From Flavipsychrobacter sp. (lineage in GTDB: Bacteria > Bacteroidota > Bacteroidia > Chitinophagales > Chitinophagaceae): a stretch of 41,032 nt of DNA. The notes beneath the pieces are model-generated. The model had not been told where the DNA came from, ran no database searches, and worked only from the letters and a program-made list of their open reading frames with translations. Both the position numbers and the translations under genes were made by a program. How positions within the stretch are numbered: the stretch's first letter is position 1; every line of letters begins with the position of its first letter. The stretch spans positions 1 through 41,032 of the forward strand of contig JAOQAP010000058.1 in assembly GCA_025963465.1 (NCBI GenBank), read 5' to 3'. Below, in pieces: positions 1 through 41,032 of the stretch.

Positions 1-2
1 TT

Positions 3-311
3 AAAAAACTGGATCCTTTAGAAGAACCCAAGAAAGTTGTAGAGAAGTTAGAACAATGGATGCCATTGATATGTGAGTATGAGGTGGATCCTATATTCTC
101 CATTGTGGTAACTCATGTGGGCAGCGCGGTGTATGCCCAGCCTACCAGCCAGGAAATGAGCCTGTTGCAGGCCACTTCAGATCCGCTGGTCTATAAGATA
201 AATGCTGATAAAACGATAGAGTTCGTAAAGGATGAGAATGGTGTTGTAAGCAGACTAATCTTTCATAACACTGGTAACCAAAAGGTGGCGTATAAGAAGA
301 TAAAACGATGA
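3..311 (+). CDS. C-terminal fragment of a serine hydrolase/beta-lactamase-like protein with a DUF3471-like tail (truncated by window edge)
   Basis: Frame is open to the window start (KKLDPLEEPKKVVEKLEQWMPLICEYEV...) and the tail pattern '..YEV..F.I.V...G..VYAQ......IEFVKDENGVVSRLIFH' resembles beta-lactamase-associated C-terminal domains. Confidence 0.5.
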   Translation, partial: KKLDPLEEPKKVVEKLEQWMPLICEYEVDPIFSIVVTHVGSAVYAQPTSQEMSLLQATSDPLVYKINADKTIEFVKDENGVVSRLIFHNTGNQKVAYKKIKR

Positions 312-381
312 CAGTATTTACACAGATGACTGGAAGATCCTTTTATAAAAGACATGATTTTATTAATAATTAAAACTATTT

Positions 382-1287
382 ATGAAGCACGGTTTTTTGA
401 TACTCACCCACTTTTCTCCTTATATAGTGTATGAGCATATATGCAGGCTACAACACCCTAACCATTACTTTATCATCCATTTTGATAAAAAAGTAGTGCT
501 TGACAATGATGATATTTACTACAAAAATCTAGTGGCATTAGAAAACGTAACAATAGTAAAAAACAGAACTGACGTTAAATGGGCGGGATTTAGTATGCTG
601 CCGCCTATTTTAGAATTGATACGGGAAGGGATAAAAAATAAAGAGATAGGTTATTTTCATCTGTTGAGCACCGAATGCCTGCACGTGAAATCGTGGAAGT
701 ATATACATGATTTCTTTGAAATGAATAAGGGCAAGGAATATATTCACCTGATTAAAATGACAGAGTACCGGCAGGAACATGCATTCACATATCGTCGCAT
801 AGATAAATATCATCTTTATGATTTTTATAATTTTAAGTCTAAGAAAATAAAAGACCGTTTAATACGCAGTGTAGACTCTGTGTTTAGGAAAGCTCAGCGC
901 TTGCTGAAACTCGCAGGTATATACAGACGGTATTCACCAGAGTTTCCGGTGTTGTATGCAGGGGCTACTTGGTGGAGCCTGACATATGATATGTGTAAGT
1001 ATATAGTGGAATATATGGATACACATCCTGCTTTTTATAAGCGGTTCCTACATACCCAATCGTCAGACGAGATACTGATACAAACGCTTGTAATGAACAG
1101 CCCGTACAGGGACAATGCTATCAATAATAACCTGAGATATTCCTATTTTGAGAAAAAGGCACCACATCCTAATCCGCTGACGATGGCATATATAGACGGA
1201 TTGAAACAAGAGGATAAACTGTTTGCGCGGAAATTTACAGCTGCCAGCAAGGAATTACTAGATTACCTGGACAAGAACGTTTATTAA
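382..1287 (+). CDS. Beta-1,6-N-acetylglucosaminyltransferase-like glycosyltransferase (GT14 / core-2/I-branching family)
   Basis: 301 aa; HGFLILTHFSPYIVYEHICRLQHPNHYFIIHFDKK and LSTECLHVKS resemble GT14 proteins. Confidence 0.8.
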   Translation: MKHGFLILTHFSPYIVYEHICRLQHPNHYFIIHFDKKVVLDNDDIYYKNLVALENVTIVKNRTDVKWAGFSMLPPILELIREGIKNKEIGYFHLLSTECLHVKSWKYIHDFFEMNKGKEYIHLIKMTEYRQEHAFTYRRIDKYHLYDFYNFKSKKIKDRLIRSVDSVFRKAQRLLKLAGIYRRYSPEFPVLYAGATWWSLTYDMCKYIVEYMDTHPAFYKRFLHTQSSDEILIQTLVMNSPYRDNAINNNLRYSYFEKKAPHPNPLTMAYIDGLKQEDKLFARKFTAASKELLDYLDKNVY

Positions 1288-2207
1288 TTGGCACCCTGAG
1301 GGTTCAGAAAGCCCATGATCACCCACCAACGGAAACGCTCCAGCATTACAAACTTGCTCCATTGACCTTTTATTAAGAAACCTACGCCATATACTACTGC
1401 GTAGCCCCACTTGGCTATATACTCCAGCAACTTTATGAAGAGTGCCATATTATTGCCTTTAAGCCTGAGTCGCTCGCCACCTCCTATGCCCATGCTGTGG
1501 CGTTGTACATAGTTCTTGTCGAATTTGTTGGACTCTACATTGTGCAGTACCGCTACGTGCGGCAGATAGTATACATCATGATGCTGTGCGAGTATGCGCA
1601 GGTAAATATCTTTTTCTTCATTAGCCAGCAGACCTTTGCCTTTCCGTCCCAACTCTGTATTGAAGTAGCCAATCTCGTCAAACACTTTTTTGCGGAAGGC
1701 CATGTTGGCACCACAGGGGTAGCGAGCGCCGGTAAGCTGTTTTACTTTAGGTCCCTGGTCGAAATTGCCTACGAGGCCGAAGAAGTATTTAGAGTACCAA
1801 TCCGGAATACCAGTAAGGAATACCGGGGTGATCTTGCCGCCGGTAGACCATGTGGCAGGATGCTCATCAAAAAAGGTTGCTATAGATGATAACCAGCCAG
1901 GTTGTGCGGTAGAATCATCATCGAGATAAGCTACTATTTCGCCTGTAGCCTCTTTGGCGCAGCGTGTGCGGGTATAGGACACTCCCTGGTTGTACTCTAC
2001 ATAATAGCGGAAATTACGGTCGGGGTATTTTGCTTTATAGGCTTCCAGCAGCGATACAGTATTATCTGTACTGTTATTGTCTACCACAATAACCTCGTAC
2101 AGGTTCTTATTGTAATCCTGGTTGAAAATGCTTTCTACTGCATCGATAATAAACCTTGCCCTGTTGTAGGAGCAGATGACCGCAGAAATTTTGTAGGGGT
2201 ATGTCAT
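1284..2207 (-). CDS. Family 2 glycosyltransferase
   Basis: ISAVICSYNRARFIIDAVESI...VIVVDNNSTDNT...AYLDDDSTAQPGWL motifs. Confidence 0.9.
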   Translation of the reverse strand: MTYPYKISAVICSYNRARFIIDAVESIFNQDYNKNLYEVIVVDNNSTDNTVSLLEAYKAKYPDRNFRYYVEYNQGVSYTRTRCAKEATGEIVAYLDDDSTAQPGWLSSIATFFDEHPATWSTGGKITPVFLTGIPDWYSKYFFGLVGNFDQGPKVKQLTGARYPCGANMAFRKKVFDEIGYFNTELGRKGKGLLANEEKDIYLRILAQHHDVYYLPHVAVLHNVESNKFDKNYVQRHSMGIGGGERLRLKGNNMALFIKLLEYIAKWGYAVVYGVGFLIKGQWSKFVMLERFRWWVIMGFLNPQGAN

Positions 2208-2505
2208 TAGTGGTGCAAAATTGAACAGAATTTACGGAATTAAGAAAATTTACTTTGTTAAATGCACAATTTTGTCTGCATTTAATTGTCTGAATCAGAA
2301 TTTTCAAAATTAAAGAATTAGTAGAATTGCCCTTTTATCCCTTTACGTATAGTGTCATATATGGTTATGTTCATTGTCCGATTGGGGTGAAGAGTGAGTG
2401 GCAGTTGCGAGTTGGCAGGGCAAGTCCAGTTCCTACGGTCAATAAAAACAATAGCCAGATATGCCGGTTAATAATTTTTTAGTATAATTGACCATGTATT
2501 AGTCC

Positions 2506-5151
2506 ATGCATAACAATAATTTGCAGCAGTATTATAACGGAAAGGGCAGGGTTTATCTATTGGTGGCTATGGTTCTATGCCTGCTGGCGGCAGAACCTGC
2601 GCAAGCGAGGCAACAGGAGGTAAGCAGAATGCTGGATCGGGCAATGGTATTGATAGACTCAGGCGTGGCAGAGCAGGGACTGCCGCTGGCTGACTCTGCT
2701 CTGAAGCTGGCAAAGCAGCAGGACGACCACCAGTTGATCATACAGGGTATGAGCACAAAAGGGAAGGCGCTGCTGTATGTGAGCCGAAACAAGGAAGCCG
2801 TGGACCTGTACTTTGAGGCGCTTGCACTTTGTAAGCCCCCTTCAGACAACAGGCTGATAGCTAATTTGTATAAAGAGATAGGGTATACTTACTTCAGGCA
2901 GGCACACTACCGCGAAGCAAAAAGCTATTACCAGAAGGAACTGGCACTGAGAAGGGTAGTGATGGGCAATGATAGCGTGGGGGCATGCCTCATCAATATT
3001 GCGGTGATGCACCAGGACCTGAAAGAGTTTGACAGTGCACGAATAGTATTTAATGAAGTAGCCGCAATACTGGCACGTAAAGACCAAGTGAAGTTACGGG
3101 GATTTTACTACCTGAACAGAGGCTCAATGCTCGAGTTGACAGGCAACCTTGATTCGGCTACTTATTATTACCAGTGTGCGCATGATGTGTGGAAGAGCCT
3201 GGGTAATCAATCGGAAATATATAAAGCCACATTCAACCTCGGGTATATAGCAGAAGAAAAGAAAGATTACCTGCAGGCGCTGAAATACTACCATTTATCA
3301 GAAGAGGCGGCAAGGAAGTACGGACTGCAAAAAGACATTGCCCATGTGTATGGCACCATGGCAGAGGCCTATGCAGCAATTAATGACTATAAAAATGGAT
3401 ACCTGAACCTGTACAAATATGTAGAGCTGACCGACTCACTCAGTAAAAGCGAATTTAACAGCTATGTGGTGAAACTGGACAAACAGTTTCAGGCAGAAAA
3501 GAACAAGGAGATCATACAGGCGCAACAATTGAAGATAGAGACCGATAATGTGGCCATACAGAAAGGCAGGAACACTACTTTGCTCATTATCATTATACTA
3601 ATAGCCGTGCTGCTGATAAGTGTTGTGGCTTTTGTGTATTTCACCTTTCAAAAAAGGGTACAAAAAGAAGTTGAAGCCGCTAAAGAAAAATTCTTCGCTA
3701 ATGTGGTACATGAGATACGAACACCACTAAGCATGATACAAGGGCCGATAAAAGTGCTGCAAAGTAAAGTGACCGACCCGGAGCTACATTACCAGCTGGA
3801 TATGGCCGAGCGAAATACCGAAAGGTTAGGTGCGCTTATTAACCAGATGCTGGATATCTCCAAGATAGAAGCAGATAAGTATGCGCTGAAAGAAAGCGTA
3901 GGGAATATTTCAGCATTTATGGTAGATGTGACCGGGCAATATCTGCCGCAGGCACAGGAAAAAGGCCTGAACCTATCGCAACAAATAGAGGCAACTTCAG
4001 GAAATGTATACTTTGACAAAGATGCTATAGAGAAAATAACAGGCAACCTGCTGGGCAACGCCATAAAATATACACCAAGCGGAGGTACAATAGGTATTGA
4101 AACAGCTATAGCCCGTGATGCGGGTAACTTAAAAATGACCATTACCGTATGGGATACAGGAGCCGGTATCAGCAAAGAGGAGCAGCCGAAAATATTTTCC
4201 CGGTTCTTCAGGGCAAGAGAGCAGGAAGGAATAAAAGGGACTGGCATTGGCCTGTCGCTGGTGAAAGACCTGGTTACACTGATGCATGGAACTATAGATG
4301 TAGATAGTGATCCGGGTAAAGGGTCTGTTTTTACGGTTGTGCTTACATTAAGGCAAGCAGAACAGGTCGTTGCAGGGTCGGATGAACTGGCAGGTGATGT
4401 GGTATTACTGGTAGAGGATGACAGTGACATACTTGATTTCAACAAAACGCTACTGGCTGAGAAAGGCTACCAAGTCCTTACAGCACGAAATGGGGATGAG
4501 GCGCTGGTAATAATAAAGGAACAACTGCCTGACCTGGTAGTGACTGACCTGATGATGCCCGGCAAGGATGGGCTGGCGTTGATAAAAGACCTGAGAGTTA
4601 ACCCGCTGACCGGACATATCCCGGTCATTATACTCAGTGCAAAAGCATCGGGACAGGCGAAAGTGGATGGGGCAGAGTGTGGTGCGCAGGTGTATTTATC
4701 AAAACCATTTCAGCCGGATGAGTTGGTTGCATTAGTGAAAAATCAGTTGCAGGTATTGGAGCAGCAAAGGGCATATTACCAGCAGCAATCAAAAAAGGAA
4801 GATGCGCCGGTGGCAGACCGCTTTGCAGGAACAGACCCGTTCACACAAAAATGCTATGATGTGATCAATAAGCACCTGGACGACACACAGCTATCGGTGG
4901 GGAAGCTTGCGGAGCTGATGAACATAAACCGGAGCCATTTTCAAAGAAAGATAAAGGCGCTTACCGGGTACTCACCATCTGAACTGATCAGGAATATAAG
5001 ACTGGAAAAGGCAAGGGAAATGCTGCTGAAGAAGGAAGGCAATATTACAGAGATCGCGTATTCAACCGGATTTACGTCGCAGTCTTATTTTACCAAATGT
5101 TTCTCGGACCATTTTGGCTACCCGCCAAGCCACGAGGTAAATGGTAAATGA
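2506..5151 (+). CDS. Hybrid two-component regulator: TPR sensor - TM - histidine kinase - receiver - AraC HTH
   Basis: 881 aa; signal peptide, TPR repeats, TM (TTLLIIIILIAVLLISVVAFVYF), H-box HEIRTPLSMIQGP, receiver VLLVEDDSDIL...DLVVTDLMMPGKDG, C-terminal AraC helix (LAELMNINRSHFQRKIKALTGYSPSELIRNIRLEKA). Confidence 0.93.
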   Translation: MHNNNLQQYYNGKGRVYLLVAMVLCLLAAEPAQARQQEVSRMLDRAMVLIDSGVAEQGLPLADSALKLAKQQDDHQLIIQGMSTKGKALLYVSRNKEAVDLYFEALALCKPPSDNRLIANLYKEIGYTYFRQAHYREAKSYYQKELALRRVVMGNDSVGACLINIAVMHQDLKEFDSARIVFNEVAAILARKDQVKLRGFYYLNRGSMLELTGNLDSATYYYQCAHDVWKSLGNQSEIYKATFNLGYIAEEKKDYLQALKYYHLSEEAARKYGLQKDIAHVYGTMAEAYAAINDYKNGYLNLYKYVELTDSLSKSEFNSYVVKLDKQFQAEKNKEIIQAQQLKIETDNVAIQKGRNTTLLIIIILIAVLLISVVAFVYFTFQKRVQKEVEAAKEKFFANVVHEIRTPLSMIQGPIKVLQSKVTDPELHYQLDMAERNTERLGALINQMLDISKIEADKYALKESVGNISAFMVDVTGQYLPQAQEKGLNLSQQIEATSGNVYFDKDAIEKITGNLLGNAIKYTPSGGTIGIETAIARDAGNLKMTITVWDTGAGISKEEQPKIFSRFFRAREQEGIKGTGIGLSLVKDLVTLMHGTIDVDSDPGKGSVFTVVLTLRQAEQVVAGSDELAGDVVLLVEDDSDILDFNKTLLAEKGYQVLTARNGDEALVIIKEQLPDLVVTDLMMPGKDGLALIKDLRVNPLTGHIPVIILSAKASGQAKVDGAECGAQVYLSKPFQPDELVALVKNQLQVLEQQRAYYQQQSKKEDAPVADRFAGTDPFTQKCYDVINKHLDDTQLSVGKLAELMNINRSHFQRKIKALTGYSPSELIRNIRLEKAREMLLKKEGNITEIAYSTGFTSQSYFTKCFSDHFGYPPSHEVNGK

Positions 5152-5318
5152 CAAAGCGATATCAAGCAGCGGGTGTTTTATTGTAGTTTGTTTATTTAAA
5201 TTTATAAATAGTTGATAATTTGAATTGTTGCAACAAAATCACACATAAACGCAACATATTTTAACGGGTAGCGGATAGTAAAGAGGGAATTTTGTAGTGA
5301 ACATTCAAACTAAAAAGT

Positions 5319-6797
5319 ATGAAAAAAACACTCACTATTCTCAGCCTGTTGCTACTGACGGCAGGGGCAACTTCACTTTTGCACAGCTGCAAAAAGAAAT
5401 CAGATAGCAATACTAATAATGTTTCTACGGATGCGGTAGCCCTCTCCATACAGACAGGGGCAAGGACAATAGAGCCGGGCAGCACCATGACCTATACTGC
5501 AGTGCTGGTAGACTCAAAAGGGAATACCTCTGCTGCAACCGGGGTGACCTGGAGCGTAAGTAACTCACTCGGAACTTTTGCGGGTGGCGTATTCACCCCG
5601 GGAGGTACCGGTAGTGGTACGGTAACAGGAACGGTGACCGTGAACGGAAAAACACTTACGGCACAGGCACCAATAGGTATTTACCTGCCTGCTGTATTTG
5701 CGGTAGTACCATCTGCCATAGTATGGTCTACAAATGCGGGAACTATACCATTGGAAAGCGTGTACCTGGGTACGGGTACTGTGAGCGGTTATACTTATTC
5801 ATCAAACAATGCAAGTATTGCATCTGTAGATGGAAGCGGTAATGTAAGTTTTAATGCAACGGGTGAATGTATCATAACTGTGACGGCTAATGGCATAACA
5901 GGTAATAATAAGGTATATGTTCCGGTGCTGGTAGTAGGCATGCCTACGGTAACACTGCCAGTGGTAAGGGTAAAAGTAAACCCGGCAGGGGCAGAAATAT
6001 TCCGTGGAGAAACAGTGAGCTTTAGTGCTAAAGCCTACAATAGCTCGAACTCAGAGGTGAACTCTACGTTTACATGGGTTTCTCAAGACCCAAGTGTGGC
6101 GACAATAGATGCTACAGGTAAGGTAACCGCAGTGAACCTAGGTAAAACAATAATAACAGCCACTACTAATGGTATAACCGGGCAGGCAGAGGTAGATGTA
6201 TTGCCTGATACCGCAATAATGGTGACGCCTATAGTAGCCAGTATATCGCCAAATGGGACGAAGCAATTTACCGCACAGGCATATGCTGTGAATCACAGCA
6301 CAAAAGCGCTGAATGCTATAACAATGCCTGCCGGCCTGAAATGGGAAGTGCCGACAACAGGAGTACCTGTATTTGATATAGCATCTGTAAGCACAACAGG
6401 GCTGGTAACCATGAACTCATCGGCTACAGTGGGGCTGGCTACAGTTGTTATAGCTACAGTAAGCTCACATACCATAGCCGAAGGTTCTGCGCTGATCATG
6501 GTGAGCGATTGTAACTGCGGCACTACTACTGCCGGAGTAACGCACATTAAAGTAACATCAGGTACTTCGTTAAATATATCTGCTATAGGTGGCCCGGTAA
6601 CGGTGACTGCACAAGCACTGGACGCTACCGAAACGCCTGTGCCGGGTGCAACTATATCGCTTTGCTCAGATAGTCCTGCAGTATGTACTGTAGATGCATC
6701 GTCAGGTACTATTATCCCTGTAGGGCCGGGTACTGCAACGGTAACCGTATGTAATGGCGGTGTGCAGACAACAATAAGTGTGACCGTGACGTTATAA
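5319..6797 (+). CDS. Lipoprotein with repeated BIG2-type Ig-like domains
   Basis: Lipobox LLHSC-KKK; repeats such as VASVDGSGNVSFNATGECIITVTANG and VATIDATGKVTAVNLGKTIITATTNG. Confidence 0.85.
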   Translation: MKKTLTILSLLLLTAGATSLLHSCKKKSDSNTNNVSTDAVALSIQTGARTIEPGSTMTYTAVLVDSKGNTSAATGVTWSVSNSLGTFAGGVFTPGGTGSGTVTGTVTVNGKTLTAQAPIGIYLPAVFAVVPSAIVWSTNAGTIPLESVYLGTGTVSGYTYSSNNASIASVDGSGNVSFNATGECIITVTANGITGNNKVYVPVLVVGMPTVTLPVVRVKVNPAGAEIFRGETVSFSAKAYNSSNSEVNSTFTWVSQDPSVATIDATGKVTAVNLGKTIITATTNGITGQAEVDVLPDTAIMVTPIVASISPNGTKQFTAQAYAVNHSTKALNAITMPAGLKWEVPTTGVPVFDIASVSTTGLVTMNSSATVGLATVVIATVSSHTIAEGSALIMVSDCNCGTTTAGVTHIKVTSGTSLNISAIGGPVTVTAQALDATETPVPGATISLCSDSPAVCTVDASSGTIIPVGPGTATVTVCNGGVQTTISVTVTL

Positions 6798-6816
6798 TAT
6801 TTCCTGTCTTTAAAGT

Positions 6817-6849
6817 AAGCTCCCCGCCAGACAGCGGGGAGCTTTTTGT
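6817..6849 (+). terminator. Rho-independent terminator
   Basis: aagctccccgc (6817-6827) / gcggggagctt (6834-6844), perfect 11-bp stem followed by a T-run; 20 nt after the BIG2 stop. Confidence 0.85.
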
Positions 6850-6899
6850 TGTAGCCAGTCTCTGGCTGATTACTTATCTTGTGACTTAAACAATTGAAC

Positions 6900-8042
6900 A
6901 TGTTCAGTTACTGGGAGCAGCAGAGTTTTTCATACTACGACCATATAGTGGTGGGGGCAGGTATTGTGGGATTGAGTGTAGCCATAGAGCTTAAGGAGCA
7001 TTATCCGGATGCACGTGTGCTTGTGCTGGAGCGAGGACTATTGCCTACGGGAGCGAGTACGCGCAATGCAGGGTTTGCCTGTATGGGCAGTGCAACCGAG
7101 CTGCTTGACGACCTGCAATACACAAGCGAAGATGAGGTAGTGAGTTTATTTGAGGCAAGAAAGAAGGGGCTGGAACTATTAAGAAAAAGGCTAGGTGATG
7201 ATAAGATAGGTTACAGGGCAGATGGAGGTCATGAGTTGCTGAGCAATAAGGAACTATATGCGGTAGATAAACTGGACTACCTGAACAATTTGCTGAAAAC
7301 AGTGACCGATAAGCCAGCCTTTAAGATAGCAAATGAACGCATAACGGAGTTCGGGTTTGGCGGCGCGTATGCGGCAGGGCTGATAGAGAATACCTGCGAG
7401 GGTGGGCTGAACAGCGGTATGATGATGCGCGCCCTGACTGATATGGCCATCCAACTGGGCATAGAAATAAAGACAGGTGCCGAGGTGGTGCGTTATGAGG
7501 AAAGCCCAGCGCAGGTATATGTAGAAGTGAAAGATCCATTCAGAAATGAACTGTGGATACTGCATTGCCGCACAATGACGATCTGTACTAATGCATTTAC
7601 CAAACAACTATTACCTGATGTGGATGTGATACCAGGGCGTGGGCAGGTGCTGATAACGCAACCTATACCGGGTTTAAAGATCAAAGGGGTATTTCATTTC
7701 GATAAAGGATATTATTATTTCAGGGAGATAGACGGGCGGGTGTTGTTTGGTGGTGGCCGGAATATGGACTTTGAAGGTGAGCAGACCACAGCATTTGAGC
7801 TGAATAAACTGATACAGATAGACCTGGAACATAAGCTGGCAGAAATAATTTTACCGGATACACATTTCCAGGTAGCGCAGCGGTGGTCGGGCATCATGGC
7901 ATTTGGTCAAACGAAGTACCCGATAGTAAAAGCATTCTCACCAAGGGTATTTGGCGCGTTCAGGATGGGTGGTATGGGCGTGGCGCTGGGAAGCAGGACA
8001 GCACAGCAACTTCTTGAGATCATCCAAGCGACCGAACATTAA
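6900..8042 (+). CDS. FAD-dependent oxidoreductase (DAO family)
   Basis: HIVVGAGIVGLSVAIELKEHYPDARVLVLERG dinucleotide-binding motif; ATG at 6900 preferred over TTG at 6894. Confidence 0.9.
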   Translation: MFSYWEQQSFSYYDHIVVGAGIVGLSVAIELKEHYPDARVLVLERGLLPTGASTRNAGFACMGSATELLDDLQYTSEDEVVSLFEARKKGLELLRKRLGDDKIGYRADGGHELLSNKELYAVDKLDYLNNLLKTVTDKPAFKIANERITEFGFGGAYAAGLIENTCEGGLNSGMMMRALTDMAIQLGIEIKTGAEVVRYEESPAQVYVEVKDPFRNELWILHCRTMTICTNAFTKQLLPDVDVIPGRGQVLITQPIPGLKIKGVFHFDKGYYYFREIDGRVLFGGGRNMDFEGEQTTAFELNKLIQIDLEHKLAEIILPDTHFQVAQRWSGIMAFGQTKYPIVKAFSPRVFGAFRMGGMGVALGSRTAQQLLEIIQATEH

Positions 8043-8602
8043 TAAAAATCCTGCAACGCGATAATTACCTCGCCGATGGGCAAGCCCATAACATTGTAGT
8101 AATCGCCGTTTATCTTCTCAATGCCTGTAACGCCTATCCATTCCTGTATAGCGTAGGCTCCGGCTTTATCGTATGGTTTGTAGTTGGTGACATAATGGGT
8201 GATCTGCTCTTGCGTGAGTGAACGGAAATAGACTTCCGTGGTCACAGAGAATGCTTTTTCTTGTTCGCCCTTACGTATACATACACCTGTTACTACCTTG
8301 TGCATACGACCGGATAGCTGGCTAAGTGTGGCTATGGCATGAGCCTCGTCTGTAGGTTTACCGAGAATATGATGGTCGAGGAGGACTACTGTATCTGCAG
8401 CAATAACAATGGCATAAGAAACGAGATGCCTTACCGCATCTGCTTTTTTGCGGGCGAGGAATTCAGGTACCTGCTCGCCGGGCATGCCAGGCGGGTTGGT
8501 CTCGTCTACATCGGCTATCAGTACTTCAAACGACAGCTCTGCCATTTCCATAAGCTGTTTGCGGCGTGGTGACTGCGATGCGAGTATGATCCTGTGTGAC
8601 AT
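8039..8602 (-). CDS. Maf-like nucleoside triphosphate pyrophosphatase
   Basis: IILASQSPRRKQLMEMA and IAADTVVLLDHHILGKPTD motifs. Confidence 0.93.
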   Translation of the reverse strand: MSHRIILASQSPRRKQLMEMAELSFEVLIADVDETNPPGMPGEQVPEFLARKKADAVRHLVSYAIVIAADTVVLLDHHILGKPTDEAHAIATLSQLSGRMHKVVTGVCIRKGEQEKAFSVTTEVYFRSLTQEQITHYVTNYKPYDKAGAYAIQEWIGVTGIEKINGDYYNVMGLPIGEVIIALQDFY

Positions 8603-8612
8603 ATTTGAGGGA

Positions 8613-9515
8613 TTAACGATGATAAATAAGTAGTGAGCAAACGCCGAGTATCATGATGAGCTTCAGCAGATGGCTGGCATTGCTGTAATGCTCTTCAGCA
8701 GTGCTGCGGGTAATGAATACGGACCACGCGATCAGAGGCAGTGCCAATAATACGATGATATAACCAGCTAATAAGTTATAGCCGAAACCAAACAATATAC
8801 CAGATGCAAATACCAATGGAATGACCGCGAGCAATGACAACATGATGGTGAAGCGGGTGGCGTAGCTCAACCCTTTTTTTATAGGCATGGTCACGCACTG
8901 CTCTGCCTCATCACCCTTTATGTCTTCCATGTCTTTTACTATCTCCCGCATCCATGTGAGCATGAAGGCAAAGTAGGCGTAAATAAACAGAACCCATACT
9001 GGCAGCGATGATGGAATACCTGTGTGGACAAGATATTGCAAAGTGGGCTCGTAGATGAACAGAGTGAGCATAGTAAGCGCTGTGAGCAGTGCCACTACTA
9101 GATTGCCGGTAACATACTGTCGCTTAAAGTGTGTGGAATAGAACCATAGCAGCAATGTGCAAACAAGTTGCAATAATACCCACTCGTAATGATAGGCCTG
9201 GCGGGCAACATAGACAGCCAGCACAAGCGCGATAAAGTTCAATACAGTATGCAGTATAATGGCCTGCTTGCGGGGGATGGCTTTTTCAAGTACTACCTTA
9301 TCCGGTTTATTAATGGAGTCGATCTTAACATCAAAATAATCATTGATGATATAGCCGGCTGCAGCAATAAGTACAGTGGATAATGCAATGCATAAAAAAT
9401 TGACAGGGTAAAGTACAGCAGGTCCTGCGGGTATAACTATACACCACCACGCCAGCAGCTGCGTAAGGAATATAACAAGCAGGTTCTTCCATCGTATAAG
9501 CTGCAGCCAGGGCAT
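8613..9515 (-). CDS. UbiA-family prenyltransferase (geranylgeranylglycerol-phosphate geranylgeranyltransferase-like)
   Basis: GYIINDYFDVKIDSINKPDK (NDxxDxxxD) motif, multiple TM helices. Confidence 0.88.
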   Translation of the reverse strand: MPWLQLIRWKNLLVIFLTQLLAWWCIVIPAGPAVLYPVNFLCIALSTVLIAAAGYIINDYFDVKIDSINKPDKVVLEKAIPRKQAIILHTVLNFIALVLAVYVARQAYHYEWVLLQLVCTLLLWFYSTHFKRQYVTGNLVVALLTALTMLTLFIYEPTLQYLVHTGIPSSLPVWVLFIYAYFAFMLTWMREIVKDMEDIKGDEAEQCVTMPIKKGLSYATRFTIMLSLLAVIPLVFASGILFGFGYNLLAGYIIVLLALPLIAWSVFITRSTAEEHYSNASHLLKLIMILGVCSLLIYHR

Positions 9516-9537
9516 GAGTGAGGAGTTGTGTCCTATA

Positions 9538-10167
9538 TTATTTATTCCAGTTGCCCGGGTCTACACGCCATTGTTCCAGCGTGGCTTTTTGTTCAGGAGC
9601 TATGAGCTTTTGTTCTTCTCCTACTTCCATAAGGGCGGTATAATTGCTGATGGTATGCAATGGTAAACCTGCTTTTTGAAACGCTTCATCAGCCACAGGG
9701 AAGCCATATGTGAAGAGCGCACACATGCCAAGTACCTCAGCACCCTGCTCACGCAGCACATCTACTACCTGCAGGCTGCTTTTGCCGGTGCTTACCAGGT
9801 CTTCTACGACTACCACTTTCTGACCTTTTTCCAGTACGCCCTCGATCTGGTTGCCCATGCCGTGTTCTTTTGGCTTTGCGCGAACATAGATGAAAGGGAG
9901 CTTCAGCAGATCTGCAGCCATAACACCATGCGCTATACCGGCAGTAGCCACGCCAGCGATCACTTCCGCATCCGGAAATTTATCGAGGATCATGTTTGCC
10001 AGCTCGCTTTTTACAAAATCTCTTACATAAGGGAAAGACAATACCTTGCGGTTATCGCAATATACAGGAGAGTGCCAGCCTGAAGCCCATGTATATGGTT
10101 TTTCGAGGTTGATCTGTAATGCCTTAATTTGTAATAATTTCGTTGCGAAATGCTTGGCTGTGCTCAT
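9538..10167 (-). CDS. pyrE: Orotate phosphoribosyltransferase
   Basis: PRPP-binding motif VVVVEDLVSTGKSS, GVATAGIAHG, 209 aa. Confidence 0.93.
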   Translation of the reverse strand: MSTAKHFATKLLQIKALQINLEKPYTWASGWHSPVYCDNRKVLSFPYVRDFVKSELANMILDKFPDAEVIAGVATAGIAHGVMAADLLKLPFIYVRAKPKEHGMGNQIEGVLEKGQKVVVVEDLVSTGKSSLQVVDVLREQGAEVLGMCALFTYGFPVADEAFQKAGLPLHTISNYTALMEVGEEQKLIAPEQKATLEQWRVDPGNWNK

Positions 10168-10411
10168 AATTAGTCCAAAAGTAAAAAGTAGTAGCCAAAA
10201 AGCGTTGTATTACAGATTATTTTATCAATTTTCAACTGCTGAACGATAATGAAACAAAGTCTGGCAATTAACTCGTTCTTTTTCATTTCTACATCATCGC
10301 AAAAGTCCTTAAATAGCTTGCTATTCGCGGATTTTGCTCTTCGTATAAAAGAAAAATAACTTCGATACTTGTCAGTCTTTATTATCATTAACGTTCCTAA
10401 CTTACAGCGCT

Positions 10412-11050
10412 ATGAGTTTTACGCGAAAGATATATTTTAATGATAAGCCGCTGATATTGACAACAGATAAGGCCTCCTATATACGGGACAATCCCGGTGC
10501 GGAAGCCTATATCTCCTATTCTGCTGCTACGCGCGACAATTATAAACAGGCTGTAGTGGAAATGGGCGAGAGCTATGTAAAGGGTGTAATTGTTGAAGAC
10601 GGATCTGAAGAGGTGCTTTCTGATACTTTACAGCGTATGTACCGGCCTATAGATGCAGGAGGGGGTATTGCTTATAATGAGCAAGGCGCAATATTGATGA
10701 TATATCGCAGGGGCAAATGGGACCTTCCCAAAGGCAAGCTGGATGCGGGAGAAAATATAGAGGACTGCTCACTGAGGGAAGTAAAAGAAGAAACAGGGCT
10801 GGAACAACTGGCGCTGGGCGAAAAAATATGTGATACCTATCATATTTATACGCTGCGCAGCGAACAGATGCTGAAACGTACCGCCTGGTACAAGATGAAA
10901 GGCACATCTGCCGATAAACTGAAACCGCAAAAAGAAGAAAATATACTGGAAGCGCGTTGGGTAAAGGAAGAAGAATTACCCCCACTGGCAGCAAAATCCT
11001 ATGAAGCGATCAGAGAGGTGCTCAGAGCAGCGGGATTGCTTGTTAATTAA
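10412..11050 (+). CDS. NUDIX hydrolase
   Basis: NUDIX box GKLDAGENIEDCSLREVKEETGL. Confidence 0.92.
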   Translation: MSFTRKIYFNDKPLILTTDKASYIRDNPGAEAYISYSAATRDNYKQAVVEMGESYVKGVIVEDGSEEVLSDTLQRMYRPIDAGGGIAYNEQGAILMIYRRGKWDLPKGKLDAGENIEDCSLREVKEETGLEQLALGEKICDTYHIYTLRSEQMLKRTAWYKMKGTSADKLKPQKEENILEARWVKEEELPPLAAKSYEAIREVLRAAGLLVN

Positions 11051-11145
11051 AATGGTTGCCCGGGCATCAATCTTAACTTTTTCACTTTATTCCATTAACA
11101 GCCTTTCAACATGATGGAGGGTAACTTTACATCAAAATAGAGAGG

Positions 11146-11454
11146 ATGTCGAAATTTACATCAGCACGGCCGGTACAGAATATCCGTCATGGAGTTCAGT
11201 TGTTCCGGAGCCGTAAGACACTGTGGCAAATGATCCGTGAGGTGCTGAGCGGTAGTTATCGTATGTCGTGGTTGACCATATTGATCATTTTAGTATCAAT
11301 TGCGTATATTGTTTTTCCTTTTGATCTCATACCGGACTTTATTCCATTTTTAGGGTGGCTGGATGATGGCGTGGTGCTTTATTTATTGCTGAGGCGGCTG
11401 GTACGAGAAACACAGCGGTTCAACAGGTTTAAAGCAATGGAACGAAAGGGATAA
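11146..11454 (+). CDS. YkvA-like DUF1232 membrane protein
   Basis: IVFPFDLIPDFIPFLGWLDDGVVLYLLLRRLV motif. Confidence 0.88.
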   Translation: MSKFTSARPVQNIRHGVQLFRSRKTLWQMIREVLSGSYRMSWLTILIILVSIAYIVFPFDLIPDFIPFLGWLDDGVVLYLLLRRLVRETQRFNRFKAMERKG

Positions 11455-11481
11455 CGCGAACATGTAGCTTAAACCAAACTT

Positions 11482-12120
11482 ATGCGCAACGTCATTCTCA
11501 CCTTACTGTTATTGCCAATGGCGTATACAGGGGTGCGTGCGCAACAAAGCTGGCAATTGAAGCGGGATGAAGACGGCATAAAGATATATACAGCGAATAC
11601 TGAAATTTCGTGTTTTAAATCGATAAAGGTAGTTTGTACGGTAAATGCGACTCCTTCGCAGCTGATCGCTTTCCTGATGGATATAAAGAGGCAGCCGGAA
11701 TGGGTGTATAATACCAAATCATCCAGGCTATTGAAAAAAATAAAAGAAAATGAACTTGTATTTTATTCAGAAGTGAATGTGCCATGGCCCTGTACTAACA
11801 GAGATTATATAGCTCACTTCTCTATTAACCAGGTATCACCTATCCTTATTACAATTGATTCAAAAGCGGAGCCCGATCTGCTACCAGTGGAGAAGGGGCT
11901 GGTAAGGGTGAAGTCATCGATAGCCCATTGGGATATAACAACGGTGAACCCGCACCTGCTTAGTATTATATACACCGTTCAGTTCGACCCCGGAGGGTCA
12001 GTGCCGGCATGGCTGACCAATCTATTTGTGGGTAAGGGACCTTATTCTACTTTTTCGAAGCTAAGGAGTAAGGTGAACGATCCTGTTTACCAGAATGCTC
12101 ATGTGGATTTTATAAAGTGA
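11482..12120 (+). CDS. START-domain-like lipid-binding protein with signal peptide
   Basis: 212 aa; WQLKRDEDGIKIYT...IKVVCTVNATPSQLIAFLMDIKRQPEWVYNTKSSRLL...VPWPCTNRDYI, START-like pattern. Confidence 0.8.
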   Translation: MRNVILTLLLLPMAYTGVRAQQSWQLKRDEDGIKIYTANTEISCFKSIKVVCTVNATPSQLIAFLMDIKRQPEWVYNTKSSRLLKKIKENELVFYSEVNVPWPCTNRDYIAHFSINQVSPILITIDSKAEPDLLPVEKGLVRVKSSIAHWDITTVNPHLLSIIYTVQFDPGGSVPAWLTNLFVGKGPYSTFSKLRSKVNDPVYQNAHVDFIK

Positions 12121-12130
12121 GTTTGGTGAA

Positions 12131-12154
12131 ATAATGGCACCCTTTCAGGGTTCT
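12131..12154. repeat. Short hairpin repeat, copy 1
   Basis: ataatggcaccctttcagggttct; accct/agggt stem. Confidence 0.6.
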
Positions 12155-12180
12155 TTCCCTGCGGTTTGTATATTGCTATA

Positions 12181-12204
12181 ATAATGTCATCCCTTCGGGA
12201 TTTT
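12181..12204. repeat. Short hairpin repeat, copy 2
   Basis: ataatgtcatcccttcgggatttt; atccc/gggat stem, aligned with copy 1. Confidence 0.6.
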
Positions 12205-12270
12205 CCGTTTTAAGGAGCAAGTGTAATGCTATTGCCTATTGTTTACTATCTGGCTAATTGCAAATGCCAG

Positions 12271-12329
12271 GAGATTTCTCCACTGCGCAAATTGGCTGTA
12301 CCAGATTTGCTACATTGCGAAATGACGGA
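12271..12329. repeat. REP-like hairpin element (diverged)
   Basis: gagatttctccactgcgcaaattgg...ccagatttgctacattgcgaaatgacgga; stem gcaaattgg/ccagatttgc with one bulge. Confidence 0.5.
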
Positions 12330-12352
12330 CTTTGATGGGGCTTGTTTATATT

Positions 12353-12811
12353 TTAATACTTAACTTCCTTTGGAAGAAACATTGCCGCATTGCCGCCGTT
12401 GCGGATAACATCGCGGACGAGGGTGGAGGATATGGTGGAGTAGAGTGGTGAGCAGGTAAGGAAGATGGTCTCAATATCAGGGACCAGCATGCGGTTCATG
12501 TCTGCAATGGCTTTTTCGTATTCAAAGTCGCTGATGTAACGGATGCCACGGAGTATGAAGTGTGCGTTGATCTGCTTGCAGTAATCTACTGTGAGGCCTT
12601 CGTAGCCGGTAACTTCTATTCGGGGGTCGTTTTTGAAAATGTCTTTGATCCACCCGGTACGCTGCTCTACAGTAAACATAGGCTGCTTGGATGCATTCAT
12701 ACCTACACCAATAACCAGTTTATCGAACAGCGAAACCGCACGCTCTATCACATCTACATGACCCAGTGTGATGGGGTCGAAGGTGCCAGGGAAAAGACAG
12801 ATGCGTTCCAT
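12353..12811 (-). CDS. coaD: Pantetheine-phosphate adenylyltransferase
   Basis: CLFPGTFDPITLGHVDVIERA and SSTLVRDVIRNGG motifs, 152 aa. Confidence 0.95.
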   Translation of the reverse strand: MERICLFPGTFDPITLGHVDVIERAVSLFDKLVIGVGMNASKQPMFTVEQRTGWIKDIFKNDPRIEVTGYEGLTVDYCKQINAHFILRGIRYISDFEYEKAIADMNRMLVPDIETIFLTCSPLYSTISSTLVRDVIRNGGNAAMFLPKEVKY

Positions 12812-12812
12812 G

Positions 12813-13358
12813 TTATTCGGTTGGTTGGTTGAAGAATGTAAATACGGTAGTGCCGTAGTTCTTTATGCGCATGAAATTCGGGTGCTTCTGGTAGTCATTT
12901 CGTGGAGTATGCTCATGCACGAATATGCCGCCGGGCAACAGTAGTTGCTTCTGGAATACCAGTTGCGGAATCTCATCTATATTTTCCAGCGCATAGGGAG
13001 GGCCTGCAAAAATGAAATTATATTGCTCGGTACATTGCTTCATGTACTTAAACACATCGCCGCGAATGATGTGGAGTATATCTGCAATGCCCAGCTCTTT
13101 AGCCGTCTTTTTTATAAAGTCAATTGTAGTAAGGTCGCGCTCTATAAGCGTGAGGTCTGCAGCGCCACGGGAAGCGAGCTCATAGCTGATGCTGCCTGTG
13201 CCACCAAAAAGGTCGAGTGTTTTGATGCCCTCGAAATCCATGGAATTGTTGAGCATGTTGAACAAGCCTTCCTTAGCCACCTCCGTGGTAGGCCTTGCAG
13301 GTATTTTTGCCGGCGGGCTAAACCTTCTACCTCCGAATGTGCCGCCTACGATACGCAT
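12813..13358 (-). CDS. rsmD: 16S rRNA (guanine(966)-N(2))-methyltransferase RsmD-like
   Basis: MRIVGGTFGGRRFSPP...RPTTEVAKEGLFNML...LDLFGGTGSISYELASRGA; start at MRIVGG preferred over upstream ATG at 13397. Confidence 0.9.
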   Translation of the reverse strand: MRIVGGTFGGRRFSPPAKIPARPTTEVAKEGLFNMLNNSMDFEGIKTLDLFGGTGSISYELASRGAADLTLIERDLTTIDFIKKTAKELGIADILHIIRGDVFKYMKQCTEQYNFIFAGPPYALENIDEIPQLVFQKQLLLPGGIFVHEHTPRNDYQKHPNFMRIKNYGTTVFTFFNQPTE

Positions 13359-14179
13359 TCCAATAGCTGATGTGCCAGGGCCATAGGCGCATCCCATTGT
13401 GCGCTCATGGTACGGCCGTTACCGGATTTGATACCAGGGAAATATTGTGACAGGTCGTTCAATATATCATGCTCCGCTGCACTTATTGCATTGCACATCA
13501 TAGATATTTTAGACGGGGAGATATTATTCTCCATACAAAGGTGCTTGATCTCGAAAGCAATGTCTTCTGCGCAAGTGTAGTCAAATACTTTGTGCCACAA
13601 CAGCTGGCTGTAATTGTGCAGGGTAGCGCACACCTGTTCATTGGTAATGCAGCATTGCAGGTAAAGGCTTTGCTGGCGCGCGCCCTTAAAGTGATAAATA
13701 GACAGTGGTAAAATAGGTGCTTTTTTGAAATTGATCTTCAGCAGTTCGGTGATCTTTACCGGCACCGCATGCAGATATTTTGCTTTATCTTCTTCCAGTG
13801 TAAAGGTGTCAATTGTGTCTTTTGCCTCTACAAAATGGATATGCTTCAGCCAGTTCTTTGCTTCTCTTTCATCATAAAGCGTATCGGGAACGATCAGGTT
13901 CTTATCGCTGCAAATGAATACACCTTTTATCATTTCGCGTACGCCAAAAAGAGGCTCCTGGGAGATAATATGCTCAAAGAAATCAAGGTCCCAAACGGGT
14001 TTGTTTTTATTATAACCGGTATAGTGAATGGTAAGCAGCTCTTTGGTAATACTGAAACCCGCTACTACAATGCCCCGCTGCACCAAAATACAGATAACGA
14101 GTGCCACACGCGACGAGATAGACTCGTCTTCCTGCACATTATATACCTGCTCGAATGTATTGTTATTATTATTAGCCAT
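13346..14179 (-). CDS. DUF3822 family protein
   Basis: Placed directly upstream of rsmD/coaD; sequence resembles the DUF3822 family; start at MANNNNNTFEQ. Confidence 0.7.
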   Translation of the reverse strand: MANNNNNTFEQVYNVQEDESISSRVALVICILVQRGIVVAGFSITKELLTIHYTGYNKNKPVWDLDFFEHIISQEPLFGVREMIKGVFICSDKNLIVPDTLYDEREAKNWLKHIHFVEAKDTIDTFTLEEDKAKYLHAVPVKITELLKINFKKAPILPLSIYHFKGARQQSLYLQCCITNEQVCATLHNYSQLLWHKVFDYTCAEDIAFEIKHLCMENNISPSKISMMCNAISAAEHDILNDLSQYFPGIKSGNGRTMSAQWDAPMALAHQLLECVS

Positions 14180-14297
14180 GGAAATATAGCGGTAAATGTA
14201 GTAAAATTTGTTTAGGTATAGATGAGGTTGACCTTTATAGAATAGCTTTGCAAAATAATTCAAATAATAAGCTAAATAGATATTTTAGCGAACAAAG

Positions 14298-15638
14298 ATG
14301 GACAAATTAGGCGTTTCGGCAACAAATAAACAGATCATTAAATTGGCAGCGCCTATATCACTGGCACTGTTGATACCACAGTTGAGTTTTTTTACCAATA
14401 CTGTTTTCCTGGGCAGGCTGGGTGAACGGGAGTTGGGGGTGAACGGGATAACAGGTGTTTTTTATCTCATACTATCTATGATAGGATATGGGCTAAGCAG
14501 CGGTATGCAGATACAGATGGCTCGCCGCGCAGGCGAGGGGGATAAGAAGGGCCTGGGGCAACTGGTAGCCAACGGCACCATGCTTGCCGTGCTGTTCTCC
14601 TTCGGACTGATGGTGTTGGCCTTGTGGCTGGTGCCGGTATTGTTTGGTTACAGCCTGCATGATAATGCAAACCTTTCATTAAGTGTGAATTTTGTGAATA
14701 TGCGTGTGTGGGGCCTGCCCTTCCTGATGGTGACGCAGCTGTTCAGCTCATTTTTCATATCGGTTGACCGCTCCCGTGTGCTTATTTACGGATCGCTGGT
14801 AGCTACGATCATTAATATATTGCTCGACTACCTGCTCATATTCGGTAAATGGGGCTTCCCTCATATGGGTTTTATGGGTGCGGCACTGGCCTCTGTAATA
14901 GCAGAAGTGTTCTACTGTGTAACCATGGTCGGCGCTTTCTTCTATCAAAAGGCGCACAAAGAATACCCGATACGGGAATACCTGCATTTCGATATTGGCC
15001 TGTCGCAAAGGACACTGGCTGTTGCATCGCCGCTTATTGTACAGTTCATGTTCAGCATAGGCGGATGGCTTATCTTCTTTATCTTTATTGAGCACCTTGG
15101 GGCACAATCGCTTGCGGCATCGCAGGTGCTGCGCAATATCTTCGGGATAGTGGGTGTGGGTACATGGGCGCTGGCCACAACCTGCAATACCATGGTGAGC
15201 AACCTGATAGGACAGGGCCGACAGCGGGAGGTAATGCCAATTATTTTAAAGATATGCAAGCTAAGCCTGGTATATGCGATCGTATTGTGCCTGTTACTGC
15301 TGGTGTTCTCCAAAGAATTCCTGTCTATCTATTCCAGCGATATGGAACTTATCGCCTTCTCCATACCCAGCCTGCGGGTAATAGTGGTAGCTATGCTTAT
15401 CATGTCCTTATCTACAGTGGTATTTAACGGAGTGGTGGGTACCGGGAATACGCTTGTAAACCTGACGATGGAAATAACCTGTGTGGGCAGTTACCTGCTG
15501 TATTGCTACTTCATTATCAGCCGCTGGCATATGCCGTTATACATGTGCTGGGGCTCGGAGTTCATTTACTGGAGTACGTTGCTTACGGGTTCTGCTATTT
15601 ACCTGAAGAGCGGTAGGTGGAAGGGGAAGGCAATTTAG
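14298..15638 (+). CDS. MATE family efflux transporter
   Basis: 446 aa, about 12 TM helices; KLAAPISLALLIPQLSFFTNTVFLGRLGERELG. Confidence 0.92.
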   Translation: MDKLGVSATNKQIIKLAAPISLALLIPQLSFFTNTVFLGRLGERELGVNGITGVFYLILSMIGYGLSSGMQIQMARRAGEGDKKGLGQLVANGTMLAVLFSFGLMVLALWLVPVLFGYSLHDNANLSLSVNFVNMRVWGLPFLMVTQLFSSFFISVDRSRVLIYGSLVATIINILLDYLLIFGKWGFPHMGFMGAALASVIAEVFYCVTMVGAFFYQKAHKEYPIREYLHFDIGLSQRTLAVASPLIVQFMFSIGGWLIFFIFIEHLGAQSLAASQVLRNIFGIVGVGTWALATTCNTMVSNLIGQGRQREVMPIILKICKLSLVYAIVLCLLLLVFSKEFLSIYSSDMELIAFSIPSLRVIVVAMLIMSLSTVVFNGVVGTGNTLVNLTMEITCVGSYLLYCYFIISRWHMPLYMCWGSEFIYWSTLLTGSAIYLKSGRWKGKAI

Positions 15639-15697
15639 GAATTTGGAATTAGTTTCTTTTTATTGGAATTAGGAATTTGTAATTCGGTATTTGGATT
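15634..15697. repeat. Degenerate ggaatt/aggaattt short repeats
   Basis: ttaggaatttggaattag...attggaattaggaatttgtaattcggtatttgg. Confidence 0.5.
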
Positions 15698-15740
15698 GTT
15701 TTTTCAGTGAGCTCCTATTTATACTCATCCCCTATAGACA

Positions 15741-15767
15741 CACCCCTAACCCCTCTCAAGAGGGGAA
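15741..15767. repeat. REP-like hairpin repeat
   Basis: cacccctaacccctctcaagaggggaa; cccctc-tcaa-gagggg stem 15750-15765. Confidence 0.6.
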
Positions 15768-15803
15768 GTATTGCGTGGTACTCATTTTGAGTGTTTTAGC
15801 GTA

Positions 15804-16142
15804 TTATTTTGCAATGACTGCCTGCTCGGAGATGTCGCGCATGGTAATGCCGTTGTGGCTTTCTTCGTACACGCATGAGCCATTCTTTATCAGTAACACC
15901 TGTGGTGATTCGTGATGCACCTGGAAGTCTTCCGCTACTTTATTGGATATAGGGCGATGGCGGATAAGGTCGAGGTAATAGAATAAGACATTATCGGCCT
16001 GCTTTTCGCGTTCCAACCTGCTTTTTGCCATGCTGCTGATGGAGCAGCGGGTACTGTGTTTAAATATTACTACGGGTTGTTGTGTGCTTTGTTCTTTTAT
16101 GTGTGCCAATTGCCCTTCATCACTTAATTCGATCCAATTCAT
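15804..16142 (-). CDS. YtxJ-like monothiol bacilliredoxin (bacillithiol system)
   Basis: PVVIFKHSTRCSISSMAKSRLE thioredoxin-fold motif, 112 aa. Confidence 0.85.
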   Translation of the reverse strand: MNWIELSDEGQLAHIKEQSTQQPVVIFKHSTRCSISSMAKSRLEREKQADNVLFYYLDLIRHRPISNKVAEDFQVHHESPQVLLIKNGSCVYEESHNGITMRDISEQAVIAK

Positions 16143-16204
16143 AGCGCGAAGTTACGATGTGCGGAGGTAAAGATTGTCAGGGGAATGTGAAAATATCACA
16201 TGCA

Positions 16205-17215
16205 TTACTTTACAAAAGCAAGTGATACGCCAGTACTAAAATAAGTGCCACGGCCAGCTACCCCCGGCCTGCTGCCTACTTCGAACCCAAAACCCATATT
16301 CAATGTTTTGCGGGTAAAGATCATTTTCTTGCCTAAGCGCCAGCCTATTTTTGATGCCTGGAAACTGCCGGGTGTATTGGGTGTTATCTCGTAAGCGGCA
16401 CCGGTAGTGGTAATAGGGTCGAATGAGGTGGAGGCAACCAGAACATCGGCATAGATCTCCCTGAGGAGACTTGTATTATATGTACTGCCATTGAAGGAGG
16501 TGCGAACACTCATATTGAACAGGTCGCACAGGCCCAGGTAAAACCCTGTGGTATGATCGTTGGTGAAGTATGCATTTGACAGTACGGTTCCGCTTTTTGT
16601 TTTAACAGCTCCATAGCTGCCAACTGTTAGCTCGCTTTTGTTCATGTCTGTAGATACAGGTGCTGTAGTGCGGTAAAGACCACCACGCAGTGCGAATATG
16701 CGCCTGCAAGGGAATTTTGCTTTCAGGTAATGGGTCGTAGTAATGGTGCCTCCATAAGCATAGTCTGTATGTTGCGACAGGATAAGCTTGTGTCTTGCGT
16801 GGGCTTTCCTGTCAAGAATATGAAACCGGCCGCCTATCTCAAACAGTGAAAAGCCTTTTAATGCATTTGTACCTTTATTCAGGGTAGACGCATTGAACTT
16901 CTGTATGTTGAAATAAGAGTTGATGTACTCTGTATGGAGTGAGGCCCACTTAGGCAGGTAATAATCACCTGTGACACCTGCGCTTACCCTGAACGCATCA
17001 CCGGTACTGCACTCCAGGTTGAATAGCTGAGCCTGCGCTATGAGTTTCATTCTTTTAGAAGACTCGCTCAGCACATGAATTGTTGCGCCATTGAATGCGG
17101 TGATGGTTGTCGTGTCATTTACAGGCCGTGCTGTCGAGCGGTTGGAAAAAGTAAGCAACAAAGACAATGCTGATAGCATTGTCTTTGTTGTACTCCATTT
17201 AGTTAGCTGGTTCAT
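16205..17215 (-). CDS. Putative outer-membrane protein, unknown function
   Basis: 336 aa, signal peptide, alternating polar/hydrophobic strands, C-terminal ...GTYFSTGVSLAFVK. Confidence 0.6.
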   Translation of the reverse strand: MNQLTKWSTTKTMLSALSLLLTFSNRSTARPVNDTTTITAFNGATIHVLSESSKRMKLIAQAQLFNLECSTGDAFRVSAGVTGDYYLPKWASLHTEYINSYFNIQKFNASTLNKGTNALKGFSLFEIGGRFHILDRKAHARHKLILSQHTDYAYGGTITTTHYLKAKFPCRRIFALRGGLYRTTAPVSTDMNKSELTVGSYGAVKTKSGTVLSNAYFTNDHTTGFYLGLCDLFNMSVRTSFNGSTYNTSLLREIYADVLVASTSFDPITTTGAAYEITPNTPGSFQASKIGWRLGKKMIFTRKTLNMGFGFEVGSRPGVAGRGTYFSTGVSLAFVK

Positions 17216-17245
17216 TATATTGTTTGTTTTCCAGTGATGTTTTGT

Positions 17246-17770
17246 TTAACCGTGTTTTGCTTTACGCTTAGCCATACGCTTCAGTTTTGCGTGGCTCAGC
17301 CACTTGCTGCGTGGCTTGCCTTCCAGTGCACTCTGCGTATCCAGCAGGCGCGGTGTCAGCATTTTCAGGTTGCCCGTTGGGATGTCTATTAATAATCCGG
17401 AGCCTGCGCCAAAAATAATGTCGAGCCAGATAATATTACGGTTAGAGCGGGGTTTTAGTTCCACGGTAGCACGTTTGTTCATAGACGGAGAGTACAGTTC
17501 GATAGTTGTTTTGTGTTTTGCAGGCAATTTTACAGCTGATGTATAGTAGGTAGTTGTAACTGAGCCACCTATATTGCTGGATGCTGCGAATACTTCACTT
17601 GTTATGTCCAGTTTCGTGCCATTAGATGATACTTCCAGGTCTTTGGGCGCACGCATCATTGAGACGGTCGATTTACCATGAGTAAGGGCATTGTTCAATG
17701 TGCCGAAACAGCAGCTGTTGAGTGTTGAGATGGCAGTAAATGCGGTAAAGACGAGTAGTAAATTTTTCAT
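17246..17770 (-). CDS. Small putative lipoprotein, unknown function
   Basis: 174 aa with lipobox-like LNSC. Confidence 0.6.
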   Translation of the reverse strand: MKNLLLVFTAFTAISTLNSCCFGTLNNALTHGKSTVSMMRAPKDLEVSSNGTKLDITSEVFAASSNIGGSVTTTYYTSAVKLPAKHKTTIELYSPSMNKRATVELKPRSNRNIIWLDIIFGAGSGLLIDIPTGNLKMLTPRLLDTQSALEGKPRSKWLSHAKLKRMAKRKAKHG

Positions 17771-17818
17771 TTTTTTAGGTATTGATTAATTGTGAGTAAA
17801 CCTGTTTTTCTTGTTGGC

Positions 17819-18760
17819 CTATTGGATAATGAAGGTGCCGGTAGTTATCGCAGATCCGTTATTGGTTAGCTTATATACATACATGCCTGTGCTCATATCA
17901 CCTTTTGTTATCACTGTTTCGCTACCGGATAGCGGGAGTGTTCTTACGATACGGCCTGCCATGTCTATTATTGTAATGGATGCAGCATTTATTCCTTGCA
18001 GCTCAGTATGTAATGTGGTAGTGGAAGAAAACGGGTTAGGGTAAATGCTTACACCATTTGACGCAGTAGCAGTTTGTGTGATAGCAGTAGGTGGTTTATG
18101 TCCTATGAACGTGTAATTATTGTTTTGAGCATCAAAGCTGGCTACGATGGTGAGGTAAGGGGATGTGGCATACCAGTTATACCCGTAATCACCAACGCCC
18201 CAGTATTTTTTTATGCGCACAACGTTGGTGTAGGTGCCGAGGGGTGTTGTAAGAGTGCCATAGCCATCGTAGGTTATGGTCACATTATATGGGCCGCCTA
18301 CGGTTGTCTGGAATGCATCCACAAAATTGTCCGTATAATGGAAGGGGAATTGAAGGAATGATTGCGGGTTAGGGGTGTAATCTTTACCCGTGCCTACCCC
18401 GGAATAGTTATTGGCCAGTGCTTCCCAGTTTGTTGAAGATACCTTTTCATAAGAATATGCATGAGTGCTGCTACCTACGGGAGATATCTCCGCACATACT
18501 GTTGCAGTAGGGAACGTAGACGCATAGGGAGACGTGGAAGGTGTTATCAGCTTTATATAACCTAACGCTGTGAGGGGCAATGTGCTGAAATCCCAGGTGA
18601 CTGCAGCTCCTCCTGCTCCTGGAGCTATAGTTGTTGGTGCGCTGTAAACACTGTCTGCATAACCCAGTGGGGCTGTAGACATACTGGTGGTAATTACCGG
18701 TTGTGCAAATGAAGCACTGCTGATGAGCACTGCGATAGCTGAAAGTGTAATTGTTTTCAT
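17819..18760 (-). CDS. Secreted protein with T9SS type A C-terminal sorting domain
   Basis: Signal peptide; C-terminal VSIYPNPFSSTTTLHTEL...ITIIDMAGRIVRTLPL...TGMYVYKLTNNGSAITTGTFIIQ. Confidence 0.9.
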   Translation of the reverse strand: MKTITLSAIAVLISSASFAQPVITTSMSTAPLGYADSVYSAPTTIAPGAGGAAVTWDFSTLPLTALGYIKLITPSTSPYASTFPTATVCAEISPVGSSTHAYSYEKVSSTNWEALANNYSGVGTGKDYTPNPQSFLQFPFHYTDNFVDAFQTTVGGPYNVTITYDGYGTLTTPLGTYTNVVRIKKYWGVGDYGYNWYATSPYLTIVASFDAQNNNYTFIGHKPPTAITQTATASNGVSIYPNPFSSTTTLHTELQGINAASITIIDMAGRIVRTLPLSGSETVITKGDMSTGMYVYKLTNNGSAITTGTFIIQ

Positions 18761-18774
18761 AAATAGTTTTTATG

Positions 18775-18805
18775 CAAAACTATTGCAGATAGCAGGGTGG
18801 CGCAA
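18775..18805 (-). promoter_or_regulatory. Bacteroidota-type promoter for the T9SS-sorted protein
   Basis: Minus strand TTG (18803-18805) - N20 - TAGTTTTG (18775-18782). Confidence 0.65.
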
Positions 18806-18821
18806 TTACACTTTAGTGGTA
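18806..18821 (-). promoter_or_regulatory. Putative response-regulator operator, copy A
   Basis: Minus strand TACCACTAAAGTGTAA, abutting the -33 element; 13/16 identical to copy B. Confidence 0.45.
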
Positions 18822-18844
18822 TTTATTCAAGGAAGAAAAACAAC

Positions 18845-19474
18845 CTATTTATCCTGGTAAACCTTGTTTATTGCATCTGTACGGGAATTGACCTGCAACT
18901 TTTCGTAGATGTTGTGGATGTGCTTACGCACCGTTTCTATACTGATGAATAATAGTGCTGCCATCTCTTTATAACGGTAACCTTTAGAGAGGTATTGAAG
19001 GATCTCTTGTTCCCGCGCCGATAGTTTTTCCAGTTCTTTATTGATAACAGGCGGCTGCTGGAAATAGCTGATTACCTTCCTTGCTATCTGGCTGCTCATA
19101 GGTGCGCCACCATTATGCGCATCTGTTATAGCTTCCAGTATTTTTGCAGGTGCTGTGGACTTGGTGATATAGCCGCTAGCCCCTGCCTGCAGCGCATTAA
19201 AGATACTGTCCGCATCTTCCAGGGAAGTGCACATGATGAACTGTATGCCCGGGCAAAGTAGTTTTAGCTGTTGGACACATGCAATGCCGGAAAGACCCGG
19301 TAAGTGAATGTCCATTAGTACTACAGCAGGCATCAGTTGCGGTATGCGGGCAAGCGCATCTTCGCCATTCTCAAATGTAGCCACACACTCATACCCATCA
19401 GTGCCATTGATAAGAATGGAGAGCATTTTACGGGTGTCTTTCTGATCTTCTACAATGGCTACTGTTATGTCCAT
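18845..19474 (-). CDS. NarL/LuxR-type response regulator
   Basis: Receiver VAIVEDQKDTRKML..VVLMDIHLPGLSGI; HTH LSAREQEILQYLSKGYRYKEMAALLFISIETVRKHIHNIYEKLQVNSRTDAI. Confidence 0.95.
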   Translation of the reverse strand: MDITVAIVEDQKDTRKMLSILINGTDGYECVATFENGEDALARIPQLMPAVVLMDIHLPGLSGIACVQQLKLLCPGIQFIMCTSLEDADSIFNALQAGASGYITKSTAPAKILEAITDAHNGGAPMSSQIARKVISYFQQPPVINKELEKLSAREQEILQYLSKGYRYKEMAALLFISIETVRKHIHNIYEKLQVNSRTDAINKVYQDK

Positions 19475-19524
19475 ATCTTTTTTACTGAGGGGATTAAAGA
19501 TAATGTAAGCCCATCTATCCTGTG

Positions 19525-19540
19525 TTATACTAAAGTGGTA
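19525..19540 (-). promoter_or_regulatory. Putative response-regulator operator, copy B
   Basis: Minus strand TACCACTTTAGTATAA, 51 nt upstream of the RR start, 22 nt upstream of TATCTTTA. Confidence 0.4.
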
Positions 19541-22500
19541 TTTTTATCGGTACGCAATTGCTCTATTGAAATAATTATGAGGATCGTGGTATGTCCGCCA
19601 AGGGAAGACGTGATGGTAAAGCTGCCGCCTATTGATGTGATGCGTTGTTTCATATTTCGTAGTCCATTTCCGCCACCTTTGATCTGTATTGTGTCAAACC
19701 CACGCCCATTATCTGTTATTTCGATGCTCATTTGAGTCGCATCTATAGTTAGTGATATACTTAGCGCGCTGGCATCTGCATGCTTGATACAATTATTGAC
19801 AGCCTCTTTTACGGTCAGGAAAATATTCCTTTGTACTTCTCTTGATATGCGTATGTCAGGTACACTAGCAGGAAAAGAAAGTGTAATGCTCACGGGAATA
19901 TTCTCCAGGTAATCAGCGCAGTATTCCCTCAGGCGCGATACCAACTGCTCCAATGTTGTGTTTTCGGGATTCAATACCCAGATGAGGTCGCGCATATTAT
20001 CCACCAGTTCTTTTGATACTGTAGATATATGCTGTATATCGTTATTAAGTGGTGCATTTCCTGCTGTTTTCTTTTGTGCAATTGCGGCCATGAGTGATAT
20101 TTTGGAAAGGCCGGAGCCGAGATCATCATGCACGTCTTTTGATATACGGAGCCGCTCCAGGTATAGTGCCTGTTGTTGTTCCAACTCTTTTGTTCTGACC
20201 TTTATTTTTTGCCTGACATAGAATCTTACGGACAGGTAAATAATGAGCACTGATACAAGAAGCAGAAATAGGGTAAACCACCATGTGTGCCACCATGGCG
20301 GGAGTACGGTGATAGTGAGCTGTAACGGATCGTTGTTCCATACCCCATCATTATTACTCACCCTGAGCAGGAAGTGATAGGTGCCCGGTGGTAAATTGGA
20401 ATACCGTACATTATCATTTGTAGTGCTTACCCAGTCTTTATCCGATCCCTCGAGTTTGTAAGAAAATACATTTTGCCCCGGGCGAGTAAACTCTAAAGCA
20501 CTCAGGGTAAAACTGATCGTGTTGCGATCATAAGGCACTGTGATCTGCTGTACATATATAGCGGTGTCACCCGCATACAAGCTGTCATTGATGCATATTG
20601 CGGAAATGGCAGGGCGCGCTTTAAAGTGATTTGCATTCATTTTTGCCGGATCGAACCAGTTGATACCGGCAATACCGCCAAAATATAATATGCCATTGTG
20701 GTCCTTGTAATAGGATCCTGTATTGAACTCATTCGACTGCAAGCCATCTTTGACCGAATAGTTAGTGAATGTGGCTTTTATATCATCTCCTTTCCCATAA
20801 CTGACGTGGACATTTGCCAGACCATTATTAGTGCTGATCCAGAGCGAAGAGTCATCCTGGTCGAGTATGCTGTATATATAGCTATTGGCCAGTCCCGAGG
20901 TTTCGTCGAATACTTTATAGTGTTTCGTGTTTTCGTTATAAGCTATTAATCCTTTTTCAGAGGCTATCCATAAGACAGGTGTTGTGCGGCTTTTGTAAAA
21001 ATGCCTGACAGGTATATCCCTGAAGCCGTTGTCAATAAGGTGGTATTCTGAATCGGATACCATCTGCATTTTTACAAAACCTCTTCGTAACCCCATATAG
21101 ACTATAGAGCCGTTAGCCCTGTAGCAATTATATGGCCATGCACTTATAAGTGAATCATGATGGAAGGACTTTGGCATCCATGACCTTGCTGTGCCTTCTA
21201 GTACAGCTACATAAGTGCCGAAATTTGTGCCAACTAAATAATGCCCGCTTTTCCACTCAGTGAGCGCGTAAATAATAGGCTGCGACCCAGGCATTTCCGG
21301 AACAGGTGGTAATGTGGTTTCGTGCAGAACCTTGTGCGATGCGGCATCCAGCCAAAGCAATTTATTGCCAATGGAAGTAACTATGTTGCCGACAGAGTCC
21401 TTTATGATAGTACTGATCAACTGATTGTCTCCGGATATGGGGATATTCACTTTTTCCTGTATTTGCTTTGCCGGGTCGTAAATGATTATCCCGTTGTTGA
21501 ATACGCCCATCCATATTTTACCCTTGTCGTCGGGGTAAATGCTTTTTACCATAAAGTTATTTTGCTCAGACTCATTGTAGAGCGACTTAGAGCCAAAGCA
21601 TGAAAACTTTGGTTGTTTAATATCCATTTTATATACTCCGTCTCCGTCTGTTCCAATCCACAGGTTTTCAGAGTTGTCAATGAACAGATCGTTGATCTTT
21701 GTATTCTGAAAGCTCAATAATTCCTGTTTACGATCTGCGAGGTCGAGCCTGCAAACATGGCCTCCGTATAACGAGCCCAGATAAATAATGCCGGACAACT
21801 GATCTTCTGTGCAGGTATTCCATGCAATTGGTTTGCTGGTGGCCGGCTCATTAATTTCAATGAATTCAAGATGCTCATTATTTGGCTCATACAGCCATAC
21901 ACCCTTTGCCGCTCCCAATAATATTTTGCCATTCTGTAAAACCTCAATGGAGATAAGCCCTTTTTTCAGCAGTCTCCTGCTGTCCTTATGGGTCTTCTTG
22001 TCAAAGCAGATCAGACCTTCATTATCTGCCATCCATAATTCTTTTCCTGTAGCAGCAACTGATAAGATCGTGTTTATATCACGGCTTGCCTGGTGTTTAT
22101 CTGTAAACGGGTAAAAGCTGGTTTTCAGATCACTTACGCGAATACTGTAAATGCCATTATGTGGTACGGATACCCAAATAACTGTATCAATACCATGCAG
22201 ATTGCCGGAGCAGGCAGTTCTGTACTTATCAAGAATCACCCTGACGAGGCCGGTATGCGTATCTTTGAAAGAAATTCCGGCATCAGAGGTGAACCATATC
22301 CTGTTGTACCTGTCCTCGAAAAGCTTTGAATTGATATTCCTATCCTTTACAGAGCCTGAAAGTGTATCATTGAATTGGCTTTTGTATGCAATGAACTGCT
22401 TGCCGTCATACCTGTTCAGTCCATCGCCGGTGGCAAACCATATAAACCCATGACTGTCCTGGAAAATATGATTGACCGAGCTTTGGGACAGACCATCCTC

Positions 22501-22584
22501 AACATTGATATGCTGAAAACGCAGCACGCTCTGGGCGTATGCATTCTGAACGAGCAATAGTGAGAGAAGAAAGAGTAGCCTCAT
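19525..22584 (-). CDS. Two-component sensor: Reg_prop beta-propeller - Y_Y_Y - TM - HisKA_3/HATPase
   Basis: FQHINVEDGLSQSSVNHIFQDSHGFIWFATGDGLNRYDG propeller repeat; PPGTYHFLLRVSNNDGVWN; ERLRISKDVHDDLGSGLSKI; ITDNGRGFD. Confidence 0.95.
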   Translation of the reverse strand: MRLLFLLSLLLVQNAYAQSVLRFQHINVEDGLSQSSVNHIFQDSHGFIWFATGDGLNRYDGKQFIAYKSQFNDTLSGSVKDRNINSKLFEDRYNRIWFTSDAGISFKDTHTGLVRVILDKYRTACSGNLHGIDTVIWVSVPHNGIYSIRVSDLKTSFYPFTDKHQASRDINTILSVAATGKELWMADNEGLICFDKKTHKDSRRLLKKGLISIEVLQNGKILLGAAKGVWLYEPNNEHLEFIEINEPATSKPIAWNTCTEDQLSGIIYLGSLYGGHVCRLDLADRKQELLSFQNTKINDLFIDNSENLWIGTDGDGVYKMDIKQPKFSCFGSKSLYNESEQNNFMVKSIYPDDKGKIWMGVFNNGIIIYDPAKQIQEKVNIPISGDNQLISTIIKDSVGNIVTSIGNKLLWLDAASHKVLHETTLPPVPEMPGSQPIIYALTEWKSGHYLVGTNFGTYVAVLEGTARSWMPKSFHHDSLISAWPYNCYRANGSIVYMGLRRGFVKMQMVSDSEYHLIDNGFRDIPVRHFYKSRTTPVLWIASEKGLIAYNENTKHYKVFDETSGLANSYIYSILDQDDSSLWISTNNGLANVHVSYGKGDDIKATFTNYSVKDGLQSNEFNTGSYYKDHNGILYFGGIAGINWFDPAKMNANHFKARPAISAICINDSLYAGDTAIYVQQITVPYDRNTISFTLSALEFTRPGQNVFSYKLEGSDKDWVSTTNDNVRYSNLPPGTYHFLLRVSNNDGVWNNDPLQLTITVLPPWWHTWWFTLFLLLVSVLIIYLSVRFYVRQKIKVRTKELEQQQALYLERLRISKDVHDDLGSGLSKISLMAAIAQKKTAGNAPLNNDIQHISTVSKELVDNMRDLIWVLNPENTTLEQLVSRLREYCADYLENIPVSITLSFPASVPDIRISREVQRNIFLTVKEAVNNCIKHADASALSISLTIDATQMSIEITDNGRGFDTIQIKGGGNGLRNMKQRITSIGGSFTITSSLGGHTTILIIISIEQLRTDKNTTLV

Positions 22585-22629
22585 TAGTAATGAAAATCCA
22601 TAAAACTAATGGCTTTTTCCCGTAAACAC

Positions 22630-22674
22630 TAACCCCTGTAGTATGAGCAGGTTTTGCTATAGCTACAGGGGTTA
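22630..22674 (-). terminator. Terminator-like hairpin downstream of asnS
   Basis: taacccctgtag (22630-22641) / ctacaggggtta (22663-22674), perfect 12-bp stem. Confidence 0.6.
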
Positions 22675-22694
22675 ATAGAAATATTCGGTTTTTC

Positions 22695-24122
22695 TTAGAA
22701 GTCAGCGCTCTTAGGTGTGCGTGGGAAAGGTATTACGTCGCGGATGTTGGTCATGCCGGTAACGAATAGTACGAGACGCTCAAAGCCAAGGCCAAAGCCT
22801 GCGTGAGGTACGGTGCCGAAGCGACGGGTATCGAGGTACCAGTACATTTCTTCTGCAGGTATGTGCATCTCGCTCATGCGTTGCGTGAGTTTGTCCAGCC
22901 GTTCTTCCCTTTGCGATCCGCCCACTAGTTCGCCTATGCCGGGTACGAGTATATCCATGGCTGCTACGGTAGTGCCGTCATCGTTCTGGCGCATGTAGAA
23001 TGCTTTGATGTCTTTAGGGTACCCTGTTACGATCACCGGTTTCTTGAAATGCTTTTCCACAAGGTAGCGCTCATGCTCGCTCTGCAGGTCGATACCCCAC
23101 TTTACATCATACTTAAATTTCTTTTTCTTGTACGTCGGTGAGTCGAGCAATATGTTGATGGCATCGGTGTAAGTGATACGCTCGAATTTATTGTTGAGCA
23201 CTACATCCAGTTTTTCCAGTAAGCCTAACTCGCTACGGTCTGCCATTGGCTTTTGCTTCTCTTCATCAGCAAGCCTTTGCGCAAGGAATTCGAGGTCTTC
23301 ACGGTTGTTCTCCAGTGTATACCTGATCACATACTGAATGAAGTCTTCAGCGAGGTCCATGTTGTCGTGAATATCATTGAAGGCAACTTCAGGCTCTATC
23401 ATCCAGAACTCTGCGAGGTGACGTGCTGTGTTAGAATTCTCGGCACGGAATGTAGGGCCAAAAGTGTACACTTCGCTCAGCGCCATAGCGCCCAGCTCAG
23501 CTTCCAGCTGGCCGCTCACGGTAAGATTGGTGCAACGGCCAAAGAAATCTTCTTTGTAGTCGATGCTGCCATCTTCGTTCCTTGGCGGGTTGCCTGCGGG
23601 TAGTGTGCTTACATTGAACATCTCACCGGCACCTTCAGCATCAGATGCTGTGATGATGGGGGTGTGCAGGTATACAAATCCACGGTCGTTGTAGAACTTA
23701 TGTACTGCATATGCCAGTGTGTGGCGTATGCGGAATATAGCTCCGAACGTGTTGGTACGGAAACGCAGGTGCGCTATCTCGCGCAGGTATTCCAGGCTTG
23801 GGCGGTTCTTTAACTGTAGTGGAAATTGCTCAGGATCACATTCGCCAAGTATGATAATACTATCCGCTTTTATCTCCACTTTCTGCCCTTTGCCCTGTGA
23901 GGCTATTACCATGCCATCTACACTTACAGATGCGCCGGTATTGATCTTTTTTAGTATTGTCTCATCAGTATCCAAGCCTATTACCACCTGTATATTGCCA
24001 ATGCATGAACCGTCATTCAGTGCTATGAACTGGTTATTACGAAAAGAACGAACCCATCCTTTTACATTTACTTTATAATCAAACTCTTCCTTTTGTAGAA
24101 TATCCTTGATCTTGGTGCGCAT
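22695..24122 (-). CDS. asnS: Asparaginyl-tRNA synthetase
   Basis: 475 aa class II aa[52 protein letters not shown]. Confidence 0.96.
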
Positions 24123-24155
24123 TTTTTATAATGTATTATGTATAAATTACTCTTG

Positions 24156-24527
24156 TTACTTGCTAAAAAATAGGTATTTAACGGCCATTATCATTAAGAA
24201 TACCCCAAAAATCCTTTTTAAAATGCTTTCGTCCAAATTGAGGGCCAGTTTGCTTCCAAAATAACTGCCCAAAATGAACGAAACACAGAGGATACCTGCT
24301 ATTTTAAAGTCTACATAGCCTGCTTTATAGTAGTTCATGACCGCGAAAACCCCGATGGGCGGCAATAACATGGCCAGTGATGTGCCCTGGGCTGTTTTCT
24401 GGCTCATAGCCAGCAGGAAAACCAGTGCAGGTACTATTATAGTTCCACCGCCTATGCCCACCATGCTGCTCAGCAGGCCCGATGCGAGCCCGATGATAAG
24501 CAAACCGACTATTGTAGTGACGTTCAT
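24156..24527 (-). CDS. Half-length TauE/SafE (TSUP) family membrane protein
   Basis: About 124 aa from MNVTTIVGL; GLASGLLSSMVGIGGGTIIVPAL motif. Confidence 0.8.
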   Translation of the reverse strand: MNVTTIVGLLIIGLASGLLSSMVGIGGGTIIVPALVFLLAMSQKTAQGTSLAMLLPPIGVFAVMNYYKAGYVDFKIAGILCVSFILGSYFGSKLALNLDESILKRIFGVFLMIMAVKYLFFSK

Positions 24528-24564
24528 AAGGTGAAGTGTGTGGTATGTAAATATATAATAAATA

Positions 24565-25107
24565 TTAGCTGCCGGAGCCAAATTTCAGTTTGTAGTCGTT
24601 GATACTGTGCTGCAGTATCTTTTTTGCCAGGCGGGCATTCTGGAACTCTTCTACCCGTACTTCTTTGTTTTCCAGCCTTTTATACTCTTCAAAGAAGTGG
24701 CGTAGTTCCAATATGAAATGGGGTGGCAGCTCATTGATATCGTTGTAGTGGGCAACGCTCATGTCATTGGCACAAACGGCTATCAGCTTGTCATCGGCCT
24801 CTCCCTGGTCGAACATGCGCATTACACCTATTATTTTAGCCTCTACCAGGCATAGCGGCTGCATATCTACCTGCGACAACACCAATATATCCAGCGGATC
24901 ATGGTCATCGCAGTAGGTTTGCGGCACAAAACCATAGTTGGCAGGGTAGTATATTGAGGAATACAGTACCCTGTCCAGCCGGAGCATGCCTGTTTCCTTG
25001 TCCAATTCGTATTTTGCCCTTGAGTTGCGGGGTATTTCAATTACTGCATTTACTGTGTGGGGCACGTTTTCGCCGTAGCTTACGGCATGCCATGGGTTAA
25101 AATTCAT
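24565..25107 (-). CDS. ppa: Inorganic pyrophosphatase
   Basis: [42 protein letters not shown]. Confidence 0.95.
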
Positions 25108-25360
25108 CTTCGCGTTTCAGTTATAAAAAAATAGTTGTCAAAATTACAAAGGAAAAGGGTCAGAAATACGTCTATGAACAGAACAGCAGGATTTTTTTAT
25201 GGTACCGGGCCTGTCCGGAGGCGTGGTTTTTATGGAATTTGCTACAATAATTCCGGCATAGTTTCGTTACTAAACGGAAAATAAAGAAAACATAACAAAC
25301 CTTTTAGAACCTCGTAATTTTAAACCCCTATATTTGAAAAAATATTTTTATCATTCAAAA

Positions 25361-25390
25361 TTGTTTTTTTGTGTGCTACATATATCTTTG
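25361..25390 (+). promoter_or_regulatory. Bacteroidota-type promoter for the exbB-tonB cluster
   Basis: TTG (25361-25363) - N19 - TATCTTTG (25383-25390), 62 nt upstream of exbB ATG. Confidence 0.7.
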
Positions 25391-25452
25391 CAAGCGCACA
25401 AAAAAGTTCTTTTAACTAAATATTCAACAAACAACAAACAAAAATCAGAATT

Positions 25453-26277
25453 ATGGCAGATGTAAAAACGGCCGCAAGCAGTGCAGGCAAACCAAAGAAC
25501 TCAAGCAACTTTATGACTAACCTCTTAATAGTTGTAGCTTGTATTGCAGTGGGATGGGTTACCTGGAAATTTGTGTTAGGTAGCGAAAGTAACTTCCACG
25601 ACGGTGCAACAAGAGAAAAAGCAGCAAATGCACTTGGTACCATGTACCAGGGTGGTTTTGTGGTTCCGATATTGTTAGCAACATTGCTGACTCTTATATG
25701 CTTCATAATAGAGCGTGCATTGACTATCATTAAAGCAAAAGGTAAAATGGATGCAGGTGAATTTGTACGTAAAGTACAGTATCACCTTGCTAACAAGAAT
25801 GTAGATGCAGCTATTGCAGAGTGCGACAAACAGGCTGGTTCTGTGGGTAATGTAATGCGCTCAGGCCTTGTTAAATACAAGGAAATGACGCATAACAGCG
25901 ACCTGGACACAGATCAGAAAATACTGAGCATTCAGAAAGAAATAGAAGAAGCAACTGCACTGGAACTGCCAATGCTGGAAAAGAACCTGGTGTTCCTTTC
26001 TACTATCGCATCTTGCGCTACCCTGTTGGGTCTGTTCGGTACGGTAATGGGTATGATCCGTTCATTTGCTGCGATGTCGCAGGCGGGTGCTCCTGATGCA
26101 GGTGCGCTGGCTGCCGGTATCTCTGAGGCCCTGATCAACACGGCACTGGGTATCAGTACTTCGTTCTTCGCGATCATTGCGTATAACTTCTTTACTACTA
26201 TCATCGATGGTATCACTTACGGTATCGACGAAAGCGGATTTACTCTGACCCAGAGCTTCGCTGCATCTTACAAATAA
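25453..26277 (+). CDS. exbB: ExbB/TolQ/MotA family proton channel protein
   Basis: LVFLSTIASCATLLGLFGTVMGMIRSFAAMSQAG...GISEALINTALGI. Confidence 0.93.
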   Translation: MADVKTAASSAGKPKNSSNFMTNLLIVVACIAVGWVTWKFVLGSESNFHDGATREKAANALGTMYQGGFVVPILLATLLTLICFIIERALTIIKAKGKMDAGEFVRKVQYHLANKNVDAAIAECDKQAGSVGNVMRSGLVKYKEMTHNSDLDTDQKILSIQKEIEEATALELPMLEKNLVFLSTIASCATLLGLFGTVMGMIRSFAAMSQAGAPDAGALAAGISEALINTALGISTSFFAIIAYNFFTTIIDGITYGIDESGFTLTQSFAASYK

Positions 26278-26303
26278 TAAGATAGTTCGCAATTCATAAA
26301 AAT

Positions 26304-26335
26304 AATTGTTGTCAGGCGCATGCCTGACAACAATT
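26304..26335 (+). terminator. Perfect 14-bp hairpin between exbB and exbD (attenuator, partial terminator or processing site)
   Basis: aattgttgtcaggc (26304-26317) - gcat - gcctgacaacaatt (26322-26335). Confidence 0.6.
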
Positions 26336-26447
26336 TATAAAGCCTGTTAAGGTATGAATTGCGTTTTGAAAATAAATATATGACAAGGGTTGTGGAAATT
26401 TTCCATTCCGGCGTCTTATTAGTTTAACAGTAGAAGAATATATAACA

Positions 26448-27104
26448 ATGCCTCACGCAAAACTCCCAAGGAAAAGTACGCACATAGACATGACAGCGAT
26501 GTGTGACGTGGCTTTCCTGCTGCTGACGTTCTTCATGTTGGCTACCAAGTTCAAACCTGAGGAGCCGGTGGTGGTTAAAACACCTTCGTCTATATCAGAA
26601 ATACCATTGCCTGATAAGGATATCATGTTGCTGACAGTAGATACCAAAGGAAGAATATTCTTTGCTATTGATAACGGCAAAATGAGGGCTTCCCTGATAG
26701 ATGATGTGAACAGCGAAAAGTCGCTTAACCTGACGCCGGAAGAGAAAAAGGCTTTCTCGCTGGATGCGTCTATCGGTATCCCGTTCAATCAATTGAAATC
26801 TTACCTCGCTTCTACCCCTGACCAGAAGAAAGTTATGGAAACCAATGCTCCCGGTATCCCTGTTGATACTTCGGTATTGTCTCCTAACAATGAGCTGGCA
26901 ACATGGATCAAGAGCGCAAGGAATACAAATCCACAGTTGCGTATCTGTATAAAGGCAGATGGCGACGCTTCTTATCCTAATGTTCAGAAGATCATTAAGA
27001 CACTGGAAGGATGGCATTTGTTCAAGTTCAACCTGATCACGAATTTGAAAGCAGTACCTCCGGGAACAGCAGCATTCGCAGCTAAGAACGAGAAAAAGGG
27101 CTAG
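26448..27104 (+). CDS. exbD: ExbD/TolR family protein (long form)
   Basis: HIDMTAMCDVAFLLLTFFMLATKFK motif. Confidence 0.9.
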   Translation: MPHAKLPRKSTHIDMTAMCDVAFLLLTFFMLATKFKPEEPVVVKTPSSISEIPLPDKDIMLLTVDTKGRIFFAIDNGKMRASLIDDVNSEKSLNLTPEEKKAFSLDASIGIPFNQLKSYLASTPDQKKVMETNAPGIPVDTSVLSPNNELATWIKSARNTNPQLRICIKADGDASYPNVQKIIKTLEGWHLFKFNLITNLKAVPPGTAAFAAKNEKKG

Positions 27105-27163
27105 CAGCAGGTAATTATTGAGAATTATTTATTTTTTTTAAATAAGAAGAAAATTTAGGTGTT

Positions 27164-27763
27164 ATGGCAGAAATGGATACCTCGAGTAGCGGGGGGCATA
27201 AAAAGGGCCCCGGGGTCAAAAAAGGTAAAAAACTCAGTACACGTATAGATCTTACCCCCATGGTGGATCTTGGCTTCCTGTTGATCACATTCTTTATGTT
27301 CACAACAACGCTTGCCAAGCCTAAGACCATGGAGATCAATATGCCCTATAAAGATCCGAATATGAAGATCGAGGAGCAGAACAAGATCAAGAACAGTGTG
27401 GCGCTTACAATATTACTGAGCAAAAACCATCGCGTTTATTATTATGAAGGTATAGGTGATGATCCTACACATGCACCGGAACTGAAGGCTACTCACTTTG
27501 CAGCCAAGAACGGCATACGTGATGAGATCATAGCTAAACAGAAATCGGTAGAAGACCTGAAACGCTCAGGAGCTCTTACTGCAAAAGATTTTGCAACTAT
27601 ACTTATCAAACCGGATACTACCAGTACTTACAGTGACCTGGTGAATATACTGGACGAAATGAATATCAATGACGTTAAGGTTTATGCGATCATAGATATA
27701 TCAGACATAGAGCAGGGATTCATCAAAGCAACTGAAGAAGCTAACCCGGGTGGAGGTAAGTAA
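27164..27763 (+). CDS. exbD: ExbD/TolR family protein
   Basis: RIDLTPMVDLGFLLITFFMFTTTLAKPK motif. Confidence 0.92.
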   Translation: MAEMDTSSSGGHKKGPGVKKGKKLSTRIDLTPMVDLGFLLITFFMFTTTLAKPKTMEINMPYKDPNMKIEEQNKIKNSVALTILLSKNHRVYYYEGIGDDPTHAPELKATHFAAKNGIRDEIIAKQKSVEDLKRSGALTAKDFATILIKPDTTSTYSDLVNILDEMNINDVKVYAIIDISDIEQGFIKATEEANPGGGK

Positions 27764-27836
27764 GAAACAGGAATTTAACATTATTACGTCTATAGCGTCG
27801 AGAGTATAACATCACTTAAGACCAAAAAGGAATAAA

Positions 27837-28625
27837 ATGGATATTAATAAAATACTGAACAGCGATTACATCGACATCATATTCGAAGGCCGTAATAAGA
27901 AATACGGAGCGTATGAGCTGCGTAAGAATTATACAAAACGGGTAGGTAAGTCCCTGCTGGTGCTTGTAGGCATAGGCCTTTCTATTGCTACTTATGCAAT
28001 AGTGAGCATGAATATGAAGGGCGAAAAGAAACCTGTTGCGATGATGAAGCAAGTAACACTTGCCGAGCCACCGCCAATAGATCCTAAGAAGCCACCACCA
28101 CCGCCACCACCGCCACCACCACCACCGGTAAAGCCAACTGTGAAGTTTACGCCGCCGGTGATCAAGAAGGATGAGGAAGTGAAGGAGGAGGAAGTGCCAC
28201 CGCCGCAGAAAGAAATTACAGCATCAGGCCCTAAAACAGAAAAAGGTGACCCTAATGGTATCGATCCAGGAATAGTAGCGCCACCAAGTACAGGTGTTGT
28301 TGCTGCACCGCCACCACCAGCTATCTTTACTTATGTGGAACAGATGCCAACAGCGCCATATGATATGTCAACTTACCTCAGTAAAAACATTCACTACCCT
28401 GATGCTGCGCGTGAAAGCAATATTGACGGACGTGTAATAGTAAGGTTCGTCGTAAATGAAGATGGCCACATTAGTGACGTATCTATAGTACGTGGTATAG
28501 GCGGAGGTTGTGACGAAGAAGCAAAACGTGTAGTATTGGCTATGCCACCGTGGAAGCCCGGTAAGCAAAATGGTAAGCCTGTAAAGGTTTATTTCACACA
28601 GCCGATATCATTCAAGTTAGAGTAA
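27837..28625 (+). CDS. tonB: TonB family protein
   Basis: N-terminal TM, poly-proline linker KKPPPPPPPPPPPPVKP, C-terminal YPDAARESNIDGRVIVRFVVNEDGHISDVSIVRGIGGGCDEEAKRVV. Confidence 0.94.
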   Translation: MDINKILNSDYIDIIFEGRNKKYGAYELRKNYTKRVGKSLLVLVGIGLSIATYAIVSMNMKGEKKPVAMMKQVTLAEPPPIDPKKPPPPPPPPPPPPVKPTVKFTPPVIKKDEEVKEEEVPPPQKEITASGPKTEKGDPNGIDPGIVAPPSTGVVAAPPPPAIFTYVEQMPTAPYDMSTYLSKNIHYPDAARESNIDGRVIVRFVVNEDGHISDVSIVRGIGGGCDEEAKRVVLAMPPWKPGKQNGKPVKVYFTQPISFKLE

Positions 28626-28661
28626 CAGAAACGAACTACAACAATAGTGTATAGTAATTGC

Positions 28662-28681
28662 AAGGGGCCTTTTGGCCCCTT
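28662..28681 (+). terminator. Terminator-like hairpin after tonB
   Basis: aaggggcc-tttt-ggcccctt perfect 8-bp stem. Confidence 0.7.
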
Positions 28682-28725
28682 TGCTATATCTTTACGGTAT
28701 CAATAATTAAAAAAAATCCTGGCCA

Positions 28726-30594
28726 ATGTGCGGTATTGCCGGCTTATATGGGGAGTTTGCCCCGGATGCTACAAAAAAGGCGATCACTGCCCTTAATTGT
28801 TCTCTTGCCCATCGCGGGCCTGATGGTAACGGGGTGTTCCAAGCTGACGGCATTGCACTGGTTCATACCCGTTTATCTATCATAGACTTGTCTGAAAATG
28901 GCAACCAGCCATTGTATAATGAGGACAGGAGCCTGGTGCTTATCTGCAATGGGGAGCTATATAATTATAAAGAGCTGACGGCTGACCTTATTAATAAAGG
29001 ACATCGTTTTTCTTCCAATTCTGACTGTGAGGTGATACTTCACTTGTATGAAGACCTTAGCGGGGACTTACCAAAGTTGTTGAATATGCTTACAGGCATG
29101 TTTGCTTTTGCGCTATGGGACATAAAGAGACAACAGTTATTTATTGCAAGAGACAGAATAGGGATCAAGCCGTTTTATTACAGCTATGATAATGGCAAGC
29201 TTGTTTTTGCATCAGAGGTGAAGCCTGTTGCAGAGACAGGGCTAGTAGATGCAGCTATAGATTACACCTCCCTTTACGAATACTTTTTAACAGGCAGTAT
29301 ACCTGCGCCTAATACACTCTATAAAGGAGTGAAAAGCCTGGAGCAAGGGCATTTTATGGTACTTGGGCAGGGCAAAATGTCTGTTCAGGAATACTGGGAT
29401 ATACCTAAAGGGGTGAAAAAATGGAACAGTGAAGAAGAAGTGAACGATGCAGTAGAAACTCTATTGTCAGAAGTGGTGAAAGACCACCTGGTGGCTGATG
29501 TGCCGGTTGGTACATTTCTGTCGGCAGGGGTAGATTCTTCATTGATCACCGCGATGGCTGTTGCTCATCATCCGGGTATACATAGCTTTACGGCATCTTT
29601 TCCGGGTGAGCCGGAAGATGAGGGTAATATAGCAACGGCTACTGCAAAGAAGCTACAAACAACCCATCATACATTCGAACTGCGTAATGATTTTTTTAGT
29701 GATTTCTCTGAACAATTCAAAGATATAGACCAGCCTTTTGCGATCAGCAGTGCGTTGTCGCTGGGACGTATATCCGCAATGGCGCGGGAACATGTGAAAG
29801 TAGTGTTGAGCGGAGATGGCGCTGATGAACTGTTTGGTGGGTATAACCGTCACGAAGCCCCGGTACGACCTGATTTTTTGAAAAAGATACCGCAGGCGCT
29901 GCAGAATGATGTGCTGAAAATAGGTGCAAAACTGACGGGTAAAAAAAGCCTGGAAGCATTGCGTGCAAATCTTGCAGTGCCGGATGGCGAGGCCTTTTTT
30001 ATTAAGACAATTATTGCCGAACCGAAAGATGTTTTGTCGCTGTTTTCAGAGACGGCTAAAAAGGAAATAGATACAGGAAGGTACATCCGGCGGCTGGATG
30101 CATTATTTGCAAAGAGAAAAGGTGAGGATGAACTGAATAGGGTGCTTTATGTGGACATGAAAACCACACTAGTAGACGAGATGCTCACCAAATGCGACCG
30201 TATGACCATGATAAATGGAGTAGAAGGTCGTGTGCCTTTCCTTGACCACAGGCTTGTGGAACTGGCTTTCAGCATTCCTGCATGCTACAAAAGAAAGAAT
30301 GGTACAGGGAAAATAATACTTCGTGAATTGCTTGCCAAAAGGCTGGGCAGAGACCTTGCATACCGCGTAAAAACAGGATTTAACGCACCATTGCAGCAAT
30401 GGCTGAATAATGATGATCAGACAATAGCATTCGTGAAAAAGGAATTCAGCAATGCAGGCAGGTTGACATTTATAGATAAACAAACAATAGAAACTTACGC
30501 AAAAAAAATAGGGGCTGTACGAGCCGGGGTAGTGTTTTCGGTGGTATGCCTTAGCCATTTTTTAATAGATGAAAGTATTAATAGTAACAAATAA
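28726..30594 (+). CDS. asnB: Asparagine synthase-like glutamine amidotransferase (glycan-locus type)
   Basis: MCGIAGLYGEF (Cys2 retained), RGPDGNG, FLSAGVDSSLITAMA, 622 aa. Confidence 0.9.
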   Translation: MCGIAGLYGEFAPDATKKAITALNCSLAHRGPDGNGVFQADGIALVHTRLSIIDLSENGNQPLYNEDRSLVLICNGELYNYKELTADLINKGHRFSSNSDCEVILHLYEDLSGDLPKLLNMLTGMFAFALWDIKRQQLFIARDRIGIKPFYYSYDNGKLVFASEVKPVAETGLVDAAIDYTSLYEYFLTGSIPAPNTLYKGVKSLEQGHFMVLGQGKMSVQEYWDIPKGVKKWNSEEEVNDAVETLLSEVVKDHLVADVPVGTFLSAGVDSSLITAMAVAHHPGIHSFTASFPGEPEDEGNIATATAKKLQTTHHTFELRNDFFSDFSEQFKDIDQPFAISSALSLGRISAMAREHVKVVLSGDGADELFGGYNRHEAPVRPDFLKKIPQALQNDVLKIGAKLTGKKSLEALRANLAVPDGEAFFIKTIIAEPKDVLSLFSETAKKEIDTGRYIRRLDALFAKRKGEDELNRVLYVDMKTTLVDEMLTKCDRMTMINGVEGRVPFLDHRLVELAFSIPACYKRKNGTGKIILRELLAKRLGRDLAYRVKTGFNAPLQQWLNNDDQTIAFVKKEFSNAGRLTFIDKQTIETYAKKIGAVRAGVVFSVVCLSHFLIDESINSNK

Positions 30595-31804
30595 CTACCC
30601 AAGCAGGAATGCCCCTAAAAATGGCATTTTTATTCACCAGCAGGTAAAAGCCTTACAGCAGCTGGGGGTGGAATGTTATGTGCTGTTGCTGCATAATTGG
30701 TATCCTCCGTTTGGTCTGCATAGCCTGCATGCTAACTGGCAGCAGGGGCATGAAATGAAAAGCGATTTCTTTGAGGAATATGATGGGGTGAGGGTACATT
30801 CCGTGCCTATGTTCGTAAGAATGCCCGCCAGGCTATTTAAAGATAATTATTACGACAGGGCGGCACGATCGCTGGTTACCTATGTTAAGCGCAATGATAC
30901 GCTGAAGGACGCAGATTGGCTGTATGCGCACTTTCTTACTGATAACGGCTACATAGGCGCTAAGATAAAAGATGTGCTGCAGATGAAGCTGGCGGCTATA
31001 GCAAGAGGTGATGATGTGCATGCATGGCCGGAAGATAATCCTTCACTGGTGGATAACCTGCGATATGTTTTTGATCGTGCTGACCTGCTGCTTGCCAATA
31101 GTGGTAATCTGGCCATTGATACCCAACACTGGATGGAAGCCGGCAAAAAGCGTGATGTAGCAGTGGCGTATAATGGTATAGATCATAACAGGTTTCACCC
31201 TGTGGGATCGAAAGAGGAACAACTGTCACTTGCAAAAAAACATAACCTGCCACCCGGTAAGCAATACATGATATGCATAGGCACTCCAGTAGCGCTCAAG
31301 GGGTGGGTGGAGCTGCTTGAAGCCATAAAGCTGTGTGGCGAGGCATTGAATAACTGGGTGCTGCTGATGGTGGCGCCACCAAGAAATAATAAAGATGCAA
31401 TAGACCTTCAGAAGGCGGCCTCAGATATAGGAGTGTCTGATAAGACGTTGTATATGGGCGCTGTGCCTCCCAGCGATCTTATAGAAATTTTGCGTTCGGT
31501 AGATGTATTTGTATTGCCCAGCTACAATGAAGGTATGTCTAATGCACTACTGGAAGCTATGGCAAGTGGCCTGCCTTGTATAGTTACTGAAGTAGGCGGG
31601 CATAATGAAGTAATAGTAAACGGGCATAGCGGCATGCTGGTACCGCCACGTAATGTACCGGCGCTTACAACTGCTATACTGGCCGTGACAGGTGATGAAC
31701 AGTTAAGGCAGGAAATGGGAATAAAAGCGCGTGAGCGCATGATAGCTTTTGCTGATTATAAAGAAAATAGCCGCAAATTATTAGCATTACTCAAAACGCA
31801 TTAA
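30569..31804 (+). CDS. GT4 family glycosyltransferase
   Basis: VLIVTNNYPSRNAPKNGIFIHQQ...VDVFVLPSYNEGMSNALLEAMASGLPCIVTEVGG. Confidence 0.93.
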   Translation: MKVLIVTNNYPSRNAPKNGIFIHQQVKALQQLGVECYVLLLHNWYPPFGLHSLHANWQQGHEMKSDFFEEYDGVRVHSVPMFVRMPARLFKDNYYDRAARSLVTYVKRNDTLKDADWLYAHFLTDNGYIGAKIKDVLQMKLAAIARGDDVHAWPEDNPSLVDNLRYVFDRADLLLANSGNLAIDTQHWMEAGKKRDVAVAYNGIDHNRFHPVGSKEEQLSLAKKHNLPPGKQYMICIGTPVALKGWVELLEAIKLCGEALNNWVLLMVAPPRNNKDAIDLQKAASDIGVSDKTLYMGAVPPSDLIEILRSVDVFVLPSYNEGMSNALLEAMASGLPCIVTEVGGHNEVIVNGHSGMLVPPRNVPALTTAILAVTGDEQLRQEMGIKARERMIAFADYKENSRKLLALLKTH

Positions 31805-32370
31805 GCCTCACGGGTTACCTTGCCATCAGCCAGGATATAAACTAACCCGCTTTCAGGACATGTTGCTTTACCATCTTTAAAGGTAAGCTTGTGGCCATGT
31901 TCGCTCATCCAGCCGGACTGGCGGGCGGGATTGCCTATTACAAGTGCGTAAGCCGGAATGTCTTTTGTGACAACAGCACCTGCACCTATGAATGCATAAG
32001 CGCCAATATCATGGCCGCATACTATTGTGGCATTAGCGCCTATTGTTGCCCCCTTGCCTACATGGGTGCGGCTATACTGCCCACGACGATTGACACCGCT
32101 ACGGGGATTGGTAACATTGGTAAATACACATGATGGCCCGAGGAAAACATCATCGTCGCAGGTGACACCGGTATAAACCGAAACATTGTTCTGGATCTTT
32201 ACGTTTTGTCCTAATACCACTTCAGGGAATATGACGCAGTTCTGGCCGATATTGCATAGCGCTCCTATCTTACAGCCAGGCATAATGTGAGAGAAATGCC
32301 AGATCTTGGCATTGTCTCCTATTTCACAACCATCATCTATTACCGCAGTAGGGTGAACAAAGTAATTCAT
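31801..32370 (-). CDS. Left-handed beta-helix N-acetyltransferase (WbpD/WlbB-like)
   Basis: Hexapeptide repeats (IGDNAKIWHFSHIMPGCKIGALCNIGQNCVI...), GVNRRGQYSRTHVGKGATIGANATIVCG. Confidence 0.88.
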   Translation of the reverse strand: MNYFVHPTAVIDDGCEIGDNAKIWHFSHIMPGCKIGALCNIGQNCVIFPEVVLGQNVKIQNNVSVYTGVTCDDDVFLGPSCVFTNVTNPRSGVNRRGQYSRTHVGKGATIGANATIVCGHDIGAYAFIGAGAVVTKDIPAYALVIGNPARQSGWMSEHGHKLTFKDGKATCPESGLVYILADGKVTREA

Positions 32371-32389
32371 CAGTATTGTTTTATGCTGC

Positions 32390-33328
32390 TTATTTTTTAA
32401 TGAACGGGTGGTGGTCTCCTTTTGTACCAACAGGTGTAGCTATCCTGATGTCGTGCGCCAGTTGTATGCTGGATACTGCATCCTTCAGTCCGAACCCGTT
32501 ACCTTTTATTATCTCTTCGTAGCTTTTGGTATGCAGGTCGCCAAAGCCTTCGCTGAATTCTATTTCCTTGCCATCTACGGTAATAGAGCGGTAAGTTCTT
32601 TTATTCTGCGCTTTTATCTCATCCGGTATATGGTCGTAGTTGATGCTGAGGAACCAGCGTACTCTTGCCTGCTGCAAATGCAGTATGCCTGCAGCACTAT
32701 CTGCCTCAGATACATGTACGATACTTTCCTTTACATCGCCGAATATCCAAGTGAGCATATCGAAGAAATGGATGCCTATATTGGATGCAATGCCACCTGA
32801 TTTACTGAGGTCACCTTTCCAGCTGTTGAAATACCAGTTGCCGCGTGAGGTTAAGTAAGTAAGGTCAATATCGTATGTTTTATCTTTCGGGTTCTGTTCT
32901 ATCTCTTTCTTTAATGCAATGATGCCGGGGTGCAGGCGCAGTTGCAGTATGTTGTACACTTTGCTGCCGGTTTCCTTTTCTATCTCGCCAAGCGCATCAA
33001 GATTCCAAGGGTTAAGAACGAGCGGTTTTTCACAAATAGCATCGGCCTGGTTGCGTAATGCAAAACGTATATGAGAGTCGTGCAGATAGTTAGGTGTGCA
33101 TATGCTCACATAGTCTATTTTGGTGCCTGTCCTTTTCAGCTTGTCTATATGGCGGTCGAAGCGCTCAAATTCTGTAAAGAAATGGGCCTGTGGGAAATAG
33201 CTGTCCAGTATGCCTACACTGTCAAACCTGTCGAGGGCGGCTAAAAGATTACTTTTAGTATCCCTGATAGCTGTAAGATGCCTTGGGGCTATATAGCCTG
33301 CTGCTCCTATAATGGCGAAATTTTTCAT
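32390..33328 (-). CDS. Gfo/Idh/MocA oxidoreductase (WbpB/WlbA-like UDP-GlcNAcA 3-dehydrogenase)
   Basis: MKNFAIIGAAGYIAPRHLTAIRDTKSNLLAALD, CEKPLVLNPWNLDAL, GGIASNIGIHFFDMLTWIFG. Confidence 0.87.
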   Translation of the reverse strand: MKNFAIIGAAGYIAPRHLTAIRDTKSNLLAALDRFDSVGILDSYFPQAHFFTEFERFDRHIDKLKRTGTKIDYVSICTPNYLHDSHIRFALRNQADAICEKPLVLNPWNLDALGEIEKETGSKVYNILQLRLHPGIIALKKEIEQNPKDKTYDIDLTYLTSRGNWYFNSWKGDLSKSGGIASNIGIHFFDMLTWIFGDVKESIVHVSEADSAAGILHLQQARVRWFLSINYDHIPDEIKAQNKRTYRSITVDGKEIEFSEGFGDLHTKSYEEIIKGNGFGLKDAVSSIQLAHDIRIATPVGTKGDHHPFIKK

Positions 33329-33353
33329 GCGTGTAATGTAGCTCAAATGTAAG

Positions 33354-34628
33354 TTATTTTGCAGTACCTGCCAGTTCCAGTGATGCTGCATACATGCTTC
33401 TTTCCTTAGGCACATTTGCCTGCCATGTATATTGTTCTTCTATAAATTTACGGGTATTCGTCCTTGCCAGTTGCCTGTTTGTATGGAACCAGTCCAACGC
33501 CACCTGTACTTCGTCATTTAAAGCAGTATCGGTATTTTTCCCTTCCAACTGAATAACACAGCCTATGTTGTATTCATTGAGCATACCTGCAATATCACCG
33601 GTGCCAGCTTCCAGTACAACAGGTATGCCCGCACTCAGGTATTCGCCGAATTTTACGGGCTGGGAGAAATTATTGAGCGGTGATGCTGCGCGGAGCAGTA
33701 GTCCCATGTCCATAGCCGTCAGGTAGTCGGCGACTTTGTTTTGTGGTACGCTCAGCATTCTTACCCTGTTCATATCTATGCCGAACTGGGTGAGCAGTCC
33801 GGTCATTTTATCCTTGTTCTGGGTGATGAACACGGCTATAGTGTTGTCGGATACTGTAAGGGCCGACCTCATAAATGGCATTACGAGTTCTTCCAGGCAT
33901 TGATACTTTTGTGTGCCACCCAGGTACAGGATAGCTGTATTATTGCCGAGGTTTAGCTCTTGTCTTATCTTATCCCTGTTGGTGTCTGCGATGGTATTAT
34001 TTACACAGCATGGTATGAGTACAGAGTCTTTGCTTGCACCGCAATGATCTATCATATACCTGCGTAGTGGCTCACTGACCGTACACATCCATTCAGAGCC
34101 GGCAATGATATTTTTCAGCCTGTTCACATCACTGTCATAAACTATACGCTGTGCAGCAGACATATCTTTTTCATCTGTTACATCACCATTAATGAGCCGT
34201 TCCAAGGGCCAGTAGCCTCTTATGTCTATTACTATGGCATCGCCCGGAAAGCTTTTACGAGCTGCATCAGCCCATTCAAAGCTGGATTCTCCCCGGCAAT
34301 GGTAAACAGTCTTTCCTTTTAGTGAACGCCTCAGTTTTTTTATTGTGGGTATTGCCGGCCAGTTGCCCAGCCTGCTGATGCAGCCAATGAGATGTATCTT
34401 TATAGCAGGGCACCTTTGCTGTAAAGATGCTACAGTATTCTTCGCCGCTTTGTCAAATACTTCCCGCATGGGTACTATGATCCATACGGAAACCGAGGCA
34501 GGTTTTCCTGCTCCGCTGATGGTAGCCTGAGCCTGCGCCCTGTCAAACACCTGGCTGGCTACAAGAGGGGTTTTGTATTCACCGCTTGTAATAATATGTA
34601 CCAGGTTGTAAGAAGTGGGTGTCGCCAT
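33354..34628 (-). CDS. Putative GT4-like glycosyltransferase
   Basis: 424 aa; FSQPVKFGEYLSAGIPVVLEAGTGDI near the C-terminus; within glycan locus. Confidence 0.75.
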   Translation of the reverse strand: MATPTSYNLVHIITSGEYKTPLVASQVFDRAQAQATISGAGKPASVSVWIIVPMREVFDKAAKNTVASLQQRCPAIKIHLIGCISRLGNWPAIPTIKKLRRSLKGKTVYHCRGESSFEWADAARKSFPGDAIVIDIRGYWPLERLINGDVTDEKDMSAAQRIVYDSDVNRLKNIIAGSEWMCTVSEPLRRYMIDHCGASKDSVLIPCCVNNTIADTNRDKIRQELNLGNNTAILYLGGTQKYQCLEELVMPFMRSALTVSDNTIAVFITQNKDKMTGLLTQFGIDMNRVRMLSVPQNKVADYLTAMDMGLLLRAASPLNNFSQPVKFGEYLSAGIPVVLEAGTGDIAGMLNEYNIGCVIQLEGKNTDTALNDEVQVALDWFHTNRQLARTNTRKFIEEQYTWQANVPKERSMYAASLELAGTAK

Positions 34629-34633
34629 TAATG

Positions 34634-35710
34634 TTAGCTTAAATGTTGCAGAATACTGTCCCTGATGATGCCTGATGCCTGTCCGCCGCCATATAGGTTT
34701 ACTTCGAAGTTGGATTGCTTGCTGATCATTTGCCTGTATGCAGCAACTATATTGTCGGTTTTAGTTCCGGCAATCACGTTGAAGCCATTATCTACCAGTT
34801 CTACCCATTCTGTTTGCTCACGGATAGTGACGCAGTGCTTCTGAAAAAAGAAAGCTTCTTTTTGAAGACCGCCGCTATCAGTCATTACCAGCGAAGAGTT
34901 TTTGATGAGCTGTACCATGTCCAGGTAGCCCACAGGGTCTATCAGGTCAAAATCGCAGGTGATATTATTTTCAGCCAGCAGCTTTTTTGTACGGGGGTGT
35001 ATAGGTATCACCACCTTTATTTCTTTATTAATCAGGTTGAAAGCAGCAACGATCGATGTAAGATTGCCAATATTGTCGGTATTCTCGGCGCGGTGTATAG
35101 TACCAAGGATATATTGCGTGAGGCCAAGCCTTTTGATAATGTCAGATGACTCATCTGATATTTTGCTGTAGCGTATTGCTACATCCTGCATTACATCGCC
35201 TGATTTTATGATGGTGCATTTGAAATTATCAAAGCCTTCGTTCTTCAAATTTTTTATAGCAAGGTCGGTAGGGCAAAAAAGTATATCAGAGATGCGGTCG
35301 GTAAGTATCCTGTTCACTTCTTCGGGCATCTGCATTTCAAAACTGCGCAAGCCTGCCTCTATATGTATCACTTTGATATGCAGTTTTTTAGCAGTAAGTG
35401 CGCCAGCCAGCGTGGAATTGGTATCGCCATATACCAGTACAACATCTGGTTTTTCCTGCATCAGCACTTCTTCTATCTTCTCCATCATTTGCCCCGTAGA
35501 GGCCCCGTGATTACCGCCGGGAATACTGAGATTATAGTCGGGCTTGGGTATTTGCAGCTCATCAAAGAAAATATCACTCATTTTCTGATCGTAGTGCTGC
35601 CCTGTATGTATGATGATCTCTTTTATTTCACTACTGCTCTTAAAGGCGTTACTGACTACTGCTGCTTTTACAAACTGTGGCCTGGCGCCTATTATCGTTG
35701 CAATTTTCAT
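34634..35710 (-). CDS. wecB: UDP-N-acetylglucosamine 2-epimerase family (WecB/WbpI-like)
   Basis: MKIATIIGARPQFVKAAVVSNAF, HTGQHYDQKMSDIFFDEL, HIEAGLRSFEMQMPEEVNRILTDRIS, TDSGGLQKEAFF. Confidence 0.95.
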   Translation of the reverse strand: MKIATIIGARPQFVKAAVVSNAFKSSSEIKEIIIHTGQHYDQKMSDIFFDELQIPKPDYNLSIPGGNHGASTGQMMEKIEEVLMQEKPDVVLVYGDTNSTLAGALTAKKLHIKVIHIEAGLRSFEMQMPEEVNRILTDRISDILFCPTDLAIKNLKNEGFDNFKCTIIKSGDVMQDVAIRYSKISDESSDIIKRLGLTQYILGTIHRAENTDNIGNLTSIVAAFNLINKEIKVVIPIHPRTKKLLAENNITCDFDLIDPVGYLDMVQLIKNSSLVMTDSGGLQKEAFFFQKHCVTIREQTEWVELVDNGFNVIAGTKTDNIVAAYRQMISKQSNFEVNLYGGGQASGIIRDSILQHLS

Positions 35711-35771
35711 CTGTTCTTGTTAGTTATTGTAACGATCTGTTATATGGATGAAATGAACATATTTAGGTGGG

Positions 35772-35803
35772 CAAAGGTAATTATAAATTCAGCTTTAGTC
35801 AAA
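35772..35803 (-). promoter_or_regulatory. Promoter for the wecB operon
   Basis: Minus strand TTTG (35800-35803) - N20 - TACCTTTG (35772-35779). Confidence 0.65.
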
Positions 35804-35825
35804 TCGGCTGTTCTGGTTACCTTTG
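35794..35825 (+). promoter_or_regulatory. Promoter for the divergent asnB-like gene
   Basis: TTTA (35794-35797) - N20 - TACCTTTG (35818-35825), ending 9 nt before the ATG. Confidence 0.5.
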
Positions 35826-35834
35826 CGGCTGCTT

Positions 35835-37787
35835 ATGTGCGGCATACTTGCTATAGTAAATCTTAAAAATGATCTGAAGGGTAACCACCTTGCAGCTGCA
35901 TCGCGTGTAATAAGGCATCGTGGGCCTGATGATGAGGGTTTCCTGACCTGGGTGCCCGATGAACAACCGGCAATATGGGCAGGTGCCAATATTGCAGCAT
36001 CTACACAACAGCATTGGGGTTACCAGTCTATTAGTCCCGACCAGTCATTTAAAGTTGGGTTCGGGCACAGGAGGTTATCTATATTAGATCTTTCCCCACT
36101 TGGGCATCAGCCAATGGTATATGCATCGGCAGGACTTTCTATTACCTTTAATGGGGAAGTATATAACTACCTGGAGATAAAAGAGGAACTGCTGAAGCTC
36201 GGTCATAAATTCTCCGGTACTTCTGATACGGAAGTGATATTGCATGCCTGGGAGGTATGGGGAGTAAAGTGTCTTGATAAGTTCAACGGCATGTTTTCCT
36301 TTGTGATACTTGACCATAAAAAACAGGAGCTATATGCGGTAAGGGATAGGTTTGGGGTAAAGCCATTATATTATTACAAAAGCGATAGCGCCATTTACCT
36401 GTCTTCTGAAATAAAGCAGATAAGAACAGCTCCAGGTTTCCGTTTTGAGCTGAATGAATCGGTGGCAGCGCAATTCCTTGCCTACGGCACTTGTGAACAC
36501 GGAGACAACACATTTTATAAAGGTATCAGGCAGATACAGGGAGGACATTATTTGCGTATTGACCTTTCCAAAGCAGGAAGTGAACCCGAAATAAAAAAAT
36601 GGTACACGCTCACACCTAAACGCTGGAACGGCAACTATAATGAGGCGGTAACAGAATTTAAAACATTGCTCACTGATGCGGTAAGCCTGCGGTTGCGGTC
36701 TGATGTAAAAGTTGGTTCATGCCTTTCAGGAGGCCTTGATTCATCGAGCATAGTATGCATAGCGGCCGACCTGCTGAAAGCAAAAGGTGATTTTGCCGGG
36801 CAGGAGACAATTACGGCCTGCTACGATGATGCGAAGTACGATGAATGGAACTTTGCACAGGAAGTAATAAAAAAGACAAATGCAAGACCTCATAGAGTAT
36901 TCCCATCATTTGGTCAGCTGCAGCAGGAGCTGGATGCCTTTCTATGGCACCAGGATGAGCCTGTGGCAAGTACCTCTGTGTTCAGTCAATGGGCGGTGTT
37001 CAAGGGGACAAATGAAGCAGGGCTTAAAGTAATGATAGATGGACAGGGTGCGGACGAACAACTGGCAGGTTATGGTGGCAACGATATACCACTATATGCA
37101 GGCCTGCTGAAAAAAGCAAGGTTATCAGCATTGCTGGACGAATCAAAACACTATAAAAAGGAAAAGGGCGCATGGCCAAAAGGATTCCTGCTGTCAGCGC
37201 TGCAACTGAATAATAATATATTTTCTAAGGTATTACCTGCACACCTGAGGCTGTCGCAAACGCAGCAAAAGATAGAATGGATGCAGAACGCTGATGTGAA
37301 AACAATGTATGACAAACCCGCCGCCAGCCTGCAGGAAAGCCTGTTGCGGCAGTTGTACGGAGCGCCACTACCTGCGCTGCTACGATATGAAGATCACAAC
37401 TCTATGGCATGGAGTGTAGAGTCGCGTACGCCATTTATGGACTATCGCCTGCTGGAGTTCAACCTGGGCCTTCCGGAGGAATACATTTACAAAAGAGGGG
37501 TAAGGAAAACGATACTGCGTGATGCCATGCACGGTGTGATACCAGCCGCCATAGAGAACAGGAAGGATAAAATGGGCTTTGTAACCCCGGAAGAACTGTG
37601 GATAAAAGGAGAGGGTAGGGAATGGTTCATTTCGGAAGTTGATAAAGCCTGCCAGCAATTTGGCGGCACATTGCTGCATGCCGCCAATGTGAAACAACAT
37701 GTAGTGGAAATGATCAATGGCAAACGGCCCTTTGATTTTATGCCGTGGCGCATTATTTGCTTTAATAAGTGGTACAACAGCCTTTAA
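35835..37787 (+). CDS. asnB: Asparagine synthase (glutamine-hydrolysing) homologue
   Basis: MCGILAIVNL (start moved to 35835 to give Cys2), RGPDDEGF, SCLSGGLDSSSIVC, MIDGQGADEQLAGYGG. Confidence 0.92.
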   Translation: MCGILAIVNLKNDLKGNHLAAASRVIRHRGPDDEGFLTWVPDEQPAIWAGANIAASTQQHWGYQSISPDQSFKVGFGHRRLSILDLSPLGHQPMVYASAGLSITFNGEVYNYLEIKEELLKLGHKFSGTSDTEVILHAWEVWGVKCLDKFNGMFSFVILDHKKQELYAVRDRFGVKPLYYYKSDSAIYLSSEIKQIRTAPGFRFELNESVAAQFLAYGTCEHGDNTFYKGIRQIQGGHYLRIDLSKAGSEPEIKKWYTLTPKRWNGNYNEAVTEFKTLLTDAVSLRLRSDVKVGSCLSGGLDSSSIVCIAADLLKAKGDFAGQETITACYDDAKYDEWNFAQEVIKKTNARPHRVFPSFGQLQQELDAFLWHQDEPVASTSVFSQWAVFKGTNEAGLKVMIDGQGADEQLAGYGGNDIPLYAGLLKKARLSALLDESKHYKKEKGAWPKGFLLSALQLNNNIFSKVLPAHLRLSQTQQKIEWMQNADVKTMYDKPAASLQESLLRQLYGAPLPALLRYEDHNSMAWSVESRTPFMDYRLLEFNLGLPEEYIYKRGVRKTILRDAMHGVIPAAIENRKDKMGFVTPEELWIKGEGREWFISEVDKACQQFGGTLLHAANVKQHVVEMINGKRPFDFMPWRIICFNKWYNSL

Positions 37788-38974
37788 TCCTTCTTGTCAG
37801 AACCCCTCATTCTTCTTCTTATTGGCTTTATAAAAGCATACAGGAAATACAATGGCCTTGGCAGTTTGATGAATTTATAGTCAAGTATGGATGGGGTGGC
37901 CGAGTAGTTGATGTATTTCAGTATCATTTTCAGCTTTCCGGCCAGGTTGTCCTTTATCTTCAGGTTCAGCAATAATGCATCTGATGTACTTGTCCGGTCC
38001 TTATTCAGGGATAAAAGCATTGTATTAAGGTAGTTGACTGCATCCTTCGGTGCATTATAAGGTGTGGCTGGTTTTATACCCAGTAGCTGATCAGCGATAT
38101 ACAGCCCTATCTGTACCGACTTATTGAACCCGTATTTTTTGCTTACAGCATTTATTTCAGCCCAATCCAGGGTATTGCCGTTCTTTAGTATCATCGATAG
38201 GTCCATTATGTACTTCATCAGTGCCCAGCGTTGGTTGAGTCCATGATGAGATACCAGCGCCATGAAGTGATGGGTGTCGCTAAGCAATTTTATTTTCTGT
38301 CCGTATACTTCTTTATGCTGCAGATCGTCGAACAGTAGTGAATTTGGTAGGGTAGTCGGGAAGTCAATTATCTGGCTGGCTACCACCCAATGAAACTCTG
38401 CGTGAAATTTTCGTTTGTCATTTTCATACTTGTCAAAATAATACTCACGGGTATATTTGAAATGAGTTTCTTTAAAGTCGTCAGGCACATCGGATTTGTC
38501 TATGTAGCCAGATTGTTCAAAAGCGTTTTTTATGATGCCCAGGTCTTTTATACTTAGGTTGATCAGGAAGTCGATATCGGAAAACTCCCGGAGTGCTGTG
38601 TCTTTATAATATTCCAAGGCGAACATGCTGCCCTTGTAAGGTATGGCCATTACTCCGGCTTTATCCAGCTGGTCGTATATGCGGGTCAATTCCCTTGCAT
38701 GCTTCTGGTTGTGCATAGCTATGTGCATGCAGTCTGCCTGTAGCGTGTCTTTTATTTCTTTCGGCACCTCAAGTTTGTAGAGGATCTTAAAAACAACGGG
38801 CCGTAACTGGTGGATGCGTGTTATAGAATACACCTTCTGCCAGTCAATATTGTTTGTACTGATAAAAGTTGCCAGCTCATCTTCTGTAGCTGTACCAACA
38901 AAGACACGGCATGCCAGGACTATCACAGAGATCTCTGTTTCGAAATCACGTTTTAGCTCATCTGTAGTTATCAT
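37784..38974 (-). CDS. Nucleotidyltransferase family protein (NTP_transf_5-like)
   Basis: MAIPYKGSMFALEYYKDTALREFSDIDFLI motif, LVSHHGLNQRWALMKYIMDLSMIL. Confidence 0.85.
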   Translation of the reverse strand: MITTDELKRDFETEISVIVLACRVFVGTATEDELATFISTNNIDWQKVYSITRIHQLRPVVFKILYKLEVPKEIKDTLQADCMHIAMHNQKHARELTRIYDQLDKAGVMAIPYKGSMFALEYYKDTALREFSDIDFLINLSIKDLGIIKNAFEQSGYIDKSDVPDDFKETHFKYTREYYFDKYENDKRKFHAEFHWVVASQIIDFPTTLPNSLLFDDLQHKEVYGQKIKLLSDTHHFMALVSHHGLNQRWALMKYIMDLSMILKNGNTLDWAEINAVSKKYGFNKSVQIGLYIADQLLGIKPATPYNAPKDAVNYLNTMLLSLNKDRTSTSDALLLNLKIKDNLAGKLKMILKYINYSATPSILDYKFIKLPRPLYFLYAFIKPIRRRMRGSDKKD

Positions 38975-40740
38975 ATCTTCTGGTTGTCAAACATTTTTTT
39001 GAAGATGCCATTTTGATCAATGAGGCTGTCAAAGCTACCTTCTTCTTCAATTTTGCCATCCTTCATTACATATATATTGTCCGCTATCTTCAGGTTATAC
39101 AGCGTATGCGATATGAGTATCACTACTTTTCCTTCCGCATGTTCTTTCAGGTTTTTGAACAGCTCGTGTTCAGCTATGGCATCTATGGCGCTGGTTGGTT
39201 CATCAAGCACTATCATTCCTGCATTTTTGTAAAACATACGAGCCAATGCCAGTTTTTGCCATTGGCCACCACTTAGTTCTTCGCTTTTGTCAAATATGCG
39301 GCCCAGCCGGGTATCATAGTTTTTTGGTAAGGTATTGATATAGCTATCTGCTCCGGCTAATGTCGCCGCAAGCTTAGTGTCTGTTTGCTGTTTGCCATTT
39401 CTTCCTGCCAGTGTAATGTTGTCATTTACTGTAAGGAAGTATTTTTCAAAATCCTGGAAGAGGAAAAATGTATTTGCACGGAAAGATCCGTTGGAGATGG
39501 TCTGTGCACTTATCCCGTCTATATTTATTGTTCCTGATTGCAGTTCATAAAGGCGGGCCAGTAATTTTACAAGGGTAGACTTACCTGATCCGTTCTCGCC
39601 AACTATCGCAATTATTTTGCCCGGTTTGCAGCTGATGGATACGTTATTTAATACCGGCCTTGTAGTTGCAGGGTAGGTGAAAGACAGGTTCTTCACTTCC
39701 AACCCATTATTGATAACCGGGAATGGGGTAGTTGTGTCAGCTGCTGCCGGTACTATGTCGAAGAAGGTAAAGAGATCTTTTAGGAAAAGCCGTTGCTGGA
39801 ATATCTGTACAAAAGATTGCAGGAAATTTTTAGATGCTGACTGTAGTCGTTGAAAGCCTTGTATGTAGATAATGAATACCCCAAGCGTTATCTGCCCGTC
39901 CCATGCATTTTTAGCCAGTGATATGAAAATGGTGACCATGACTACAGCCTCCAGCACCTGTGTGAGCAGGCTATACCGGGTTAGTTTAATGTTAAGCGCC
40001 TTCTTGCCTTCATAAACAGATGATCGGATGGCCTTGAATTTCCTGATAAACTCATCGGCAAAGCCGAACACACGTACCTCTTTGGCAAAAGAAATGCCTG
40101 TAAGCACCTGGTGCAGGTAGCCGGCCTCCCGCTCTACAGGAATAAATCTTTTCTCCAGTCGGTAGAGCTGGTAGCTGTAATACCACTTAATGCCTGCCAG
40201 GGGTATAGACAACAAGATGAACAACAAGGCATAAAACCATTGTAGCGTAAAGAAGAAGCCAATTAGGAACAACAGCGAAAAACTATTGAGCAGCAGGCCG
40301 TTCATATTGGTCACCAGCTGGGGTATGCGATATTGCGATTGCTGATGCGCCAAGAGGAGATAGTCATGGTAATAGTGATTCACGTAATATTCCAGGTCTA
40401 CATGTATTGCCTTATTTAGTACCAGCTCTGCTACATGGTCGCTTATCTTCTGCTGTTGTAATGTATTGATGTATGTAGAAAACTGGTTGGCAACGGCGAT
40501 AAGAAATTGTGCGATGCAGAAACTGATGATAACAGGCGATACCTGCTCAAAAGGAACTTTGTTACCGCTGACCATTAGCTCTATGAGCCTCTTAATAAAG
40601 TATAGGGAGATGATAGGAAGCGCTGCCAGCACGAACTGCAGGATGATGTTGATCACAACCATGCCTTTGCTTGCCTGCCATGCAAGCAAAGTAGTTCTGA
40701 ATATATCTTTGGTAAAATCTTTAAACTGTGGTCCTTTCAT
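38971..40740 (-). CDS. ABC transporter, fused permease/ATPase (exporter)
   Basis: Walker A IVGENGSGKSTLVKLL, signature EELSGGQWQKLALARMF, Walker B AGMIVLDEPTSAID; ATG at 40740 preferred over TTG at 40770. Confidence 0.93.
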   Translation of the reverse strand: MKGPQFKDFTKDIFRTTLLAWQASKGMVVINIILQFVLAALPIISLYFIKRLIELMVSGNKVPFEQVSPVIISFCIAQFLIAVANQFSTYINTLQQQKISDHVAELVLNKAIHVDLEYYVNHYYHDYLLLAHQQSQYRIPQLVTNMNGLLLNSFSLLFLIGFFFTLQWFYALLFILLSIPLAGIKWYYSYQLYRLEKRFIPVEREAGYLHQVLTGISFAKEVRVFGFADEFIRKFKAIRSSVYEGKKALNIKLTRYSLLTQVLEAVVMVTIFISLAKNAWDGQITLGVFIIYIQGFQRLQSASKNFLQSFVQIFQQRLFLKDLFTFFDIVPAAADTTTPFPVINNGLEVKNLSFTYPATTRPVLNNVSISCKPGKIIAIVGENGSGKSTLVKLLARLYELQSGTINIDGISAQTISNGSFRANTFFLFQDFEKYFLTVNDNITLAGRNGKQQTDTKLAATLAGADSYINTLPKNYDTRLGRIFDKSEELSGGQWQKLALARMFYKNAGMIVLDEPTSAIDAIAEHELFKNLKEHAEGKVVILISHTLYNLKIADNIYVMKDGKIEEEGSFDSLIDQNGIFKKMFDNQKI

Positions 40741-40824
40741 CAATCGCTTTAAAGTGCGTGAACTGCCCAAAAGTACAATCTACACCAATATTTTATATCA
40801 TTGCACTTGCAAACTATCTGATCT

Positions 40825-41032
40825 GTGTACTACTATTGGGGCTTTGAGTTAAATATTGCATCGGATATTGAGATACCCGAACTGTTGCCTGCACAATTTG
40901 AGCAACAGCCCGATCTTACGATCAGGCTGGCAAAAGTACACGTTAATATACAGCAGGAAGCAAGTACGGGTAAATTGCGGGAATACATCATCAGTAGCGA
41001 TGAGTACTACCTGGATGTGAAAAAAGTATGTA
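40825..41032 (+). CDS. N-terminus of an HprK-like serine kinase (truncated by window edge)
   Basis: Open frame from GTG 40825 after an in-frame TGA: (M)YYYWGFELNIASDIEIPELLPAQFEQQPDLTIRLAKVHVNIQQ..., resembles the N-terminus of HPr kinase-like proteins of RiPP/glycan loci. Confidence 0.55.
   Translation, partial: MYYYWGFELNIASDIEIPELLPAQFEQQPDLTIRLAKVHVNIQQEASTGKLREYIISSDEYYLDVKKVC

Follow-up and report, generated by a model that had tools for sequence, protein, structure and literature searches.

The closest described systems are the lasso peptide clusters of paeninodin, pseudomycoidin and bsf. It has been reported that the kinases PadeK, ThcoK, SyanK and PsmK phosphorylate a C-terminal Ser, and the relevant passages of the two sources place the action of PadeK-type kinases on this residue of the linear precursor (PMC9266682, PMC8498205). 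The paeninodin cluster (pade) of Paenibacillus dendritiformis has a B1/B2 split and a kinase of this type. The pseudomycoidin cluster (psm) of the Firmicute Bacillus pseudomycoides combines an HprK-like kinase and a nucleotidyltransferase with a C-terminal Ser. PsmN is required for the phosphate to carry one or two hexoses. The same passages leave undecided whether PsmN transfers the sugar itself as a glycosyltransferase or is a nucleotidyltransferase that depends on a second enzyme, attribute the hexose to PsmN or possibly to a host enzyme, and mention no GT-C gene (PMC9266682, PMC8498205). The bsf cluster of Bradymonas sediminis comprises A, B1, B2, C, D, K and N, and its B1 accelerates phosphorylation (PMC10368454). 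Sulfotransferase and nucleotidyltransferase neighbours are already noted in Firmicutes lasso clusters in the corresponding passages of PMC8498205, and Bacteroidetes are named as an underexplored lasso source in those of PMC7533575, citing Tietz 2017.

The locus described here lies at the right end of a 41,032-nucleotide stretch of Flavipsychrobacter sp. DNA, referred to as the window. With a rough probability of 0.88, it represents one end of a kinase/nucleotidyltransferase-type lasso cluster (A, B1, B2, C, D, K, N), the chemistry being assigned by analogy. Judged from its sequence, the cluster is of the paeninodin/pseudomycoidin type, a known kind that is widespread in Bacteroidota. It resembles pade in the B1/B2 split and the predicted kinase target, and differs in core sequence and phylum. 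The HprK-like kinase, nucleotidyltransferase and C-terminal Ser are shared with psm. All seven functions of bsf are found, with separate B1 and B2 in both clusters. In contrast to bsf, where bsfA has Ile at position -2 and the kinase acts on Ser3, the precursor has Thr at -2 and a C-terminal Ser. Further differences from bsf are an extra GT-C-like gene, a convergent B1 and the divergence of N-D from K.

The window edge and its probable continuation on a second contig

The features at the edge of the window are as follows.

37784..38974, minus strand: N, an NTP_transf_5 nucleotidyltransferase-fold enzyme (PF14907, E=6.4e-39)
38971..40770, minus strand: D, an ABC exporter of 599 aa with membrane and ATPase parts (ABC_tran/ABC_membrane)
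40771..40824, no strand: intergenic region between the divergent exporter and kinase, read from the sequence; 54 nt, or about 84 nt if translation of the exporter begins at the later site
40825..41032, plus strand: K, the first 69 codons of an HprK-like kinase, with a GTG start and cut by the contig end

The N gene is an ORF of 396 aa, identified by family profile search, and its product contains the active-site-like motif KGS...SDIDFL. It is a candidate tailoring protein of the PsmN/BsfN type. The ABC_tran domain of D scores above its profile cut-off and the membrane domain slightly below. The earlier note on this DNA had described a nucleotidyltransferase gene and an exporter gene overlapping by 4 nt, and a divergent truncated ORF 54 nt away. 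Both observations hold, the overlap being 38971-38974 and the spacing that between the listed exporter start, TTG at 40770, and the GTG at 40825. The next in-frame ATG, near 40740, is an alternative start for D. In the contiguous lasso locus of G140, a genome of the same family (locus L038), the N homologue has 30% identity (E 2e-58) and also overlaps an ABC exporter gene, and the D gene is about 50% identical to that of the window. A further locus, L123, contains a close relative of these two D genes.

The divergent ORF reads VYYYWGFELNIASDIEIPELLPA... from its GTG and leaves the window at its end. The 69-aa fragment alone matched no Pfam or NCBIfam family. Its alignment with the N-terminus of the intact HprK-like kinase of L038 gives 42% identity over 69 aa (E 9e-12), a match which is far above chance at the sequence level and bears out the suggested relation to HprK. 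The window makes up the whole of contig C199 in a draft genome of 277 contigs (97.5% complete), so there is no sequence beyond 41032 on this contig.

The missing half was located by searching the entire genome for the B2 family, PF13471. The one match over the cut-off lies on contig C175, 1.9 kb from the contig end. Reading inward from this end, the first gene encodes 231 residues of a kinase whose N-terminal part is missing. Genes for a membrane protein of 345 aa, B2, a cyclase and a precursor come next, followed by B1.

C175:36607-35912 = L005:11608-10913, minus strand: K, remainder of the HprK-like kinase, very likely continuing the ORF cut at 41032
L005:10832-9795 (C175), minus strand: GT-C-like membrane protein, 345 aa
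L005:9795-9376 (C175), minus strand: B2, 139 aa (PF13471, NF033537)
L005:9366-7474 (C175), minus strand: cyclase C, 630 aa (NF033535 as best match, PF00733)
L005:7370-7227 (C175), minus strand: precursor A, 47 aa
L005:6801-7097 (C175), plus strand: B1, PqqD-like, 98 aa, convergent with precursor A (PF05402)

The kinase is separated from the GT-C-like gene by 80 bp. As the GT-C-like gene shares 1 nt with B2 and the gap from B2 to the cyclase is 9 nt, this arrangement is read as one operon. B1, A, C, B2 and the main part of the kinase are physically linked on C175, and the link to C199 is deduced from the split kinase gene. A whole-genome search with an intact kinase returned exactly two HprK-like matches, at the C175 end and the window end. 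The two pieces are complementary, lie in matching orientation and are each cut by a contig end. When joined, with three X residues inserted at the join as guided by separate alignments to G140, they align gap-free to intact kinases with 3 residues missing (~8 bases). The contig ends have only 3 bases in common and these do not join in frame, from which the gap of about 8 bases is inferred; no read or scaffold spans them. The C199-C175 join, taken from the split gene and not from reads, is thus very likely.

Two other readings of this arrangement have been weighed. The edge could belong to a polysaccharide locus, in which AsnB, WecB, glycosyltransferases, the nucleotidyltransferase and the ABC exporter build and export a glycan. 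The genes to the left of 37784 do look glycan-type, with an AsnB at 35838-37787 (MCG start), a WecB-like gene at 34634-35710, glycosyltransferases, a hexapeptide acetyltransferase and an oxidoreductase. This competing explanation, raised in the earlier note, suits those left neighbours and fails for the nucleotidyltransferase/ABC/kinase edge, and is considered highly improbable. The nucleotidyltransferase and ABC genes share an overlap and point away from the kinase, and the glycan AsnB is convergent with the nucleotidyltransferase and so lies in another transcription unit. The same pair stands beside B1, B2, C, A and K in G140, and lasso clusters in which a nucleotidyltransferase adjoins an HprK-like kinase, B2 and D are already established in the relevant passages of PMC8498205. 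It is equally hard to credit that the window carries only a nucleotidyltransferase, an exporter and a truncated or degenerate kinase while the C175 lasso genes lie elsewhere in the chromosome. The assembly gives no link, and another genome, G677, has such parts on two contigs; against this stand the complementary, equally oriented, contig-end-cut kinase pieces lacking 3 residues, and the contiguous arrangement in G140. The reading of the edge as half of a kinase-type lasso cluster is therefore preferred, all of the parts predicted by the earlier note being located on C175 of the same genome.

A glycan-type locus is observed at window positions 28726-37787, with two AsnB-type amidotransferases, a WecB-like epimerase, glycosyltransferases, an oxidoreductase and a hexapeptide acetyltransferase, most of them assigned by eye. 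The two AsnB proteins of the window were rejected as the lasso cyclase. They have MCG starts, score better as TIGR01536 or TIGR03108, and lie among glycan genes.

Core lasso genes and predicted chemistry

Gene content, family assignments, key motifs and precursor features are read directly from the two contigs. The B2 protein, a transglutaminase-like protein as anticipated, is the sole match over the cut-off in the genome (PF13471, 78 bits, cut-off 26; NF033537, 95 bits, cut-off 33) and has Cys77, His112 and Asp127 in typical contexts. B1, the expected PqqD-like protein, is the one PqqD match of the genome above the Pfam cut-off (PF05402, 57.1 bits, cut-off 23.4). Among NCBIfam families it scores highest with the lasso PqqD chaperone NF033536, at 70.8 bits and under the cut-off of 80. 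A dedicated cyclase had been foreseen with less certainty, and a lasso-type AsnB homologue distinct from the AsnB genes of the window is present. Its best NCBIfam match is the lasso cyclase NF033535 (E 8e-116), at 388 bits and under the cut-off of 525, and PF00733 is over its cut-off. The N-terminus reads MSAIFGI with no Cys2, and the cyclase therefore lacks the glutaminase Cys; the SGGLDS motif is kept. A scan of a named genome collection with the cyclase as single-protein query returned no relative.

The precursor is a 47-aa ORF with the Thr at the penultimate leader position that had been predicted. It consists of a leader ending in ...WSDPKITVLSINENTL and the core GSTNPGDDGGPAGTLS. Its features are Thr at -2, Gly1, Asp7/Asp8, a C-terminal Ser (...AGTLS) and the leader motif WSDPKI. 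Compared with the leader motif YxxPxL, the sequence MEKARKEAITVIKKSWSDPKITVLSINENTL followed by GSTNPGDDGGPAGTLS has W for Y and I for L. The precursors of G069 and G676 have a related leader and a C-terminal Ser.

In the kinase, an upstream His, the GDSGAGKST sequence and a downstream DD align with 13 Bacteroidota homologues. The protein scores far below every curated HprK cut-off, with 35.2 of 200 bits for TIGR04352 of the HPr-rel-A system (C175 part only) and 21.8 of 33.3 for PF07475. The P-loop region of the G140 homologue gives a weak match to HprK structures (E 0.006).

By analogy with the described systems, B1 (PqqD fold) would bind the leader of the 47-aa precursor, and the HprK-like kinase would act on the precursor while it is still linear, phosphorylating its C-terminal Ser. 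B2 would cleave after ...NENTL, and C would link Gly1 to Asp7 or Asp8, threading the tail. The predicted product is a lasso of 16 residues, GSTNPGDDGGPAGTLS, that carries a phosphate on its tail. N would then modify this phosphate, probably by attaching hexose in line with reports on pseudomycoidin, and D would export the product. The GT-C-fold membrane protein may contribute a sugar, transferred outside the inner membrane from a polyprenyl-phosphate donor.

The GT-C-like membrane protein

The 345-aa protein has no significant sequence match in Pfam, NCBIfam or the PDB, and a PDB profile search returned chance matches only (E 0.24 and up). An AlphaFold2 model was built for a homologue of 56% identity (L138), with pLDDT 86 and pTM 0.87. 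The 16 best Foldseek matches of this model are all GT-C enzymes, at a probability of about 1, the top ones being ArnT, ALG12 (TM 0.66), ALG9, PMTs, PglB and DPY19; the best E-value is about 0.008 and none is below 0.001. Asp41, in the first-loop region, is invariant among homologues. By the modelled fold of its homologue, the protein resembles the GT-C glycosyltransferases (ArnT, ALG9/ALG12, PMT, PglB), from which it differs in lacking a significant sequence match and their soluble domains.

In relatives, the gene usually lies immediately upstream of tuf, and its surroundings contain no lasso genes. The tuf locus of this genome (L134:579-1501, contig C43) contains tRNAs and no GT-C-like gene, and the only copy is that in the lasso operon. 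This copy shares 54-56% identity with those of other genera, as against 39-43% with those of genus mates. A horizontal origin is not claimed, as the membrane-protein tree left the placement of this copy unresolved. The closest homologue found (59% identity, L136 of G677) is divergent from another nucleotidyltransferase-ABC pair, a placement which suggests, without proving, that the protein functions with the nucleotidyltransferase and exporter. A wider order-level search for the membrane gene returned only distant copies, with no lasso genes or tuf within 1.5 kb. A Bacteroidota-like GT-C gene also occurs at L145:4229-5305, on a contig labelled Candidatus Nitrotoga, and may be a binning error in a metagenome-assembled genome.

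Within the lasso reading, there is an even chance that the GT-C-like protein is a passenger, or an envelope or self-protection gene, and has no part in peptide tailoring. The usual position of its homologues beside tuf, away from lasso genes, and its absence from the other B2-bearing loci examined are in keeping with this. Its 1-nt overlap with B2, its position 80 bp after the kinase, its absence from the tuf locus of its own genome and the placement of its closest homologue beside a second nucleotidyltransferase-ABC pair argue for a role in the cluster. A specific version of such a role is possible but somewhat doubtful: after phosphorylation and export, the lasso would receive a sugar from a polyprenyl-phosphate carrier through a GT-C enzyme working on the outer side of the inner membrane. 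The gene of this enzyme would have been recruited into the lasso operon from one that stands beside tuf in related bacteria.

Relatives across Bacteroidota

In a phylum-wide sample of 395 Bacteroidota genomes, 36 had a B2 over the cut-off. Of the 30 B2 loci fetched, most also contain an HprK-like gene. The core set of G140 lies on one contig in L038, where the nucleotidyltransferase-ABC pair is divergent from B1-B2, followed by three tail-collar genes, a methyltransferase, the cyclase, the precursor, a sulfotransferase and the kinase. In G676 (L101), the kinase-B2-cyclase-precursor order and the convergent B1 are as here, without the membrane gene. In G677, B1-B2-kinase-sulfotransferase lie on one contig (L160:7923-10495) and the nucleotidyltransferase-ABC pair and GT-C gene on another (L136:4911-10556), where the pair diverges from GT-C, a SET-domain-like protein (assigned by eye) and a methyltransferase. 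No cyclase was found near either gene set.

A leader-motif search, in which some predictions are weak, gave precursor candidates of which those of this genome and of L037, L038, L101, L121, L123 and L125 end in Ser. The L038 candidate has Ile at -2, a variant reported for phosphorylated lasso peptides (PMC10368454). A C-terminal Ser is not universal in Bacteroidota HprK-like lasso loci, a point that weighs against the reading preferred here. Candidates without it lie beside HprK-like genes at L102:7374-7529, L110:5254-5415 and L113:7966-8103, and the kinases there may act on another residue.

In five loci, a sulfotransferase gene is the immediate neighbour of the HprK-like kinase.

L038:12257-13111: sulfotransferase by the kinase
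L037:174-944 with L068:13264-14187: sulfotransferase by the kinase
L112:16314-17144: sulfotransferase by the kinase
L125:10496-11326: sulfotransferase by the kinase
L160:7923-8777: sulfotransferase by the kinase

APS-kinase genes are near the sulfotransferase in two of these (L038, L068). Since the sulfotransferase adjoins the kinase in all five and APS-kinase genes are close by in two, the arrangement suggests that these loci make sulfated lasso peptides.

Three tandem phage tail-collar genes (PF07484-type) also occur within or beside four Bacteroidota lasso loci.

L038:7369-9137: tail-collar triplet
L101:4725-6427: tail-collar triplet
L112:10551-12204: tail-collar triplet
L125:13423-15133: tail-collar triplet

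A link of these genes to the present cluster is unsupported, as the collar triplet of this genome is on contig C273, with no lasso genes there. Among openly licensed papers, none pairing 'lasso peptide' with 'tail collar' was found.

The lasso core is of an already known kind, and the GT-C-like operon member is the part not found described in openly licensed papers. If this gene is a passenger, the cluster is another instance of the known kinase/nucleotidyltransferase lasso kind. Together with its relatives, the cluster places the same tailoring set, with defined precursors, across the Bacteroidota, the relevant passages of lasso reviews describing phosphorylated lasso peptides from Firmicutes and Proteobacteria. 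The natural pairing of a nucleotidyltransferase with a GT-C-fold protein would provide a means of testing whether hexose transfer is carried out by the nucleotidyltransferase-family protein or calls for a separate glycosyltransferase.
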